From: Desulfovibrio sp. DV
GTDB taxonomy: Bacteria > Desulfobacterota > Desulfovibrionia > Desulfovibrionales > Desulfovibrionaceae
Direction of reading: 5' to 3'
Assembly: GCF_001936595.1 (NCBI RefSeq)
Contig: NZ_MLBG01000001.1
Coordinates: forward strand, 62,001 to 126,000
DNA length: 64,000 bases
A program made the position numbers and the translations under genes. How positions within the stretch are numbered: position 1 is the stretch's first letter; each line of letters begins with the position of its first letter. Positions 1 to 64,000 of this stretch are shown in pieces. The notes below the pieces were generated by a model. It had not been told where the DNA came from, made no database searches, and saw nothing but the letters and a program-made list of their open reading frames with translations.

Positions 1-158
1 CCCCTCTTGGCGCGAAGGTCTGATTTCCCGGGCTGTTGCCGATTGTCACCGGTTTGCCACAAAGCCATGGCGCGATCGTCATGGGCAGGCTGCATACGGA
101 GTACGGCCGGGCCGGTCTTCGGACCGTACGGGCACATCGCGCAAGGACGGCTTGCCCC

Positions 159-920
159 ATGCAGCAGAGCGTCAAAATGGCCGCCGAGACCCTGGATTTC
201 TATTACGGCCGGTTCCGGGCTTTGGAAGGCATCAATCTCGAGATCCCCGAACATCAGGTCACGGCCCTGATCGGTCCTTCGGGCTGCGGCAAATCCACAT
301 TCCTGCGGTGCCTAAACCGCATGAACGATCTCATCCCCGGCACGCGCACCGAAGGGGCCGTGCTGCTCGACGGCGTCAAGGTCAACGTGCCAAGCCTCGA
401 TGTGGTCGAACTGCGGCGCAAGGTGGGCATGGTCTTTCAAAAACCCAACCCCTTCCCCAAGACCATCTTTGAAAACGTGGCCTACGGGCTGCGGGTGGGC
501 GGGGTGACCGATCGCAATTTCATTTCCGCCCAGGTGGAAAAGAGCCTGATTTCGGCCGGCCTTTTCACCGAGGTCAAGGACCGGCTGTACGACTCGGCCC
601 TGGGCCTGTCCGGCGGCCAGCAGCAGCGCCTGTGCATCGCCCGGGCCGTGGCCCTGGAGCCGGAAGTGCTCCTCATGGACGAACCGGCCTCGGCCCTTGA
701 CCCCATCGCCACCCAGAAGATCGAAGAGCTGATCGCCGAACTCAAGCGCAACTACACCATCGTCATCGTCACCCACAGTATGCAGCAGGCAGCGCGGGTC
801 TCGGACCTCACCGCCTTTTTCTACATGGGCAAACTCGTCGAAGTCGGCCCCACTGAAGCCATTTTTACCCGTCCGGCCAACCAGCAGACCGAAGACTACG
901 TGACCGGCCGTTTCGGCTAG
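159..920 (+). CDS. pstB: Phosphate ABC transporter ATP-binding protein PstB
   Basis: ATPase subunit of the high-affinity phosphate importer PstSCAB, acting at the inner face of the cytoplasmic membrane. The 253-residue product has all ABC motifs: Walker A GPSGCGKS (about residues 39-46), the PstB-typical FQKPNPFP after the Q-loop, signature LSGGQQQR, Walker B VLLMDEP and the H-loop THSM. The frame is open further upstream to 36, but the ATG at 159 is preferred: it has AAGGA about 12 bases upstream and gives the normal PstB N-terminus (LDFYYG near residue 12). pstS, pstC and pstA must lie left of the window; bases 1-158 show no convincing gene. phoU follows after 71 bp, the usual order. Length and motifs are complete. 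Confidence 0.96.
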
Positions 921-991
921 GCCGCGTCCGATTCTCTTTGGTCCTGTCCGTGACGCCAAACGAGAGACGCCCAGACGTCGGGAGTGCAGCA

Positions 992-1657
992 ATGGAAACC
1001 AGAGCCCATTTTCATGCCGAGTTGGAGGCCCTCAAGGGGCGTGTCGTTGCCCTGTGCGGCCAAGCCGAGGCCTCCCGCCAGGGCGCTGTGGCCGCCTATC
1101 TCGGCCGAGATCTGGCCCTGGCCAGACAGGTCATCGAGGCCGACCGGGCCATCAACCAGAATACCTGCGACATCGATGAGGCCTGCCTCAAGCTTCTGGC
1201 CCTGGAACAACCCGTAGCCCTGGATCTGCGCCGCATTGTCGGCTATGCCCGGGTGGTGATCAATCTGGAACGGCTGGCTGACGAGGCCGTCAATATTGCC
1301 GAGGGGGCGCTGGCCGGGGCCGGGCTGCCGGGCGATTGCGACGGGATGCTGGTGGCGCTTTCCGACCATGTGGCCGCCATGTTCGCCCTGGCGACCAGGG
1401 CCTTTGTCGATGACGACGTGGACGCGGCCATGGAAGTGTGCCGTTTCGATGAGCGGGCTCGTGAATTGGCGGTTTCCGCCATGCGTTGCATCACCGAGGC
1501 CCTGTCCCAGTGCCAGGCCACCCCCGAGACCGGCGTGCGGGCCATCCTGGCCTGCCGCAGTTTTGAACGCATGGCCGCCCATGCCGCCAACCTCGGCGAA
1601 ATCCTGGTCTTTATCGTCAAGGGCGTCATCCTCAGCCAGAAATGCCAGCCTCGTTAA
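992..1657 (+). CDS. phoU: Phosphate signalling regulator PhoU
   Basis: Helical PhoU protein of 221 residues that in known systems links PstSCAB to the PhoR/PhoB phosphate response. It begins METRAHFHAELEALK and contains two PhoU repeats; the segments around ADRAINQNTCDIDEACL and DERARELAVSAMRC resemble the metal-binding helices of the family, and RRIVGYARVVINLERLADEAVNIAE is the conserved core. The ATG at 992 has GGAG eight bases upstream; the frame extends to 938 but without family similarity. It lies 71 bp after pstB. The last 16 bases overlap the start of the next gene, which suggests translational coupling to the kinase-like protein. Confidence 0.93.
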   Translation: METRAHFHAELEALKGRVVALCGQAEASRQGAVAAYLGRDLALARQVIEADRAINQNTCDIDEACLKLLALEQPVALDLRRIVGYARVVINLERLADEAVNIAEGALAGAGLPGDCDGMLVALSDHVAAMFALATRAFVDDDVDAAMEVCRFDERARELAVSAMRCITEALSQCQATPETGVRAILACRSFERMAAHAANLGEILVFIVKGVILSQKCQPR

Positions 1658-2733
1658 CCGTGAACGCCGATCACACCACGGGCCATGCCCCGGCAACCTG
1701 CGCCGCTGTGATTGCGGCCAGCCGGATGGCTCTGCCCTATACCCTGGATCTGCTTCTGGCCGGGGTCCGATTGGCCGTTGGCACCAACAGCCCGGCCCTG
1801 GCCGAGGCCCTGGCCCGCCATTATGCGGAATTCGCCGGCGACGGGGGCGCGCCCGATGTGGTGGTGTCTGCCATTGACGGGAACTCCCCCGGGTTTGAGT
1901 TGCCCTTTGTGCGGCACGGCGAGGCCGGAGCCAAGGAAGAATACGTTGACCTGCCCGACGGCCGGATCGTGCGCAAGCGTCGGACCGGCCTGTGGCTCGT
2001 GTTCGGCCAGGCCGGCAACTGCGTCCTCGGACCATGCGCCGGGCAGCCGCAGCAGGTGGTCAACGCGATAAACGCCCGTCTGGCCGACTTTGAACTGTGC
2101 CGGGGAGCGCGTCTGCTCCACGCCGCCGGGGTGGCCACCGCCTCGGCCGGCCTGGCCATTTCCGGCTTTGCCGGAGCCGGCAAATCCACCCTGGCCCTGG
2201 AGATCATGCGCCACGGCGCGGATTTTCTCACCAACGACCGGGCTCTCGTCAACGCCGATGCCTCGGGCCTCTACCTCACCGGCATCGCCCGGCCTCCCCG
2301 GGTCAACCCCGGCACGATCCTGGCCAACGACAGGCTGCACAGCCTTCTTTCCGACGACGAGCGCGTTGCCTATGCCGGGCTGCCCAGCCGGGAGTTGTGG
2401 GAGCTTGAACGCAAATACGATGCGCCCATCGCCGCTTGCTTCGGTCCGGGACGGGTGCGGCTGCGGGCCAGACTGGCCGCCCTGGTGGTCCTGGCCTGGA
2501 AACCCGACGGCGGAGAGATGCAGGCGAAGTGGACCACGCTTTCCAGCCGCAGCGATCTGTTGCCGGCTTTGGCCAAGGACCTGGGCGTGCTCTTCGGGCA
2601 CGGTCCCCGTCCGGCCGCTCATGCCGACTATCTGGCCCTGCTTGGCCAGTGCCCGGTCCTGGCCGTGACCGGCGGCGTGGATTTTTCCCGGGCTGCCGCC
2701 CTGTGCCTGGACGCCCTGGCCCAGGGCGCATAA
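1642..2733 (+). CDS. HprK-related kinase B (GAK system)
   Basis: A 363-residue protein with a C-terminal P-loop domain related to HPr kinase/phosphorylase. The Walker A motif GFAGAGKST is at about residues 175-183, followed by TNDR near 197-200, as in the HprK-related kinase B family. That family occurs with a CofD-like protein and an ATP-grasp enzyme in the GAK (Grasp/CofD/Kinase) system of delta-proteobacteria, whose substrate is unknown. The next gene here is the CofD-like member, which supports the call. The start overlaps the 3' end of phoU by 16 bp. Association with phosphate genes may be regulatory or accidental. No HPr protein is visible nearby. Family assignment is from memory of motifs and context. 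Confidence 0.8.
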   Translation: MPASLTVNADHTTGHAPATCAAVIAASRMALPYTLDLLLAGVRLAVGTNSPALAEALARHYAEFAGDGGAPDVVVSAIDGNSPGFELPFVRHGEAGAKEEYVDLPDGRIVRKRRTGLWLVFGQAGNCVLGPCAGQPQQVVNAINARLADFELCRGARLLHAAGVATASAGLAISGFAGAGKSTLALEIMRHGADFLTNDRALVNADASGLYLTGIARPPRVNPGTILANDRLHSLLSDDERVAYAGLPSRELWELERKYDAPIAACFGPGRVRLRARLAALVVLAWKPDGGEMQAKWTTLSSRSDLLPALAKDLGVLFGHGPRPAAHADYLALLGQCPVLAVTGGVDFSRAAALCLDALAQGA

Positions 2734-2809
2734 CTCGTTTGCCGTCCGCAACAGCGGACCCGCATTGCCAGAAAGGAACCGTCGTGCCAGAGAGCAAAGC
2801 CACCCCCGG

Positions 2810-3993
2810 GTGACCATCACCCGGACCGTCCGTTTACCCGATCCGTCGCGGGCCGCGCTTTACCGTCGCGCCCGGAGCTCGGGCCAAGGCTCCTTTTTTT
2901 CAGCGGCGGCACGGCCCTTCGCCATCTCAGTGAAACCCTGATCGAATACACCGCCAAATCCATCCATCTGATCACGCCCTTTGATTCCGGCGGCTCCTCG
3001 GCCGTGCTGCGCCGGGCCTTTGCCATGCCGGCCGTGGGCGATCTGCGCAATCGCATCATGGCCCTGGCCGACCGCTCCATCACCGGCAACCCGGCCGTGT
3101 TCGACCTCTTTGCCTTTCGCCTGCCCAAAGACGCCTCCCCGGACGAACTGGCCGCCCGCCTCGGCCGCCTGATCAATGGCGAGGACCCCCTTATCCGGCG
3201 GGTGCCCGATCCGCTGCGCAAGATCATCCGCACCCATCTGCGCTTTTTCGAGGCGCGCCGCCCCAAGGACTTTGATCTGCGCGGGGCCAGTATCGGCAAC
3301 TGCATCCTGACCGGCGGCTACTTCAATTACAACCGGATGCTCGACCCGGTCATCTACCTCTTCATGCAACTGGTGGAAGCCCGGGGCGTGGTGCGGCCCA
3401 TTGTCAATGCCGACCTGCATCTGGCTTGCGAACTGGCCGACGGCCAGGTCCTTCTCGGCCAGCATTGCATGACCGGCAAGGAAGCCGCCCCCATCGCCTC
3501 GCCCATCACCCGGCTGTGGCTGACGGCCACCCTTGACGACCCGACCCCGGTCACCGTGCGCATCCGGGAAAAGACCGACAAACTCATCCGGCAGGCCGAC
3601 GTCATCTGCTATCCCTACGGCAGCTTCTATTCGAGCCTGCTGGCCAACCTGCTGCCCCAGGGCGTCGGCGACGCGGTCGTGGCCACCAACTGTCCCAAGG
3701 TCTACATCCCAAACCTCGGCCATGACCCCGAGCAGCAAGGAATGACCGTGGCCGGACAGACAGCCCGGCTTCTTGAGGCCTTGCAAACCGGCTGCACCCG
3801 GTCCTGCCGGCGCGAGGACCTCCTGCACTTCGTTGTGGTGGACAGCAAGGGCGCACACTACGACGCTCCCCTGGATATTGCCGCCATCCGGCGTCTTGGC
3901 GTGGAAGTCGTGGATGTGCCCCTGGCCCGGGAGGACAATCCCGGCCAGGCCGACAGCCGCAAGGTGGCCGAGTTGCTGTTGTCGCTGGCCTGA
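2810..3993 (+). pseudogene. CofD-like GAK-system protein, apparent frameshift near the 5' end
   Basis: CofD-like (2-phospho-lactate transferase-fold) protein. The GTG at 2810 gives VTITRTVRLPDPSRAALYRR. The family-like continuation PELGPRLLFFSGGTALRHL, then SIHLITPFDSGGSSA and a 329-residue body from 3004, is in the -1 frame. Joining the two needs one extra base in the C-run at 2871-2873. The GGT and DSGGSS motifs that bind the nucleotide-linked substrate in CofD proteins are intact after the shift. A further upstream candidate start (GTG 2784, with AAAGGA before it) ends after nine codons at 2813 and would also need a one-base correction. Either the gene is decaying or the sequence has indels here; the shift is at a short homopolymer. 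No ATP-grasp partner follows. Confidence 0.75.
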
Positions 3994-4159
3994 GCTGACG
4001 GGCTTTGCCCTTGTCCGGGAGATGCCCAGGGCTCGTGGCCCCGGCTGCTTGTCGCCGGCCCTTTCCTGGCGACGTCGCAAGGTTCCCTTTCCTACGCTGG
4101 CGGTGCCCGGCACAGCCCCGGGCAGAAGCCGGGCGAAGGCCGGGCCTGGACACGAACGT

Positions 4160-4194
4160 ATCCGGCCCGCCGCCTGGGGGGCGACGGGCCGGAT
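4160..4194. terminator. Hairpin between convergent genes
   Basis: Arms ATCCGGCCCG and CGGGCCGGAT, extended by CGCC/GGCG with one bulge, surround a short G-rich loop. It sits between the convergent CofD-like and hemerythrin genes, the usual place for a bidirectional terminator, but neither side has a clear T-run. Confidence 0.45.
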
Positions 4195-4225
4195 GCGCTG
4201 TCAGATATGGCGGGAAAAATGGGGG

Positions 4226-4633
4226 TTAGCCGGAAAGAGCCTGGGTCCGGACGAACCGTCCCAGCGCCTTGTCTTCACGCTGGATGTGGCTGAGGAACCA
4301 ATCCTTGAGAAAAGCCAGGATGTCAGCCAGCATCTGCTCGCTTACCACTCCAAATTCTTTCTCGATTTCAAAAAAAATGATGTGATTGACGAAAAGCTCG
4401 TGCTGTTGGCGATGGGCTTCAAGGTCCGGGTAGCCCATATCCAGCATGAGTTCCGTCTCAAGCTCGAAATGGTCGTGTAGATAATTGCGTAGAAAATGCA
4501 GGGCCTGGGTGGTTGTGGCCTCGTCCGCCTGGTTTTTGCGGGTGGCTAAATCGTTTATAAGGGCAATGATGGATTGGTGCTGGGCATCGATTTCATCGAC
4601 ACCGACAGCCAGAGATTCGTCCCATGCGATCAT
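4226..4633 (-). CDS. Bacteriohemerythrin
   Basis: Oxygen-binding di-iron protein of 135 residues with a single hemerythrin domain. All seven iron ligands are visible when numbered from the ATG at 4633: H19, H55, E59, H74, H78, H116 and D121 (motifs DAQHQ, HDHFELE, HRQQH, HIQRED). In anaerobes such proteins sense or carry oxygen. The frame opens at 4666, but the ATG at 4633 has GGAG six bases upstream, whereas the ATG at 4645 has no room for a ribosome site. No sensor or chemotaxis domain is attached, so a free cytoplasmic carrier or scavenger is likely. It converges on the CofD-like gene. Confidence 0.9.
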   Translation of the reverse strand: MIAWDESLAVGVDEIDAQHQSIIALINDLATRKNQADEATTTQALHFLRNYLHDHFELETELMLDMGYPDLEAHRQQHELFVNHIIFFEIEKEFGVVSEQMLADILAFLKDWFLSHIQREDKALGRFVRTQALSG

Positions 4634-4886
4634 GCAATGCTCCATACCTCTTGGCGGATGCGTCACTGCCTCAGGCCGGCAGCAGGCTCGTTATTCTTTG
4701 ACCATGCCATAGCGCACTCTGAAGTCAAGAGTGGTCGGGCAGTGGCCTCGCCACACGTTGATTCCAAACACGGCAGCCCCGGAAAAGAAGGGCTTTTTGA
4801 AACCCCAGGCTTCCCAACAGCGGCTGGCTTGGCGTAGGGTCGGGTCTCGTTGGTTGTCCTGACAGATCATATCCCGGAGATCCATT

Positions 4887-5696
4887 ATGCTTGATACCCG
4901 TATGCTTGCCGCGCTCATTGCCGTTGCCACCCTGCTTTTGCCTGCCTGCCGGACCGGACAGACTACGGCTGCCCCGGCTGCCCGGCCCACGGCGCAACAG
5001 CCGTTGGCTGTCGGCCCCTCCCCACTGGCCGGTTCGAGCCAGCTCGTCCTGGTGGTGGCTGAGAGCTTCAACGACAATCAGGCCCGCCTGCGCCGTTTCG
5101 AGCGCCAGGGGGGCGGGAGTTGGCGGCCGGTCGGCGACGACGTGGCCGTGACCCTGGGCAAGAACGGTCTGGCCTGGGGCCGGGGACTGCACCGTGCGGT
5201 CCCGGGGGATGGTCCGACCAAGGTGGAGGGCGATGGCCGGTCGCCGGCCGGGGTATTCACCTTCAGCACGGCCTTTGCCTACCGTCCCGAGGATACCTGG
5301 CAGCCGACGAAGATGCCCATGCACCGGGTCACGGGCCAGACGGTGTGCGTGGAAACCATCAATTCCAAATGGTACAACCGCATTGTGGACGAAAATACGG
5401 TTGCGGAGGTGGACTGGACTGCACCCGACCGGATGCTGCGGCCGGACGGGCTGTACCGCTACGGCCTTATGGTCGACCACAACGCCCCGGATACCCAGCC
5501 CGGTGCGGGATCGTGCATCTTTTTTCATTTGTGGCGTCGTCCGGGCGCGCCCACGGTCGGCTGCACGGCCATGAACGAGCCGGCCATGCAGGCGGTACTG
5601 GCCTGGATGGACGCGTCGAAAAACCGCTTTTGGTGCAGTTGCCGCGGGCTGAGTTGGAGCGGCTGGCTCCGGCCTGGGGAGTGCCGGAGCTTGTGA
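4887..5696 (+). CDS. L,D-transpeptidase (YkuD) lipoprotein, 3' end frameshifted
   Basis: Exported YkuD-family enzyme that cross-links peptidoglycan or attaches proteins to it. The N-terminus is a lipoprotein signal: hydrophobic residues 6-18 and lipobox LLPAC. The catalytic region has HLWRRPGAPTVGCTAM, the HX(n)GCT motif with the active-site cysteine. After ASKN the frame as read gives a cysteine-rich tail unlike the family. One extra A in the five-A run at 5619-5623 would give SKKPLLVQLPRAELERLAPA and end at 5722, a normal family C-terminus. The defect removes only about the last 30 residues and leaves the catalytic core, so activity may survive even if real. Hairpin 5741-5774 follows. Confidence 0.88.
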   Translation: MLDTRMLAALIAVATLLLPACRTGQTTAAPAARPTAQQPLAVGPSPLAGSSQLVLVVAESFNDNQARLRRFERQGGGSWRPVGDDVAVTLGKNGLAWGRGLHRAVPGDGPTKVEGDGRSPAGVFTFSTAFAYRPEDTWQPTKMPMHRVTGQTVCVETINSKWYNRIVDENTVAEVDWTAPDRMLRPDGLYRYGLMVDHNAPDTQPGAGSCIFFHLWRRPGAPTVGCTAMNEPAMQAVLAWMDASKNRFWCSCRGLSWSGWLRPGECRSL

Positions 5697-5740
5697 CCTA
5701 TAAGACGGTCAAGGGCGACTAGGGGGAATTGAACATTGGC

Positions 5741-5774
5741 TTCCCGCCGCCTCCCGCACGGGGGGCGGCGGGAA
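5741..5774. terminator. Bidirectional hairpin terminator
   Basis: Arms TTCCCGCCGCC and GGCGGCGGGAA enclose about 12 bases between the convergent L,D-transpeptidase and TPR genes. There is no long T-run on either strand, so this is a stable hairpin judged by position. Confidence 0.55.
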
Positions 5775-5803
5775 CCGTGTGCTGCGATAGGGCGGGCGAG
5801 GGG

Positions 5804-6622
5804 TCAGGCCGTTTCGGGCTCTTTGCCTTGTTTTTTGAGGGAGTAGTTGAGAAGTTTGCGGGCTTCGACAAATTCCGGGGACAGGCGAAGGGCCAGTCGT
5901 GAGGCTTTCTCGGCCTTGTCCCAGCGTTCCCAGTCCACGTAGAGCCGGCCCAGATTGAAATAGAGATTGGGGTCGGACTTGGCGAACTCCGCCGCCCGCA
6001 TGAAATACTTCTCGGCGATGTCGAATTTGCGCAGCTTGCGCAAAACAATGGCGATGCGATTGTAATGGTGGATCTGGTCCGGCGAGAGTTCGATGGCCTC
6101 GTCAAGATAGGTGAAGGCCTCCTCGAAGAGTCCCCCGCCGATGAAAAGCTCGGCGATACGGGCGCGCAGGTCGGCGTCGCGGGGATGTTCCCGGGCCAGC
6201 TTTTCCAGCAGGATCTTGGCTTCGTCGACACGCTTTTCCTCGATAAGAAGCTTGCCTTCGGCCAGCCCCTTCTCGATGCGATTCTCCATGTCGGCCATGA
6301 TGTCTTTGGCTTCTTCGACAGCCGTGGCCTGAAGCTCGGTCAGCACATTGAGGAGCTGTTCGATCAACTCTTTCTCGCTGCCCGGCTTGTAGTCAAGGAT
6401 GAGCGGATAGACCTTGCGCAGGTTGCGGTCGCCGTTTAAGTGCAGCACCGCATCCGTGATGATCTTGGAAAATTCTTCTTTCTCGGAGCGAATAAGCGGT
6501 GTGCGCATGACCGCAGCAACGGCTTCATACAAGGCCGAGACGGCTGGCAGGGGTTTGGCCTGCTTGAGGTACGTCCCGACCTTGTTGATCTGCGACCGGG
6601 CTTTGGTCAGTTCAGCGGACAT
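5804..6622 (-). CDS. TPR-repeat protein
   Basis: A 272-residue soluble protein. The first half (to about residue 110) is helical and carries no recognised domain. From about residue 115 it is made of tetratricopeptide-like repeats (AEGKLLIEEKRVDEAKILLEKLA, LFIGGGLFEEAFTYLDEAIEL, VLRKLRKFDIAEKYFMRAAEF, YVDWERWDKAEKASRLAL). No signal peptide or membrane segment. TPRs mediate protein-protein contacts; the partner is unknown. It lies 27 bp downstream of carA on the same strand and may be co-transcribed with it. It resembles the TPR proteins at 24662 and 25419 in style but is not an obvious duplicate. Confidence 0.85.
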   Translation of the reverse strand: MSAELTKARSQINKVGTYLKQAKPLPAVSALYEAVAAVMRTPLIRSEKEEFSKIITDAVLHLNGDRNLRKVYPLILDYKPGSEKELIEQLLNVLTELQATAVEEAKDIMADMENRIEKGLAEGKLLIEEKRVDEAKILLEKLAREHPRDADLRARIAELFIGGGLFEEAFTYLDEAIELSPDQIHHYNRIAIVLRKLRKFDIAEKYFMRAAEFAKSDPNLYFNLGRLYVDWERWDKAEKASRLALRLSPEFVEARKLLNYSLKKQGKEPETA

Positions 6623-6649
6623 TGATCCCCGGCGTGACGGCGCTCGTGG

Positions 6650-7777
6650 TTATTTGCCCGTCTCCCGGCGCACGAGGTTGCGGAAACGGGTGAAGAAGTA
6701 GCGGCTGTCATGTGGCCCCGGCGCTGCCTCCGGATGGTACTGGATGGCGATGACAGGCTTTGTCTTGTGGGCAAAGCCCTCAAGTGTATTGTCGTTTAGG
6801 TTGACGTGGGTCAACTCTACGTCGGACAGGCTTTCGATGTCCACGCAAAAACCGTGGTTTTGCGAGGAAATTTCAATGCGTCCGGTCTCCAGATCCTTGA
6901 CCGGATGATTGAGGCCATGGTGTCCGAACTTGAGCTTGAAGGTCCGTCCGCCAAGGGCCAGCCCCAGGAGCTGATGGCCCAGGCAGATGCCGGCCAGGGG
7001 GTAGTCGTTGACCAAAAGCGAGGTGGTGTGGACCAGATCGGTCAGGGCGGCCGGGTCGCCGGGTCCGGGGGACAGGAAGATGGCGTCCGGGCCGAGCTTG
7101 CGCACCGCTTCGGCCGAGGTGGTGTAGGGCACGACCAGCATGTCGAACCCCTGGGCCGTGAGCAACCGCAGGATGTTCCACTTGATGCCCATGTCAAAGA
7201 CCACGAGTCTCGGTCCGGTTCCGGGCCAGGCATAGGTCCCGTCGACGATTGTGGCCGGGACCATGGCCGAACCCGTCCAGGTGAAGGGCGCGTCGCAGCA
7301 TACCCGGTCGGCCAGCCCCAGGCCTTCCATGGACGGCAGGCCCTTGGCCGCGTCCACGATGCGCTGGGGATCGGACACGTCGGTCGAGATGTAGCCGCGC
7401 ATGGCCCCGTGCAGGCGCAGATGGCGGGTGAGCGCCCGGGTGTCGATGCCTTCGATGCCGGTAATGCCCTGGCTGGTCAGATAGTCGGGCAGGGTCATGG
7501 TGGAGCGCCAGTTGGACGGCTCCTTGCAGCATTCCTTGACGATGAATCCGGCCACGCGGATGTGGGCCGATTCCACGTCGTCGGGGTTGATGCCGTAGTT
7601 GCCGACATGGGGATAAGTCATGCACACCATCTGCCCGGTATAGGACGGGTCGGTGAGCACTTCCTGGTAACCGGTCATGCCGGTGTTGAAGATGACTTCG
7701 CCCCCGGCGGTGCCCTCGCCGGTAAAAGTGTGGCCGTGAAACAAGGTGCCGTCTTCGAGGGCCAGGATGGCTTTCAT
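6650..7777 (-). CDS. carA: Carbamoyl-phosphate synthase small subunit
   Basis: Glutamine amidotransferase subunit of carbamoyl-phosphate synthase. It releases ammonia from glutamine for the CarB subunit, feeding arginine and pyrimidine synthesis in the cytosol. The 375-residue length is normal. The N-terminal CPSase domain has [17 protein letters not shown]. The C-terminal class I GATase domain has nucleophile C265 in [12 protein letters not shown] and the catalytic His-Glu in [14 protein letters not shown]. carB is not in the window, so the two subunits are encoded apart. The gene is followed closely by the TPR gene. Confidence 0.96.
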
Positions 7778-7884
7778 GCGTGTCTCCGAGCGTATGCGCT
7801 ATGGGCCGCTGCTTGCGGCCGGCGGCAGGGTATATCGGAATGGGGCCGGGGTAAAGACCGGGTGTCCCCGGGTGCAGCGCTCAC

Positions 7885-8799
7885 TTAAGGCCTCTTGGCC
7901 CGGTGCGCAAGGCCAAGTTCAATCAGTCGGGCAATGAGGTCGGAAAAAGACAGCCCGGCGGTCCTGGCCGAACGGGGCAGGAGGCTGGTCGGCGTCATGC
8001 CCGGAAGCGTGTTGACTTCCAGGAGTTTCAGGCCGTTTTCGGTCAAAATGAAGTCTGACCGGCTGTAGCCGGAAAGCCCCAGGGCTGCATGGGCGGCCAG
8101 ACTGATGCGGCCAAGGGCCTCGGTGACGGCCGGGGCCACCGGGGCCGGGCAGATTTCCTCGGCCGCGTCCGGTTCGTATTTGCTGACATAGTCGAAAAAT
8201 TCCCCGGCCTTGGGACGAATGAGGATGGGCGGCAGGGCCACGTCGCCAAGCACCGCACAGGTCAGTTCCGGCCCGGCCAGACCCTCTTCAATAAGCGCGT
8301 CATCGCCGGCCTCGAAAATCCGGGCCAGGGCGGCCGGCAGTTCGTGTGCCTCCCGCACCAGGGTCATGAGGATGCTCGAGCCGCCAAGATTGGGTTTGAC
8401 AAACCAGGGCAGTGGAAAGTCGGGCTGCGTATCCGTGGCGCTGCCGCGCGGCAAAAAGGTCCAGCGCGGCGTGTCCAGGCCGGCCTCGGTGAAAAGCTGC
8501 TTGGAAGCGGCCTTGGAAAGGGCCAGAAACGACCCGGCCGGACCGCTGCCCTGATAGGGAACCCCGGCGGCGTCGAGCAGGGCCTGGGGCAGTCCGTCCT
8601 CGCCCGGCGCGCCGTGCAGGCTTAGAAACGCGAAATCGCAGGTCTTGGCTGTACGGACAAAGTCCGGGAAATCCCGGGACAGATCATGGAGGACGACCTC
8701 GTGGCCAAGGCTTGCCAGGGCTTTTTCGATCTGCGCGGCGCCGGACAGCGACACCACCCGTTCACTCGACCAGCCGCCCGCAACCAAAAGTACTTTCAT
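7885..8799 (-). CDS. ddl: D-alanine--D-alanine ligase
   Basis: ATP-grasp ligase of 304 residues that makes the D-Ala-D-Ala dipeptide for peptidoglycan. Visible features are the N-terminal [20 protein letters not shown], the conserved [10 protein letters not shown], the ATP-grasp [13 protein letters not shown], and the C-terminal [24 protein letters not shown] with metal-binding Glu and Asn. The frame is open far upstream to 9531, but the ATG at 8799 gives the exact family N-terminus. The start lies inside the 3' end of the upstream HD gene (38-bp overlap), so the two are probably translated together. Confidence 0.95.
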
Positions 8800-9412
8800 G
8801 GATGTCCATGCCCACTGTTTCGGCCAGGGCCCGTTCGATGGCCTCGGCCTGGGTGAAGGACTCGCGGATGCGGGTCCGGATGTATTCCGTCGTGCCGTAG
8901 CGTATGAGCAGATCGTCGAACCGGGACTCCAGGGGAACGATCTGGTTGTGCTTGACCCGCTTGTCGCTGTAAATAAGCGTGAGCGGCAGGAAATCGGCCC
9001 GCAAATCGATGGGGTGGGGCCAGGAGACATGGCACAGCACCCCCTGGGCCAGGGCCGGATTGCCGGTCGTTTCCTGCACCCAGGCCGCACCAAGCTGGCA
9101 GTGGTTGCCGCCGTGGCTGATGGTGTAGGTCTTGGCCAGATCGTGGAGCAGGGCCGCGGCGCGGACTTCGGCCACATTGACCGCAAGGCCGGCCTGCAAC
9201 GCCATTTTGGCCAGGGCCGTGGCCACGCAGGCCACCAGTTCGCTGTGGACCCGGATATTGGGCAACATGCCGTAAGCGTCCCACAACATCCGGCACTCGG
9301 CATCGGTCGGAACGGCCGAAACCCGGGGCATGTCGGCCGGCAGCCGGGCCGGCGGCTCGGGTGGTTGCGCCGAATCCGACGCGGCAAGGGGTGTCTGGGT
9401 GCGTTTGGGCAT
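8762..9412 (-). CDS. HD-domain metal-dependent phosphohydrolase
   Basis: A 216-residue protein. After a proline-rich N-terminal tail of about 35 residues comes an HD domain: H in RVHSELV, the HD doublet in ALLHDLAKT, further His in [11 protein letters not shown] and CHVSWPHP. Such proteins hydrolyse phosphate esters of nucleotides or act in signalling; the substrate here is unknown. The layout resembles HDIG proteins of the YqeK type. The start at 9412 (MPKRTQ) is the first plausible ATG; no strong ribosome site is seen, and an internal ATG (MPRVSAV) is possible. It overlaps ddl by 38 bp and probably forms an operon with it. Confidence 0.8.
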
Positions 9413-9529
9413 GAGGATGCCGGGCGTGTCTGAAAAAAACGGTTCGCTCCCGGCCTCGGTCCTGATACCAACCCCTGGGAAAAAAGCAAAGGCCGGCGTG
9501 GCCCATGGCCGGGCCGGCAGGGAAATCGC

Positions 9530-9895
9530 ATGAAAAAGTTTCGCGTCCGCTACGAGACCAAGCTCCTGGAAGCCCGGGAAGGCGTTGAGGTGGTCACAGC
9601 CTCGGGCAAGGGGCAGGCCATGTTCGCTGTCCAGGCCAAACTCCATCCCACAGCCCGCACCGACGAACCCTATTTTCACTACGAGCCGCTCTCCATCCGG
9701 CCGCTCGACACTCCGGAAACCTACGAGGTCAGCTACCGCACCAAGATCGAAAGGCCGGTTTCCGGCGATGTCGAAGTGGCGGCCGAGGATGCCGACAAGG
9801 CCGTCAACAAGGCCCGGTTTGCCGTGCATCAGGAGTTGATTCCGCCCAAGTGTTTCAAGGCCCTGGACGTTGTTGAAATCGGCGAGGGCGCGTAA
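9530..9895 (+). CDS. Conserved hypothetical protein with an internally duplicated domain
   Basis: A 121-residue soluble protein, not assigned to a function. It consists of two similar halves. [19 protein letters not shown] and, about 60 residues later, [19 protein letters not shown] can be aligned, each followed by an alanine-rich helix ([15 protein letters not shown] / [17 protein letters not shown]). The pattern suggests a beta-strand plus helix unit repeated twice. It is read away from the HD gene and precedes hypC by about 100 bp. No signal, membrane segment or cysteine motif is visible. Confidence 0.7.
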
Positions 9896-9908
9896 CACTC
9901 CACGGTTT

Positions 9909-9937
9909 TTGACAAGTTCTGTTTCCGTGCGCATATG
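9909..9937 (+). promoter_or_regulatory. Putative sigma-70 promoter for hypCDE
   Basis: TTGACA at 9909-9914 is a perfect -35 box. It is followed by a 17-base spacer and CATATG at 9932-9937, a weak -10. It lies 57 bp upstream of the hypC start. The assignment rests on sequence match only. Confidence 0.4.
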
Positions 9938-9993
9938 TCCCGCACACGGCCTGCCTTGCCGCCTGCCGCCAACCGCCAGCCCCGGAGGTCCCC

Positions 9994-10221
9994 ATGTGTC
10001 TTGCCGTTCCCATGGAAGTTACTGCCATCCATGATAAAATAGCCGATGTCGAGATCGGCGGCGTGACCCGCCAGGTGCGCCTGGACCTCATCGACGCGGC
10101 CCCGGCCGTAGGCGACTTCGTCATTGTCCACGCCGGCTTCGCCATCCGCCGTCTGGACCGGGACGATGCCCTGGAGACCATCAAGCTTTTTCAGGAAGGG
10201 TTGGGCCTTGAACTCATTTGA
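9994..10221 (+). CDS. hypC: Hydrogenase maturation chaperone HypC
   Basis: A 75-residue HypC/HybG/HupF protein. It carries the Fe(CN)2CO unit with HypD and delivers it to the NiFe-hydrogenase large subunit. It begins MCLAVPMEV with the essential Cys2 that binds the iron. The core IGGVTRQVRLDLIDAAPAVGDFVIVHAGFAI is typical. Its 3' end overlaps the hypD start by 14 bp. First gene of a hypC-hypD-(gap)-hypE set; hypA, hypB and hypF are not in the window. Confidence 0.95.
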   Translation: MCLAVPMEVTAIHDKIADVEIGGVTRQVRLDLIDAAPAVGDFVIVHAGFAIRRLDRDDALETIKLFQEGLGLELI

Positions 10222-11299
10222 CGCCTTCAAGGACCCGGCCCTGTGCCGGGCGCTCCTGGATCGGCTGCGGGCCGAGGCCACCGAGCCGTTTCGGTTCATG
10301 GAAGTCTGCGGCACCCATACCGTGTCCATCTTCCAGTCCGGGCTGCGCAGCCTGCTGCCGGCCACCATCACCCACGTGACCGGGCCGGGCTGCCCGGTCT
10401 GCGTCACCCACGAATCGGAAGTGGCCTGTTTCCTGGAACTGGCCGGCCGCGACGATGTCATCATCGCCACCTTCGGCGATCTCATGCGCGTGCCCGGTCC
10501 CAAGGGCAAAAGCCTCAAGACCGCCCAGGCCGACGGGGCGCGCATCGAGGTGGTCTATTCGCCCGTGGACGCCCTGGCCGTGGCCGCGGCCAACCCCGGG
10601 CGCACGGTCGTCTTTCTGGGCGTCGGCTTTGAGACCACCGCCCCGGCCGTGGCCGCCACCATCCGGCTGGCCCGCGAACAACAGCTTACAAACTTCCGGG
10701 TGCTGTGTTTCCACAAGTTGGTTCCGCCCGCCTTGCACGCTTTGCTGGCCGATCCCGACATCAATATCGACGCCTTCATTTTGCCCGGCCACGTCTCGGC
10801 CATCATCGGCGCGGCCCCGTACGCCTTTCTGGCCGAGCGTTGCGGCCTGCCGGCGGTCATCACCGGGTTTGAGCCGCTGGACATCCTTTCGGCCCTCCTG
10901 GAAATTGTGGCCATGCGCAAAAGCGGCCAGCCGGCCGTGGTCAATGCCTACACCCGGGTGGTAGCCGATGACGGCAATCCCGTGGCCCGGGCGGTCATGG
11001 ACGAGGTATTCATGCCGGTCGACGCCCTGTGGCGCGGCCTTGGGCTGCTGCCCGGCAGCGGGCTGGCCATTCGTCCGGAGTTCGCCGCCTTCGACGCCCT
11101 GGGCCTGCCTGGCGTGGCCCTTAAGGAGACCCCGCCCCTGGCCGGCTGTCGCTGCGGCGAAGTGCTCAAAGGCAAGATGGCCCCCAACGAGTGCCCGCTT
11201 TTTGACAAGGCCTGCACCCCGGCCACGCCCGTGGGGCCGTGCATGGTCTCCACCGAAGGCGGCTGCGCCGCTTTTTATAAGTATAAGCTTGATTTATAA
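10208..11299 (+). CDS. hypD: Hydrogenase maturation protein HypD
   Basis: Iron-sulfur scaffold of 363 residues on which the Fe(CN)2CO group of NiFe hydrogenases is assembled with HypC and HypE. It has MEVCGTHTV with the active-site Cys, GPGCPVCVT, the FLGVGFETTAP motif, FILPGHVS, and a C-terminal cysteine cluster (CRCGEVLKGK, NECPLF, GPCMVSTEGGC) for the 4Fe-4S cluster. The open frame reaches back to 10124, but the TTG at 10208 has AGGAAGG eight bases upstream and yields the normal N-terminus, overlapping hypC by 14 bp. Translational coupling with hypC is likely. Confidence 0.94.
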   Translation: MNSFDAFKDPALCRALLDRLRAEATEPFRFMEVCGTHTVSIFQSGLRSLLPATITHVTGPGCPVCVTHESEVACFLELAGRDDVIIATFGDLMRVPGPKGKSLKTAQADGARIEVVYSPVDALAVAAANPGRTVVFLGVGFETTAPAVAATIRLAREQQLTNFRVLCFHKLVPPALHALLADPDINIDAFILPGHVSAIIGAAPYAFLAERCGLPAVITGFEPLDILSALLEIVAMRKSGQPAVVNAYTRVVADDGNPVARAVMDEVFMPVDALWRGLGLLPGSGLAIRPEFAAFDALGLPGVALKETPPLAGCRCGEVLKGKMAPNECPLFDKACTPATPVGPCMVSTEGGCAAFYKYKLDL

Positions 11300-11320
11300 G
11301 TGTTTAAGAGAAAAGAGAAG

Positions 11321-11388
11321 AGTGCCTCCGGCGGCCGGGGGCCTGAGGCCCCCGGACCCCCCAAATGGGGTAAGGGGAGTGGCGTTAC
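11321..11388 (+). repeat. Dispersed extragenic repeat, copy 1
   Basis: GC-rich element starting GCCTCCGGCGGCCGGGGG, with inner dyad GGGGGCCTGAGGCCCCC, then a run of C, AAATGGGG and a GTGGCGTTAC end. The same element in reverse orientation is at 19085-19142, and a shorter relative is at 11568-11611. It begins 22 bp after the hypD stop. The whole gene-free stretch 11300-11644 holds these two elements and otherwise shows nothing coding. Confidence 0.6.
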
Positions 11389-11567
11389 CACGATGGTGAG
11401 CGGGAACGGGAAAGACGTTGCTCTTGACGTGAATCCCCGTTGCCCCGGTGGCCAACGGGCAGTGTCCATTGGAATTCCACTGGGGTGACTTTTATTTGAT
11501 TGGGCGCGCAACCAAGTCGACGAGTAAAAGACCGCCGAGACGCGCACAACGCTACGAAATTTGAGTG

Positions 11568-11611
11568 GGTTTCCAAAGGGGTCACCCCTTTGGCCGCCGG
11601 AGGCATGTCTC
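11568..11611 (-). repeat. Dispersed extragenic repeat, partial inverted copy
   Basis: Contains the dyad CCAAAGGGGTCACCCCTTTGG followed by CCGCCGGAGGC, the reverse of the start of copy 1. Together with copy 1 it brackets the hypD-hypE gap in opposite orientations, so the transcript could fold across about 200 bases. Confidence 0.5.
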
Positions 11612-11644
11612 CTTCACGCATCACTTGCAAAGGTGTATACATAC

Positions 11645-12646
11645 ATGGACAAGGTTTTGCTCGATTACGGCAGCGGCGGCCGGGCTTCCCACCGGTTTGT
11701 GGCCGACCTTTTCTTCAAGTATCTCGGCAACGACATCCTGGCCCGTATGGACGATGCGGCCGTGTTGTCCCTGACCGGGCCGGTGGCCATGAGCACGGAC
11801 AGTTTCGTGGTCGATCCCATCTTTTTCCCGGGCGGCGACATCGGCTCCCTGGCTGTGCACGGCACGGTCAACGATGTGGCCATGATGGGGGCGCGCCCCT
11901 TGTATCTGACCTGCGGTTTCATCCTGGAAGAAGGACTGCCCATGGATGATCTGGCCCGCATCGTGGCCTCCATGGGCGAGGCGGCCAGGCAGGCCGGGGT
12001 GCGCATCGTGGCCGGCGACACCAAGGTGGTGCCTCGGGGGGCGGCGGACAAGATTTTCATCAATACCACCGGCATCGGCGAGATCATGGTCGATCCGGCC
12101 CCCAGCGGCCACCGGGCGGCCCTGGGTGATGTGGTCATCGTGTCCGGCAGCATGGGTGATCACGGGCTGGCCATTCTGTCCACCCGCGAGGGCCTGTCCT
12201 TTGATTCCCCGGTGGTCAGCGACAGCGCCGCCCTGGGCGGCATTGTGGGCCGACTGCTGGCTGCCGTGCCCGGCGTGCATGTGCTGCGCGACCCGACCCG
12301 CGGGGGCCTGGCCACGACGCTCAATGAAATCGCCGGCCAGTCGAATGTCGGCATTGAATTGATGCAGGCCGATATCCCGGTCGATCCGGCCGTGGCCGGC
12401 GGTTGCGCCGTGCTTGGGCTGGACCCGCTGTATCTGGCCAACGAGGGCAAGTTTCTGTGCATCCTGCCCGAAGCCGAGGCCGAGGCGGCCTTGGCCGTCT
12501 TGCAGGCCGATCCGCTGGGGACCGGGGCCGTGGTCATTGGCCGGGTGACGGACGAACACGCCGGCAAGGTGGCCATGGTCACGCCTCTTGGCGGCAAACG
12601 GCTGCTCGGGATGCTTGAGGGCGAACAGTTGCCGCGCATCTGCTAG
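11645..12646 (+). CDS. hypE: Hydrogenase maturation protein HypE
   Basis: A 333-residue PurM-fold ATPase. It converts the C-terminal S-carbamoyl (made by HypF) to thiocyanate and passes cyanide to the HypC-HypD iron. It starts [19 protein letters not shown], and carries [35 protein letters not shown] and [14 protein letters not shown]. It ends in PRIC, whose last cysteine is the carbamoyl acceptor. The frame opens at 11561, but the ATG at 11645 matches the family and has AAAGGTG upstream. It is separated from hypD by 345 bp of repeat-bearing DNA, unlike the tight hypC-hypD junction. Confidence 0.95.
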
Positions 12647-12686
12647 GCAGGCCGGCGATGCAATTTCAAACAGCAGGAGCGCAAAC

Positions 12687-13475
12687 ATGAGTGTGTGCGA
12701 TGTGGTGATCATGGGGGCGTTGGGCCGCATGGGCGCGACCCTGGTGCGGCTGGTCCAGGCCGATCCGGCCAGCTTCCGGCTGGCCGGGGCCTTGGAGCGC
12801 AAGGGCTGCACGGCCGATCTGGCCAATCTGAACTGCGAAGTGGGCGATGATCTGGCCACGGTGCTGGCCAAATGCCCGGGAGCGGTGGTCATCGATTTCA
12901 CCGCCCCGGAAAATTCGGTCAATGTGGCCAAGGTCGCCGCGGCCTCGGGCAATCCGGTGGTCATCGGCACCACCGGGCTCACCCCTGAACAGCTTGCGTC
13001 CCTGGCCGAATCGGCCACCAAAACGCCCATCTTTTTCGCCCCCAACATGAGCGTGGGCTTGAATGTGCTGCTCTCCGTCCTGCCCGACCTCGTGCGAAAG
13101 CTCGGACCGGCCTACAACCTCGAAGTGATGGAAATTCATCACAACAAGAAGGTCGACGCCCCCAGCGGCACGGCCATCAAGCTTGGCCAGTGTCTGGCCG
13201 AGGCCCGCGGCGCGGCGTATGACACGGTCAAGCGCCACACCCGCGACGGCATCATCGGGGCGCGCACCAGCGAGGAGATTGGTGTGGCCTCACTGCGCGG
13301 TGGCGACGTGGTGGGCGACCACACCGTCTATTTCTTTGGGCCGGGCGAGCGCATCGAGGTGAAGCATCAGGTGCACACCCGCGACACCCTGGCCCAGGGG
13401 GCCTTGCGCGCCGTCCCCTGGATCGCCGCCCAGAAGCCAGGCCGGCTTTACGCCATGGCCGACATGCTGGCCTGA
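12687..13475 (+). CDS. dapB: 4-hydroxy-tetrahydrodipicolinate reductase
   Basis: Cytosolic NAD(P)H-dependent reductase of the lysine/diaminopimelate pathway, 262 residues. The N-terminal Rossmann motif is [15 protein letters not shown], then [15 protein letters not shown] and [10 protein letters not shown]. The substrate-binding and catalytic segment is [24 protein letters not shown] lies nine bases before the ATG at 12687. It follows hypE after 40 bp and is probably read through from it; a strong terminator follows at 13500. Confidence 0.95.
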
Positions 13476-13499
13476 TTTTTTTAGGCGGTTCCACTGAGG

Positions 13500-13535
13500 G
13501 CACGGCTGTTCCTGCGGGAGCGGCCGTGCTTTTTT
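13500..13535 (+). terminator. Rho-independent terminator after dapB
   Basis: Arms GCACGGCTGTTCC and GGAGCGGCCGTGC pair over 13 positions with two G-T wobbles around a TGCG loop and are followed by six T. Ends the hypE-dapB transcript. Confidence 0.9.
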
Positions 13536-13727
13536 CATCGCCCGGGAGTGGGGGGAGCGCCGGGCATGCTGCCCGGCCAGGGTGATTCCTGTGTTTGCCG
13601 GTGAGTGTTGTTTGCCGGAAATTGCGGCGTTGGCCAGCCAGGGACGCATGCCCTTGTTGGCCCGGTGCGGCTGAGATCCTGGCTGGCGTAGCGGTCCTGT
13701 TTATATTGCATGGAAAGGGGAGGGGGC

Positions 13728-14021
13728 ATGACGGAAACCGATGCGGGCTGGTGGGTGCTGGCGGTTGGCGGACCCTATGCTGCCGATGATTTCGAGCAGC
13801 GTGAACGCTCGCGCACCCGGTTGCGCCAGGAACTGCTGCTCCTGGCCATTGTGCCTGACGAATATGTCTGGGTCTGGGACGAGACCGACACGGCCCAGCT
13901 CGTGCTGCGAAGCTTTGGCGACCGGGAGGCGGCCGAGTCCTACGCCGCGTACTTAAGCGGCCGGGGTGTCGTAGCCCGGGTGACGCCGATCATGGACGAG
14001 CCCGGCGAGGATGTCGGCTGA
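13728..14021 (+). CDS. Hypothetical acidic protein
   Basis: A 97-residue soluble acidic protein without a recognised domain. It begins MTETDAGWWVLAVGGPYAADDFEQ. There is one amphipathic helical stretch (QRERSRTRLRQELLLLAIV) and then VWDETDTAQLVLRSFGDREAAESYAAYLSGRGVVARVTPI, which looks like a small alpha/beta fold. The ATG at 13728 is chosen over the one at 13710 because GGAGG stands just before it. It stands alone between the dapB terminator and the TGTTC-rich region. No function is proposed. Confidence 0.65.
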   Translation: MTETDAGWWVLAVGGPYAADDFEQRERSRTRLRQELLLLAIVPDEYVWVWDETDTAQLVLRSFGDREAAESYAAYLSGRGVVARVTPIMDEPGEDVG

Positions 14022-14084
14022 GCCGGGGAGCAACCAGCCCGGTGCTGGGCGTCCGGATGGTGTGGACCAGCGGGAGTGTGCAGA

Positions 14085-14460
14085 ACGTGTTCCCAGCCTG
14101 TCACCGGCCTGTCACTAACGCACCCAGCGCTGTCGCCAATTTGTTCGTAACGCCCCCTGTCCAGTCGCTAACACACCCAGAGCTGTTGCCAACCTGTTCG
14201 TAACGCATCCCGGCCTGTCACCTGAGTGTGCAGAACTCCTGCCCGGGCTGTTCTTCACCTGTTCCTTGTCTGTTCGTATCCCGCCGTTGCCTGTGCAAAA
14301 CATGTTGCCAACCCACCTGGAAATGTTCTTTTTTTGTTCCTTGTTTGTGCGTAATTATCATAACATACTTTAATAAAACATGAAAATAACAATATCGTTG
14401 TTTGGCCACAGGCGGACGACTTGTGCCTATCGTGTTCCCAGACTGTTCCAAACATGTTCA
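14085..14460 (+). repeat. TGTTC-rich non-coding stretch with a 53-bp imperfect tandem repeat
   Basis: The gene-free stretch 14022-14549 carries TGTTC eleven times on the + strand between about 14090 and 14457 and none that I can find on the - strand. Inside it, 14111-14153 and 14164-14206 are an imperfect tandem repeat of period 53, sharing CTAACxCACCCAGxGCTGT, GCCAA and TGTTCGTAACGC. The right half (14330-14500) becomes AT-rich, which fits an upstream region for the helicase gene. No open frame with protein character crosses it. Confidence 0.65.
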
Positions 14461-14549
14461 AAACTATATTAACTATATAAAATAATTGAATTAAGTCTAG
14501 CATCCCGGCAACTCTTGGAAAAAGCCATCAGGCCGGTCATACTCCGGCC

Positions 14550-17500
14550 ATGGCACTGCCCTTTCATCCGTTGACGGCCGACTGGTTCACCCGCCATGTC
14601 GGCCAACCCACCGACATCCAGACTCGGGCCTGGCCGCACATCGCGGCCGGCGAACACGTCCTGGCCGTGGCCCCGACCGGGTCCGGCAAGACGCTGACCG
14701 CCTTCCTGGCCGCCCTGGACGCCCTGGCCACCGGCCGCTGGCCCACCGGCCAGACCAGCGTGGTCTATGTCTCGCCGCTCAAGGCTCTCGGCAGCGACGT
14801 GCGGGCCAACCTCGTGCGACCTTTGGCCGGCCTGCGCCAGACCTTTGCCGCTGCCGGCGTTGCCTTCCCCCACATACGGGCTGAAATCCGCTCCGGCGAC
14901 ACCCCGGCCGATGCCCGGCGGCGGATGCTGCGCCAGCCCCCGGAAATTCTCATCACCACCCCGGAGTCCTTGAATCTGCTCCTCAGTTCCAAGGGCGGCC
15001 GGGGGATGCTTGGGGCGGTGCGGCTGGTCATTCTCGATGAAATCCATGCCGTGGCCGGGTCCAAGCGCGGCGTGTTTCTCCTGGCCGGAGTGGAACGGCT
15101 GGCCTTGCTGGCCGGTGAATTCCAGCGTGTGGCCCTTTCGGCCACGGTGTCGCCGCTCCCCACCGTTGCCGCCATGGTCGGCGGTCTGCAGCCGCTAAAC
15201 GGGACGGAAGACGGGGCGCTTGTCCCGCGCCCGGTGGCGGTGGTGGCCAGTCCGGCCGAGAAGCGGCTGGAGTTGCGGGTGGAGTACGCCTCCTGGGACG
15301 AGCGGGAGACGCCGGAGGCCTCGTTTCTGACCCTGGTTGCGGCCAGGGTGCGCCGGCGCATCGCCGCCAACCGCACCACGCTTGTGTTCGTCAACAGCCG
15401 CAAGCTTTGCGAAAAGCTCACCCGGCTGGTCAACGCCGATCTGGACGAACCCCTTGCCCATGCCCACCACGGGTCGCTGGCCAAGGAACTGCGCCAAGCC
15501 GTGGAAGCGCGGCTCAAGGCCGGGGAGCTTAAGGCGGTGGTGGCCACCAATTCCCTGGAGCTTGGCATCGACATCGGCTCGGTGGATGAGGTGCTGCTCA
15601 TTGAATGTCCGCCAACGGTGAGCGCGGCAGTCCAGCGCATCGGCCGGTCAGGCCATGGCGTGGGCGAGGTCAGCCGGGCGATTTTTCTTCCCACCTCGGA
15701 AAAAGACCTGCTCGAAGCGGCGGTCATGGCCAAGGCGGCGGCCGAACGGGACATCGAGCCGCTTCGGCCGGTGGAAGCCCCGCTCGATGTGCTGGCCCAG
15801 GTGTTGGTGGCCATGCTCGGGGTCGAGACCTGGGACGTGGATGCGCTCTTTCAGGCTGTGCGCCGTGCTTGGCCCTACCGGGACCTGGGCCGCACGGCCT
15901 TTGACCTGACCCTTGGCATGTTGGCCGGGCGCTATGCCGCCACCCGCCTGCGCGAACTCTCGCCGCTGGTGGCCATCGACGCCCTTGACGGCACGGCCTC
16001 GGCCCGGGCCGGGGCGCTCCTTAGGCTCTATGCCTCGGGCGGGGTCATTGCCGACCGGGGCTACTACGCCCTGCGCCGCCAGGATCTCGGCACGCGCCTG
16101 GGCGAACTCGACGAGGTGTTTGTCTGGGAAGCGCGCCTGGGGCAGGTGTTTGCCTTTGGGGCGCAAAACTGGCGCATCGAGCGCATTACCGACGCCGACG
16201 TCTTTGTCGCGCCGGCCCCGGCCGGGGCGGTGCCGGCTCCCTTCTGGCTTGGCGATCCCCGCTCCCGTGACCGCCATTTTTCCAGCCGTATCGGTGAATT
16301 TCTGGAAGAAGCCGACACCCGGCTGGACGATCCCGCCTTTGTCCGGGAACTGGAGACGCACTGTTTCCTGGAGCCGGCTGCAGCCCGGGCCCTTGTCGAC
16401 TATCTGCACCGCCAGAAGGAAGCCACCGGCGCGGCCCTGCCCCATAGCCGCCATCTGCTCATTGAAGTGACCGACACCGGCCCGGGTGGTGCGCCCGGCA
16501 ATCAGGTCATCCTCCATGCCCCCCTGGGACTGGCCGTCACCGCGCCGCTCGGGCTGGCCCTGGAAACCGCCCTGGAGGCGCTGACCGGCCATCCGGTCCC
16601 GGTTTTTGCCGGCAACGACTGCGTGGCCGTGACCCTGCCCGGCGACATCGATCCCCTGGCCGTGTTGTCGGCTGTGCCGTCCCGGGACGTGGGCAAACTT
16701 TTACGCGCGCGCCTGGAAGGCTCGGGTGCTTTTGGCGCGGCCTTTCGCGAGGCGGCCGGACGGGCCCTGCTCTTGCCCCGCGACAGTTTTGGCAAACGCC
16801 AGCCGCTGTGGATCACCCGGCTGCGGGCGCGAAAGCTTCTGGCCGCCGTGGCCGGGTACGGCGATTTCCCCATCGTGTTGGAGGCGTGGCGCACGTGCCT
16901 GGTCGATCTTTTTGATCCGGCCGGACTGGCCGAATTTCTGGGGGCCGCCCAGTCCGGGGGGCTGGCCATCACGGTGGCGAGAACCCGCGTGCAAAGCCCC
17001 TTTGCCGCCGATCTCGTCTGGCGGCACATTACCGAATACATGTACCTGACCGATGCCGGCACGGCGGCCGGCCCGACCGGGGCGCGGCCCGATCTGGTGG
17101 CCGAAGTGGCGCGCAGCCCGGATCGGCCGGCCGTGCCCGAAGCGGTTGCCGCCGCCTTTGAGGAAAGACGCCAGCGCCTCTATCCCGGCTATGCCCCGGG
17201 CAGCCCGGCCGAACTCCTGGAGCACGTCAAGGAACGCATCTGCCTGCCCCTGGCCGAGTGGCAGGCCATCCTGGCGGCCGTGGCCCGCGACCATGGCTTG
17301 GAGGCCAACTCCCTGGAAGCGGCCCTGGCCGCCAAACTGGCCCGCATCGAACCGCTCCCCGGCGGGGACGGGCTGGTGGTCGCCCTGGAGCGGGCCGTGG
17401 CCGTGGCTCGGGCCTTTTTCGGCGAGGCCGCCCTGGTCCGGCCCCTGGCGGCCAAGGCCGGCCTGTCGCGCCGGCGCACGGGCCAGGATGCGGACAGCGA

Positions 17501-19007
17501 GGCTGCCAGGGAAGCGCTTTTTGGCCAGTGGCTGTCCTTTTATGGTCCCCGTAGCCTGGATTCCCTGGCCGGACTGCTGGGACTTTCACCGGCAATCGTT
17601 CACGAGCTGCTTGAGGATTTGCAGGCGGCCGGCGGGGTGGTGGCCGGGCGGCTTCTTACCGGCCGAGAGGATGAGTGCTGGTGCGATGCAGCCAATTTCG
17701 AGACCTTGCTGCGTCTGGCCCGGGCGGCCCGGCGTCCGGCCCTGACGGCACTGCCGGCCGGGCATGTGCCGTATTTTCTGGCGGTCTGGCAGGGCCTTGT
17801 CCGGCCGGCTGTCGACCCGTCGGGTCTGGCCGAGCGGCTGGAACGCCTGAGCTGCCTGCCGCTGCCGGCCGGGCTGTGGGAGACCGAGGTGCTGCCGGCC
17901 CGCTGCCCGGCCTACGCTCCGGCCCTGCTTGACGTAGCCCTTGAGGCGTCTGGATTTCATTGGTTCGGGGCCGGGAAAGAGAAGGTGCTCTTTGCCCGGC
18001 CAGACGACCTCGATCTGGCCGGATTTGCCCCCCGCAGCGCCGAAAGCGGCCTTTTCCCGGATATACGGGCCGGCTATGATTTCTCAACGCTCCTTGAGAT
18101 CACGGGACTTTCGCCAAAGGCGCTCACCGAGCGGCTGTGGCAGGCCGTCTGGAAGGGTGAGGCTGCCTGCGACGGCCTGGCCGTGCTGCGCCGGGGCGTG
18201 GCCAATGCGTTTACGGCCGAGGATGCTTACACCCGGTCCGGACGGGGAGGACGGCAGACGTTTCGGCGCACGGCTCCCGGACGGTTTGCCGGGTCCCTGC
18301 CCCTGGTCGGGGTGTGGCGGGCGCTTCGTGTGCCGCCTGTGCCGGATGATCCCGTGGCCCTGGAAGCCCTGGCCATGGACCGGGCCCGGCTGCTCCTTGC
18401 CCGCTACGGCGTGGTCTGCCGCGACCTGCTGGCCCGCGAGGTTCCGGCTCTGGGTTGGAGTGGGGTTTTCCGGGCCTTGCGGCGCATGGAACTGTCTGGG
18501 GAAGTCGTGTCGGGGGAGTTTTTCGCCGGTCTGTCCGGGCCGCAGTTTGCCGATGCCCGGGCTGTCCGCCTGCTTGCAAGCGGGCTTTCGGGCGAGGAGT
18601 CGTGGTGGATTGCCGGGCGCGACCCGGCCGCCTTTTGGGGCGCGGCTGACCAGACTGGTCCTGTTGGCCACACAGGCCTTGTTCTGCCGCGCCGCACCGC
18701 CGGGACCTGGGTCTCCTTTGCCGGTGCCCGTCCGGTGGCCGTTTTCGAGGCCGGAGGCGGGCGCATGGCCCTGGGCTTGGCCCCGGATGCAACCGGGCTG
18801 CCGGCAGCCCTGGCTCCGCTGGTCCACGTGCTCACCCGGCCGGCGGCGCCGGTGTCGCGGCTGACCGTCGCCACCATAAACGACGTCCCGGCCGGGGAGA
18901 GCCCGTACCGGGACGTCTTGCGGATGCTCTTTGAAGTGGTGGGGGAGCGGCGCGGTCTGACGCTGTATCGCGGCCGTACCAACCCAGGCCCGCCGGAGCC
19001 GCGGTGA
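14550..19007 (+). CDS. lhr: Large Lhr-type DEAD/DEAH-box ATP-dependent helicase
   Basis: A 1485-residue superfamily 2 helicase of the Lhr group, a nucleic-acid motor linked to DNA repair. The N-terminal helicase core has Walker A APTGSGKT (residues 41-48), VVYVSPLKALGSD (Ia), TTPESLNLLL, VILDEIHAVAGSKRG (motif II, DEIH, near 162), SATVSPL (III), NSLELGIDIG and QRIGRSGHGVG (VI). The remaining 900 or so residues form the long Lhr C-terminal region (winged-helix and beta-barrel parts). Length is typical for the full-length form. The start has only a weak ribosome site. No partner nuclease is adjacent; it follows the unusual TGTTC-rich region. Confidence 0.92.
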   Translation: MALPFHPLTADWFTRHVGQPTDIQTRAWPHIAAGEHVLAVAPTGSGKTLTAFLAALDALATGRWPTGQTSVVYVSPLKALGSDVRANLVRPLAGLRQTFAAAGVAFPHIRAEIRSGDTPADARRRMLRQPPEILITTPESLNLLLSSKGGRGMLGAVRLVILDEIHAVAGSKRGVFLLAGVERLALLAGEFQRVALSATVSPLPTVAAMVGGLQPLNGTEDGALVPRPVAVVASPAEKRLELRVEYASWDERETPEASFLTLVAARVRRRIAANRTTLVFVNSRKLCEKLTRLVNADLDEPLAHAHHGSLAKELRQAVEARLKAGELKAVVATNSLELGIDIGSVDEVLLIECPPTVSAAVQRIGRSGHGVGEVSRAIFLPTSEKDLLEAAVMAKAAAERDIEPLRPVEAPLDVLAQVLVAMLGVETWDVDALFQAVRRAWPYRDLGRTAFDLTLGMLAGRYAATRLRELSPLVAIDALDGTASARAGALLRLYASGGVIADRGYYALRRQDLGTRLGELDEVFVWEARLGQVFAFGAQNWRIERITDADVFVAPAPAGAVPAPFWLGDPRSRDRHFSSRIGEFLEEADTRLDDPAFVRELETHCFLEPAAARALVDYLHRQKEATGAALPHSRHLLIEVTDTGPGGAPGNQVILHAPLGLAVTAPLGLALETALEALTGHPVPVFAGNDCVAVTLPGDIDPLAVLSAVPSRDVGKLLRARLEGSGAFGAAFREAAGRALLLPRDSFGKRQPLWITRLRARKLLAAVAGYGDFPIVLEAWRTCLVDLFDPAGLAEFLGAAQSGGLAITVARTRVQSPFAADLVWRHITEYMYLTDAGTAAGPTGARPDLVAEVARSPDRPAVPEAVAAAFEERRQRLYPGYAPGSPAELLEHVKERICLPLAEWQAILAAVARDHGLEANSLEAALAAKLARIEPLPGGDGLVVALERAVAVARAFFGEAALVRPLAAKAGLSRRRTGQDADSEAAREALFGQWLSFYGPRSLDSLAGLLGLSPAIVHELLEDLQAAGGVVAGRLLTGREDECWCDAANFETLLRLARAARRPALTALPAGHVPYFLAVWQGLVRPAVDPSGLAERLERLSCLPLPAGLWETEVLPARCPAYAPALLDVALEASGFHWFGAGKEKVLFARPDDLDLAGFAPRSAESGLFPDIRAGYDFSTLLEITGLSPKALTERLWQAVWKGEAACDGLAVLRRGVANAFTAEDAYTRSGRGGRQTFRRTAPGRFAGSLPLVGVWRALRVPPVPDDPVALEALAMDRARLLLARYGVVCRDLLAREVPALGWSGVFRALRRMELSGEVVSGEFFAGLSGPQFADARAVRLLASGLSGEESWWIAGRDPAAFWGAADQTGPVGHTGLVLPRRTAGTWVSFAGARPVAVFEAGGGRMALGLAPDATGLPAALAPLVHVLTRPAAPVSRLTVATINDVPAGESPYRDVLRMLFEVVGERRGLTLYRGRTNPGPPEPR

Positions 19008-19084
19008 CTCCCGTCAATCTGACACTACGGCGGTCCAACCGGACCGACGAAAGTGTTTTTTCACGCTCCCGTCCACGGTTACGC

Positions 19085-19142
19085 TAACGCCACCCTTTAC
19101 CCCTTTGGGGGGTCCTCCTCAGGCCCCGGCCGCCGGAGGCTC
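19085..19142 (-). repeat. Dispersed extragenic repeat, copy 2 (reverse of copy 1)
   Basis: Read on the - strand it runs GCCTCCGGCGGCCGGGGCC, TGAGGAGGACCCCCCAAAGG and GGTAAAGGGTGGCGTT, matching the element at 11321 with a few changes. It lies between the convergent helicase and the small gene at 19162, again at gene 3' ends. Confidence 0.6.
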
Positions 19143-19161
19143 TCTTTCTCTTTTTATCTCC

Positions 19162-19554
19162 CTAACGGGCCGCCCGGCCTGTGCCGTGGTACATTTTGGC
19201 TTCGGTCTTGGCCGGCTTTTTCGTCAGGTAGGTGTACCGTTTGCCGGCCACTTCGGCAAAACGGGCCAGGATGGCCGGCAGATCGGACTCCCGAAGTTCT
19301 GCAGCCAGGGGCTCGTGGCTGGCCAGGCGTGGGGAGAGCGTAAAGCCCGGGGCCTGCCCCGGGGTCAGAACAATATCTTCGTAGAGTACCTCAAAGGCCT
19401 CGCTGTGTCCGGCCAGGATGCCGTTGACAAGTTCCAGCATGGTGTAGACGAAAAATTTCTGCACATCGGCCGTTGATTCGGCCAACCCCATGCTTTCGCG
19501 GAATTTTGGGGTCAATTCGTTCTCGAGTTTGGTAAACGAAGCCATTCTGGTCAT
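19162..19554 (-). CDS. Conserved hypothetical protein
   Basis: A 130-residue mostly helical soluble protein, not recognised. It begins MTRMASFTKLENELTPKFRESMG, with a helix VQKFFVYTMLELVNGILAGH, an acidic centre EAFEVLYEDIVLTPG, and a basic C-terminal tail KRYTYLTKKPAKTEAK. The start at 19554 has GGGAGG four to five bases upstream; the frame continues upstream without a start of similar quality. It lies divergent to the glutamate dehydrogenase gene (157 bp between starts) and converges on the helicase gene. A link to glutamate metabolism is possible by position only. Confidence 0.6.
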   Translation of the reverse strand: MTRMASFTKLENELTPKFRESMGLAESTADVQKFFVYTMLELVNGILAGHSEAFEVLYEDIVLTPGQAPGFTLSPRLASHEPLAAELRESDLPAILARFAEVAGKRYTYLTKKPAKTEAKMYHGTGRAAR

Positions 19555-19711
19555 AGAGCCTCCCTGTTTGGGGTTGGCACACTCATAGCGCACAATGGCG
19601 GGGAAGGGGAAGGGCGCTTGCCATTTCCTGCGCCTTTGGCCATGAAATGGTTTCCTGGGGATGTCCAGATGCTTGTCGCGCCGCCAGTCACCTTTTGCCA
19701 AGGAGCCGCCT

Positions 19712-22700
19712 GTGACCCTGCCCGAACGCCCCAATGCCGCCTCCTTCGCCCGGGTCGTCAACCGGGAACTGCGCAGCGAATCGGACGCGCTTATCCCCTG
19801 GTTTCTGGCCAATATGCCGGCTTATTATTTTCGCACCCACGCCCCGGCCGAACAGGCCCGCCACATCCGGGCCGTGATTTCCGGCGAGGTGCTTTCCGGC
19901 GGCCAGTCGGCCACCCTGTGGAATCCCGAACGGACCCGCGTCACCCGCATAGCCCCGGCCGGCACGCCAGCCTTGCTGGAACATCTGGTTGAACGCTCCG
20001 ACGACAACATCCGTACCTCCCGCCTCTATTCCTCCCTGGATGGCCGGTTGCGGCTGGACACCTTTCTGCTGGAGCCACAGGAGCCGGTCGGGAGCGGCAG
20101 CCGGGCCATGCGTCAGGCTGTTGGCCTGATGGAGTCCGGCGGCCATCTTGATCCAAGGCAGCGCAAGGCCTTCATCGCCTTCCTGTGTGGCGCGCCGGCG
20201 GATTACGTGGAAAAATTCGATCCCCTCCGGGCTGCCCGCCATTTTTCCCTGGTCCGGGAATTGGACGGCCAGGACGGCGTGCGGGTGGAGCTGCATCTGC
20301 TGGCCGAGGATTCCGAGAGCCGGCTGGTGGTGGCCATGCGCGAACCGCCGCGAAGCGGACTGCTGTTGCAGGTGGCCCGGACGGTCCTGGCCGAGGAGCT
20401 TGACATCCTGCGCGGCTATTCCGACCGCTTTGTCCTCCCGGGTGGCGACGTCTCGGTCATAAGCCTGTATGTGGCCAAAGACGGCCAGGCCCTTGATGCC
20501 GGGCACCCGGCCTGGAAACGGCTGCGCCTGCGCCTTCGCCGGGTGAAATGGACGGTGCCGACGGCCCTGGACGCCCTGTCCCGGGAACACGGCCTGAGCC
20601 CGGAAGAGGCCGAGCTGGCCGCAGCCGGGTGCGAATGCGTGCGACAGTTCCTGATTGGCCACAATCCGCATGCCTTTAGTTCCTACAACGTCAAACAGGC
20701 CGTGCTGCGCCATGTGCCCCAGGTCCGGGCCTGTCTGGCTGCCTTCGACGCCCGGTTCAACCCGGCTCTGGCCGACCGCCACCGCCAGGACGGCTCCGTC
20801 GAGGAGGCTGCCCGGGCCGGTCTGGCCGCGGTTGAGGACGAGGTGGCCCGGCGCATCCTCTCGGGACTGCTTACCCTGTGGCGGCACACCCTGCGCACCA
20901 ATGCCTACCTGCCTGAACGCTTCGGGCTGGCCTTTCGTCTCGATCCGGCCGTCATTGCCGCCATTTCCGGCCAGCCGCCGGCAGGTGACGAGCAAGTGCC
21001 CCATGCCCTGTTTTATTTCAGCGGCCCGCACATGCGCGGCTTTCATGTGCGTTATCGGGAGATGGCCCGCGGCGGGGTGCGTCTGGTGCGGGCCAAAACC
21101 TCGGCCCAGCTTGAGGCCGAGGCTGGGCGTCTCTATGCCGAAGCCAAGAATCTGGCCCTGTCCCAGCAGTTTAAAAACAAGGACATCCCCGAAGGCGGGG
21201 CCAAGGCCGTGCTGCTGCTCGGTCCCGGAGCCGACGCCACACTGTCGCTGAAATGCGCTGTGGACGGCCTGCTCGATCTGCTGGTCCTTGGCGAGGGCGG
21301 GGAGAGTCTCCCCGGAGTGGTGGATTATCTGGGCCACCCCGAACTCGTCTATCTCGGCCCCGACGAGGGCATCACCCCGGACCACATCCGCTGGATCGTG
21401 CGCCGGGCCGGGGAACGCGGCTACGGCTGGCCGCGCACGTTTATGAGTTCCAAGCCCGAAGGTGGCATCAACCACAAGCAGTATGGCGTAACCAGCCTTG
21501 GCGTGCTGGAGTTTGCCGACGCCTTTTTGCGCGAGGCCGGCATCAATCCCGACACCACATCCTTCACCGTCAAGCTGACCGGCGGTCCGGCCGGGGATGT
21601 GGCCGGCAATGCCTTGCTCCAGCTCTTTGCCCGCTACGGCGACCGGGCCAGGGTGGTGGCGGTCAGCGACGGACACGGCGCAGCCTACGATCCGCGCGGG
21701 CTCGATCACGCCGAACTGGCCCGGCTGGTTGCGGCCGAACACCACATCGCCGGCTTTTCCCCGGACAGGCTGTCCGGCGACGACGCCTTTGTGGTGCGCT
21801 CCGACACGCCCGGCGGGGCCAAAATCCGCAGTCACCTGCACAATACCGCGGCAGCCGACCTCTTCATTCCGGCCGGCGGCCGGCCCGACACCATAAACGA
21901 CGGCAATTGGCAGGAGTTTTGCGACGCCGCCGGCCGGCCCTCGGCCCGGATCATCATTGAGGGAGCCAACCTCTTTCTCACCGGTCCGGCCCGGCAGCAT
22001 CTGGAAGCAGCCGGCGTGCTTATCGCCCCGGGCCCCTCGGCCAACAAGGCCGGGGTCACCTGCTCGTCGTATGAAATCCTGGCCGGCATGGCCATGAGCG
22101 AGGCTGAGTTTGCCGCCTGCCGGCGTCGGTATGTGCCGGAAGTGCTCGCTCTTTTGCGCCAGAAATGCCGGGATGAGGCCGGCCTGCTTTTGCGTGAGCG
22201 GCGGCTCTCCGGCGGCCGGATCGGGCTTGTGGCCCTGAGCCGCGACGTCTCTTCCGAAATTACCGCCTTGAAGGACGCCATTGGTCAGGCCCTGGCCCGG
22301 GAAGTCCCGACCGTGGCCGACGTAGCCGGCGACAGCCTGCTTGTGCGCCTTGTAGCCGCCCACTGTCCGCCGCTGGTGGCTGCACGGTATTTTGACCGGC
22401 TGCTGGCCACGGCTCCGGCGTCGTATCTCCACGCAGTCATCGCCGCCCATGCCGCTTCCACCATTGTCTACGCCGAAGGGCTTGGCTGGCTGTCGCGGCT
22501 GGCCGGCCTGCGGGATCTCATGACCGTGGTGCGGACCTATTTCGCCACGGCCGACGTCCTGGCCGGGCAGCTTTCGGCCGTCGCCAAAAGCCGTCTGCCC
22601 GGGCGCACGGAGATAGCCCGGGTTCTGGCCCGAACCGGGCATAAGACCTTGTGCGAGGAGGCGCTTGGCCTGGATGGTCCCAGGCCGGGCGAGGGTTCGT

Positions 22701-22723
22701 GTTGTGTTCGTGACATATCTTGA
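19712..22723 (+). CDS. Large NAD-specific glutamate dehydrogenase
   Basis: Oxidises glutamate to 2-oxoglutarate with NAD, catabolic direction. The 1003-residue product belongs to the large GDH class (about 115 kDa) rather than the 450-residue hexamer type. The long N-terminal part to about residue 430 is regulatory. The catalytic domain has GGVRLVRAKTSAQLEAEAGR, KNKDIPEGGAKAVLLL, SKPEGGINHKQYGVTSLGV and the cofactor-domain TGGPAGDVAGNALLQ, then IIEGANLFLTGPARQ. The GTG at 19712 is chosen because AAGGAG ends six bases upstream; the frame opens at 19661. No partner is needed. The opposite strand shows a long open frame that is only a codon-bias shadow. Confidence 0.9.
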   Translation: MTLPERPNAASFARVVNRELRSESDALIPWFLANMPAYYFRTHAPAEQARHIRAVISGEVLSGGQSATLWNPERTRVTRIAPAGTPALLEHLVERSDDNIRTSRLYSSLDGRLRLDTFLLEPQEPVGSGSRAMRQAVGLMESGGHLDPRQRKAFIAFLCGAPADYVEKFDPLRAARHFSLVRELDGQDGVRVELHLLAEDSESRLVVAMREPPRSGLLLQVARTVLAEELDILRGYSDRFVLPGGDVSVISLYVAKDGQALDAGHPAWKRLRLRLRRVKWTVPTALDALSREHGLSPEEAELAAAGCECVRQFLIGHNPHAFSSYNVKQAVLRHVPQVRACLAAFDARFNPALADRHRQDGSVEEAARAGLAAVEDEVARRILSGLLTLWRHTLRTNAYLPERFGLAFRLDPAVIAAISGQPPAGDEQVPHALFYFSGPHMRGFHVRYREMARGGVRLVRAKTSAQLEAEAGRLYAEAKNLALSQQFKNKDIPEGGAKAVLLLGPGADATLSLKCAVDGLLDLLVLGEGGESLPGVVDYLGHPELVYLGPDEGITPDHIRWIVRRAGERGYGWPRTFMSSKPEGGINHKQYGVTSLGVLEFADAFLREAGINPDTTSFTVKLTGGPAGDVAGNALLQLFARYGDRARVVAVSDGHGAAYDPRGLDHAELARLVAAEHHIAGFSPDRLSGDDAFVVRSDTPGGAKIRSHLHNTAAADLFIPAGGRPDTINDGNWQEFCDAAGRPSARIIIEGANLFLTGPARQHLEAAGVLIAPGPSANKAGVTCSSYEILAGMAMSEAEFAACRRRYVPEVLALLRQKCRDEAGLLLRERRLSGGRIGLVALSRDVSSEITALKDAIGQALAREVPTVADVAGDSLLVRLVAAHCPPLVAARYFDRLLATAPASYLHAVIAAHAASTIVYAEGLGWLSRLAGLRDLMTVVRTYFATADVLAGQLSAVAKSRLPGRTEIARVLARTGHKTLCEEALGLDGPRPGEGSCCVRDIS

Positions 22724-22909
22724 TATATTGAATAGTTGGAGAGTCTGGAGGCGATTGTCTCTGAAGCGCATTGAATTGTCCGAGGAAGAGGAGCCCTCCT
22801 CGGTGCTGGGTTGCCGGCAGCCGAGGGGAGGCCGCCCACCTCGGCCTTGGCTGATGGTGAGAATCCAGTTGCAGTGTCCAAATATGGACAGTTCAGAGTA
22901 TCATGCCTC

Positions 22910-23881
22910 TCAGAGCGCATCGACCCAGGCAATGATCGACGCATTCACATCATCCTTTCGATCCTGCATGATCCAATGGCCGGCGTCTTCCCACAGCGCG
23001 ACCTTCGATTTTGGGTGATAAAACCATGTGCGCATCCGTTCGGCTTGTCCTTTCCCTCTGCAAAGATGATAGAAGGGCACGCGAATGGTTTTGCAGAATA
23101 CCTCACTTTGATTTCCAAGTCCGACTTGATCGGGGCCGAAGAACAATGGGCCAAAAGATTCACGTACAGGATCCATCGGCGTGCCCTGAAGGCGTCTGGC
23201 ATGCCACCGTTTTAAGGCAGGGTCTGTGGCTTTATCGTAAAATCCGGCGAACAAGGTGGGCCCTACATCGGCTGGATTGCCGTGTTGCAGATCAGAGACT
23301 GCTTTTTGAAACGTGGGAGCGAGCTTGTCGGAGAACCCGAGCGAGCCATCAACCGAGACGACCCCTTTGATCAGGTCGGGGCGTTTGTTCGCGAGGCGGG
23401 CGGCGATTTGTCCTCCCATTGAATGTCCCACCAGCACAAATTTCTCGCTTGAAAATCTGGTTTCGATAAGCGCCTCGATATCTGCGACATAGTCATCCGG
23501 CATGTAACTGCCAGACGGCATCACCTCGGATCTGCCGTGCCCGCGCAAATCCACGGCAACAACGCGATAATGGCTCTCCAGCGCCGGGAGTTGCCAACTC
23601 CAGTCGTGAGAGTCGCAACTCCAGCCGTGGAGCAGCATCATATTTATACCTTTACCAGCGTCAGTATAAAAAATTTCTGCTGTTCGCTTGCCTGCGGCAA
23701 CGGCCTGTCTCGAAGTTGTTGTGGTTGCGGTCAGACCCATGAGCGTCAGTAGTCCGCGTCTGGTCATGGCCATATTTGCCGTGGCTGCGGTCAGACCCAG
23801 CAGCTTCAGAAGACCCCGCCGGGACATGGTCATGCTTTGTGTTTTCAATGCTGACATCCTTTCAAGATTTCTCGTCGACAT
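22910..23881 (-). CDS. Exported alpha/beta hydrolase with a duplicated twin-arginine-like leader
   Basis: Alpha/beta-hydrolase fold enzyme of about 320 residues (esterase or haloperoxidase-like); substrate unknown. Oxyanion region LLHGWSCDSHDW, nucleophile elbow GHSMGGQ, acid region in VVSVDGSL or later, and catalytic His in EDAGHWIMQ. The N-terminus carries two copies of a Tat-like signal, MSRRGLLKLLGLTAA and MTRRGLLTLMGLTA, about 20 residues apart; the underlying DNA is also duplicated (about 23712-23770 and 23775-23833). The start is uncertain: ATGs at 23881, 23857, 23833 and 23827 are all possible and none has a well-spaced ribosome site. Divergent from the HxlR regulator. GC is lower than its surroundings. 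Confidence 0.85.
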   Translation of the reverse strand: MSTRNLERMSALKTQSMTMSRRGLLKLLGLTAATANMAMTRRGLLTLMGLTATTTTSRQAVAAGKRTAEIFYTDAGKGINMMLLHGWSCDSHDWSWQLPALESHYRVVAVDLRGHGRSEVMPSGSYMPDDYVADIEALIETRFSSEKFVLVGHSMGGQIAARLANKRPDLIKGVVSVDGSLGFSDKLAPTFQKAVSDLQHGNPADVGPTLFAGFYDKATDPALKRWHARRLQGTPMDPVRESFGPLFFGPDQVGLGNQSEVFCKTIRVPFYHLCRGKGQAERMRTWFYHPKSKVALWEDAGHWIMQDRKDDVNASIIAWVDAL

Positions 23882-23990
23882 CAACGTCGGCAACTGTCGA
23901 TGCAGTGGGCTTGTGCTTCCTAAATATATGTTGTAAATTTAGTGTCAATTACGCACCTTCAGTCGCCTAGGTATACTCGAGGATATCGTC

Positions 23991-24389
23991 ATGCCACAAA
24001 ATGTAGACGCTGTTTTCTTCGCGGACTGCGCGGCGCGGTCGTTCTTCGATCAGGTCGCAAACAAGTGGTCCGTAATGATCCTGACTATTCTGGAAGAGAA
24101 ACCGACACGATTTAACGGTTTCATGCGCCGGCTTGAGGGCATTACGCATAAGGCACTGACCCAGGCCTTGAGGCGATTGGAAAGAAACGGACTGATCCAA
24201 CGCAAGGTGATTGCAACCTCTCCTGTCGCCGTCGAATATTCAATTACTGAACTTGGTAGAACGCTGCAGGTGCCTTTTGGGGCGGTCTACGATTGGGCGA
24301 TCAAACATTTGCACCAAATCGAGGGAGCCCGTGAACGCTATGACGCGAGAGGGGAACATCCAGCACAATCTGATGCGAGCGTCTCATGA
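23991..24389 (+). CDS. HxlR-family transcriptional regulator
   Basis: A 132-residue winged-helix DNA-binding protein. The HxlR core is clear: DQVANKWSVMILTILEEKPTRFNGFMRRLEGITHKALTQALRRLERNGLIQRKV, then EYSITELGRTLQVPFGAVYDWA. Such regulators often respond to reactive electrophiles or aromatic compounds and control a divergent enzyme gene. Here the neighbour is the exported alpha/beta hydrolase, with about 110 bp between starts, an AT-rich gap that likely holds both promoters and the operator. No cysteine switch beyond C12 is evident. The pair looks like an acquired two-gene unit by its base composition. Confidence 0.88.
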   Translation: MPQNVDAVFFADCAARSFFDQVANKWSVMILTILEEKPTRFNGFMRRLEGITHKALTQALRRLERNGLIQRKVIATSPVAVEYSITELGRTLQVPFGAVYDWAIKHLHQIEGARERYDARGEHPAQSDASVS

Positions 24390-24661
24390 ACGCCACAAAG
24401 GGTCAGGCCCGATCTTTTTGAGATTGGATGCCCTGTTGCATGGAATAGTTTACTTGAGCGTAGGAGAGCGGGTGTCAGAGCGGCAGGATCAACCACAAAG
24501 CAGACAAGCCGAAAATTGACGAGAGGATCAAGGCAAGTGCTTGTCCCCCAAATCATGGCCTCTATTCGGTGCTCCAATGAGCAACGTACGCATCCCTTCC
24601 AATGGAACTATGAGGGAAAATCGCTCTGCTTGGAGCGCAAATAAATGGAGCGAACGCGACA

Positions 24662-25399
24662 CTATATCTTGATTGGCGGGGCGTCCAGGCGGGCCGGAGT
24701 GTTCCAGATGCGTTCGAGCAGGCGTTTGGCCTCGGCCAGATCGGGATTAAGCGCCAGGGCCTCCTTGGCCATGCCTTCGGCTTCGGGCAGCTGGTTTTGC
24801 TCGAAATAGACCCGGGCGATGTTGAGCAGGAGATGGTCGTCGTCGCTTGATAGCTCGCGCGCCCGGAAATAGTACTTGAGGGCCTCGTCAAACAGCCCTT
24901 TTTTGCGCAGATTGATGCCAAATTCGTTAAAAAGATGCTTGTGTCTCGGTTCAAAGGCCTCTTCCAGCCGCACCAGCCGGTCAAAGATGTAGGTGGCCTT
25001 TTCGGTCTTGTTGAGAGCCAGATAGACCAGTCCCAGGCCGAAATTGGCCCGGATATTGTCTTCATCGATACGTTTTATCTTTTGGTATTCCTGCTCGGCA
25101 TTGGCGTACTTGGCCGTCGTACGGTAGTGGTCGCCAACGAGCAGGGGCTGGCTGAGCAGCCGGTAGCTCAGGTCGGGTTCGAGGTGGTATTCCTCGAACA
25201 GTTTGGTGCGGGTGATGACGCAGGGGCTTCCCTGGCGTTTGAAATCCATGTCCAGGCTTTGCACCTCGAACCGGTCGTTGTCGATTTCCTTGACGAACCA
25301 ATAGGTTTCGGAAAGGGCGGTATTTTTGGTAACGCCGAAACCGACCTTGATGGTTGTCTTGAGAGAAAAGATGCCGGAAATCCGGTTTTCCTGGGTCAT
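24662..25399 (-). CDS. TPR-repeat protein with an N-terminal beta domain
   Basis: A 245-residue soluble protein. Residues 1-95 (ISGIFSLKTTIKVGFGVTKNTALSETYWFVKEID) look like a beta-rich domain. From about residue 100 there are tetratricopeptide repeats: YANAEQEYQKIKRIDEDNIRANFGLG, YLALNKTEKATYIFDRLVRL, LFNEFGINLRKKGLFDEALKYYFRAREL and YFEQNQLPEAEGMAKEALAL. The start at 25399 lies 19 bp after the stop of the response-regulator/TPR gene upstream, so the two form an operon. The phrase NLRKKGLFDEALKYYFRA closely parallels DLRKKGDYAGAMHAYAQA in that neighbour, suggesting related function or duplication. Confidence 0.85.
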   Translation of the reverse strand: MTQENRISGIFSLKTTIKVGFGVTKNTALSETYWFVKEIDNDRFEVQSLDMDFKRQGSPCVITRTKLFEEYHLEPDLSYRLLSQPLLVGDHYRTTAKYANAEQEYQKIKRIDEDNIRANFGLGLVYLALNKTEKATYIFDRLVRLEEAFEPRHKHLFNEFGINLRKKGLFDEALKYYFRARELSSDDDHLLLNIARVYFEQNQLPEAEGMAKEALALNPDLAEAKRLLERIWNTPARLDAPPIKI

Positions 25400-25418
25400 G
25401 GGAGCGGCCCGTTCGTCC

Positions 25419-26498
25419 TCAGACGTCCATGGCCAGGCGATCCTGGCCGACGTCGGTGGCAACCGTTTTCGGGGATGCGGAAAGCTGATCGTATTGTTTG
25501 GCGCGCAATTTGGCAAGGAGCTGGGCGGCTTCGGGGAACGGGTCGCGAATCCGGGTGGCCCGCTCCAGATGCTGTATGGCCTGGGCATAGTCCTTGGCAA
25601 AGATGCAGGCCTTGGCGATGTTGTACAGGAGATTCTCGTCATCCGGCGTCAGGGTCAGGGCCTGGGCGTAGGCGTGCATGGCCCCGGCGTAATCGCCCTT
25701 TTTACGCAGGTCGATACCCAGGGAATTGTACGGATTGACGGCATCGGGATTGGCTTCGAGGATTTCGGCAAACAGTTCCTTGAGTTCGGCCATGCGATCC
25801 TGCAAAGCCAGGATCTCGGCTGATTTATCAAGGTAGGCCCGGTAGTTGGCGTCGTCGCCCTTGCCCTTGTAGGCATGGGCCATGCCCTTGTAGGCCTCGG
25901 CGTACATGGAATTGAGGGCCACTGCCTTGTTAAAGGCCACAATGGCCTTGCCGAACTTCTGCCGGTGCAGATAGTCCATGCCCTTGTCAAACCAGACGAG
26001 TGACTCGTTTTTCTCTTCCACAATCTCGGAAAATTCCTGCAATGCCTCGTCAAACTTACCTTGTTGCACCAGCTTGTTGGCCGTGTCCAACTGTTCCTGT
26101 TCGACGATATCGGCGTTGGTCGTTTCGATGGCCATCTGGATGTGCCGCTCAAAGGTCGTGATGGAATAGGGGCGGATGACATAGCCGTTGCAGCCGGCGG
26201 CAATGGCTTTGACGACATGCTGGATATTGCTTTCGACCGTGACCATGATGACCGGCAGGAGTTTGGCCCTGGTGGCTTTGCGCAAGGCGCGCAGACAGGA
26301 ATAACCGTCCATGCCCTTGACTGCCGCATCAATCAGAACGACCTGCACCGCTTCTTCCTGAATAGGCTGAAGCAGGTCTTCAAGCTCGTCGCACACCAGG
26401 ATATTTTTGACGTTGAGATCGAGACAGCACTTCTTGTCTCTGGTGGCGTGGTGCAGGTTGTTGGTCAGGATGCCGATGGAGATATCGTGATTTTCCAT
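25419..26498 (-). CDS. Receiver-like domain fused to TPR repeats
   Basis: A 359-residue protein. Residues 1-125 are receiver-like: EEAVQVVLIDAAVKGMDGYSCLRALR places an Asp at the phosphorylation position (LIDA) followed by KGMDG. LPVIMVTVES gives the Thr position, and the loop NGYVIRPYS has Arg where the conserved Lys is normally found, so phosphotransfer chemistry may be altered. Residues 150-345 are TPR repeats, ending in a short tail. No DNA-binding or enzymatic output domain, so signalling by protein contact is expected. The ATG at 26498 (MENHDISIG) gives the compact receiver; the frame extends to 26552. Operon with the TPR gene downstream. Confidence 0.85.
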   Translation of the reverse strand: MENHDISIGILTNNLHHATRDKKCCLDLNVKNILVCDELEDLLQPIQEEAVQVVLIDAAVKGMDGYSCLRALRKATRAKLLPVIMVTVESNIQHVVKAIAAGCNGYVIRPYSITTFERHIQMAIETTNADIVEQEQLDTANKLVQQGKFDEALQEFSEIVEEKNESLVWFDKGMDYLHRQKFGKAIVAFNKAVALNSMYAEAYKGMAHAYKGKGDDANYRAYLDKSAEILALQDRMAELKELFAEILEANPDAVNPYNSLGIDLRKKGDYAGAMHAYAQALTLTPDDENLLYNIAKACIFAKDYAQAIQHLERATRIRDPFPEAAQLLAKLRAKQYDQLSASPKTVATDVGQDRLAMDV

Positions 26499-26887
26499 GG
26501 TTTGCTCGGTTGGCCGGAGGATGTTCGTCACTGCTGGTTCGGAGTGGTACACAGGGTGTGTGCCCTGGAAATCGCCCCGGAACCAAGGAACAACCGGCAG
26601 CCGCAGGCAATACCGTATTTAGCATGGATTGCACCAGAATCCAAGGGAAAAGCGGCAACGGACGCAACTCCGTGGGAAGTGGGCACAGCGTGTTGTGCAC
26701 AGCAGTCCCGGAGGTGAAGTGGTTTGTGTGGCAACCATCACACCGTGACTGCTGCAATCCGATTCTGGTGTGGAACTTTGAGCGCAGTGCCAACGAGACG
26801 CGGCCTGTTTCCCGGCCCGTCGGACGCGTCAGTCAACGGGTGGCCCTGGGGCAGAAACAAGAAGCCTGGCAAGGCGTTCGGCCGCCG
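26499..26887. other. Gene-free stretch
   Basis: 389 bases upstream of the receiver-TPR gene and downstream of DUF2207. I see no convincing gene, repeat or terminator. A promoter for the receiver-TPR operon is presumably within it. Confidence 0.4.
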
Positions 26888-28790
26888 CTACCAGCCGCCG
26901 CCCCCGCCGCCTCCGCCGCCGCCTCCGGAACCGCCGCCCCCGCCGCTGCCCGATGTCGAACCGGGGGCCGTGGCCGAGGAACTGATGGCCGTGGAAAATC
27001 CCGTGCCCAGGCTGTCGGCAAATCCGGAGAAATCACCCGTGCCAAAGCCGTGTCCCACGTACCATGACGGGCTGTAGCCCTCGGCCGCCGCCCGGTTAAG
27101 GACGTCGGCAAAAAGCGCTGCCCAGGCGTTTTCCACGTCCAGGGCCAGGGCGTAGGGCAGGTAGCGTTCAAAGAGTTCCGGGGTGCGCTCGGGTGGATGG
27201 AGCATTTCGAGGCGCTCGCGCTCGCCAACAGACAGATAGAGCCGAAAGCCTTCCAGCGCGTCCATGACCCGGCGGCCTTCCGGGGTCGGGGCCTTGAGCA
27301 GATGCCAGAACAGGGCGTTTAAGACCGCGATGATGGTCAGACAACCAACGGCCGGCAGTGAAACGGCCACAGACAAAAAGGCCAGACCGGCCACTTCACC
27401 CAGGACAAAGGGCACGGCCATGAGGCAGGTGAAGATGGCGGCGAGAATGGTCATGAACCGTGGCCGGGCCCGGGCGCGGCGAAGCGCTTGCAGGGCCCGC
27501 AGGCTGAGCGCAGCTACGGCAAAGGTCCAGATGCCGATCCAGGAAAAAAAGATGCCGGCCATGGCCGGGTCGTCGGCCCGAAGCGCCGTCAACCCGAAAG
27601 CGAGCAGCGACAGGGCCGCACCGACAACGTAAAAACTCCGGTTCACCCGGAAATACGACCCGGCCTGGCTGCTGCGAAGGGCGCGTTCCAGGCCTTTGCG
27701 GGCCTTGGCAATGCTGGCATGGTTTTCCTGTTCCATGCGTAGGGCCGGCAAGCCCCCCAGGAGATCGTTAAGGATGCCGTCCTGCCAGGAGCCCTTGGGG
27801 AAGGCGTTTTTTACCCCGCCCCACAATGTAGACGTCCTTGCTATCCTCGATGGTCACGCCACCGGCCACGGCCATCTCCATCAGGCCGGCGGCAAAGGTC
27901 TTGTCGTCAAACCCCATGCGCCGCACATAGCGGGCGGCCGGGGCGGAGAGGTCGGCCGGCGGGGTGAAAAGCGGTATGGTCAGGCCGCGCGCCGGGTCGC
28001 GCCCGACCAGAAACCAGGCGGTCAGGAAAAAGGCCGTCACTACCGCCAGACCGGCGGCAGCCATGTGAAAGGCCGGGCCGGACAGGGCGCGACCAACCGG
28101 CGTTGGCAGGGTGACAAAGCCTTTGGAAAAGGCCACGGCCACGGTCAGTCCCTGGCCGGGAGGCAGCATGCCGGTTGTCTCGCAGAAAAAAACGCCCGGC
28201 CTGACGGCAATGGCGTAGTCGCGCCCCTTGGCCCCGGTTGGACCGGTGTAGGCGGCGTGTTGCCTGATCGCGGCTCCGGGGGGCAGAGAGATCGTGGTGG
28301 TTGCCTTGTCGATGGGCAGACGCCACCCGTTGCCGGTGACGTTCCAGTAGAGTTCGTCGTAGTCGCCAAACTGGCCGATCTGGCCGTCGGTGACGTAGGT
28401 CAGTTCGTAGACGTACTCGCCCGGGGAAAGAAAGCGGCCTTTTTTTCCCATGTAGACCTTGATGCCGTTTCCGGCCGATTCGGTACGGTAGTCTTCGCTG
28501 TGTCCGTCGCGGCGTACGGACAGGACGCGAAACCCTGCCGTCACCGCTTTGCCGTCAGGAGCAGTGTACCGGGTGGGAAATTCCCGAACGATGCCCTGGC
28601 GGATACTGGCCCCGGTGGCCTGGACACGGATGGTTTCGGTGACGGTCAGGTCTGCTGTCGGATCGATCGCCACCTGGCTGTCAAAGGACAGGATGCGCTC
28701 GGAGGCTCCATCGGCCGAAGCCGCCCAAAGCGTGGCGGGGAGGCTTGCCAGGAGGAATAAAAGGAGGCTTGCGACCCATTTGCGGATCAC
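26888..28790 (-). pseudogene. DUF2207 membrane protein, split by a one-base frameshift
   Basis: Predicted membrane protein of the DUF2207 family. The first part (GTG 28790 to about 27810) has a signal peptide (LLLFLLASLPATLWA), a beta-rich extracellular domain with YVYELTYVTDGQIGQFGDYDELYWNVTGNGW, and a first helix near AGLAVVTAFFLTAWFLV. The second part (26888-27811) continues in another frame with ENHASIAKARKGLERALRSS, several helices and a glycine-rich tail (GGGGGGGGW) typical of the family. The frames meet at a run of six T (27807-27812); five would restore one reading frame of about 630 residues. GTGA overlaps the stop of lemA, a common lemA-DUF2207 operon. Could be a sequencing error. 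Confidence 0.8.
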
Positions 28791-29359
28791 GACCCGGCTC
28801 CGTCGTCGAAGCTGACGCGGGGGGCGTTGCGGTCGGCCGGGTCGTCGAGTTCAAAATAGGGCAGCACGGAAAATCCGAAGGCCCCGGACAGAAGATTGGC
28901 CGGAAAGGTCTGGACCCGGTTGTTCTGGGCGCGGGCTGCGCCGTTATAGTAGCGCCGCGCCATTTGGATCTCGGTCTCTATGCCGGCCAGATCTTGTTGC
29001 AGGGAGGCAAAATTTTCACTGGCCCGCAGTTGCGGGTAGCTTTCGGCCACAGCAAACAACCGCCCAAGAGCCTGGGTTAGTTCGCCTTCCAGTCGGAAAC
29101 GGGTGGTATCATCCGGTGCGGCAGCAATTTTGGAACGCAGCCCCGTCACCGATTCCAGTACACCGCGTTCATGCCCCATGTAGCCTTTGACGGCGGCCAC
29201 CAGATTGGGAATGAGATCGGCTCGGCGTTTGAGTTGTACATCCACGCCGCTTTTGGCCTCGTCGGCGAGATTGCGGCCACGGATGAGGCCATTGTACAGG
29301 CCGACGGCGTACAGGGCGAGCAGCACGATGACGCCGGCAAGAATAAACAGGACGGTCAT
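28787..29359 (-). CDS. lemA: LemA family protein
   Basis: A 190-residue LemA protein. One N-terminal membrane helix (VLFILAGVIVLLALYAVGLYN) is followed by a helical periplasmic or cytoplasmic domain with LIRGRNLADEAKSGVDVQLKRRADLIPNLV and YYNGAARAQNNRVQTFPANLLSGAFGF, both diagnostic. Function in bacteria is unclear; it is often paired with DUF2207/TPM proteins in the envelope. The ATG at 29359 has AAGGAG upstream. Its stop overlaps the GTG start of the DUF2207 gene by four bases, indicating translational coupling. Confidence 0.92.
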   Translation of the reverse strand: MTVLFILAGVIVLLALYAVGLYNGLIRGRNLADEAKSGVDVQLKRRADLIPNLVAAVKGYMGHERGVLESVTGLRSKIAAAPDDTTRFRLEGELTQALGRLFAVAESYPQLRASENFASLQQDLAGIETEIQMARRYYNGAARAQNNRVQTFPANLLSGAFGFSVLPYFELDDPADRNAPRVSFDDGAGS

Positions 29360-29516
29360 GGGACGCTCCTTGCAAAACACTTGGGGATATACGTACCATT
29401 TTCTCTAGCGGAAATCGGGGCGTTCGCGCAACCGGCATGGTGTTGGTGATTCTTCCCTTGGCGGTCTGCGGGTGCTAGGTAGGGGCGACGGGACGACCCG
29501 ACACAGGGGGCTTCAC

Positions 29517-31538
29517 ATGGGCGCTATCGGCATCTGGCGTGATGAATTGCAGGACGATGTGGCCCGCCTCCTGGAGGCGGCCGGGCACGAGACGGTCGAG
29601 CTTGCGGCCGGCTCGCAACTTCCCGGAGGCTTGGCCCTGCTGCTGGGCGATGCCCGGACCGTGCTGGCCCATGCCGGCCGGATTGCCGCCCAAAGGGCCA
29701 AAGAGGGGGAGGGCCGGTTGCCGGTCCTGGCCGTCCTGGCCGCAACAGCCGACGACGCAGCCATCAAGGCGGTGTTGGCCGTGGCCGATGAGGTGATTCG
29801 CCGGCCTGTGGCTGCGGCCGAACTGTCGGTCCGGGTCGGGAGGCTTCTGGCCTGCCGGGGACAGTCGTTGGCCATTGGCGAACTAAGGACGTACAGCGAT
29901 GGTACGAAAACCGCCCTGGCTGCCGCCAGCGCCGATCTGTCTCGCCGGGTCAAGGCCCTGCACTGCCTCTCCGAGGTCCATGCTGTAATCCAGCGGTTCG
30001 GCCAACCCCGCGAAGAGTTGTTTAAAGGAGTCGTTGCCCTTATTGCCCCGGCCATGCGCTGGCCGCAGGCTGCTCATGCCCGGGTGCTGGCCGATGGCGG
30101 AGAGTTCCCCTCGCCTGGATTTCGTCAGGGACCGTGCCAACTGCGTTTCCCCCTGGCTGGATCGGGACAACCCGATGCCGCCCTGGAAGTCTTTTACGAC
30201 GCCGAAGAACCTGCCTCCGGGGATCGCTGCTTTGACGCCGAAGAAGTCGAACTCGTGCGCCTTGTGGCCCAGCGCCTGGACCGGACCCTGGCCCGGCTTG
30301 GAGCCGAAGCCGCCCTGGCCCGGGAGCGCGAATTTTCCGCCCTGCTCATGAATACCCTGCCCGGCGGGGTGGTCCGGTTGAACCGGGACGGGGCCATCGT
30401 TTTTTGCAACCCCCGGGCCGCAGCCGTCCTTGAACTGCAAAATCGAAGTCTCGGCTCCCATGCCTACGACGATCCCGGTTTCGGCTCAGCCGATGTGGAC
30501 GGACGCCCCCTGGCCGATGGCGCGCATCCCTTTGTCCGGGTCCTGGCCACCGGTCGGCCGGTCTACGACATGGTGCTTTCCATTGCCCGGCCCGTGGGCG
30601 GAAGGCGCTTTGTCTCGGTGAGCGCCGCGCCGCTTTTCGCCCCGGACGGCACAGTGGATGAGGTGGTGGTGAGCATCGTCGACGTCACCGGCCAGAAGTC
30701 CATGGAGCGCCAACTGGCCCATGCCCTTAAAATGGAGTCGCTTGGCCAACTGGCCGCCGGCATCGCCCACGAGATCAACACCCCGGTGCAGTATGTGGGC
30801 GGCAATCTGGAATTTCTGGGCAACACCTTCGGCCAACTGCTGGAGCTGCTCGACAAGCTGGCGGCTTCGGCCCTGGCCGGGCAGGGGGATCGGAGTCTGG
30901 CCGAGGAACTGGCAACGCTTCTTGGCAACGAGGAGCTGCGGTTTATCTTGGAAGAAACGCCGGCCGCCATTCGGGAATCCAAGGAGGGCCTGGACCGGGT
31001 GGCCGCCATTGTCCTTTCCATGAAACGGTTTGCCCATCCGGGCAATGAATTGCCCCAGCCTGTGGACGTGGCCGGGGCTGTGGCCGACACTCTGGCCGTT
31101 TCCCGCAGCGCCTGGAAATTTGCGGCCGATGTCAGCGTGGAAATCGACGCCGATGTGCCGCCGGTGCTGTTTGTTCCGGGCGATTTCAACCAGATTCTGC
31201 TCAACATCGTGGTCAATGCCGCCCAGGCCATCGAGGAAAAATTCGCTCCAACCGGCCGCAAGGGCCATATCGCCATTCGGGCGGCGCGCAGCGGCGCCGG
31301 CGTGGAGCTGGTCATTGCCGACGACGGACCCGGCATCCCGGCCACCATCCGCCAGCGCATTTTCGATCCTTTTTTCACCACCAAGCCCGTGGGCAAGGGC
31401 ACCGGGCAGGGTCTGGCCATTGTCCACGCCCTTTTGGAGCGCCACAAAGCCGGGCTGGATGTCCTGTCCTCGCCCGGGGAAGGGACGAGCTTCGTGCTGC
31501 GCCTGCCCGTGGCCGAACAGGCCAAAATCGGCCGCTAG
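29517..31538 (+). CDS. Sensor histidine kinase with degenerate receiver-like and PAS domains
   Basis: A 673-residue soluble histidine kinase. Residues 1-120 resemble a receiver fold but lack a clear phospho-Asp (LALLLGDARTVLAHAG). A GAF-like region follows to about 270, then a PAS domain (LLMNTLPGGVVRLNRDGAIVFCNPRAA) to about 400. The HisKA box AAGIAHEINTP has H418. The HATPase domain shows N-box ILLNIVVNAAQAIEEK, VIADDGPGIP and GKGTGQGLAIVHALLERH. The class resembles NtrB-like/hybrid-derived kinases. No membrane segment, so the signal is cytoplasmic. No response regulator is adjacent on this strand. The ATG at 29517 is preceded by a G-rich ribosome site; the frame opens at 29472. Confidence 0.9.
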   Translation: MGAIGIWRDELQDDVARLLEAAGHETVELAAGSQLPGGLALLLGDARTVLAHAGRIAAQRAKEGEGRLPVLAVLAATADDAAIKAVLAVADEVIRRPVAAAELSVRVGRLLACRGQSLAIGELRTYSDGTKTALAAASADLSRRVKALHCLSEVHAVIQRFGQPREELFKGVVALIAPAMRWPQAAHARVLADGGEFPSPGFRQGPCQLRFPLAGSGQPDAALEVFYDAEEPASGDRCFDAEEVELVRLVAQRLDRTLARLGAEAALAREREFSALLMNTLPGGVVRLNRDGAIVFCNPRAAAVLELQNRSLGSHAYDDPGFGSADVDGRPLADGAHPFVRVLATGRPVYDMVLSIARPVGGRRFVSVSAAPLFAPDGTVDEVVVSIVDVTGQKSMERQLAHALKMESLGQLAAGIAHEINTPVQYVGGNLEFLGNTFGQLLELLDKLAASALAGQGDRSLAEELATLLGNEELRFILEETPAAIRESKEGLDRVAAIVLSMKRFAHPGNELPQPVDVAGAVADTLAVSRSAWKFAADVSVEIDADVPPVLFVPGDFNQILLNIVVNAAQAIEEKFAPTGRKGHIAIRAARSGAGVELVIADDGPGIPATIRQRIFDPFFTTKPVGKGTGQGLAIVHALLERHKAGLDVLSSPGEGTSFVLRLPVAEQAKIGR

Positions 31539-31618
31539 CCACGGTTGCGGCCGGTCGCGCAGCCGGGTATCCTGACCGGCGTCGTCGTGGTCCTTTGCAA
31601 GCGACGCCAGGAGGATAC

Positions 31619-33574
31619 ATGCCAACCGGAGCAACCCCCGTTGTTGCCACCTGCACCCGCGATTGCCCGAGCGCCTGCGGTCTTCTGGCCCATGTCGAAA
31701 ACGGCCGGGTGGTCAAACTGACCGGCAACCCGGACCATCCCGTCAACCTGGGTACGGTCTGCCGCAAGGCTCCGGCCTTTGTGCGCCGCATGAACAGCCC
31801 CCATCGGGTGCTTTCGCCGCTTCGCCGCCGCAACGGGACCTGGGTGGCGGTTTCCTGGAAAGACGCCCTGGACGAAATGGCCGACCGGCTCAAGGATTGC
31901 GTGGACCGGCTTGGGCCGGAGTCTATCCTCTATTATATGGGCTTTGGCGAGCGCACGGCGCTCAAAATCCTCAATGCCCGCTTTTTCGCCCATCTCGGCG
32001 GGGTCACCACCCTTCGCGGGACGCTGTGCGGCGGCACAGGCTATGCCGCCCAGAGCCTGGATTACGGTCCCCGCGTCTCCCACGATCCGGTCGATCTGGC
32101 CAATGCCCGCACCATCGTCTTGTGGGGCAGAAATCCCGCCGCCACCCAGTTCGGGCTCATGCCGCATCTGCGCCAGGCCCGGGAGCGGGGCGCCAAGGTG
32201 GTGCTTATTGATCCGCGAAACAGCGAATCGGCCGCCCTGGCCGACGTCCATATCCGGCCCAAGCCCGGCCGCGACGCCTTCCTGGCCCTGGCTGTGGCGA
32301 AGTACATTATTGAGCAAGGCTGGCAGGATCAGGAATTCCTGGCCAAATACACCGACAACCTGGAAGCTTTTTTAGACCTCCTGGCCCGGTTGTCCTTCGA
32401 GGAGTTGCTTGCGGCCTGCGACGTGGACGCACTCGCCATCGACGTCCTGGCCCGCGACTACATTATCGGCCGGCCCACGGCCACGCTCCTTGGCTGGGGC
32501 CTGCACCGCTTCACCCTCGGGCATGAGATGATCCGGGCCGTGGACGCCCTGGGTGCCGTCTCCGGCAACATCGGCATCCCCGGCGGCGGCGTGTCCCAGG
32601 GCTTCGAGGAATGGGGTCCGTACGACCAGGATCTTTGGGGCACGAACCTCCACCCGCCCCGGCGCACCTTTCTCATGCCGCAGATCGGCCGGGAAATCCT
32701 GGAAGCGTCCGATCCGCCTGTGGGCATGGCCGTCATCACCGCAGCCAATCCGGTATGCATGGCCCCCAATTCCGACCTTGTGGCAAAGGCCCTGGACAGC
32801 GTGCCCTTTGTCGTGACCATGAACATGTTCCTCGATGATACGGCCGACCACGCCGACCTGTTTCTGCCCTGTGCCGCTTTTTATGAGCAGCGCGACATCG
32901 TGGCCAGCTTCGGCCACAATCTGGTCGGGCCGCTTCTTCGGGCTGTCGATCCGCCGGGCGAGTGCCGGTCCCAGTTCGATATTTTCATGGATCTGGCCAC
33001 GCGCTTTCCCTTTGCCGGCGAGTACGTCAAATCCGAAGAAGCGTGGCTGCGCCTGCTTTTGCGTCCGCTCTTGGAAAAGGGCGTGGCCTGGGATGACCTG
33101 TGGCGCGGCCCGGTGCGTATCCCGGACGCGCCGCTGGTGCCCTGGGCCAACGGCCGGTTTGACACCCCGTCCGGCCGCTTCCAGCTTTTGACCGAGGTCA
33201 CGGCCTGCGCCGATTGCCGCGACGCTGCGCGCTATCCCTACCATCTGCTGACGGTCGGCGGGGCGCGCCATCTGTGTTCCGAGCGCGAACCCGGCGACGG
33301 CGACGGCCCGGCCGAACTGACCATGGCCTCCGAGGTGGCCCTGCGCCTGGGCCTTGCCGACGGCAGCCCGGCCCGCATGGTCAGCCCCCTTGGCAGCCTG
33401 GCCGTCACCGTGCGCCACGACCCGACCCTTCGCCCGGACGTGGTGGCCTGTGACCGGGGCGGCTGGCAAAAGACCGGCCAGGGCGTCAACCGGCTCATCC
33501 CGGACATGGTGAGCGAAGTCGGGCAGGGCACGCCGTATTACGAGGCCCGAGTGGATGTGGAGGCGCTGTCATGA
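31619..33574 (+). CDS. Molybdopterin-dependent oxidoreductase (formate dehydrogenase/nitrate reductase superfamily)
   Basis: A 651-residue catalytic subunit binding a molybdenum or tungsten bis-pterin cofactor and one 4Fe-4S cluster. The cluster ligands are C12, C16, C20 and C48 (TCTRDCPSACG, TVCRK). The pterin-binding segments include LLGWGLHRFTLGHEMIRAVDALGAVSGNIGIPGGGVS, GMAVITAANPVCMAPNS and a C-terminal dinucleotide-binding domain. No Tat signal, so it is cytoplasmic. No partner electron-transfer subunit is adjacent; it overlaps the following small gene by four bases. AGGAGG stands before the ATG at 31619. Substrate is not evident: it lacks the selenocysteine context of formate dehydrogenase and is a stand-alone subunit. 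Confidence 0.88.
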   Translation: MPTGATPVVATCTRDCPSACGLLAHVENGRVVKLTGNPDHPVNLGTVCRKAPAFVRRMNSPHRVLSPLRRRNGTWVAVSWKDALDEMADRLKDCVDRLGPESILYYMGFGERTALKILNARFFAHLGGVTTLRGTLCGGTGYAAQSLDYGPRVSHDPVDLANARTIVLWGRNPAATQFGLMPHLRQARERGAKVVLIDPRNSESAALADVHIRPKPGRDAFLALAVAKYIIEQGWQDQEFLAKYTDNLEAFLDLLARLSFEELLAACDVDALAIDVLARDYIIGRPTATLLGWGLHRFTLGHEMIRAVDALGAVSGNIGIPGGGVSQGFEEWGPYDQDLWGTNLHPPRRTFLMPQIGREILEASDPPVGMAVITAANPVCMAPNSDLVAKALDSVPFVVTMNMFLDDTADHADLFLPCAAFYEQRDIVASFGHNLVGPLLRAVDPPGECRSQFDIFMDLATRFPFAGEYVKSEEAWLRLLLRPLLEKGVAWDDLWRGPVRIPDAPLVPWANGRFDTPSGRFQLLTEVTACADCRDAARYPYHLLTVGGARHLCSEREPGDGDGPAELTMASEVALRLGLADGSPARMVSPLGSLAVTVRHDPTLRPDVVACDRGGWQKTGQGVNRLIPDMVSEVGQGTPYYEARVDVEALS

Positions 33575-33903
33575 TCGCGCGGGAATGGAAATGCCTGTGC
33601 CCTGGGAAGCACCGCGACGGGTTTCTCAAGCATCTCTATGCCACCGGCGTGGCCGAGACCTCGGTGCTGCCGGGTTTTTGCGGCTATCAAATTCTTGAGC
33701 GGGAGCTTGAAGGCGAAATTGAAGTGACGCTTGTGACCTACTGGACATCGCTTGAGGACGTCCAAGCCTTTGCCGGCGAGGACATCGGGCGAGCGGTGCT
33801 CTATCCGGGCGACGACGTGTATGAGATCGTCCCGGAGACGGTGGTGCGGCATTATGAGGTGGTGGGGGCGGGGTGGCCCGAAAGCGGGAACGGTGCGGTC
33901 TAA
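33571..33903 (+). CDS. Antibiotic biosynthesis monooxygenase (ABM)-domain protein
   Basis: A 110-residue ABM-fold protein (dimeric ferredoxin-like barrel). Typical features are the KHRDGFLKHLYATGVAETSVLPGFCGYQIL helix-strand and VTLVTYWTSLEDVQAFAGEDI. Known members include quinol monooxygenases and many proteins of unknown activity. The ATG overlaps the stop of the molybdenum enzyme (ATGA), so the two are made together and may act on the same substrate. It converges on the nif operon, from which it is separated by the terminator at 33902-33940. Confidence 0.75.
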   Translation: MIAREWKCLCPGKHRDGFLKHLYATGVAETSVLPGFCGYQILERELEGEIEVTLVTYWTSLEDVQAFAGEDIGRAVLYPGDDVYEIVPETVVRHYEVVGAGWPESGNGAV

Positions 33904-33940
33904 AAAAGCCGCCCCGCTGGGTCCGTAACAGCGGGGCGGC
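33902..33940 (-). terminator. Rho-independent terminator of the nif operon
   Basis: Arms GCCGCCCCGCT and AGCGGGGCGGC around an 11-base loop; on the - strand the hairpin is followed by six T. It lies 41 bp beyond the ferredoxin stop. On the + strand it can also slow readthrough from the ABM gene. Confidence 0.9.
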
Positions 33941-33980
33941 GTCTATCGGGAATCCAATCCAAGCGGTTGGCAAACCGGCT

Positions 33981-34286
33981 TTACGTAAACAAATAGTCTT
34001 CGCAGGCTTCGCCCTTTTCCAGGGCGTCGAGCAACTCATCCACTTTATCTTCGCTGTCGATCTCTTTGTACCACCAGTTATTGGGCATAACGACCACAAC
34101 CGGTCCGTCTTCGCACTGCTTCAGGCATCCGGTGCTGACCACGCGGGCGTCAATGTCCCGGTCGAGAATGCCTTCTTCCATGTAGCCAAGCAGGTTGTGC
34201 GATCCCTTTTTGTGGCAGATGCCCTTGGCCTCGCCCTTGACGCGAAAGCTCGCGCAGACGTTGATCAGGTATTGCGGCTTTTCCAT
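33981..34286 (-). CDS. Thioredoxin-fold 2Fe-2S ferredoxin
   Basis: A 101-residue 2Fe-2S protein of the thioredoxin-like ferredoxin family. The cluster ligands are C11, C24, C54 and C58 (INVCASF, KGICHKK, STGCLKQC), the spacing of this family. Such ferredoxins are found downstream of nitrogenase genes in anaerobes, where they may donate electrons or protect the enzyme. Here it is the last gene of nifHI1I2DK, separated from nifK by 136 bp containing a very strong hairpin (34356-34411), which probably lowers its expression relative to nifDK. Followed by the terminator. Confidence 0.88.
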   Translation of the reverse strand: MEKPQYLINVCASFRVKGEAKGICHKKGSHNLLGYMEEGILDRDIDARVVSTGCLKQCEDGPVVVVMPNNWWYKEIDSEDKVDELLDALEKGEACEDYLFT

Positions 34287-34355
34287 GTTCCGTGCGTCTC
34301 CCTCGTGTTGCGTCCAATAAAAATCCGACAGAATTTCAACTGGTGGAAACTTTGT

Positions 34356-34411
34356 CCCGGTGTGATGTCCTCGAAAGAGCGGTTAGGGCGCTTCGAGGAC
34401 ATCACACCGGG
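34356..34411 (-). promoter_or_regulatory. Perfect 20-bp hairpin between nifK and ferredoxin
   Basis: The left arm 34356-34375 (CCCGGTGTGATGTCCTCGAA) and right arm 34392-34411 are exact complements with a 16-base loop. It starts 11 bp after the nifK stop. No T-run follows on the - strand, so it is more likely an mRNA-protecting or processing structure, or an inefficient terminator, than a simple terminator. Confidence 0.8.
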
Positions 34412-34422
34412 CGTACTCACTG

Positions 34423-35808
34423 TTACAGCTGGAGCTCGAACCGGGTCTCGGGGGCGTCGCGGTCCAGACGATCGAGGAGGGCTTCCAGGAACTTCTCCAT
34501 CAGTCGCATGGCTCCGGAGTAGCCGACCGTGGGGAAGTACTGGTGGCCGACGCGGTCAAGGATCGGGAAGCCGTGGCGAATGAGCGGGATGTCCTCATCG
34601 CGGGCGATGTACTTGAGGTACGTGTTGCCAATGAGCAGGTCGACCGGGTCGTTTTTCACCCACTGGTGCAGCAGGAACATGTCGGCTTCGCCGCCGCACT
34701 TGAACTTGCAGTCATACGGCACGTCTTTGAGCAGTTCCGTCATGCGTTCGTCAAAGTACTTTCCGGCCGTGCCCGTGACCGTGTAGGCCGGGATCATGCC
34801 CAGGGTGACGCAGAACTCAACCAGGGCCAGGATCTGGTCGGGGTCGCCGGCCATGGCCACTTTCTTGCCGTAGAAGTACTGGCTGTAGTCGGAGAGGATG
34901 TCCACGACCTGGCCGCGCTCGAAGTTGATGGAGTCCGGCACGTCCTTGCCGGTCAGACGGCGCATCATGTCCACGAAGGCGTCGGTGGCCTTGAGGCCGA
35001 TCGGCAGCGGCAGCACCTTGCCCGGAACCTTGAACTCGGAGTCGAGGTAGTTGACCGCCTCGGTGGTGGCCCAGCGGCCAAGGCCGATGGTGGCGATGGA
35101 GTCGCCCATGGTGGCGATCTCAGCCGGGGTGGCTCCGGCGTTGGGGTACATCTCATAGTGACCGGTCAGCGGGCCGTTTAAGACGCCGTTGGTGTCGGGC
35201 ACCATGGTGATGTCGATGCCCATCATGCCGGCTAAGCGGCGCATTTCGGCCATGTCGGACGGTTCGCAAAAGCCCGGGATGATGTTGAGCTTGCCGTTTG
35301 GCGTGCCGGTCTTTTTGACGAAGCCCTTGAGGATGCCCTTGACCATGTTGGCGTAGCCGGTGACATGGGTGCCGACGTAGCTCGGCGTGCTGGCGTAGAT
35401 GATGTGCTTGCCGTCGGGCACCTTGCCGTCGTCGATGGCCTTCTGGGAGATCTGGCGCAGATCGTCGCCGATGGTCTCGGAGAGGCAGGTGGTGTGGATG
35501 GCGATGACCTCGGGGTCATAGAGGGTGAAGATGTTGTCGATGGCCGTGATCAGGTTGGACTGGCCGCCGAACACCGAGGAACCTTCGGTGAAGGAGGAGG
35601 TTCCGGCCACGACCGGCTCCTTGTAGTGCCGGGTCAGGGCGGAGCGATGGTAGGCGCAGCAGCCCTGGGAACCGTGGCTGTGGGGGAAACATCCCTTGAC
35701 GCCAAGGGCCGCGTACATGGCGCCGACGGGCTGGCAGGTCTTGGCCGGGTTGACGGTGAGCGCGGAGCGTTCCTTGATCTCGCCGGTGGTATGTCTTAAG
35801 AGAGCCAT
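34423..35808 (-). CDS. nifK: Nitrogenase molybdenum-iron protein beta chain
   Basis: Beta subunit of MoFe nitrogenase, 461 residues, shorter at the N-terminus than the proteobacterial 520-residue form and like the clostridial/anaerobe type. P-cluster cysteines are visible in NPAKTCQPVGAMYAALGVKGCFPHSHGSQGCCAYHR and HTTCLSETIGDDL. It pairs with NifD, whose start is 1.6 kb upstream on the same strand with 33 bp between genes. The anaerobe form has its extra length in NifD instead. Its 3' end is followed by the long hairpin and the ferredoxin gene. Confidence 0.97.
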   Translation of the reverse strand: MALLRHTTGEIKERSALTVNPAKTCQPVGAMYAALGVKGCFPHSHGSQGCCAYHRSALTRHYKEPVVAGTSSFTEGSSVFGGQSNLITAIDNIFTLYDPEVIAIHTTCLSETIGDDLRQISQKAIDDGKVPDGKHIIYASTPSYVGTHVTGYANMVKGILKGFVKKTGTPNGKLNIIPGFCEPSDMAEMRRLAGMMGIDITMVPDTNGVLNGPLTGHYEMYPNAGATPAEIATMGDSIATIGLGRWATTEAVNYLDSEFKVPGKVLPLPIGLKATDAFVDMMRRLTGKDVPDSINFERGQVVDILSDYSQYFYGKKVAMAGDPDQILALVEFCVTLGMIPAYTVTGTAGKYFDERMTELLKDVPYDCKFKCGGEADMFLLHQWVKNDPVDLLIGNTYLKYIARDEDIPLIRHGFPILDRVGHQYFPTVGYSGAMRLMEKFLEALLDRLDRDAPETRFELQL

Positions 35809-35841
35809 AATGCTTTCCTTTCTCGCAGATCGCGTTCGTTG

Positions 35842-37464
35842 CTAGGCCACGTAGGTGGCTTCGAGCTCAGGGCCGGTGGACTGCCAGGGGGCCTTGATGA
35901 GATTCCAGACCTTGGTGTTCACCATGCGGTCGATGTCGCGGTACCAGTTGATGGCTCCGTTGAACCCGGCGTAGGGACCGCCCATGTCGTAGTTGTGCAA
36001 CTGCTTCAGCGGAATGCCCATTTTCTGGACGATGTACTTTTCCTTGATGCCGGCGCAGAAGATGTCGGGCCTGTAGATCTCAAGGAGCTTTTCGGTCTCG
36101 TAGTGGTTGATGTCGTCGATGACCATGGCGTTCTTGCCCATGCCCTCGATCATGCCCTCGTAGCCCTTGAAGTCGACGCCCTTCTCGTTGAGTCTGGCCA
36201 TCTCCTCTTCGGTCTTGCGGGGCTTGAAGCGCTCGGGATCGGGGAGGATCTCCAGCTCTTCGATGTTGCGCGAGTCGGCGTCGACCTTGATGTTGGGCAG
36301 CACGTGCCGGCCTTCATAGTCGTCGCGGTGGGCGAACTCGTAGCCCGCGCCCAGGATCTTCATGCCCAATTCCTTGAACAGTTCCTGGTAGTGGTGGGCC
36401 CGGGAGCCGCCGACGAAGAGCATAGCGGTCTTGCCTTCGGTGCGCGGCTTGATTTCTTCCACGACCTTGTTGACGGCAATCAGTTCCTCGGCAATGACAG
36501 CCTCGACCCGGTCGATCAGTTCCTGATCCTCGAAGTAGGCGGCCATGCGGCGCAGCGACTTGGCAGAAGCTTCGGCCCCGATGAAGTTCACCTTGATCCA
36601 GGGAATGCCGAACTTGGTTTCCATCATCTCGGCCACGTAGTTGAGCGAGCGGTGGCACATGACGGTATTGAGGTCGGCGTTGTGGGCCACCCGGAAGTCC
36701 TGCACCGTGGAGTTGCCGGAGAAGGTGGCAACCAGGGTGAAGCCGCACTTTTCCAAAATACGCTCGATCTCGAAGGCATCGCCGCCGATGTTGTACTCGC
36801 CAAGCATGTTGACCTTGAATTTGCCTTCGATCGGGGTGGTGTCGTCCGTACCGATGACGTGCTTCATGATCTGGTTGTTGGCGATGTGGTGGCCGGCGGA
36901 CTGGGACACGCCCTTATAACCTTCGCAGGAGTTGGCGAAGATGGTGATGCCAAGCTCTTCCTGCATGGTGCGGGCAACGGCGTGGATGTCATCGCCGATG
37001 AGGCCGACCGGACAGGTGGAGAAGATGGAGATGGCCTTGGGATGGAAGGTGTCGAAAGCTTCCTGGATGGCCGCGCGCAGCTTCTTTTCACCGCCGAACA
37101 CGATGTCGTGCTCGGTCATGTCCGTAGAGAAGGAGTAGGGGATGAAGTTTTCGCCGTCCGGGCCGGCCTCGGTCTGGTTGCGGCGGGTCAGCCAGGAGTA
37201 GAAGCCGCAGCCGATGGGACCGTGGGTCAGGTTGATGATGTCCCGGGAGGGGCCGAGAACGACGCCCTTGCAGCCGGCGTAGGTGCAGCCGCGCTGGGTG
37301 ATGATGCCGGGGATGGTGCGGACGTTGGACTGTATTTCAGGAATCGGTTCGCCCATTTCGGTGCCCGGGAGGATGGACTTGGCCCGCTTGCGCGCGACCT
37401 TGGTGGGCATCTTGGCGATCAATTCCTTCTTGATCTCTTCGACATTGGTGGGCTTGGTGCTCAT
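35842..37464 (-). CDS. nifD: Nitrogenase molybdenum-iron protein alpha chain
   Basis: Alpha subunit of MoFe nitrogenase, 540 residues, longer than the Azotobacter form and consistent with the insertion seen in clostridial-type NifD. P-cluster cysteines: C60 (RGCTYAGCKG), C86 (GPIGCGFYSW) and C151 (FSTCPVGLIGDD). The FeMo-cofactor cysteine lies in TVMCHRSLNYV and the cofactor histidine in QLHNYDMGGPYAGFNGA. Molybdenum rather than vanadium or iron-only type is indicated by adjacency to nifK without a delta-subunit gene (vnfG/anfG). The long + strand frame over it is a shadow. Confidence 0.97.
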   Translation of the reverse strand: MSTKPTNVEEIKKELIAKMPTKVARKRAKSILPGTEMGEPIPEIQSNVRTIPGIITQRGCTYAGCKGVVLGPSRDIINLTHGPIGCGFYSWLTRRNQTEAGPDGENFIPYSFSTDMTEHDIVFGGEKKLRAAIQEAFDTFHPKAISIFSTCPVGLIGDDIHAVARTMQEELGITIFANSCEGYKGVSQSAGHHIANNQIMKHVIGTDDTTPIEGKFKVNMLGEYNIGGDAFEIERILEKCGFTLVATFSGNSTVQDFRVAHNADLNTVMCHRSLNYVAEMMETKFGIPWIKVNFIGAEASAKSLRRMAAYFEDQELIDRVEAVIAEELIAVNKVVEEIKPRTEGKTAMLFVGGSRAHHYQELFKELGMKILGAGYEFAHRDDYEGRHVLPNIKVDADSRNIEELEILPDPERFKPRKTEEEMARLNEKGVDFKGYEGMIEGMGKNAMVIDDINHYETEKLLEIYRPDIFCAGIKEKYIVQKMGIPLKQLHNYDMGGPYAGFNGAINWYRDIDRMVNTKVWNLIKAPWQSTGPELEATYVA

Positions 37465-37516
37465 CTCGGTGCTACCTCATTAGGTCTAAGGGGTCCGGGG
37501 ACGTCCGCCGTGCCGG

Positions 37517-37891
37517 CTAGACAATAGCCGCTTCGCCGGCTTCGCCGGTCCTGACCCGGATGGAGTCGGAGACGGGCATCACAAAGATCTTGCCGTCGCC
37601 GGCCTGGCCGGTCTTGTTGACGCTTATCAGGGCGTCCACAGCTTCTTTGACCTGATTGTCCGGGACCACGATTGAAATGATGCGCTTGGGATAGAGGCGG
37701 CCCTTGGTGCCGAGGAGTGCAATGGCTTCCTCGTTTCCGGCCGCCGCGCCGTCAAGCACGGCCTGATTGACCAGACCCTTGCCGCGTCCGTAGCCTTCGC
37801 GGGCCACAAAGGCCGGGATGCCAGCATCGGCCAGGGCCTTCTTGGTCTGATTCATCTTGTTCATGCGGATAACCGCCATTATCTCCATCAT
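37517..37891 (-). CDS. nifI2: Nitrogen regulatory PII-like protein NifI2
   Basis: PII-family protein of 124 residues with the NifI2 type T-loop region (REGYGRGKGLVNQAVLDGAAAGNEEA) and the C-terminal PII core (AGDGKIFVMPVSDSIRVRTGEAG). In methanogens NifI1-NifI2 bind nitrogenase and switch it off when ammonium is added, with 2-oxoglutarate relieving inhibition. The position between nifH and nifD, after nifI1, is the classical order. The start is either of two adjacent ATGs (37891 or 37888). Gap to nifD is 52 bp. Confidence 0.93.
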   Translation of the reverse strand: MMEIMAVIRMNKMNQTKKALADAGIPAFVAREGYGRGKGLVNQAVLDGAAAGNEEAIALLGTKGRLYPKRIISIVVPDNQVKEAVDALISVNKTGQAGDGKIFVMPVSDSIRVRTGEAGEAAIV

Positions 37892-37902
37892 GACGCGCCC
37901 CC

Positions 37903-38232
37903 TTAGGCTTCCTTGACGCCGGAGGAGATGGTGTACATCTCGCCAACCGGGCTGATGAAGATCTTGCCGTCGCCGAAGGCACCCTTGGAGCCGGTACGGG
38001 CTGCTTCCATGATGGTCTTGATCACGAATTCCTTGTCGCTTTCTTCCACGACGCAGATCAGCATGACTTTGGGAATTTCGTCGTACTGGATCTCGCCGAT
38101 CTTGATGCCGCGCTGCTTGCCGCGACCGGCCACGTTGAACTTGGTGACTGCGGGGAAACCGGCATCCATCAGGGCGGCCAGGACTTCATCGGTCTTCTCG
38201 GGGCGGACGATTGCTCTCACCATGGTCAACAT
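37903..38232 (-). CDS. nifI1: Nitrogen regulatory PII-like protein NifI1
   Basis: A 109-residue PII-family protein. It has MLTMVRAIVRPEKTDEVLAALMDAGFPAVTKFNVAGRGKQRG and FGDGKIFISPVGEMYTISSG, as in NifI1. With NifI2 it forms the complex that inhibits dinitrogenase post-translationally in response to ammonium. Eleven bases separate it from nifI2, and 49 from nifH. Presence of NifI1/I2 means this organism probably uses this switch instead of, or besides, ADP-ribosylation of NifH; no draT or draG is in the window. Confidence 0.94.
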   Translation of the reverse strand: MLTMVRAIVRPEKTDEVLAALMDAGFPAVTKFNVAGRGKQRGIKIGEIQYDEIPKVMLICVVEESDKEFVIKTIMEAARTGSKGAFGDGKIFISPVGEMYTISSGVKEA

Positions 38233-38281
38233 ATCGAATACTCCTTGCGTGCGTGTGTTGTGTTGCGGATCGGTGGCGCGC

Positions 38282-39145
<864 letters not shown>

Positions 39146-39149
39146 TTAG

Positions 39150-39164
39150 GCAAGAGTCATGCCA
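39150..39164 (-). promoter_or_regulatory. Sigma-54 promoter for nifH
   Basis: On the - strand TGGCATG, four bases, TTGC: the -24 GG and -12 GC doublets have the exact consensus spacing (TGGCAC-N5-TTGC with one mismatch). It lies about 45 bp upstream of the nifH ATG. An AT-rich stretch (39185-39235) just upstream could bend the DNA for an activator. Confidence 0.85.
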
Positions 39165-39274
39165 GCGCGTACGTGTCGTGATGTATTGGAGTTAATGCTC
39201 TGAAATTAAAGAATAACTTTATTTTGAACAAAATCCTGGAGCTCGCGGACCGGCTGCTTCAAACAAAAATGTCG

Positions 39275-39287
39275 GTCGTACTACGAC
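39275..39287. promoter_or_regulatory. Palindrome, possible nif activator site
   Basis: GTCGTA-C-TACGAC is a perfect 13-bp dyad about 115 bp upstream of the sigma-54 promoter, a normal distance for an enhancer-binding protein. A second GTCGTAC is at 39402. It does not match the NifA box TGT-N10-ACA. Confidence 0.45.
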
Positions 39288-39443
39288 AAAATTGTTTGGT
39301 ATTTGTGTAGGCTGTCGGTCGCGGCCGGGCCGGCGTCGGGGCCGGACTCCAGCGCCTGCGGTGAAAAATCCGCGCGCCAAGCCTCAGGTTTTCAGGATTT
39401 TGTCGTACTCTTGTCGCTGGCGAAGGATTTGAGCGGCGGACAG

Positions 39444-39483
39444 ACACAGGCACAGCGCCGGATATCCGGCGCTGTGCCTGTGT
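39444..39483. repeat. Perfect 40-bp palindrome
   Basis: Each 20-base half (ACACAGGCACAGCGCCGGAT and its exact complement) abuts with no spacer. It lies 86 bp beyond the tex stop and about 280 bp before the nif promoter. No T-run follows. It may be a terminator for tex, a protein-binding site, or a cruciform. Confidence 0.7.
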
Positions 39484-39569
39484 TGGGAATGACCGGTAGT
39501 TTACAGATTTGGGAAAAGATTGGGGAGAAAGCCAGGCCAGGGCCGAGAGCGGTTTGCCGCTCCAGGCGC

Positions 39570-41720
39570 TTAGGCCCGGCGGCCCGCCTCGCCTAAGGGA
39601 TCGCTTTTAAGGCTCAGGCTGATGCGGCCGCGCTCCCGGTCGACCTCAAGGACGGTGACGAGCACCTCCTTGCCGACACGCACCACCCGTGACGGGTCGG
39701 CAACGTAGGTGTCGGCCAGATGGCTCACATGGACCAAGCCGTCGCGGTGGACGCCAATGTCCACAAAAGCCCCGAAGCTGGCCACGTTGGTGACCAGTCC
39801 CGGCAGACGCATTCCGGGCCGCAGATCGGCGATGTCCTCCACGCCTTCGGCAAAGGCGAAGGCGCTGAAGGCCGGGCGCGGATCGCGGCCGGGACGGGCC
39901 AGCTCGGCCATGATGTCGCCAAGTGTCGCTTCCCCCACGTCGTCGGCGATAAATTGGGCCACATCGATGCGCGCCCGGGCAGTTGCGTCGGCCACCAGTT
40001 CGGCCACGGTGCAGGCCGCCTGGGAGGCCATGCGCGCGACCAATCCGTAGCGTTCCGGGTGCACGGCCGTGGCGTCCAGGACCGGGCCGCCGCGAAGCCG
40101 CAAGAACCCGGCCGCCTGTTCAAAGGCCTTGGGTCCCAAGCGCTTGACCTTGCGCAGTTCGGCCCGGGACCGAAATGGCCCATGCTCCAGGCGGTGGGCC
40201 AGGATGTTGGCGGCCAGGGACGGCCCAAGCCCGGAGACAAAGGCGAGCAGCTCGAGGCTGGCCGTGTTGAGGTCCACGCCAACCGCATTGACGCAACTGG
40301 CCACCACCTCGTCCAGGGCCTGTTTGAGGGCCGTCTGGTCCACATCGTGCTGGTATTGCCCGACCCCGATGGATTTGGGGTCGATCTTGACCAGCTCGGC
40401 CAGGGGGTCCATGAGCCGTCGGCCGATGCTCACCGCGCCGCGCACCGTCAGATCGAGGTCGGGAAACTCCCGCCGGGCCACTTCCGAAGCCGAATAGATG
40501 GACGCCCCGGCCTCGTTGACCATGATGACCGGCAGCGACAAGCCCAGACCGCCAACAAAGCGCTCGGTTTCCCGGCCGGCCGTGCCGTTGCCGACAGCCA
40601 CGGCCTGGACAGCGTATTTGGCGCACAGTTCGCGCACGACGACCGCTGCTTCCTCGGCCTGACGCGGGGAGCCGGTGGGGAAGATGGTGGTGTGATACAG
40701 GAGCGCCCCCTGGGCATCGAGCACGGCCAGTTTGGCCCCGGTGCGAAAGCCCGGGTCCAGGGCCAGCACCCGGGACTGGCCCAGCGGTGCGGCCAGGAGC
40801 AGGTCGCGCAGATTGGCCGTGAAGACCCCGATGGCTTCGCTGTCGGCCCGGGCCTTGACGGCGGCGCGCAGTTCGTTTTCCAGCGACGGCCCAAGGAGCC
40901 GCTTGTAGCCGTCCTCCACGGCCGTGGCCACTTCCCGGCTGTCGGCCGTATTGCCGGTGACGGTCAGGCGGTTGACCAGGGCCAGGGCCTCGGCCTCGGG
41001 CGGACGCAGGCCAAGGGACAAGATGCCCTCGCGTTCGCCGCGAAACATGGCCAGGACCCGGTGTCCGGCAATGGCGCGCACGGCCTCGTCCCAGTCGAAA
41101 AAATCCCGGAAGTTGCCGCCGGCCGCTTCCTTGCCCTTGACCACCCGGGAGACGAAGCGGCTGCGCCGGGTGAAGAGTTCGCGCACGGCCCCGCGAACCC
41201 GGGCGTCCTCGGTGACCGTTTCGGCGATGATGTCCCGGGCTCCGGCCAGGGCGGCGTCGGTGTCCGCCACCCCTTTTTCCGGGTCAACGAAGCGCCGGGC
41301 TTCGCTTTGCGGATCGAGGCCCGTTTGGCGCAGCAGGGCCTTCGCCAGCGGCTCCAGGCCGCGTTCCCGGGCCATGGCCGCCCTGGTCCGGCGTTTGGGA
41401 CGATAGGGCAGATAGAGATCTTCCAGCCGGGCCATATCCGGGGCGTCGGCAATGGCCCGGGCCAGGGCGTCGGTGAGCAGGTCGCGTTCGCCCAGGGAAC
41501 CGAGGATGGCTTCCCGGCGTTTGTCGAGTTCGGTGAGCTGGGCCAGCCGGTCCCGGATGGTGGCCACGGCCACTTCGTCCAGGGAGCCGGAGGCTTCCTT
41601 GCGGTAGCGGGCGATAAACGGGACTGTGGCCCCCTCAGCCAGCAACCGGGCGACAGCCGCCACCTGGGCGTCCTTGATGGAAAGTTCCTGGGCGAGAAGA
41701 CGGGCGTACTTTTCAATCAT
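39570..41720 (-). CDS. tex: Tex/YhgF-type RNA-binding transcription accessory protein
   Basis: A 716-residue cytosolic RNA/DNA-binding protein of the Tex family. Features in order: Tex N-terminal domain (MIEKYARLLAQELSIKDAQVAAVARLLAEGATVPFIARYRKEASGSLDEV), YqgF-like RNase H fold (SRVLALDPGFRTGAKLAVLD), helix-hairpin-helix region (GVDLNTASLELLAFVSGLGPSLAANILAHR), and a C-terminal S1 RNA-binding domain (GLVTNVASFGAFVDIGVHRDGLVHVSHL). The frame is open to 41897, but the ATG at 41720 gives the exact Tex start. The upstream ribosome site is weak. It is read toward nifH, with the 40-bp palindrome between. Confidence 0.96.
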   Translation of the reverse strand: MIEKYARLLAQELSIKDAQVAAVARLLAEGATVPFIARYRKEASGSLDEVAVATIRDRLAQLTELDKRREAILGSLGERDLLTDALARAIADAPDMARLEDLYLPYRPKRRTRAAMARERGLEPLAKALLRQTGLDPQSEARRFVDPEKGVADTDAALAGARDIIAETVTEDARVRGAVRELFTRRSRFVSRVVKGKEAAGGNFRDFFDWDEAVRAIAGHRVLAMFRGEREGILSLGLRPPEAEALALVNRLTVTGNTADSREVATAVEDGYKRLLGPSLENELRAAVKARADSEAIGVFTANLRDLLLAAPLGQSRVLALDPGFRTGAKLAVLDAQGALLYHTTIFPTGSPRQAEEAAVVVRELCAKYAVQAVAVGNGTAGRETERFVGGLGLSLPVIMVNEAGASIYSASEVARREFPDLDLTVRGAVSIGRRLMDPLAELVKIDPKSIGVGQYQHDVDQTALKQALDEVVASCVNAVGVDLNTASLELLAFVSGLGPSLAANILAHRLEHGPFRSRAELRKVKRLGPKAFEQAAGFLRLRGGPVLDATAVHPERYGLVARMASQAACTVAELVADATARARIDVAQFIADDVGEATLGDIMAELARPGRDPRPAFSAFAFAEGVEDIADLRPGMRLPGLVTNVASFGAFVDIGVHRDGLVHVSHLADTYVADPSRVVRVGKEVLVTVLEVDRERGRISLSLKSDPLGEAGRRA

Positions 41721-41764
41721 GTGTAAAGAGGCCTTTTCGGTCTGCCGGCGGCAGCAGGCGTTTG

Positions 41765-42025
41765 TTAATCCATGTCCGGCAAAATGATGGTTGTGACGAA
41801 TTTGCCGTCCGGGCCGATGGCGACTTTGAGCATCCGGCCGCCGGTGTTGAGGATGCCGGTTTCCAGGGTAAAGACCTTGCCGTCGTTGGAGTGCCACTCG
41901 CCCACGTCATGCTTGGGCTTGGCGCTGGTCTTGTTCTTCTCGATGGTGTCCCAGATCTCGCTTATGTCCTTGGCATTGATTTCCAGAAAACACTGCATCA
42001 GCTTGTGAAAGTCTTTCGCGGCCAC
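41765..42025 (-). CDS. Small conserved hypothetical protein
   Basis: An 86-residue soluble protein, not recognised. It starts at a GTG (42025) with AGGTG upstream and reads MAAKDFHKLMQCFLEINAKDISEIWDTIEKNK, then KPKHDVGEWHSNDGKVFTLETGILNTGGRMLKVAIGPDGKFVTTIILP, a helical N-half and a beta-rich C-half. It lies 44 bp upstream of tex on the same strand and is probably co-transcribed. No cysteine or metal motif stands out. Confidence 0.6.
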   Translation of the reverse strand: MAAKDFHKLMQCFLEINAKDISEIWDTIEKNKTSAKPKHDVGEWHSNDGKVFTLETGILNTGGRMLKVAIGPDGKFVTTIILPDMD

Positions 42026-42306
42026 GGCTTCACCTCGCGCGTGTTCTGACGTTTTTCGACTCCATTGGCGGTTTTGGTCTTTGTCACCCGGTTGTTTTCG
42101 TTCTACCTGTTTGGCCGGTCGTTTACGAGCCCTGTCCTGTCGTCTCCCGGTCTCGTGTCATGGGTATTTGTCCGAGGCGCCTGGGACGGACGCAAGCAAT
42201 CCAGCCAGATGAGAATTCTTAGAAAAAATTCCTGGTCATGACCAGTCAATTGGACGCATATGGGAAGGCAGTCCGGCTTTCGCCTGTGCACGCCGCGGGG
42301 TATCGT

Positions 42307-42795
42307 ATGGTTCAATTTGATTTGGTCACGCTTTGGCGCATCGGCTCCGGCTTGACCGAAGTATGGGATGCCATCACCCGGCCGGTGGCTTGGCCGCAAT
42401 GGTGGCGCGGCCTGGAGGTTGCCGAGGAGTTGGACAGGGGCGGGGCGGACGGCATCGGAAGCAAGCAGCGGTTTGTGTGGAAGGGGGCACTTCCGTACCG
42501 GTTGATGACGGAACTGACGATCAGTCGGATTGAACCCCTGGTTATGATCCAGGGCGAAGCCTCGGGAGATGTGACGGGCACCGGGATTTGGCGGTTCGCC
42601 TTTGAGGACGGGATCACCGTGGTGCGCCACGAGTGGCGGGTGCGCGCCACGGCTCCCCGGCTCAAGTTCCTGGCGAGCGTCGCCCGGCCGCTGGTCTGTT
42701 GGAATCATGGCCGGATCATGGCCTGGGGAGCCCAGGGGCTGGCCCGGCACCTGGGGGCAACCTTTGTTCGTGTGGAGAGAAGGGCTAGGGCGTGA
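42307..42795 (+). CDS. SRPBCC (START/polyketide-cyclase-like) domain protein
   Basis: A 162-residue single-domain protein of the SRPBCC fold, a hydrophobic-ligand barrel. Typical segments are FDLVTLWRIGSGLTEVWDAITRPVAWPQWWRGLEVAEEL and GTGIWRFAFEDGITVVRHEWRVRATAP. The ligand is unknown. The ATG at 42307 starts the domain; the frame extends to 42238 without family likeness. It converges with the DUF1571 gene, overlapping it by 11 bp. Confidence 0.75.
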   Translation: MVQFDLVTLWRIGSGLTEVWDAITRPVAWPQWWRGLEVAEELDRGGADGIGSKQRFVWKGALPYRLMTELTISRIEPLVMIQGEASGDVTGTGIWRFAFEDGITVVRHEWRVRATAPRLKFLASVARPLVCWNHGRIMAWGAQGLARHLGATFVRVERRARA

Positions 42796-43408
42796 AGAAA
42801 CGGTCGTCAAAGCGGACGTCGGTTTCCAGGTCGTCCATGAGCACTTCTTCGAGCAGGTTGCCGGCCACGTCGTAGGTGCGCACCTGGAGCGGCAGGAGAG
42901 TGACAGCGTCGAGATTCAGGAGAAAGCGGTGGGTGGCGTCCAGGGAGAAGCCGTCTTTGCCCTCGATGTTGACCAGGACGGTCGCTTTGCCGCCCACGGA
43001 CTCCTCGCCCTGGACCGTTGCCAGTCCCTGTTTTTGGAGCAGCAGCACCCGCCTAAGCAGCGCCCCGATGTCGGACTCGTTCACCTGATGGCCGGAAGGG
43101 CTTTTGACCAGCCGGCTGTCCGGACTCAGGGAAAGGGCAAAGGCTTTGGAAATGCCAAAGGGCTGCAGCCGTACCCGGTTGGCAGCGGGGTCGTACACGA
43201 GAACCGCGCCTTTGTGCGGCCGGACGAAATCCATGCGGACAAAGCCTGGTTTTTTGAAGGAATACTGGATAATTTCGTTTGAATTGCCGTGCATGACCCG
43301 CAGGGTGACGCGGTAGGAGGCCACATTCTCGTAGCTTTTAAGGGCAGCTGTCACCATGTCTTTAGGCATGGACACCAGACTTGCCAGGAGGGCGAGGGTA
43401 CAGAGCAT
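42785..43408 (-). CDS. Exported LolA-like/DUF1571 outer-membrane-associated protein
   Basis: A 207-residue exported protein with an N-terminal signal (LCTLALLASLVSMP). The body VTAALKSYENVASYRVTLRVMHGNSNEIIQYSFKKPGFVRMDFVRPHKGAVLVYDPAANRVRLQPFG is the beta-sandwich of DUF1571/LolA-like lipid-handling proteins. It may bind lipid or lipoprotein in the periplasm. The start at 43408 is chosen because it begins the signal peptide; the frame is open to 43645 through low-complexity sequence. Convergent with the SRPBCC gene. Confidence 0.75.
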   Translation of the reverse strand: MLCTLALLASLVSMPKDMVTAALKSYENVASYRVTLRVMHGNSNEIIQYSFKKPGFVRMDFVRPHKGAVLVYDPAANRVRLQPFGISKAFALSLSPDSRLVKSPSGHQVNESDIGALLRRVLLLQKQGLATVQGEESVGGKATVLVNIEGKDGFSLDATHRFLLNLDAVTLLPLQVRTYDVAGNLLEEVLMDDLETDVRFDDRFFTP

Positions 43409-43756
43409 TGATTTCTTGTCCGGGATACTGCCTGTTGCAGTGGAGCGCCGGACAGGGACGCATACCCGGCAGCGACGGCCACACGATTTGGCATGATTGC
43501 GAGGACGACATTTTCGTGCATAGATAAAGAATACGGGAGAGGGGCAGGCCTGTCCAGGTGAAGATGGAAGATGGGCCGACGGCCTGTGGCCCCCTGTGTC
43601 GCCCGATAAGGCGATGCCGGGCCGGCCAAAGAAGCGTTGAGGCACATCAAGGGGTCAAATTATAACGGATATTCTTTCAACCCGACACCTACGCTGCACT
43701 CCTTTCCTGAATACGCGTCTCGCCGTCCGCCCAACCCTTTCACTGCAGAGGACGCT

Positions 43757-43963
43757 ATGCAGCCAGCCCACATCTTTCCAACGTCCCGACAGCTTGCGCT
43801 GAACACGGTTCATTTTGATCTCGCCGACCAGGATGTTTCTTTATCCGGCGTCGTGGCTTGCGGCGAATTGCGTCTTTACGGCGCATCCGGGACCACCGAC
43901 CCCAATGCCGTCACCTGCCGCCGCTGCCAGCGGACCAAGGCGTATCGAGCGGCCGTGAAGTAA
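43757..43963 (+). CDS. Small protein with a CxxC motif
   Basis: A 68-residue soluble protein starting MQPAHIFPTSRQLALNTVHFDLADQDVSLSGVVACGELRLYG, with VTCRRCQRTKAYR near the C-terminus. C37 (VACGEL) with the CRRC pair suggests metal binding or a redox role. GAGGA precedes the ATG. It is the last gene before the phage attachment repeat and probably chromosomal. Function unknown. Confidence 0.5.
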   Translation: MQPAHIFPTSRQLALNTVHFDLADQDVSLSGVVACGELRLYGASGTTDPNAVTCRRCQRTKAYRAAVK

Positions 43964-43997
43964 AGGCGGTCAACGTTTCCTTTCCCTCACGATGTGC

Positions 43998-44075
43998 GCC
44001 GGCAACAAAAAAAGGGTCGCGACGGTATGTCGCGACCCTTTGACTTCGGTTTTGGTGGGCAATGTAGGATTCGAA
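43998..44075. repeat. Attachment-type direct repeat, left copy (tRNA 3' end plus terminator)
   Basis: 78-bp repeat also found at 48665-48742 with one mismatch. It contains the hairpin GGGTCGCGAC/GTCGCGACCC, which on the - strand is followed by a T-run, and on the - strand upstream of this the last 23 bases of a tRNA gene (TTCGAATCCTAC loop and arm, then ATTGCCCACCA). The sequence diverges at 44076, inside the T-loop. This is the form of a phage att core in a tRNA gene. Confidence 0.85.
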
Positions 44076-44479
44076 TTAAATGCATAAGTGAGGGTTTTTA
44101 TATACTTGTCTAATTTGAAAATATTATGTTGCCCCTATAGTTGTCCCTAAAAGTATTGTCGCTGAATCGGTGAGTCTGTGGACTTGAGTTAATACCACCA
44201 CTTGGCTAGCCCAGGGCGATGAGTTCAAGGTCTCCTGCCTGGAAGAGGAGAGGATTGTGTTGGAGAAGAAATAGCATATCTAGCTGAGATTCAGGACAGT
44301 TATGCAGACAAGCCCACGTCGTCCAGGAAAATAGGAAGGGCGTGGGTCTGTATTTGTGATTTGGAGAGGTAGTATAGAAATTTATAACGATATAGACGAA
44401 AATAATTGATGTGTACTTTTGAGAAATTTCCATGGAAAGTAAACGATGAATTTTAAGTTCAGTATATCTGATAAAATTG
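44076..44479. other. AT-rich gene-free stretch inside the att-flanked element
   Basis: About 400 AT-rich bases downstream of the zinc-ribbon gene at 44480. Several short frames exist (one of 75 codons on the - strand, 44206-44433) but none has a ribosome site or recognisable protein character. Confidence 0.5.
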
Positions 44480-45487
44480 TCAGATTGATTTTGATGAAGG
44501 GAAAAGATTTAGTGATCGCCTCAGTGTTGCAACTAATTCAGCAGAACTCAATTCATGATCACCCTCTGACCATAATACTGTTGTGCAATGATTCGTATCG
44601 AAATGAGTTTTTGCGTTGTCAAATTTTGTTTTTTCACATAAATATATAACGGGTTTCCCAAGGCCTTCAGCGTATCCTGCTTCCCAATAGGCACCATAGT
44701 TGTCGTGCGTAAGGTCGGCAATTACAAAGGCAGAATCTCTGATTTTTTCACGCATTATATTGTCAATTATTCCGGCGCGGGCTACATCTCTTAAATCGAT
44801 GAGGTCATAATTTATTGACTCTTTAACGACAGGCTTGATGATATCTGAAATAAATTTATCTAAAGTTGCATCACCAAATTTCATGGCAATAAAACCATAC
44901 TTTCCAGCAACTAATCCTTGTCTTTCTGCTTCATAGCGTTCCCATCCTTTGAGGGTAAGACCATATCGATCTCCTTTGATAAACCCTGGGGATCGAGGAT
45001 TAGGAATGGTATCACACTCTAAAGGTTGGATTAACCCGTACTTTTCAAGTTCTAATCGAAGATTATTGAACATTGGAACGTTGAATGCTCCGATTCGCAC
45101 CGAATCGATGACATCGTCTATAAAGTGGCCGACACCTGTTTCACGGACTTTATCTCCTAGCAATCGTATAAGGTTAGATGCCTGGATAGACGCGGTCGGG
45201 AGATAGCAATTGATAAGAAATTTTTCAATCCAGCTAGTCGTAATGATAATAGCTTCGTAGGTGTCGCGATAGGTGCATAACGAATGTGATAAGCATCTTC
45301 GTTGAACTGGCGTTAGTTTGGATGTTCCATTTTCAAAAAAACTAACATAAGCAGATTCAGTAATCTCAAATGAACCACATGCTTGACAATAAAACCCATA
45401 ACTATCTCGCTGGGTTCGAAAATTCTTACATGTGACGTTGTTGGCACAAAGACAAATCGGACAGAAATTTGGTTGTGGTGAGCTCAT
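44480..45487 (-). CDS. Zinc-ribbon plus nucleoside deoxyribosyltransferase/TIR-like protein (candidate defence gene)
   Basis: A 335-residue protein of AT-rich DNA. Residues 1-40 carry a zinc ribbon, C9-C12 and C34-C37 (FCPIC, YCQAC). The middle, 60-190, is helical and unassigned. From about residue 195 a Rossmann-like domain runs: GFIAMKFG, then DSAFVIADLTHDNYGAYWEAGYAEGLGKPVIYLC. The pattern ADLT-x(n)-WExGYAxxxGKPV is that of nucleoside 2-deoxyribosyltransferases and related TIR-like folds, with E269 at the catalytic glutamate position. Proteins of this shape occur in bacterial defence as NAD- or nucleotide-cleaving effectors; that role is inferred here. It lies between two att repeats, alone. 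I cannot name the family. Confidence 0.7.
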   Translation of the reverse strand: MSSPQPNFCPICLCANNVTCKNFRTQRDSYGFYCQACGSFEITESAYVSFFENGTSKLTPVQRRCLSHSLCTYRDTYEAIIITTSWIEKFLINCYLPTASIQASNLIRLLGDKVRETGVGHFIDDVIDSVRIGAFNVPMFNNLRLELEKYGLIQPLECDTIPNPRSPGFIKGDRYGLTLKGWERYEAERQGLVAGKYGFIAMKFGDATLDKFISDIIKPVVKESINYDLIDLRDVARAGIIDNIMREKIRDSAFVIADLTHDNYGAYWEAGYAEGLGKPVIYLCEKTKFDNAKTHFDTNHCTTVLWSEGDHELSSAELVATLRRSLNLFPSSKSI

Positions 45488-45571
45488 TTCAGTGATCCTT
45501 CAAGTTCTGTTTGGATTTAAGCCTACATTTTATTGCATCAACTGTTATTTTTAATTCGATACAGGGTCAAG

Positions 45572-45760
45572 TCGAAGTCCGATCCGACGCCGGAAGAAAT
45601 GGCCCAGGCCCGAAAGCTGGTCGAACGCAGAGTCAAGGAGGGAGGGGCGGCAACGCCTCCGGCCGCCACGCCCGCTGTCGACCACGAGTTCGTGAAGCGC
45701 TGTCTTTAGGCCGGCCAAAAGGGCGACGGACTCCTTTGCGCCGCCATGCATCGGGGACGG
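45572..45760 (+). pseudogene. Truncated copy of the phage helicase-primase gene start
   Basis: Nearly identical to 49271-49459, the first 65 or so codons of the phage primase gene (codons for SKSDPTPEE, VERRVKE, VDHEFVKRCL). It carries an in-frame stop (TAG at 45706) where the intact gene has TAC, then loses similarity at about 45760. It is a decayed remnant of a second related prophage. Confidence 0.85.
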
Positions 45761-46136
45761 GGAAAGCCCGACGGCCATAGGCAACACACTGGGCAGGCTT
45801 GGAAAAGACGAAGAGGAACTGGCCGCCCACGCCGAGCTCGTGGCCCGGATGGGGATGCGCCGCAGCCAGCCCTGCGGGAGCAGGTCGCCATAACGCGAAA
45901 GAACAAGCGTGTTATTTGAGACAACGTGGGACGGTTGAGGAAGAACTTGGGCTTTTTCCTCTGTTGGCTTTCAGATACCCAAGGACTTATTTGATAGCTA
46001 AAGGGTGACGCCAGAGCGTCATTGTCTACAGCGTCCACCAGTCGGCCCAGGCGCGTGTGTGAGGCCAAGTCGGTCAGAGAGCGGGGGGCGGTGTCGGGAA
46101 GGCGCCAACGGTGACGCCTTCCCGACATGGCAAAGA
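45761..46136. other. Prophage-remnant DNA without a gene
   Basis: Non-coding junk between the primase fragment and the SH3b gene. Bases 46032-46053 (CGTCCACCAGTCGGCCCAGG and on) match 60506-60527, just before the gpW gene of the large prophage. Thus two phage regions about 11 kb apart in the intact prophage are joined here within 300 bases. It ends with the hairpin at 46093. Confidence 0.6.
46093..46126 (-). terminator. Hairpin downstream of the SH3b gene
   Basis: Arms GTCGGGAAGGCG and CGCCTTCCCGAC around a 10-base loop, 11 bp beyond the stop of the SH3b gene. No T-run on the - strand. Confidence 0.6.
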
Positions 46137-46607
46137 CTAGAGGGCCGGACCGCAGGTATTCTGGAAGATGTTGTTGGTGTTGACCCAGCCGCACATGTCG
46201 GAGCTTGGCACATGCACCAGGGCCCAGCCTTCGCGGTCGTCCACTAAGACGTCGACCCGGGTGCCGATGGCCAGCTTGGCCAGCTCGCCGCAGTACGTGC
46301 CTTCGCAATTGCGGAGGGGCAGACCCGTGAAGCCGGCCTTGGCCGACCACATGGGCGTGGTGGTCCAGGCCTCAGCCATGATGTACGGCTGCCCCGGGCA
46401 TATGGTCGGAACCATGCGGACTGGGGCTGGGGCCACGGCCATGACCGGGGCCGGAGCCTGCTGCATAACCCTGGGCGCGGCTTTATGGTGGCGCACCCGC
46501 TGGACTTTTTTGGGGGGCCTGGGGCCTTCTTCGTCAGCATGGCCCACAACGGCGGAGCCGGACAGCATAGCGACAGCGAGAAACACAGATACGAGAATCC
46601 TTTTCAT
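46137..46607 (-). CDS. Exported SH3b-domain protein
   Basis: A 156-residue exported protein with a clear signal peptide (MKRILVSVFLAVAMLSGSAVVGHA) and AAAGGAGG before the ATG at 46607. A basic proline/alanine-rich linker (PPKKVQRVRHHKAAPRVMQQAPAPVMAVAPAPVRM) follows. The C-terminal domain (FTGLPLRNCEGTYCGELAKLAIGTRVDVLVDDREGWALVHVPSSDMCGWVNTNNI) is a bacterial SH3, a cell-wall binding fold. The four cysteines there may form disulfides. The frame opens at 46853, without support. It lies in the att-flanked element but looks host-like by composition. Confidence 0.8.
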   Translation of the reverse strand: MKRILVSVFLAVAMLSGSAVVGHADEEGPRPPKKVQRVRHHKAAPRVMQQAPAPVMAVAPAPVRMVPTICPGQPYIMAEAWTTTPMWSAKAGFTGLPLRNCEGTYCGELAKLAIGTRVDVLVDDREGWALVHVPSSDMCGWVNTNNIFQNTCGPAL

Positions 46608-46874
46608 GATGCCTCCTTTTGGGGCCGTAGCCGAGCCTCGACCCGTTCCAAATCCTGAGGGATGCCACTGTTTATCTTTTAATACACCGTCGGCGAATCC
46701 GGTCAATGCCGTTTCGCCGCCAGGGAAGGATAAATTGGGACGCAGCGGAGCCTGCCCCGTGAATGACGAATAGATGGAGTTGTATGCTAATTGATATCTG
46801 TTATAATTCCTTTGCGTTAACGCTGCCCCAAGCTGGTTCGGGCGGCCCGTCACAATGTCCGGTCGATATGAAGA

Positions 46875-48287
46875 TTATTTCAGGAGCAACAGAAAGGGGG
46901 GCGTCCAAGTGCCCTTGGCCTCGAAGGCTCCCAGATCCGGCTTGCCCTTGGAAAGCCGGGGCTCGTAGCTTTGATGCTTCTTGTACTGGTAAAGTACTGG
47001 ATACGCCTCCGGGTGCAAGGCGGTGCCGACATTGATGCACGGGGATGAAGGGGAGATATGGAAATCCTGGATGCCGGCATTCACGAACCCGGGGGCTTCG
47101 CCGGTGATGTTGCCGCCATCGTCGTAGATGGTGCCCGTGAGCCCGCTGTGGCTGTCCGTCCAGTTCGCCTTCAGCCAGTTGTGAGAAAGGTGGAGCACTC
47201 CGGTTTGGTCGAGCAGGGCGAGAGCGGTTCCCGAGGCGCTGGTCCAGACGATATTATTGCGGCAGTCACAGGTTTCATCGTTGGTTGAGAGACGCAGCAG
47301 GGTCGTGTTGCCTGTTCTCGTCGAGATGACCGTATTTTGATAGAAATGGAGGGTTCCTTTCCTGTATTTGCTCTTGTCGCCGCTGTCGCCTCCATAATGG
47401 AGAATCTGACTATTCCCGGCGTTTTCCGGTTCGATTAAGACATTGCCATACACAAATGTCTTGCGGTAGCTGGGGTCATTCACGATTTCTGAACTGTCCT
47501 CGGCATCCACAAGGTCAAGCTGCCGATTACCGCTTTCAATCCAGTTGTACCGGATGATGAGGCCGGCGGAGCGATCCTTTAAATTGTTGCCCAGGCAGTC
47601 AGCGCGTAATGGACCGAAGAAGTTGAACTGGTAGAGGATACCAATTGCGGCGGTATAGGCATTGTGCTCGTAGATGCTTCCTGCGATCCCGTTATCGTAA
47701 ATCCGACAACGTTCGATGAGAATGTCACGGGTGGCGTGTGATACGAAGAGGCCATTGCCAGAATCGCGTAGGATGCAGTTTCTGAGGATAATGTTCCGGC
47801 CGTTTTCGACATAGATCGCGGCAGTGTTGTTGGCATAATCGCTGAGACCGTTTCGACCGGTGAACTGGTAAGGCGTTCTGCCGCTTCGGATGTCGAGGTT
47901 CTCCACCACGATCCAGCTTGGCTCGTCCACGGCTGGAATATTTGCTCCGCCGATTTTGACGACCCCGCGCTCCTCGCTCCAGAAATTGATGCTGCTGCGT
48001 GTGGTGGCGTTTCGCCCGTCTATGACGGGCAACTCGCCGTTGGCATTGGGCACGCCTCGAACCGTGAAGGGTTGTTGCTCGGTGCCCTGGACCGCGATTA
48101 CCCACTTTTCCTGGTAGGGTGTATCCCGCCAGTAGATCAGCACCAAATCGCCGGCACGCATGCTTTCCCAGGGGGCATCGCCGATGTTCGCAGAGGATTT
48201 TCCGGGTCCGACCTCATAGGTGGTCGCCAGGACCGGAACCGCCTGAGTAAGAAACATAACGCATAGAAGCAGCACTTTCAGGTTCAT
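46875..48287 (-). CDS. Secreted right-handed beta-helix protein (pectate-lyase-like)
   Basis: A 470-residue exported protein. The signal peptide is MNLKVLLLCVMFLTQAVPVLA, with GAGGTG upstream. The body is a parallel beta-helix: a periodic series such as IVVENLDIRSG, NNTAAIYVENGRNIILRNCIL, DSGNGLFVSHATRDILIERCRIYDNG and LIIRYNWIESG, ending DLGAFE, the phrase that closes many right-handed beta-helix proteins. Such proteins cleave or bind polysaccharide (pectate lyase, alginate lyase or tailspike types); the substrate is unknown. Within the att-flanked element, downstream of the integrase remnant. May be phage- or host-derived. Confidence 0.8.
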   Translation of the reverse strand: MNLKVLLLCVMFLTQAVPVLATTYEVGPGKSSANIGDAPWESMRAGDLVLIYWRDTPYQEKWVIAVQGTEQQPFTVRGVPNANGELPVIDGRNATTRSSINFWSEERGVVKIGGANIPAVDEPSWIVVENLDIRSGRTPYQFTGRNGLSDYANNTAAIYVENGRNIILRNCILRDSGNGLFVSHATRDILIERCRIYDNGIAGSIYEHNAYTAAIGILYQFNFFGPLRADCLGNNLKDRSAGLIIRYNWIESGNRQLDLVDAEDSSEIVNDPSYRKTFVYGNVLIEPENAGNSQILHYGGDSGDKSKYRKGTLHFYQNTVISTRTGNTTLLRLSTNDETCDCRNNIVWTSASGTALALLDQTGVLHLSHNWLKANWTDSHSGLTGTIYDDGGNITGEAPGFVNAGIQDFHISPSSPCINVGTALHPEAYPVLYQYKKHQSYEPRLSKGKPDLGAFEAKGTWTPPFLLLLK

Positions 48288-48482
48288 GAGACACCTCGCT
48301 GTCCGGCATTGTAGTGTGTTCTGGATTGCCGGCCAGGGTCATGACGCCGTCGTCGTGCAGGGTGATGGAGGAGGTGGCTTGGCGTCGGGGGTTTGTGGCT
48401 CTATTCGTAGAAGTCCTGGGACGGAATGAGAAAGCGGTAGGAACGGATGGCCGCCGGGCCAAGTGTCTCGCTGATGCCCCAG

Positions 48483-48620
48483 CTAGCCGGCGGCATCGTG
48501 GTAGCAGACCGCGTAGGTGCGGTCCACGGGCTGCCCGGGCTTGCGGACAGTCGATTCGCGGTACAATACGCCCTCGTACTTGGTCTTGATGTGCGCCCGG
48601 GGCTGCCCATCGTCCGGCAG
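48483..48620 (-). pseudogene. Integrase remnant (N-terminal arm-binding segment)
   Basis: In one frame the - strand reads RAHIKTKYEGVLYRESTVRK and then PVDRTYAVCYHDAAG before a stop at 48483. KYEGVLYRESTVR resembles the N-terminal arm-type DNA-binding segment of phage tyrosine integrases. No catalytic part follows and there is no clear start. It sits directly inside the right att copy, where an integrase gene belongs. The match is by motif only, so the call is tentative. Confidence 0.45.
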
Positions 48621-48664
48621 TAGCCTACAGGCGCGATTTCGGCAACGACGTTAGCCATGTGTTA

Positions 48665-48742
48665 GCCGGCAACGAAAAAAGGGTCGCGACGGTATGTCGC
48701 GACCCTTTGACTTCGGTTTTGGTGGGCAATGTAGGATTCGAA
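48665..48742. repeat. Attachment-type direct repeat, right copy
   Basis: Partner of the 43998-44075 repeat (one mismatch in 78). Includes the GGGTCGCGAC/GTCGCGACCC hairpin, whose - strand T-run makes it the terminator of the tRNA. The similarity to a tRNA continues to the right beyond the repeat (see next). Confidence 0.85.
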
Positions 48743-48768
48743 CCTACGGCCTTTGGCTCCGGAGGCCT
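48720..48768 (-). pseudogene. 3' fragment of tRNA-Arg(CCG)
   Basis: On the - strand: anticodon stem-loop remainder with loop CTCCGGA (anticodon CCG), variable loop, T-arm GTAGG/CCTAC with loop TTCGAAT, acceptor strand ATTGCCC and ACCA. Only three anticodon-stem pairs form, and no GGGCAAT 5' acceptor strand or D-arm precedes, so this is not a working tRNA. It is the tRNA part of a phage attachment site. Confidence 0.75.
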
Positions 48769-48769
48769 G

Positions 48770-49252
48770 GATTCTACTCCCCGGGTAGCCCCAAGCGCCG
48801 CCGGGACCATGCATCAACGCTCTCTCCTTTCACCTCTGCTTCCCCGTCATCTGCGATTCGCCGACTAAGCTACTTCTCCTTTCGCTTATCCGTCCCCGTC
48901 AGCATTCAGCCCCTGGACTGCATATGTCGCCGCCTTGAGCGGGGCGGGCAGGGGGCATGTGCCCTCGCGTTGGGGTCAGGACATGCGCCCGCCGCGCTCA
49001 AGGCGTACCGCTCCGCCGCGCGTGAGCGCGGCGCTCTCCCGGCGCGCCCTCTCTCTCCTCCTCCACCTTGAGCAGACCACGGATGTCCTGGCCGCATGGG
49101 CACCCCTGGCCGTTCTGCGGGTCCTTCCCGGGACCTGGAAATGGTCGCGCACGTTGGGTGCGGGTGGTCGCGGATTTTTGCGGAAAAAATCTGGCGGAAA
49201 AACGGAAAAACCTTCGGCAGCGGGCTGTTGATGGCCGCCAAACCCAACAGGA
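48770..49252. other. Gene-free start of the second prophage
   Basis: About 480 bases before the helicase-primase gene. Bases 49185-49225 hold three GCGGAAAAA-type words in about 30 bases, which might be replication or regulator sites. No gene with protein character is visible; no integrase lies here. Confidence 0.4.
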
Positions 49253-49261
49253 TTGCTGAAA

Positions 49262-50911
49262 ATGTCTGATTCGAAGTCCGATCCGACGCCGGAAGAAATC
49301 GCCCAGGCCCGGGAGCTGGTCGAACGCAGGGTCAAGGAGGAAGGGGCGGCAACGCCTCCGGCCACCACCCCTGCTGTCGACCACGAATTCGTGAAGCGCT
49401 GCCTTTACGCCGGGCAAAAGGGCGACGGCCTCATGTTCGCGGCCATGCATCGGGGGCGGCTGCTGTGCGCCCCGGAACTCAAGGGCCAGTGGTTTGAATG
49501 GACCGGCTCCTACTGGAAGCAGGTCACGGTCTACCGGGCCGAGGCTGCGGTCGAGGCCGTGGTCGCCCGGTACGATGAGACGCGGCTCCATTTTGAGGCG
49601 CAGATCGCCGAGGCCAGACAAGCCCATGATGACGAGACGGTCAAACGGCTGGATAAATTGTGCAAGCGCCTGCGCAAAAACATCGACGATCTGCGCGAGG
49701 GGTCAGGGGTCACGGCCAGCCTGCGGTTTGCGCTCTCGAACGACGATCCCCTGCTGGTGCGGATGGAGGATTTCGACGCGGATCCGTACCTGCTCGGGGT
49801 GGCCAACGGAGTGGTGGATCTGCGCACGGGCGAGTTTCGCGACGCCCGGCCCACGGATCTTTTGCGGCGCACCTGCGGCGTGGCCTGGGAAGGGATCGAT
49901 GCGCCGTGCCCGACCTGGGATGCCTTTGTCACGGAGATCGTGGGCGAGGATCCGGAGGTGGCCGCATTCATCCAGCGGGTGTTTGGCTATGCCGCGGCCG
50001 GCCTCTCATCCGAACCGCTGTTTGTGGTGCTGGCCGGCGAGGGCCGAAACGGCAAGACGGTCATGGTCGAGACCCTCGGCAAAGTGCTTGGCGACTACAT
50101 GGGGCCGATCCCGGCCGAGCTGCTCCTGGATCAGGGGCAGGCCCGGGACGCGGACAAACCCACGCCCACCATCATGAGTCTCAACGGGCTGCGCATCGCC
50201 TACGCCGCTGAGACTGACGACAACCGCCGGTTTTCGATCTCCCGGGTCAAGTGGCTGTCGGGCGATGACCGGCTCACCGGCCGCTACATGTGGGACCGCG
50301 ACCCGAGCAGCTTCTACCCGACGCACACCCTTTTCCTCCTGACCAACCATCGTCCCCATGCCGGGGCGCACGAGTACGCCTTTTGGGACCGGCTGCGCCT
50401 GGTCAATTTCCCGTTTCGCTACGTGGACAACCCCAAAGGGGAGGGGGAGCGCCTTCGGGACCGCACTTTGCCCGCCCGCCTGGAGCAGGAGCTGCCCGGC
50501 ATTCTGGCCTGGCTGGTCCGGGGCTGCCTGCTCTGGCAGTCCGAGGGCATCTTGCCGCCGAAATCGGTGCTGGCCGCCACCGAGGAATACAAGCGCGAAG
50601 AGGATCACATCCAGGATTTCGTGGAGGAGTGCCTGATCCGGACGCCGGAAGAGAAAGACACCCGGGTCACGGCCACCGCGATCTACGAACTGTACACCCG
50701 CTGGCACCTCAAAAACCGGGGCAAATATGTGCCGACCATGAACACTTTCGGCAAACACCTCGGCCGCAAGATCCACAAGGAGCGGCGCGGCGGCGTGATC
50801 TACTACTACGAGGTGCGCCTCAACCCGGACGCGGAAGACGCCTATCCCGAAAAGAACAGCAAGGACAAGGGGTTCGACCTTTCAGGGTGGGGCGACAAAC
50901 CGGCTTGGTGA
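49262..50911 (+). CDS. Phage/plasmid helicase-primase (D5/P4-type SF3)
   Basis: A 549-residue replication protein. The N-terminal 200 residues form the D5-like region; a superfamily 3 helicase follows with Walker A GEGRNGKTV (about 259-267). Then MSLNGLRIAYAAETDDNRRFSISRVKWLSGDDRLTGRYMWDRDPSSFYPTHTLFLLTNHRP is the SF3 motif B/C region; a winged C-terminus (DFVEECL, ATAIYELYTRWHLKNRG) ends it. It unwinds DNA at the phage origin. The ATG at 49262 is in the same place as in the truncated copy at 45572; an ATG at 49253 is also possible. Followed by an AGGACA-rich gap and a second primase-like gene. Confidence 0.88.
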   Translation: MSDSKSDPTPEEIAQARELVERRVKEEGAATPPATTPAVDHEFVKRCLYAGQKGDGLMFAAMHRGRLLCAPELKGQWFEWTGSYWKQVTVYRAEAAVEAVVARYDETRLHFEAQIAEARQAHDDETVKRLDKLCKRLRKNIDDLREGSGVTASLRFALSNDDPLLVRMEDFDADPYLLGVANGVVDLRTGEFRDARPTDLLRRTCGVAWEGIDAPCPTWDAFVTEIVGEDPEVAAFIQRVFGYAAAGLSSEPLFVVLAGEGRNGKTVMVETLGKVLGDYMGPIPAELLLDQGQARDADKPTPTIMSLNGLRIAYAAETDDNRRFSISRVKWLSGDDRLTGRYMWDRDPSSFYPTHTLFLLTNHRPHAGAHEYAFWDRLRLVNFPFRYVDNPKGEGERLRDRTLPARLEQELPGILAWLVRGCLLWQSEGILPPKSVLAATEEYKREEDHIQDFVEECLIRTPEEKDTRVTATAIYELYTRWHLKNRGKYVPTMNTFGKHLGRKIHKERRGGVIYYYEVRLNPDAEDAYPEKNSKDKGFDLSGWGDKPAW

Positions 50912-51163
50912 CCAGGACATAGGACATTGGCCAGGACATCCCGCGTTGGATTGTCCTGGGGGCGGGAAGGGGCGCGGACTCTGAATGGAAGGGTGCGCCA
51001 GGACATCAGGACCACGGCACGTAATGCCGTCTAAAAACGCTGTACTCGGCTCGGAGCATACCATGTCATCCTGTCCTACTGTCCTACTTTTTAAAAAAGG
51101 AAAAGATAATAGGTTGTTAGAGCCAGGATATTGCCAGGACCTTGCCATGCAATCAGGACATCC
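50911..51163. repeat. AGGACA-rich non-coding stretch between replication genes
   Basis: In the gap 50912-51166, AGGAC or its complement occurs about nine times: CCAGGACAT forms at 50911, 50931 and 50999, TGTCCTGG at 50952, two TGTCCTAC at 51072-51086, CCAGGACC at 51133, and CAGGACATC at 51154. It also contains a T-run and an AAAAAAGGAAAA stretch. It could be a phage replication origin or regulator binding array. Confidence 0.5.
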
Positions 51164-51166
51164 GCG

Positions 51167-52858
51167 ATGAGCGCCGACATCCTTGGTCTGTTTGAGGCCC
51201 ACGGGCTGAGGCTCGTGAAAAAAACGGGCAGCGAATGGGCCGCGCCGTGCCCGGCCTGCGGCGGCGAGGACCGTTGCATGGTCCGCCCCGGCGACCATGG
51301 CGGCATGGGCGGGTACTGGTGCCGGCAGTGCGAGACCTACGGCGATGCCATCCAGTTTTTGCGCGATTTCGAGAACATGAGCTACGCCGAGGCCTGCCAG
51401 CATCTGGGCATGGCCACCCCCAGGTCTACGGCCGCCTTGCCCCGGGTGCCGCGTCCGGCCGCCGGCCAGGATCCGTTTGAGGCCACGCCGTCGGTCCCGC
51501 CGGTGGAGGTCTGGTCGACCAAGGCCACGGCCTTTGCCGCCTGGGCCCACCAGCATCTGCTGGCCAACCCCACCTGGTTGTCCTGGCTGGCCGCCCGGGG
51601 CCTGCCGCTGGACGCGGTTGTGCGTTACCGGCTGGGCTGGAATCCGGGCGACAAGGGCAAGTCCTGCCTGATCCGGCCGCGCGCCTCCTGGGGGTTGCCG
51701 CCGCTCGAGGCCAAGCCCGGTCAGGACAAGCCCAAAACCACCTTTTGGCTCCCGCGCGGGCTGGTCATTCCCCAGCTGCCGGCCGATCCGGACGGCCCGG
51801 TGCTGCGCCTGCGCATCCGGCGGCCGGACGAAGACCGCCAGCGGTTTGACCCAAGCAAGAAATATTACGTGATCCCGGGCAGCTCCATGGACGCCATGAT
51901 CCTGGCCCCGGAGTCTGCGGCTTTTGTCGTGGTCGAGTCCGAACTGGATGCGCTCATGCTGCACCACCAGCTCGGCGACCTGATCGGCGTGGTCTCGGTA
52001 CAGACCGCCAACGTCAAGAAAATTGCGGCCGACATCCACGCGGCCCTGGCCCGGGCCAAGTCGATCCTGGTGGCCCTGGACGCCGAGGGGGCCGGCGGGG
52101 CCGGGGCCAAGGGCTGGCAGCGTTGGGCCGCGTCGTTTCCACGGGCGAAAAGGTGGCCGTGCCCGGTCGGCAAAGATCCCGGTGAAGCCTTTGAAAAAGG
52201 CGCGAACCTGCGCGCCTGGGTATTGGCCGGGCTGCCGCCGGCGATGCTCCCAGGACGTTTGCCGACTGGACAGCCGCCCAAAGGGGAGGGGGAAAAACCG
52301 GAAGAGGGGACGGGGGGCGCGGTCGCCGGGGACGTGGCGGCTGAGGAAGCGCCGGCGGTGTCAGCCGAAACGGCGGCGTTGTCAACCGAATTGCCGGCGG
52401 ATGGCGGGGTTTCCGGGGCGTTGTCAGCCGAAGTCTCGGCGGCCGCGCCGGCCGTGCGCTGGCTCGATCCCGACTACGTGACCGCCCTGGGCATGGTGCC
52501 CCTGGGGGAGTTGCTCGAGGCTATGGCCACGCACCGGGTGGAGCCGGTGCTGGTGGCCGGGCTGGCCGCGGCTGACGAGCGCGTCCTGGCGCTGCGGCCG
52601 GCCGGCGATGTCCCTGCCGAGGCCATGGCCCGGGTGGGGACGCTGTTTTTTGGTCAGTGTCTCGAGGCGGTGCTGTGGTTCGCCCGGCTTGGCGGGCTGC
52701 GAGCGGCCAAAGGCCTGACGCCGCTTCGCGGCCGGCCCGATGCTGTCGGGGAGTCGGCCGCCATCGTGCGGCGGTTGGGAGCGGAGCCGGTGGGGCTGGT
52801 CTTCGCCGGCTGGACCAGCCTGGACTATTGGCGCGGCCGGGAGGCGGCGCGGCGGTAA
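51167..52858 (+). CDS. Zinc-ribbon primase with TOPRIM-like domain
   Basis: A 563-residue phage primase. The N-terminal zinc finger is CPACGG(x)EDRC...YWCRQCETYGDAIQFL (residues 24-55), followed by an origin-like helical piece. The middle resembles a TOPRIM domain: FVVVESELDALMLHHQLGDLIGVVSVQTANVKK, and SILVALDAEGAGGAGAKGW with the metal-binding acidic residues. An alanine/glutamate-rich linker (about 390-460) leads to a C-terminal helical domain. It makes primers for the SF3 helicase upstream. The ATG at 51167 is chosen since the frame's extra N-terminal residues lie in the repeat region. It is separate from the D5-type gene, giving the phage two primase-type proteins. Confidence 0.75.
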   Translation: MSADILGLFEAHGLRLVKKTGSEWAAPCPACGGEDRCMVRPGDHGGMGGYWCRQCETYGDAIQFLRDFENMSYAEACQHLGMATPRSTAALPRVPRPAAGQDPFEATPSVPPVEVWSTKATAFAAWAHQHLLANPTWLSWLAARGLPLDAVVRYRLGWNPGDKGKSCLIRPRASWGLPPLEAKPGQDKPKTTFWLPRGLVIPQLPADPDGPVLRLRIRRPDEDRQRFDPSKKYYVIPGSSMDAMILAPESAAFVVVESELDALMLHHQLGDLIGVVSVQTANVKKIAADIHAALARAKSILVALDAEGAGGAGAKGWQRWAASFPRAKRWPCPVGKDPGEAFEKGANLRAWVLAGLPPAMLPGRLPTGQPPKGEGEKPEEGTGGAVAGDVAAEEAPAVSAETAALSTELPADGGVSGALSAEVSAAAPAVRWLDPDYVTALGMVPLGELLEAMATHRVEPVLVAGLAAADERVLALRPAGDVPAEAMARVGTLFFGQCLEAVLWFARLGGLRAAKGLTPLRGRPDAVGESAAIVRRLGAEPVGLVFAGWTSLDYWRGREAARR

Positions 52859-52981
52859 ATGGAGGGCTGCCGACCGGAGCGCCAACTCCTGCCGGCGGCC
52901 GGATGTGCGGGAACGTCCGACCAGGAAACCCCAACCCTCCAGCCATGCATGGCCCGGAGGAGGTAGCACGGGGACTGACGG

Positions 52982-54319
52982 ATGCAAACTCTCAAACTCG
53001 AATACTGGCTGGTGGATAGGCTGCGACCCTACGGGCGGAGCCTGCGGAAATACGGGAAATCGGTGGTGGAGCGCATGATGGAGTCGATCAGGGAATACGG
53101 ATTTCGGGTGCCGGTGCTGGCCCGCTCCTGCGGCGAGGTGGTCAACGGCCATCTTTGCCTCGAGGCTGCCAAGCGCCTGGCGCTGGAAACCGTGCCCGTG
53201 ATCCTGGCCGACGATCTGTCCGAGGAGCAGGTCCGCACCTTTCGGCTGCTGGTCAACCGCTCTGCGACCTGGGCGGCCTGGGACGATGAGATGGTGGCCC
53301 TGGAGCTGGACGAACTGCGCGACCTGGACATGGATCTGGCCCTGACCGGCTTTGACGTGTCCGAGCTGGATGCGCTGCTGGCCCTGCTGCCGCTCGAGGG
53401 ACGAACCGATCCTGACGACGTACCGCCGCTGCCGGAAACGCCGGTCACTCGGCCGGGCGACGTCTGGCGTCTCGGCCGCCATCGGCTGCTGTGCGGCGAC
53501 GCCACCGCGCCGGCGGCGTATGCGGCGCTGCTCATCGATGAGCGTCCGGAGCTGGCCGTCACCGATCCGCCCTACAACGTGGCTGTCGAGGGCCGGGCCG
53601 GCAAGATCCTCAATGACGACATGGCGGCCGGCGCATTCCGGGAGTTCCTGGGCCGCGCCTTCGCCGCCCTCTATGGCGCGCTGGCCGATGGCGCTGCAGC
53701 TTACGTGGCCCACTCCGACACCGAGGGACTCACGTTTCGTGAGTCGTTTCAATCGGCCGGATTCAAGCTGGCCTCGTGCCTCATCTGGCGCAAAAACATC
53801 CATGTGCTCGGCCGGGCAGACTATCACTGGCAGCACGAGCCGATCCTCTACGGCTGGAAGCCGACGGGCGGCCACGCCTGGTTCGGCGGCCGCCGCCAGT
53901 CCACCCTTATCGAGGCGCTGCCCGGCGCGGTCATCCTGCCGGACGGCCGGGTGCAAATCCCGGCCGGCGACGATCTCTATCTCATCTCCGGCCAGGATCT
54001 GACCGTCGAGGTCGCGCCCGGCTCCTTCGTGAGCGTCAACAAACCCGCCAGGAGTGATGACCACCCGACCATGAAACCGGTGGCGCTGCTCGAGCGGCTC
54101 ATCCGCAATTCCAGCCGCCCGGGCGGCCTGGTCATCGATCCCTTTGGCGGATCCGGCTCCACGCTGATCGCCTGCGAGGGCCTGGGCCGGGTCTGCCGCA
54201 CCCTCGAACTGGATCCGCGCTTTTGCGACGTCATCATCCGCCGTTGGCAGGAGCACACGGGCGGCGTGGCCGTGGCCCTGGATGGTCGGCCGTTCCCGGC
54301 GGCAGGGGGCGCGGCATGA
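52982..54319 (+). CDS. ParB-like/DNA (N4-cytosine or N6-adenine) methyltransferase fusion
   Basis: A 445-residue protein in two parts. Residues 1-130 are a ParB/Srx-like nuclease-type domain (LRPYGRSLRKYGKSVVERMMESIREYGFRVPVLAR, GEVVNGHLCLEAAKRL). The rest is a DNA methyltransferase of the beta class: TDPPYNV comes first, with the S-adenosylmethionine motif DPFGGSGSTLIACEGLGR near the C-terminus, typical of DPPY-first order. Such fusions are common in phages, where they protect DNA or regulate packaging. The specificity is unknown. Its stop overlaps the small terminase-like gene by four bases. Confidence 0.9.
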   Translation: MQTLKLEYWLVDRLRPYGRSLRKYGKSVVERMMESIREYGFRVPVLARSCGEVVNGHLCLEAAKRLALETVPVILADDLSEEQVRTFRLLVNRSATWAAWDDEMVALELDELRDLDMDLALTGFDVSELDALLALLPLEGRTDPDDVPPLPETPVTRPGDVWRLGRHRLLCGDATAPAAYAALLIDERPELAVTDPPYNVAVEGRAGKILNDDMAAGAFREFLGRAFAALYGALADGAAAYVAHSDTEGLTFRESFQSAGFKLASCLIWRKNIHVLGRADYHWQHEPILYGWKPTGGHAWFGGRRQSTLIEALPGAVILPDGRVQIPAGDDLYLISGQDLTVEVAPGSFVSVNKPARSDDHPTMKPVALLERLIRNSSRPGGLVIDPFGGSGSTLIACEGLGRVCRTLELDPRFCDVIIRRWQEHTGGVAVALDGRPFPAAGGAA

Positions 54320-55050
54320 CCGAGGACCTGACCCCCTACATCGAGCGCAGCGCGGCTACGGATCTGCCGGCCCTGCTGCGAGCCAAGGAAGAGGCAAAAA
54401 GGCGCATGAAAGACGACCCGAGCAAACCCAACGTCGAGGCGTTTCGCACCGTGCGCGACGAGGTCGACAAGGCAGCCACCGACCGCCCGGCCGGCGAGGG
54501 CCGGCTTTTCGCCAAAAAGCCCGGCGCGCTGGCCTACCTCCAGGGGCGCGGTTTCGCCATCCAAAAAACCAAGTTTTACGCGGACTGCAAGGCCGGCCTC
54601 GTCCCGACCAATGCCCAGGGCCAGTACGAGGAGGCGGTGCTGTTGGCCTATGCGGCCAAACTCCCCGTGGCCGCCAAGGAAGAGGACGGCAAACTCAACT
54701 CCGAAGCGCGACGGCGGTTGTCGGCCGATGCCGACCACAAATCCGAGCAGGCGCTGCTGGCCAAAATGCGGCGCGAAAAACTGGAGGGCCAGCTCGTGGC
54801 CCGGTCCGAGGTCGCGCGCGGGCTGGCCGCCCGAGCGCAGTTTTTCCGGGCGCAGATCGAGAACTTCGGCCCGCTTCTGGGGGCGCGGATCATTGCCGCC
54901 GTGGGTGGCGACGAGGCGCGGCTGCCGGAGTTTTTGGCCCTGTGGGAGGAGGCGACAGCGGATTGGATGGACGCCTGGTCCGAGGACCGGGAGTTCGTGG
55001 CCGGGCCGGCAGAGGATCCGTTGGACGATCCGGCTCCGGACGCGGCCTAA
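54316..55050 (+). CDS. Terminase small-subunit-like protein (Nu1-like)
   Basis: A 244-residue acidic, helical phage protein. After an N-terminal helix (PALLRAKEEAKRRMKDD) comes AYLQGRGFAIQKTKFYADCKAGLVP, a winged-helix-like DNA-binding unit. Then a long coiled stretch (SEARRRLSADADHKSEQALLAKMRREKLEGQLVARSEVARGLAAR) contains KLEGQLV, a phrase seen in terminase small subunits of the Nu1/DUF1441 type. It would recognise the packaging site for the GpA-type large subunit at 56492. The ATG at 54316 overlaps the methyltransferase stop; the frame is open upstream only as a shadow. Confidence 0.7.
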   Translation: MTEDLTPYIERSAATDLPALLRAKEEAKRRMKDDPSKPNVEAFRTVRDEVDKAATDRPAGEGRLFAKKPGALAYLQGRGFAIQKTKFYADCKAGLVPTNAQGQYEEAVLLAYAAKLPVAAKEEDGKLNSEARRRLSADADHKSEQALLAKMRREKLEGQLVARSEVARGLAARAQFFRAQIENFGPLLGARIIAAVGGDEARLPEFLALWEEATADWMDAWSEDREFVAGPAEDPLDDPAPDAA

Positions 55051-55074
55051 ACCCCAACACAAGGAGAGCATGGC

Positions 55075-55620
55075 ATGAGCGGCAGACCCTGGAACCAGAC
55101 GTTTAGCGGTTTGGCCTTTGACCTGGTCAGGCCGGACCGGTCCATGGTGTCCATCAAGGACATCGCCCAATCCCTGGCAAACCTGTGCCGGTTCAACGGC
55201 CACAGCAAGCGGTTTTACAGCGTGGCCGAGCACAGCCTGTACGTGTCCCGCGCCGTGCCGCACCACCTCGCCCTGCAGGGGCTGCTGCATGATGCCACCG
55301 AGGCCTATGTGGGCGACATGGTCGCGCCGCTGAAATCGTTGCTCCCGGAGTTCAAGGATTTGGAAAACCGCGTCCGTGACGCGATTTGCGCCCGGTTCGG
55401 GCTGCCTGTCGAGATGCCCGTTGGCGTCAGGGCTGCGGACAGGGCCATGCTGGCCACGGAGCTGGAGTACCTGATGCTGCCGCCGCCGCAATCCTGGGAG
55501 TTGGGGGTGGAACCCTACAAGCTGCACGAGATCGGCCTGTGCCATCCCAACCAGTTCGGGCTGTCGCCGCGCGAGGCGCATCGCCGCTTTCTGGAACGGT
55601 TTGCCGAGCTGGCGGTTTGA
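55075..55620 (+). CDS. HD-domain phosphohydrolase
   Basis: A 181-residue HD phosphohydrolase of the YfbR/YfdR-like type. Histidines and the HD pair: RFNGHSKRFYSVAEHSLYVSRAV, GLLHDATEAYVGDM, and a C-terminal LGVEPYKLHEIGLCHP. Phage members hydrolyse nucleoside phosphates, possibly shaping the nucleotide pool during infection. AAGGAG precedes the ATG. It sits between the small terminase-like and ASCH genes, with 13 bp to the latter. Confidence 0.85.
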   Translation: MSGRPWNQTFSGLAFDLVRPDRSMVSIKDIAQSLANLCRFNGHSKRFYSVAEHSLYVSRAVPHHLALQGLLHDATEAYVGDMVAPLKSLLPEFKDLENRVRDAICARFGLPVEMPVGVRAADRAMLATELEYLMLPPPQSWELGVEPYKLHEIGLCHPNQFGLSPREAHRRFLERFAELAV

Positions 55621-55633
55621 AGAGGGCTGCGTC

Positions 55634-56080
55634 ATGCGAATCCCAACCCTCGCTCTCTCTGTCCAGCAGCCCTGGGCCTGGCTCATCGTCAACGGTTTCA
55701 AGCCGCTCGAAAACCGGACCTGGGTATTGCCGGCCAAGCATGTCGGCCCGGTGCTGATCCAGGCCAGCGCCAAGCCGCTCTTTTCGATCTCCGCCGTCCG
55801 CGACATGCTCTATGAGCACCACGCCCGCTACGGCCTGGCCGGTGGCCTGCGCTTCCCGGAGGAGGGCCGGCAGACCGGCGGCATCGTGGGCATGGCCCGT
55901 TTCACCGGTTGCACCCGCGACCACGTTTCCCCTTGGGCGGCGCGGGGCCAGTGGCATTGGCTGATTGCCGACGCCAAGCTGCTGCCGTTTATGCCCTGCA
56001 AGGGGCGGCTGGGGTTTTTCCGGGTGGACTATGCCCCGGCCAGAGCGGGGCAGGGGAGTTTGATGGGGATGGCGTCGTGA
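55634..56080 (+). CDS. ASCH-domain protein
   Basis: A 148-residue ASCH protein, a PUA-like RNA-binding fold. The diagnostic segments are ALSVQQPWAWLIVNGFKPLENRTWVLPAKHVGPVLIQASAK and GIVGMARFTGCTRDHVSPWAARGQWHWLIADAKLLPFMPCKGRLGFFRVD. Related proteins bind or modify RNA or cleave N-acyl cytidines. In phages they may act on nucleotide metabolism or translation. Start at 55634; the frame's earlier ATG at 55601 lies in the HD gene. It ends in GTGATTG, coupling it to the next small frame. Confidence 0.8.
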   Translation: MRIPTLALSVQQPWAWLIVNGFKPLENRTWVLPAKHVGPVLIQASAKPLFSISAVRDMLYEHHARYGLAGGLRFPEEGRQTGGIVGMARFTGCTRDHVSPWAARGQWHWLIADAKLLPFMPCKGRLGFFRVDYAPARAGQGSLMGMAS

Positions 56081-56211
56081 TTGCACCCGGTCCGCATCCG
56101 CTCCACGACCTCGGGGCGGTCATCTCCAGCGGCGGTCTTAGCGAGTACGGTTTTTGCCGGGCCGGGTTGCGGTGGATCTGCGTGACTATGGCGAGGATGG
56201 GGGAAGCGTGA
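56077..56211 (+). CDS. Very small phage protein
   Basis: A 44-residue frame from GTG 56077, overlapping the ASCH stop (GTGA). It reads IAPGPHPLHDLGAVISSGGLSEYGFCRAGLRW and ends ICVTMARMGEA. No domain is recognisable. Translational coupling is the only support. The gap 56212-56345 after it shows nothing. Confidence 0.3.
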   Translation: MIAPGPHPLHDLGAVISSGGLSEYGFCRAGLRWICVTMARMGEA

Positions 56212-56345
56212 CGGCTATGGGCTAAACACTGTCCGCTGCAGTCCACAGTGCAGGAGAAGCCCGCGGGGGCGTACTGTAGTCTGTTTTGTTGGGGACGACA
56301 AATGTCATCCCCAATCCCATTCGCCTCACGAGGTAGACCAGCCCC

Positions 56346-56495
56346 ATGGAACAGCAACCACCACCAGACGCCGCTGATGAGGCGGCACGTTGGCGAGAAT
56401 ATGAGCGACGCAAAAAAGCCGAACTGGAGAACGCCCCGGAACCTCAGGCGCTTTGCGAGTTTTGCCGGGATTTGGCCGAGGAGTTAGCCCTTTGA
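56346..56495 (+). CDS. Small CxxC protein ahead of the large terminase
   Basis: A 49-residue acidic protein: MEQQPPPDAADEAARWREYERRKKAELENA and PQALCEFCRDLAEELAL. A charged helix is followed by a CEFC pair. Its stop overlaps the TTG start of the large terminase by a few bases, and its 3' part supplies the terminase ribosome site (GAGGAG), so it is probably translated. Function unknown. Confidence 0.5.
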   Translation: MEQQPPPDAADEAARWREYERRKKAELENAPEPQALCEFCRDLAEELAL

Positions 56496-58378
56496 GCGAC
56501 CCCGAATTTTTCCGCTTCACGGACGCCGAGCGCCGCATTTTCCGCAAGCGCGTTCGCCCGCGCCCCTCGGAGTGGGCAGCCCGCAATATCGTGGTGCAGG
56601 ACGGTCCCTATGCCGGGTCGCGGCTGCGTATGGATGTCACGCCCTACATGCCCGGCATCATGGACACCCTTTTCCAGCGTCACATCGAGGAAGTGGCCGT
56701 CTGCGCCTCGCCGCAGATCTCGAAGTCCGAGCTGCTCTTTGCCTGCCTCTTTTACAGCATGGAGTTTTTCCCGGGGCCGAAGCTCCTGGCCATGCCCGAC
56801 GAGGATACGCTGGTCCGGGCTGTCGAAAAAAAGCTGCTGCCGCGCATCAAAGGCTCGGCCACCTTGCGCAAGCTCTTTTTGCGCTACGCCAAGGGTGCCC
56901 TGGAGCTGGCCGACGGATCCACCTGCTACCTCGCCTCGGCCCAGTCGCCGAGCCAGCGCGCGTCCGTGTCGGTCATGCATCTGTTTTTGGATGAGGTGGA
57001 CCTCTATCGCCAACTGGCCGGCCAGGGCGCGCCGGTCACGGAATTTGAGGAGCGCGTCATCAGCTACGAGGGCAAGCGCAAAGTCCTCAAAATCTCCAAA
57101 CCCCTGGGTGATGAGTCGAGCGTGATCTGGGTCACCGTCACCACGGGGTGCGACGAGTTGCGCCGCTGGCATGTGCCGTGCCCGTCGTGCGGCACGGTCC
57201 AGGTGATGGATGAGGCCCACGTGGTGGTGCTCGAGGATTGCCGCGATCCCCGGGAGATCAAGCGCCGCAAGCTCGGCCGCTACAAATGCCCGCATTGCAA
57301 ATATCACTGGACCGACCACGCCCGGAACGTGGCCGTGTCGCGCGGCGAATGGATCGCCGACCAACCCGTGCATCGGCCGCGTGCGGTCGGGTTTCACCTG
57401 CCGTCGCTGGTGTCACGTTTCGTGAGTCTCTCCGAGTTCGCGGCCGACAAGGTCGCGGCCGATGATTCGGACGACGACCGGGTCAAGCGGGACTTTAAAA
57501 ACGGCCGCTGCGCCCTGCCGCACAAAGCCGTGACCATGGAGTCGTCGGAGGCCAACGTCCTGGCCCGCCGGGCCATGTGGCTGCCGGCCAAGACCGTGCC
57601 CACCGAGGCCGTGGCCCTCACCTGCGGCATCGACACCCAGGCCAAAAGCTTTTGGTTTTCGGTGGTGGCCTGGGGGCCAACGCTCCAGGGGTGGCTCATC
57701 GACTATGGCCAGATCTCCACCTGGGAGGATGTCATGTCCCTGGTGCACGGGACGCGTTATCCGGTGCTCGGCCAACCCGGGACGGACATGGGCATCTGGC
57801 GCGTGGCCATTGACTCGGGCGGCAACGCCACCGAGCACGAGGTGCTCACCCGCACCGAAGAGGTCTACGCCTGGTGCCGCTCGCGCGGCGAGGGCCGGCT
57901 TTTCCCGACCAAGGGCCGCAGCCGGGACCACCACGTGCCTGTCTCCTGGACCACCATCGACAAGCTGCCGCACTCTGGCCGGGCCATCCCCGGCGGGCTG
58001 CAGCTCTATCTGCTCGACGTCAACCACCTGAAAATGGTGCTGTTTAAGCGCCTGACCGCCGAGGCGCGCCAGCCCATCCTGCTCCATGCCGGCGTGGGCG
58101 ATGATTTCGCCCGCCAGATGTCGGCCGAGCGCCTGGTCAAAGACAAAAATAACAAGCTCGTCTGGGAGCTGCTCCACCGCGACAACCACTTGCTCGACTC
58201 GACCGCCAACGCCCTGGCTTGCGTGGACGACTCCTGGTCGCCGTCCCTGCGCTACATGCTCGAGCACCAGGACGATGGCGACGCCTCGGCCCGGGCCGAT
58301 GAGCACCGGGGCGGCGACACCCCATCCGTCCTGGCCCAGGCCGCCAGCCGTGCCAGCGCCATCCTGGCCAACCGATAA
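56492..58378 (+). CDS. Phage terminase large subunit (GpA family)
   Basis: A 628-residue packaging motor/nuclease of the lambda GpA family. The N-terminus is SDPEFFRFTDAERRIFRKRVRPRPSEWAARNIVV. A Walker A-like CASPQISKSELL is at residues 71-82, with Walker B SVMHLFLDEVDLY near 165. A cysteine-rich insert (CPSCG, CPHCKYHW) lies near 230-270. The C-terminal nuclease begins at LTCGIDTQAKSFWFSVVAWGP near 380. The start is TTG at 56492, with GAGGAG eight bases upstream. It cuts the concatemer and fills the capsid with the help of the small subunit at 54316. Confidence 0.93.
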   Translation: MSDPEFFRFTDAERRIFRKRVRPRPSEWAARNIVVQDGPYAGSRLRMDVTPYMPGIMDTLFQRHIEEVAVCASPQISKSELLFACLFYSMEFFPGPKLLAMPDEDTLVRAVEKKLLPRIKGSATLRKLFLRYAKGALELADGSTCYLASAQSPSQRASVSVMHLFLDEVDLYRQLAGQGAPVTEFEERVISYEGKRKVLKISKPLGDESSVIWVTVTTGCDELRRWHVPCPSCGTVQVMDEAHVVVLEDCRDPREIKRRKLGRYKCPHCKYHWTDHARNVAVSRGEWIADQPVHRPRAVGFHLPSLVSRFVSLSEFAADKVAADDSDDDRVKRDFKNGRCALPHKAVTMESSEANVLARRAMWLPAKTVPTEAVALTCGIDTQAKSFWFSVVAWGPTLQGWLIDYGQISTWEDVMSLVHGTRYPVLGQPGTDMGIWRVAIDSGGNATEHEVLTRTEEVYAWCRSRGEGRLFPTKGRSRDHHVPVSWTTIDKLPHSGRAIPGGLQLYLLDVNHLKMVLFKRLTAEARQPILLHAGVGDDFARQMSAERLVKDKNNKLVWELLHRDNHLLDSTANALACVDDSWSPSLRYMLEHQDDGDASARADEHRGGDTPSVLAQAASRASAILANR

Positions 58379-58389
58379 CGAGGACACCC

Positions 58390-58623
58390 ATGCGCCAGAC
58401 AAATCTGCCCCACGATCGCACCGCCCACGGCCCGCTGCTCAACGTCAAGCAGGTGATGGAGCGGCTCGACTGCTCAAAAACATTTGTCTATGACTTGATT
58501 AAGTCGCAGCAACTGGCCCACGTCAGGCTGGGCACGGTTAAGGGGCTGCGCGTCCCGGAAAAAAGCCTGAAGCTTTACATCCGCAAAAAAGAGGCGGCGG
58601 CCAAGAGCGGGGTGGAATCATGA
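58390..58623 (+). CDS. Excisionase/MerR-type helix-turn-helix protein
   Basis: A 77-residue DNA-binding protein of the excisionase family: LLNVKQVMERLDCSKTFVYDLIKSQQLAHVRLGTVKGLRVPEKSLKLYIRKKE. This is the winged-helix of Xis/AlpA-type or MerR-like regulators. It lies 11 bp after the large terminase, an unusual place for an excisionase, so a role in DNA binding during packaging or in regulation is as likely. Its stop overlaps the next start by four bases. Confidence 0.8.
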   Translation: MRQTNLPHDRTAHGPLLNVKQVMERLDCSKTFVYDLIKSQQLAHVRLGTVKGLRVPEKSLKLYIRKKEAAAKSGVES

Positions 58624-58739
58624 GGCGTTGGGTCCTTTGCCTGTTGGTATTGTTTGCGGCCGCGCTCTCCGGGTCGCCTGCCCTGGCCGGAGACGAGGCG
58701 CGGATCTACGACGCCAAGGGGCGTTACCAGGCCGGGTGA
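58620..58739 (+). CDS. Tiny exported protein, probably truncated
   Basis: A 39-residue frame starting RRWVLCLLVLFAAALSGSPALAG, a signal peptide, then DEARIYDAKGRYQAG and stop. Beyond, in another frame, MMDGNGNAQVYD and a stop look like its natural continuation (repeat-like IYDAKGRYQ / VYD). It appears shortened by a one-base frameshift and a stop. The ATG overlaps the preceding gene. Confidence 0.4.
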   Translation: MRRWVLCLLVLFAAALSGSPALAGDEARIYDAKGRYQAG

Positions 58740-59011
58740 TGATGGACGGCAACGGCAACGCCCAGGTTTACGATTAGCATGGCAAAAATTAGAGAGCGTG
58801 TTGAAAAATGTGGATACGTTATGTGAGATGTGCCTTGTGTGAATTAGTTCTTCTGACTAGGTGCAGGATAATAGTGGGGTAATGGTGAATGATATGTTTA
58901 TGATTGACATGTGAGTGCTGTTAAGTAATATTTATGTCAATTTATTATACGTGCTTGGAATGTATTGGTTTTTTGGAATTAAATACAAAGATGGGCCAAA
59001 GGAGGGTGTCT

Positions 59012-59266
59012 ATGTTTTCTTGGATGTCCTTGCCGCTTGTTATTCTGATCTTTTTTCTAAGTTTTGCTTCAGCTTTCAGTCAAGATGGTCCTGGGATTCA
59101 TCGTCTGCCTCCTCCTCCTCCTCCTCCTCCGTTAGCGCAGCAATCTGGTAGTAATGCAAATATTGTTGATGCGTTAAAGAAAGAAAATTCCTTGCTAAAG
59201 AAAAAAATTAGACTACTTGAAGACTATGTGCGTCAACTTGAGGCGAGGATTAAGGAAAATAAATAG
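59012..59266 (+). CDS. AT-rich cassette protein 1: anchored proline-rich coiled coil
   Basis: An 84-residue protein. Residues 1-22 (MFSWMSLPLVILIFFLSFAS) form a signal or anchor. HRLPPPPPPPPLAQ is a proline stretch. The C-terminal half is a coiled coil (IVDALKKENSLLKKKIRLLEDYVRQLEARIKENK). GGAGG stands before the ATG. GC is far below the surrounding phage. It shares the C-terminal coiled-coil pattern with the third gene of the cassette (59662). No family recognised. Confidence 0.55.
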   Translation: MFSWMSLPLVILIFFLSFASAFSQDGPGIHRLPPPPPPPPLAQQSGSNANIVDALKKENSLLKKKIRLLEDYVRQLEARIKENK

Positions 59267-59280
59267 GAGGTTTTTCAAAG

Positions 59281-59637
59281 ATGGAGATGTCTTTGGATGA
59301 AATCAAGAATGCAATTGATGCTGTTAATCATGAATTAGCTGGTTCTCAAAGTGTTAATAATGAGCAAGTCGTGTGGTGGACTACTCAAAGTGCGATGACA
59401 ATGTGTGCGTCAATATTGATTTTTTGTATTGTTGTATTGGGATTTGTAACATATTTGCTGAAGTCCGGTGCTGAACAACCTGAGGCGATTCTTAGAATGT
59501 TTGGAACGATAATAATAATTATAGTTACAGTATTTCTTGTTGTTGCTGGGTATAATGACCAGCAAATTGCTCCTGCAATTGGGTTGCTTGGAACAATAGC
59601 TGGTTACTTGCTTGGAAAAGATGTGAAAAAGGTATAG
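59281..59637 (+). CDS. AT-rich cassette protein 2: two-helix membrane protein
   Basis: A 118-residue integral membrane protein. An N-terminal amphipathic region (SLDEIKNAIDAVNHELAGSQSVNNEQVVWW) is followed by two transmembrane helices (about residues 38-61, MTMCASILIFCIVVLGFVTYLL, and about 73-92, MFGTIIIIIVTVFLVVAGY) and a glycine-rich end (GLLGTIAGYLLGKDVKKV). AGGAGG precedes the ATG at 59281. It is 14 bp after the first cassette gene and 24 bp before the third. Phage holin-like by size but unlike a classical holin. No family recognised. Confidence 0.55.
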   Translation: MEMSLDEIKNAIDAVNHELAGSQSVNNEQVVWWTTQSAMTMCASILIFCIVVLGFVTYLLKSGAEQPEAILRMFGTIIIIIVTVFLVVAGYNDQQIAPAIGLLGTIAGYLLGKDVKKV

Positions 59638-59661
59638 TGTGTGAGTTGAAGGATTTTCAAT

Positions 59662-59901
59662 ATGCGCAGGAAGTTGTGTTTATTAATAAGTATCTCCATC
59701 TTGTTGATCGGCCTAGTTGTTGCATTTGGATATTTTTCGCGTTTACAATTTGTTCCGCTTGCTGGCTCAAGCCCTAAATTGGGTAAAGAAAACGATGAAA
59801 TTGTCACTTTGTTGAATGAAAATGCATTGCTAAGGGAAAAGATAAGATTAATTGAGCAATATATAAAAGAACTTGAAAAAAACTTGGCAAGTGGAAACTA
59901 A
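59662..59901 (+). CDS. AT-rich cassette protein 3: signal-anchored coiled coil
   Basis: A 79-residue protein. Residues 1-24 (MRRKLCLLISISILLIGLVVAF) are a basic-hydrophobic anchor. A short linker follows, then the coiled coil EIVTLLNENALLREKIRLIEQYIKELEKNLASGN. This parallels the end of cassette protein 1 (VDALKKENSLLKKKIRLLEDYVRQLEARIKE), so the two may be paralogues or form a heteromer. No family recognised. Confidence 0.55.
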   Translation: MRRKLCLLISISILLIGLVVAFGYFSRLQFVPLAGSSPKLGKENDEIVTLLNENALLREKIRLIEQYIKELEKNLASGN

Positions 59902-59932
59902 TGGCGTTGTTTAGATAACTTCCGTTGGCTAA

Positions 59933-60277
59933 GCCGGTCTTTCTGACTCTATCCCGGGCTGTTTGACCCAGGGCGACACCGAGGCCCGGGCCATGGAAAT
60001 GGCCGTGGATGCTCTCAGCGGGCACATACACACCCTGCGCGACCTGGACAGGGAGGTGCCGCCGCCGTCGCCGTTGGCAGCGTTGGCGATCCCGTCCGGC
60101 GCGCGGGTGGCGTTGGTCCCCGGGCCTGCCAGCGAAACCCCACCGGTACGCATCAGTGTCTCCATCAACCAGGGCTTGTTGCGCGATGTCGACGCGGCGG
60201 CCAAACGCGAGGGCATGACCCGCTCCGGGTTCCTGGCGGCGGCGGCCCGCACGATGCTGTCCCAGATCCAAGCGTAA
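59933..60277 (+). pseudogene. 5'-truncated HicB-type antitoxin
   Basis: Open from a stop at 59930, the frame reads AGLSDSIPGCLTQGDTEARAMEMAVDALSGH, the HicB signature IPGC-x-TQGDT, then a linker and a C-terminal ribbon-helix-helix (VRISVSINQGLLRDVDAAAKREGMTRSGFLAAAARTML). The first 15-25 residues of HicB are missing and no start codon stands in their place, so it is probably inactive. No hicA toxin is adjacent. The break falls exactly at the end of the AT-rich cassette. Confidence 0.75.
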
Positions 60278-60547
60278 CAGCCCGATCCTGCTGCTTAAAC
60301 CGCCCCCGCGCCGTCCGGCCCGGGGCGTTGTCTTTCCTGGTTCCAGGTCGCCGGACAAACTATTTTTCGACGATGCAAATTTGACCCCCGATTTAGCATC
60401 CCTCCCTCCCCGCCTAAAACCCGCGCCACGCCTGTCCTCCCGGGCGGCCCGCCCGCACTGAAAACCCCCTGAAAAAACCGTCCGTATCGTCCTTATTGTC
60501 CTTATCGTCCACCAGTCGGCCCAGGCGAGTGTGCTAGCCCCTCGCCC

Positions 60548-60784
60548 ATGGCCATATTCACCCGAGCGGAAAAGCAGACCCACATCGACACCTGGAAGGC
60601 GGCGCTTCTCGCAGTCGCGTCGGGCGCTGAGTTCACCATCGGCACCCGCCGGTTGCGCCGGGCCGATCTGCCGGACATCCAGAACCATCTCGATTGGCTG
60701 GATGCGTTGCCGACCAAAGAGGATGAGGCCGCCGGCCGAGGCTCCCCCCAATTCCACGAACTGATCCCCAGGCGGTCATCGTAA
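60548..60784 (+). CDS. gpW-like phage head-tail joining protein
   Basis: A 78-residue protein MAIFTRAEKQTHIDTWKAALLAVASGAEFTIGTRRLRRADLPDIQNHLDWLDAL, the gpW/DUF6148 pattern, followed by a charged tail. In lambda-type phages it completes the head for tail joining. Its position just before the portal gene fits; its stop overlaps the portal ATG (TAATGG). The gap 60278-60547 before it shows nothing coding; CGTCCACCAGTCGGCCCAGG within it also occurs in the remnant at 46032. Confidence 0.8.
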   Translation: MAIFTRAEKQTHIDTWKAALLAVASGAEFTIGTRRLRRADLPDIQNHLDWLDALPTKEDEAAGRGSPQFHELIPRRSS

Positions 60785-62379
60785 TGGCCGGCAACTGGCT
60801 GGATCGCGCCATCGGGTACGTCTCGCCCGAGCGTGGGCTGCGTCGGGCCAAGGCCCGGGCCGGCATGGATGCCCTGGCCGGGCTGGTGCAGGGAGTGCGC
60901 CGCACTGCGGCCAGCCGTGACGGGACCATGGCCAATTTCAGCCCCGTCCGCCAAAATCCCTACACCGTCGAGCGCGACGCCGACCTCATCCGCGACCGGG
61001 CCGAATCCCTGGTCAGCAGCGACGGGCTGGCCGCCTCCTGTGTCGATACCCTGGCCCTCAATGTCGTTGGCTCCGGGCTGCGGCCGCAGTCCACGCCCGA
61101 TAGCGCCCTGCTGAAACTGTCCGACGGCGAGGCCGACGCCTTTGCCGAGAGCGCCGAACGGGCCTGGGACGTTTGGTGCCGCGAGGCAGACGCGGCCGAC
61201 ACCGACCATTGCAATGACCTGCAGTATCAGGCCGTGCGCTCCATGTTCGCCATGGGTGAATTTGTCCATCTCCCGGTTTGGATCGAGGAACCCGGGCGGC
61301 ATTTTGGCCTGGCCCTGCAGACCCTGCACCCGGGCCGGCTGCGTACCCCGTCGGATCGGATGCACGATTCGAGCATCCGGCGCGGCATCGAGATCGGCGA
61401 GTACGGCCGCCCGGTTGCCTACTGGCTGGCCGAGCCGCCGGACAACCGTTCCTTGGCCGGCCTGTCGAGCGCCTACTTTCGGCGCGTCCCCCGAAAGATT
61501 GGCCACCGCTGGGGCTGTCTGCATCGCCGCCATGCCTGCGGTCCGGAACAGCCGCGCGGTGAAACGCGCCTGGCCCCGGCCATGAAATTGTTTTCCGACA
61601 TTTCGGCTTATGTGGATTCCGAGCTGGTGGGCGCGGTCATCGCGGCCAGCCTGACGGTATTCATGGAGACGGCCAACGATGCCATGGGCGGCGTGGGTGC
61701 AATCGGTCTCGACGGCTCCAAAAAGTCGGGTCTGGTCAATGCCTATCCCAAGGAGCTTGTTCCGGGGACGCTCATCACCGGCCGGGCCGGTGACAAGCCG
61801 CATCTGCTGGCCAACCCCCGGCCGTCTGACAGCTTCGATCCGTTCATGACCCGCCTGTCAAAATTGGTGACCGCCTCCACCGGTCAGACCTTCGAGGGCG
61901 TGTTCAAGGATTTTTCCCAGACCAACTACTCGTCGGCCCGGGCCGGTCTGCTTGAGGTCTGGAAACTCCACACCCTGCTGCAGGACTGGTTCGTGCGCGG
62001 CTACCTGCACCCCCTCTGGGAGATGGTCCTGGAGGAGGCGTGGTGGCGCGGGATGCTGGTCATGCCCAAACACGCCCCGGATTTTTACGCCGCCCGCGAC
62101 GCCTGGTGCTCTGCCTCCTGGACCCGCCCGCCGCGTGGCCAGATCGATACCGTCAAGGAGCGCACGGGCGAGCAGCTCGGCCTCGACAATCTGACCGACT
62201 CCGTCACCGACATCCTGTACTCGCGCGGCCAGGATCCCGAGACCATGGCCCGCAAGATCGCCCGGGAGCGTCGCACCTTCGCCCGTTACGGCTTGGTGCC
62301 GGCGGCGTCCTCGGTTTCGGTTTGCGTCCAGATCCCGGCCAACGATGACGAGGACACCAAAAAGGAGGCCACCGCGTGA
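60784..62379 (+). CDS. Phage portal protein (lambda family)
   Basis: A 531-residue portal protein, the dodecameric ring through which DNA is packaged. The lambda-type features are NFSPVRQNPYTVERDADLIRDRAESLVSSDGLAASCVDTLALNVVGSGLRPQ, AERAWDVWCREADAADTDH, ETRLAPAMKLFSDISAYVDSELVGAVIAASLTVF, and FEGVFKDFSQTNYSSARAGLLEVWK. A stretch around residue 245 (KIGHRWGCLHRRHACGPEQ) looks altered but stays in frame. The stop overlaps the protease start by four bases. Confidence 0.93.
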   Translation: MAGNWLDRAIGYVSPERGLRRAKARAGMDALAGLVQGVRRTAASRDGTMANFSPVRQNPYTVERDADLIRDRAESLVSSDGLAASCVDTLALNVVGSGLRPQSTPDSALLKLSDGEADAFAESAERAWDVWCREADAADTDHCNDLQYQAVRSMFAMGEFVHLPVWIEEPGRHFGLALQTLHPGRLRTPSDRMHDSSIRRGIEIGEYGRPVAYWLAEPPDNRSLAGLSSAYFRRVPRKIGHRWGCLHRRHACGPEQPRGETRLAPAMKLFSDISAYVDSELVGAVIAASLTVFMETANDAMGGVGAIGLDGSKKSGLVNAYPKELVPGTLITGRAGDKPHLLANPRPSDSFDPFMTRLSKLVTASTGQTFEGVFKDFSQTNYSSARAGLLEVWKLHTLLQDWFVRGYLHPLWEMVLEEAWWRGMLVMPKHAPDFYAARDAWCSASWTRPPRGQIDTVKERTGEQLGLDNLTDSVTDILYSRGQDPETMARKIARERRTFARYGLVPAASSVSVCVQIPANDDEDTKKEATA

Positions 62380-63692
62380 GCATCCAGACACAACGCCTGT
62401 GGGCCATGGAGCCTGGGCGGCTGGCCGGCCTGTTTCGGGACATGAAAGCCCGGGGGCTGCCCGACGCTGCTGCTGTAGCGGCCATGGCCGCCGCCGGCAA
62501 CGGCCGCGAGGAGCCGCTCTATCAGCGCGTAGGACCTCTGGCCGTGATCGAAATGCACGGCGCTCTCGCCAAGGAGGGCAGCTACTGGTGGGGCATCGCC
62601 TCCATGCGCCAGATCGGCGCGGCCCTGCTCCAGGCGGCGGGCGATCCCGGGGTCAAGGGCATCCTGCTCGATGTGGACTCACCCGGCGGCACGGTCGCCG
62701 GCACCGAGGAGCTGGCCGGCATCGCCCGGGCCGTGGCGGCCGCGAAACCGCTCTACGTCTACGCCGGCGACCTCATGTGCTCGGCTGCCTACTGGATCGG
62801 CTCCCAGGCCCGGGCCATCTGCTCCCAGGCCTCGGCCATGATCGGCTCCATCGGCATCATCATGACCCATACCGACTGGTCGGGCTGGGATGCGCAGGCC
62901 GGCATCGATGTCACCTACCTGACCGCCGGCCACTACAAAGCCATGGGCAACCAGGACGAGCCGCTCACTGACGAGGCCCGGGCCTATCTGCAGGAGCAGC
63001 TCGACGCCACCTATGCCTTGTTTTTGGAGGCGGTGGCCGCCGGCCGTCGCGTGTCGGCCCAGCAGGCCCTGGCCATGGCTGACGGCAAAATTGTTTTAGG
63101 CCGGCAGGCCCTGGAGCTGGGGCTGGTGGACCGGCTCGAAAGCCGCGCCGATTTTATCAACCGCATCGTGCAGGAGGTGCACATGGATCTGGCCAAACTC
63201 AAGGCCGAGCATCCCGGCGTGGTCGGCGAACTCCGCGCCGAGATCGAAACCGGGCTGCAAGCCGAACACAAAACCGCGCTTACGGCCGCCGTCGAGGGCG
63301 AGCGCGCCCGGGTCATCGGCGTCGTGGGTGTGCTGGTTGGCGAGGAGCAGGGCGGCCGCATCGCCGCTGTGGTGGGGTCGGGCGTCACGGCCGAACAGGC
63401 CAAGGCCTTGGGCGCGGCCCTGGGCAGCGGCACCGGCCCGGCCCAGGCCGAGAAGCCCGGCGAACTGTCGCCGGAAGCCAAGGATGCCCTGGGGCTGCTC
63501 AAACAAGCGACCACCGATCCCCTCAACCAGCAGGGCGACCCGCGCGCGGCCGCCCCGGATTTTGATGCCCTGGTTATGGCCGAGCAGGCCAAGGGCCTGT
63601 CCAAGGGCAAGGCCATGGCGGCCGTCGCCAAGGCGCATCCGGCGGTCCATGCCGCCTGGATCGCCAAGCAGAACAACAAGGAGGGGAAATAG
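62376..63692 (+). CDS. Phage head maturation protease (S49/SppA family)
   Basis: A 438-residue serine protease of the lambda gpC type. VSGIASMR/GVKGILLDVDSPGG is the S49 fold, with the nucleophile S136 (DLMCSAAYWIG) and the catalytic lysine K188 (GHYKAMG), 52 residues apart as in signal peptide peptidase A. The C-terminal third is charged and helical and works as the scaffold (see nested frame at 63183). It cleaves scaffold and portal during head maturation. The start overlaps the portal stop; the last bases precede the cement gene. Confidence 0.93.
   Translation: MSIQTQRLWAMEPGRLAGLFRDMKARGLPDAAAVAAMAAAGNGREEPLYQRVGPLAVIEMHGALAKEGSYWWGIASMRQIGAALLQAAGDPGVKGILLDVDSPGGTVAGTEELAGIARAVAAAKPLYVYAGDLMCSAAYWIGSQARAICSQASAMIGSIGIIMTHTDWSGWDAQAGIDVTYLTAGHYKAMGNQDEPLTDEARAYLQEQLDATYALFLEAVAAGRRVSAQQALAMADGKIVLGRQALELGLVDRLESRADFINRIVQEVHMDLAKLKAEHPGVVGELRAEIETGLQAEHKTALTAAVEGERARVIGVVGVLVGEEQGGRIAAVVGSGVTAEQAKALGAALGSGTGPAQAEKPGELSPEAKDALGLLKQATTDPLNQQGDPRAAAPDFDALVMAEQAKGLSKGKAMAAVAKAHPAVHAAWIAKQNNKEGK
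63183..63692 (+). CDS. Nested scaffold protein (in-frame internal start)
   Basis: In frame with the protease, ATG 63183 has AGGAGGTG five bases upstream and begins MDLAKLKAEHPGVVGELRAEIETGLQAEH. The 169-residue product equals the scaffold part (lambda Nu3-like), helical and acidic. An internal ribosome site this strong within a coding region suggests independent translation, as with gpC/Nu3. Confidence 0.6.
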   Translation: MDLAKLKAEHPGVVGELRAEIETGLQAEHKTALTAAVEGERARVIGVVGVLVGEEQGGRIAAVVGSGVTAEQAKALGAALGSGTGPAQAEKPGELSPEAKDALGLLKQATTDPLNQQGDPRAAAPDFDALVMAEQAKGLSKGKAMAAVAKAHPAVHAAWIAKQNNKEGK

Positions 63693-64000
63693 ATGGCTTC
63701 CGTCCATAAATCCCGCCGCACCTTCACGGCCGCCGAGGCCCTGGACTCGTATCGGCTGGTGACCCTGGTCGCTGGCGAGGCGGCCCTGTGCGATGCCGCC
63801 GAGTCACCGCTCGGCGTCACCGAATACGCCGTGGCCGATGGCGATCTGACCAGCGTCCGGCTGCTCAACACCGAGGGCACCATCGAGGTGGAAGCCACGG
63901 GCGCGGTGGCGGCCGGTGGGCTGGTGGTGGCGGCTGCCGCCGGCATGGTGGCGGCCGATCCGGGTGTGGGCGATCGCATCCTCATCGGCTTGTCCCTGGC
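63693..64000 (+). CDS. Capsid cement/decoration protein (DUF2190-like), partial
   Basis: Starts at 63693 with AAGGAGGGG upstream and runs off the window after about 102 codons. MASVHKSRRTFTAAEALDSYRLVTLVAGEAALCDAAESPLGVTEYAVADGDLTSVRLLN then a small-residue-rich beta region, as in DUF2190 capsid cement proteins that stabilise the head. Expected next is the major capsid protein. Confidence 0.7.
   Translation, partial: MASVHKSRRTFTAAEALDSYRLVTLVAGEAALCDAAESPLGVTEYAVADGDLTSVRLLNTEGTIEVEATGAVAAGGLVVAAAAGMVAADPGVGDRILIGLSL

Follow-up and report, generated by a model that had tools for sequence, protein, structure and literature searches.

What had looked like an isolated AT-rich oddity turns out to contain a defined pair of genes, found again in several prophages and, going by record titles, in bacteria from a number of phyla. 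The oddity is a cassette of three genes belonging to a prophage in the window, that is, the whole stretch of 64,000 nt of DNA that was analysed. The conserved unit is the pair formed by genes 1 and 2 and not the trio, gene 3 being found only in the prophage of the window. The cassette is very probably a moron, carried as cargo in an accessory hotspot that separates the terminase from the connector genes. The explanation that we favour overall, with a probability of about 0.4, is that this moron encodes a gated inner-membrane complex, which would be expressed in the lysogen for exclusion or abortive infection. This figure and the other degrees of confidence given for the moron, the complex and the function are a matter of judgement.

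The cassette and its site in the prophage

The features of the region are as follows, with coordinates given as positions within the window.

58390..58623, plus strand: HTH_17 gene, conserved gene bordering the accessory site on the left (PF12728; similar gene in three sister prophages)
58780..59930, plus strand: AT-rich cassette of three genes (composition; site differently filled or without an evident gene in three sister prophages)
58904..58932, plus strand: candidate sigma-70-like promoter, TTGACA, 16-17 nt, TAATAT/AATATT (motif search; not above chance)
59012..59266, plus strand: gene 1, predicted exported Pro-rich coiled-coil protein (ORF list, AF2 model, gene-1 profile)
59281..59637, plus strand: gene 2, predicted membrane protein with Gly-rich third helix PAIGLLGTIAGYLLGKD (alignment, AF2 model, charge counts)
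59662..59901, plus strand: gene 3, paralogue of gene 1 as judged by coil similarity
59933..60277, plus strand: hicB-like remnant without N-terminus, listed ORF start 59963 (PF15919, phrog_497)
60548..60784, plus strand: head-tail adaptor-like gene (DUF6148/phrog_118), conserved gene bordering the site on the right (profile matches; sister prophages)

The cassette has a GC content of 0.370, against 0.644 in the left flank and 0.666 in the right one, and a scan in 50-base steps found it to be the lowest-GC stretch of 1150 nt in the window. The three AT-rich genes reported by the initial annotation at 59012, 59281 and 59662 are present as ORFs within this minimum. Their ribosome sites had been described as good, which holds for genes 1 and 2, preceded by AGGAGG, but not for gene 3, preceded by a weaker AGGA. 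The promoter search (TTGACA-N16-TAATAT) returned two overlapping matches where 1.8 (sd 1.3) were expected, and the candidate promoter is therefore not above chance. No terminator was found within the cassette. Another AT-rich region, located near 44.3 kb, is almost as low in GC, and a short ORF with a signal peptide at 58621-58777 has a broken frame.

On its left the cassette is bordered by the terminase and HTH genes (terminase large subunit, phrog_15, E 5e-112) and on its right by the head-tail-adaptor and portal genes of the prophage, the portal gene (phrog_21, E 1e-89) lying beyond the adaptor. Terminases with 82%, 75% and 74% identity to this one were found in three genomes belonging to its genus. 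In the three sister prophages (L066, L067 and L068, in the same order) the site was taken to run from the HTH gene to the adaptor. It holds in L066 an ORF of 152 aa (GC 0.46) and, on the opposite strand, a hicAB-like pair (phrog_353 toxin and phrog_497 HicB-like protein), in L067 a single ORF of 63 aa (GC 0.35), and in L068 no evident gene; the whole-stretch GC of these sites is 0.64-0.66, and the 152-aa and 63-aa ORFs were unmatched in PHROGs at E 0.001. Since the three sister prophages differ at the site, it is an accessory-gene (moron) hotspot.

It is also because the sister prophages differ there that the cassette may be called inserted, as the initial annotation had called it, although the repeats around it are only short and chance-like and no transposase gene was seen by eye nearby. 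A transposon-like insertion was rejected on these last two grounds. The same prophage is contained in IMG/VR, with 100% identity across the 12,720 bases compared, so that the sole other copy of the trio that was found is the same sequence; in viral contigs, gene 3 was found in none except this prophage.

The cassette had been said to end where a hicB lacks its N-terminus. This observation stands, with the right edge corrected to near 59930: the frame of the hicB remnant opens right after the stop at 59930-59932, its match to PF15919 (E 1.8e-11) begins only at profile position 25 of 123, and it also matches phrog_497 (E 5.7e-15). No hicA was seen by eye in the ORF list upstream of the remnant, so a complete hicB preceded by hicA was not found here, the N-terminus of the one being gone and the other unseen.

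Beyond the window, the prophage carries a Holin_2-3 gene (E 2.2e-37), an SLT transglycosylase endolysin (E 1.3e-14) and an overlapping gene pair with the anatomy of Rz/Rz1 spanins. This pair matched nothing in Pfam, and in PHROGs it matched only families whose function is unknown; the name is for that reason given by anatomy only. Because holin, endolysin and spanin-like genes lie elsewhere, the cassette is not the lysis cassette of this prophage. As the lysis or spanin set of this phage it was rejected, and the lysis-type role that had been suggested for it here is unlikely.

Recurrence of the gene 1-gene 2 pair

The gene-2 search was given 35 loci and gene 2 was found at all of them. Same-place duplicates (L017-L019, L027, L033, L036, L041-L044 and L046) were excluded from this set, as was L032, with a weak match (E 9e-4) and an ORF that resembles another protein by eye; the near-duplicate rows L024/L025/L026 and L029/L030 were kept. 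A gene 1-type exported protein lies directly upstream of gene 2 at 29 of the 35 loci, 25 of them recognised by script and 4 by eye (L001, L021, L039 and L040). These proteins have a common layout, being short and exported; their middle part is Pro-rich or variable, and their C-terminal end forms a coil or is helical. An upstream gene 1 was unseen at L008, L009, L010, L012, L028 and L037, the last one near a contig end. The two genes overlap in 22 of the 25 pairs measured, for which coordinates were entered by hand, starts were taken from our own ORF caller, and L001, L020, L022, L026 and L038 were omitted. The pair is present in distant relatives whose gene 2 has E values of about 1e-10 to 1e-14 (L029, L030, L031, L034, L035, L038, L039 and L040). 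Among the loci found later, it is present in L076 and absent from L085 and L128; L129 is doubtful.

Searched in genome contigs, gene 2 was matched at 16 loci, with a single match in each genome and with 11 of the 16 titled as MAGs. The titles name Pseudomonadota, Thermodesulfobacteriota, Verrucomicrobiota, Bacteroidota and Planctomycetota, and the phylum assignments of the loci are those of the record titles. The title of L004, Verrucomicrobiaceae, may be wrong, because its genome group shares the genome G658 with the groups of G347 and G355, two Pseudomonadota. Scans of viral contigs added seven loci by the gene-2 profile (L020-L026) and one more by a single sequence (L045). With tblastn, four single gene-2 queries against INPHARED (50,697 phages) and three against PLSDB (72,556 plasmids) gave no acceptable match, one match at chance level (E 6) being returned. 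The distribution of the gene-2 profile is patchy: it was found in 2 of 99 relatives, in 5 of 247 genomes of the phylum, and in 3 of 370, 6 of 200, 5 of 349 and 3 of 198 in other groups, counts that include the group centre and some weak matches and in which some genomes are common to several groups. The gene-2 tree (26 rows), with long branches and weak support at 12 of its 23 inner branches, has a phage-rich type, mostly GLLGTIAGYLLGK, with 9 of 15 rows from phage loci, and a mostly chromosomal type, GLFGAIAGYLLGKD, with 1 of 11.

Measured at six IMG/VR loci, the GC content of the pair lies below that of both flanks in L020-L023 and L025, five in all, and equals that of the right flank in L024. 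The mobile envelope module of the initial annotation fits this low GC, the recurrence of the pair in prophages and chromosomes, and the accessory hotspot. However, a GC content below both flanks was measured for the pair at 5 of 12 loci from genome contigs as well (L003, L005, L007, L011 and L013), which tells against the moron and exclusion readings.

It is possible to see phage genes next to several of the pairs. In L020 it adjoins a minor tail protein and a terminase small subunit on the opposite strand; in L023 it precedes terminase (phrog_9) and portal (phrog_12); in L025, and nearly the same in L026, HNH/terminase (phrog_9) and a RelE-like toxin with its regulator are on one side and an OLD/GajA-like ATPase is on the other. 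In L045 the pair lies apart from the endolysin (phrog_181) and the Rz-like spanin (phrog_2466), and in L011 its neighbourhood includes a gene with a match to a phage DNA ejection protein. A TIR_2 protein is found downstream of the pair in L006. Defence neighbours such as this protein and the ATPase of L025 are few.

Upstream of the pair in L004 there are GTA_holin_3TM (E 1.3e-20) and Amidase_2/SH3 genes. L003 has a CHAP match, weak and below cut-off, downstream and a DUF900 hydrolase also near, and L005 a GDSL match, likewise weak and below cut-off, upstream. Papain-family enzymes adjoin the pair in L076 and L080, and there is a trypsin-like gene in L088. By eye, the amidase of L004, the CHAP and GDSL candidates of L003 and L005 and the papain-family enzymes have no signal peptide. 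A homologous lipoprotein adjoins the pair in both L015 and L086 (pairwise E 1e-6). Many other loci, such as L078, L083 and L084, have only ordinary chromosomal genes around the pair, phage or defence genes being unnoticed by eye.

Predicted products and family searches

Gene 1 starts, by eye, with a signal peptide, which is followed by a Pro-rich linker and a C-terminal coiled coil; AF2 models helices at 4-21 and 48-83 and leaves the Pro-rich part that joins them unstructured (pLDDT 81.2, pTM 0.38). The initial annotation had made it an anchored protein. Its Pro-rich coiled coil was confirmed, but the signal peptide is probably cleaved and not an anchor, as judged by eye. The N-terminal anchor of gene 3, on the other hand, looks by eye to be probably uncleaved. 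That the two proteins end alike was borne out by the local score of their C-terminal coils, 75, which none of 5000 heptad-preserving shuffles (mean 36) reached. Nine other gene-1 coils scored 30-54 against gene 1 of the window, and the Rz-like coil of the prophage scored only 20 against those of genes 1 and 3. This sequence similarity makes genes 1 and 3 paralogues. Cys is absent from gene 1, a lipobox from gene 3, and Asp from the hydrophobic segments of both. Searched by sequence in the PDB, gene 1 matched mostly coiled-coil chains (best E 0.0017).

A gene-1 profile of 18 rows, gene 3 of the window among them, was searched at 34 loci. At E 0.01 it gave two matches in the window, one in each of 20 other loci and none in 13, and it matched L020, L022, L045 and L076, which were outside its rows. 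The second match, gene 3, was seen in the window only among the 34 loci scanned. The initial annotation had proposed to look for the three genes together in other phages; as far as searched, they do not co-occur outside this prophage, and it is the two-gene core that recurs.

For gene 2, the AF2 model obtained with 25 aligned rows has helices at 5-22, 35-61, 67-89 and 93-112 (pLDDT 81.6, pTM 0.55), and the protein is best modelled with three membrane helices. The earlier description as a two-helix membrane protein is thus kept for the membrane and revised for the helices, three being predicted from AF2 and charge counts. The first loop contains K/R and the third helix is uncharged in all 25 rows. 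The N-tail (24 rows) has on average 4.0 acidic and 1.7 basic residues, with K/R in 22 of the 24, and the C-tail is mixed (3.2 basic against 3.4 acidic). The charge argument therefore rests on loop 1. Several distant relatives, as well as L012, L028 and L128, show by eye a signal-peptide-like start before the N-tail. Taking into account the K/R of loop 1, the uncharged third helix, the acidic N-tail and these starts, we infer a topology with the N-terminus outside, three crossings and the C-terminus inside. Positions invariant over the 25 rows include G90, Q95, G101, L102, G104, G108, Y109, L110, L111 and G112, which in the alignment form a glycine-zipper-like pattern, and gene 2 of the window, 30-50% identical to its relatives, retains the motif of their third helix.

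No known family had been recognised initially, and this holds as far as searched. Genes 1-3 gave nothing over the curated cut-off in Pfam or NCBIfam and nothing below E 0.01 in PHROGs, and PADLOC 2.0.0 at E<=0.1 gave 0 families for the six proteins scanned, namely genes 1-3 of the window, two relatives of gene 2 and one of gene 1. When 20 of the 24 other gene-2 rows were scanned singly in Pfam, none was over the cut-off among the matches listed, and holin family profiles in particular were matched above cut-off neither by gene 2 of the window nor by these rows. The commonest weak Pfam match was DUF998 (PF06197), at E<=1 in 11 of 25 gene-2 rows (best 1.1e-4, in one of the four rows without a single scan, L010, L022, L024 and L026); the five rows with single scores (L005, L006, L013, L021 and L023) reached 16-19 bits against a cut-off of 30, in two different regions of the profile. 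By sequence, gene 2 had nothing below E 1 in the PDB, and fold searches of the PDB and BFVD gave none at E<=0.001 among the matches listed, with middling Z values as are common for helical bundles. In the literature, the motif strings matched only papers on cell-penetrating, antimicrobial and carrier peptides among the matches listed, and nothing on the pair was found among those listed.

Possible function and comparison with known systems

The products of genes 1 and 2 quite likely form a physical complex. The heteromeric assembly proposed initially finds indirect support in gene arrangement, namely the adjacency at 29 of 35 loci and the overlap in 22 of 25 pairs. Gene 2 would be a small protein of the inner membrane, crossing it with three helices and keeping its acidic N-tail in the periplasm. 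Its uncharged Gly-rich third helix suits close packing, which suggests that it is probably an oligomer, and this oligomer may form a pore. Gene 1, as an exported coiled coil on a Pro-rich linker, is probably its partner, and gene 3 would be a duplicated, membrane-tethered copy of gene 1 that adds a second form of the partner. The complex, presumably expressed in the lysogen, would act against incoming phages: the periplasmic coils would detect or occlude injection and then gate or reshape the membrane complex, with the result that DNA entry is blocked or the cell is depolarised.

Ranked by judgement, exclusion or abortive infection, a tentative assignment made by analogy, comes before envelope homeostasis, this before lysis or release, and the latter before a toxin-neutraliser set. 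The preferred explanation draws on the variable site of the three sister prophages, the foreign composition of the cassette, the separate lysis genes of the prophage, the presence of the pair in phage loci with other packaging genes, the OLD/GajA-like ATPase of L025 and the TIR_2 protein of L006, the adjacency and overlap of the two genes, and the charge pattern of gene 2. Against it speak the many relatives among ordinary chromosomal genes with few defence neighbours, the lack of any member of known function, the absence of a PADLOC match in all six proteins scanned, the tblastn searches of INPHARED and PLSDB that yielded no acceptable match, the promoter match at chance level, the fold searches of gene 2 that were not significant, and the holin and amidase beside the pair of L004. 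The distant pairs seen by eye among ordinary chromosomal genes (L078, L083 and L084) and the homologous lipoprotein of L015 and L086 would suit a bacterial membrane-periplasm pair for maintenance or stress, acquired by some prophages; such an envelope-homeostasis factor is nevertheless unlikely, and its very patchy spread, for example 2 of 99 relatives and 5 of 247 in the phylum, argues against it. A slightly less likely role is that of an accessory to lysis or release, in which gene 2 would make a pore like that of a holin and gene 1 would regulate it from the periplasm, so that leaderless hydrolases are freed or lysis is timed. The pair of L004 does follow GTA_holin_3TM and Amidase_2/SH3, hydrolases that are signal-less by eye are neighbours in L003 (CHAP, weak), L005 (GDSL, weak), L076 and L080 (papain-family), and T4 RI offers a precedent of a periplasmic holin T binder with a cleavable signal (PMC8385771). 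However, hydrolases are found beside the pair in a minority of the loci, the pair of L045 is separate from its endolysin and Rz-like spanin, gene 2 has no holin family match above cut-off, and the prophage of the window already has a holin, an endolysin and a pair of spanin anatomy.

We consider improbable a toxin-neutraliser set, in which gene 2 is toxic and is restrained by the coils of genes 1 and 3 as an addiction module like the hicAB of the sister prophage. It would agree with the toxin-antitoxin genes that share the site or adjoin it (a hicAB-like pair in L066, RelE-like toxin and regulator in L025) and with the two paralogous partners in the window. Type II toxin-antitoxin pairs are not usually membrane or periplasmic proteins, whereas both products here are predicted in the membrane or periplasm; in addition, a separate gene 1 was unseen for the gene-2 relatives L010, L012 and L128. 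Still more improbable is degenerate or hitch-hiking DNA without function. The truncated hicB next to the cassette and the broken ORF at 58621-58777 speak for it, and three intact ORFs with ribosome sites and the third-helix motif retained in gene 2 at 30-50% identity to its relatives speak against it.

Exclusion or abortive infection by a gated membrane complex is kept as the preferred reading. A pair that excludes phages or depolarises infected cells would amount to a compact exclusion system built on two very small core proteins; a pair that serves lysis or the envelope would supply a role for proteins that now lack one. A broader idea, which we hold as doubtful, is that of a two-component envelope machine, uncatalogued in the libraries searched and present in prophages and in the chromosomes of several phyla, in which an N-out glycine-zipper protein of three membrane helices is gated by an exported Pro-rich coil; in prophages it would be a sensor of phage injection opening or closing an inner-membrane pore, with a duplicated and tethered coil as a third part here.

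By comparison with known membrane systems, gene 2 shares with ExbB/TolQ/MotA a motif of 16 columns, APxxGLxGTxxG (hhalign score 35.7 against 20.2 for the best of 40 shuffles, with the family picked after a whole-Pfam scan and the ExbB stretches cut around the motif regex, at 16 of 20 loci). Gene 2 is otherwise unaligned and has no room for the cytoplasmic domain, and its match to PF01618 covers a stretch of only 14-16 residues, with a Pfam E of about 0.09 at best and in 4 of 25 members. The partner in ExbB/TolQ/MotA requires an Asp in its transmembrane segment, whereas genes 1 and 3 have none in the hydrophobic segment. Membership in ExbB/TolQ was rejected, the resemblance being limited to the 16 columns and the full PF01618 domain being absent.

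The transmembrane domain of MscS, like that predicted for gene 2, consists of three helices, has its N-terminus outside and is rich in Gly in the third helix, and MscS was among the weak Foldseek matches of the gene 2 AF2 model. Its likeness to this model (VIA, Z 5.5, rmsd 4.3, 85 residues) is to be read against the Z of 7-8 that unrelated helical proteins reach. Homology with MscS was set aside and the analogy kept, the profile score of 17.7 (12 MscS-family sequences) being reached by 6 of 40 block shuffles.

The i-spanins have an N-terminal anchor plus a coil, and gene 3 has by eye the same arrangement. The cassette differs from Rz/Rz1 in the absence of a lipoprotein partner (gene 1 is without Cys and gene 3 without lipobox), and a pair of spanin anatomy is already elsewhere in the prophage, its coil scoring only 20 against those of genes 1 and 3.

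Two T4 systems resemble the pair in how they work only. T4 Imm is a small membrane protein. T4 Spackle is a small exported periplasmic protein that acts with Imm against superinfection (PMC7677548), and the likeness lies in an exported periplasmic protein together with a membrane protein; mature Spackle is, however, a compact helical bundle, and gene 1 is a Pro-rich linker with one coil. T4 RI is periplasmic, has a cleavable signal, binds the holin T and is believed to sense the DNA of superinfecting phage (PMC8385771); T and RI are similarly an inner-membrane protein with an exported periplasmic partner. Gene 2 differs from holin T in being unmatched by holin profiles, in its three predicted helices and in lying outside the lysis cassette.

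The closest comparison is with morons, which are cargo of lysogenic conversion (PMC2920897). Like them, the cassette lies between conserved phage genes, is absent or replaced in three sister prophages, and differs in GC from the phage, 0.370 against 0.644/0.666. The gene 1-gene 2 core, though not gene 3, also occurs in phages with different packaging genes, which are phrog_15 and phrog_21 in the window, phrog_9 and phrog_12 in L023, and phrog_9 in L025. It differs from described morons in that the pair is unmatched to catalogued families; the match for a candidate promoter of its own is at chance level. As a gene family it is uncatalogued in the libraries searched; as cargo, the cassette is of a known kind.

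Genes adjoining the pair at other loci

The pair, that is, the exported coiled coil (gene 1) and the membrane protein (gene 2) of the cassette, is accompanied at other loci holding gene-2 relatives by the following genes.

L003, 6445-6915: membrane protein downstream of the pair, SLATT-like by eye
L003, 7277-8945: weak CHAP match and DUF900 alpha/beta hydrolase, in two separate genes
L015, 6406-6858: lipoprotein gene directly downstream of the pair
L021, 8565-9539: membrane protein downstream of the pair
L080, 5493-7454: papain-family domain and alpha/beta hydrolase-like part (the latter by eye) in a single protein
L086, 7218-7649: lipoprotein gene directly downstream of the pair

The lipoproteins of L015 and L086, which belong to two distant genomes, are homologous (24% over 127 aa, pairwise E 1e-6). 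In both loci the lipoprotein is followed by a small helical protein, and comparison of these two small proteins showed no mutual similarity. By eye, L007 likewise has a lipoprotein together with a small helical protein, in that locus upstream of the pair. The membrane protein of L003 had no match in Pfam and that of L021 had none in NCBIfam or PADLOC. It is a distant version of the pair that the papain-family protein of L080 adjoins.

Other regions of the window

Besides the cassette, a second part of the window, at about 44250-45550, is rich in AT, with a GC of about 0.38. In the numbering of the window, nitrogenase-like genes lie on the upstream side of the prophage.

33981-37891, minus strand: nitrogenase-like genes, by eye
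44480-45487, minus strand: 335-aa ORF within the second AT-rich stretch

Flanks of the cassette

Abutting the cassette on its left is a short ORF (58621-58777) that encodes a signal peptide and whose reading frame is broken; no such ORF was seen at the equivalent site of the three sister prophages compared. On the right, repeats lie a short way upstream of the head-tail adaptor gene, at about 60363-60402 and 60478-60513: an inverted repeat that is imperfect (TTTTTCGANGATGCAAA...) and a 9-base-phased repeat run (units GTCCGTATC, GTCCTTATT and GTCCTTATC). Counterparts of both were found by eye at the equivalent position in the sister prophages L066, L067 and L068. These repeats are possibly a packaging or regulatory site.
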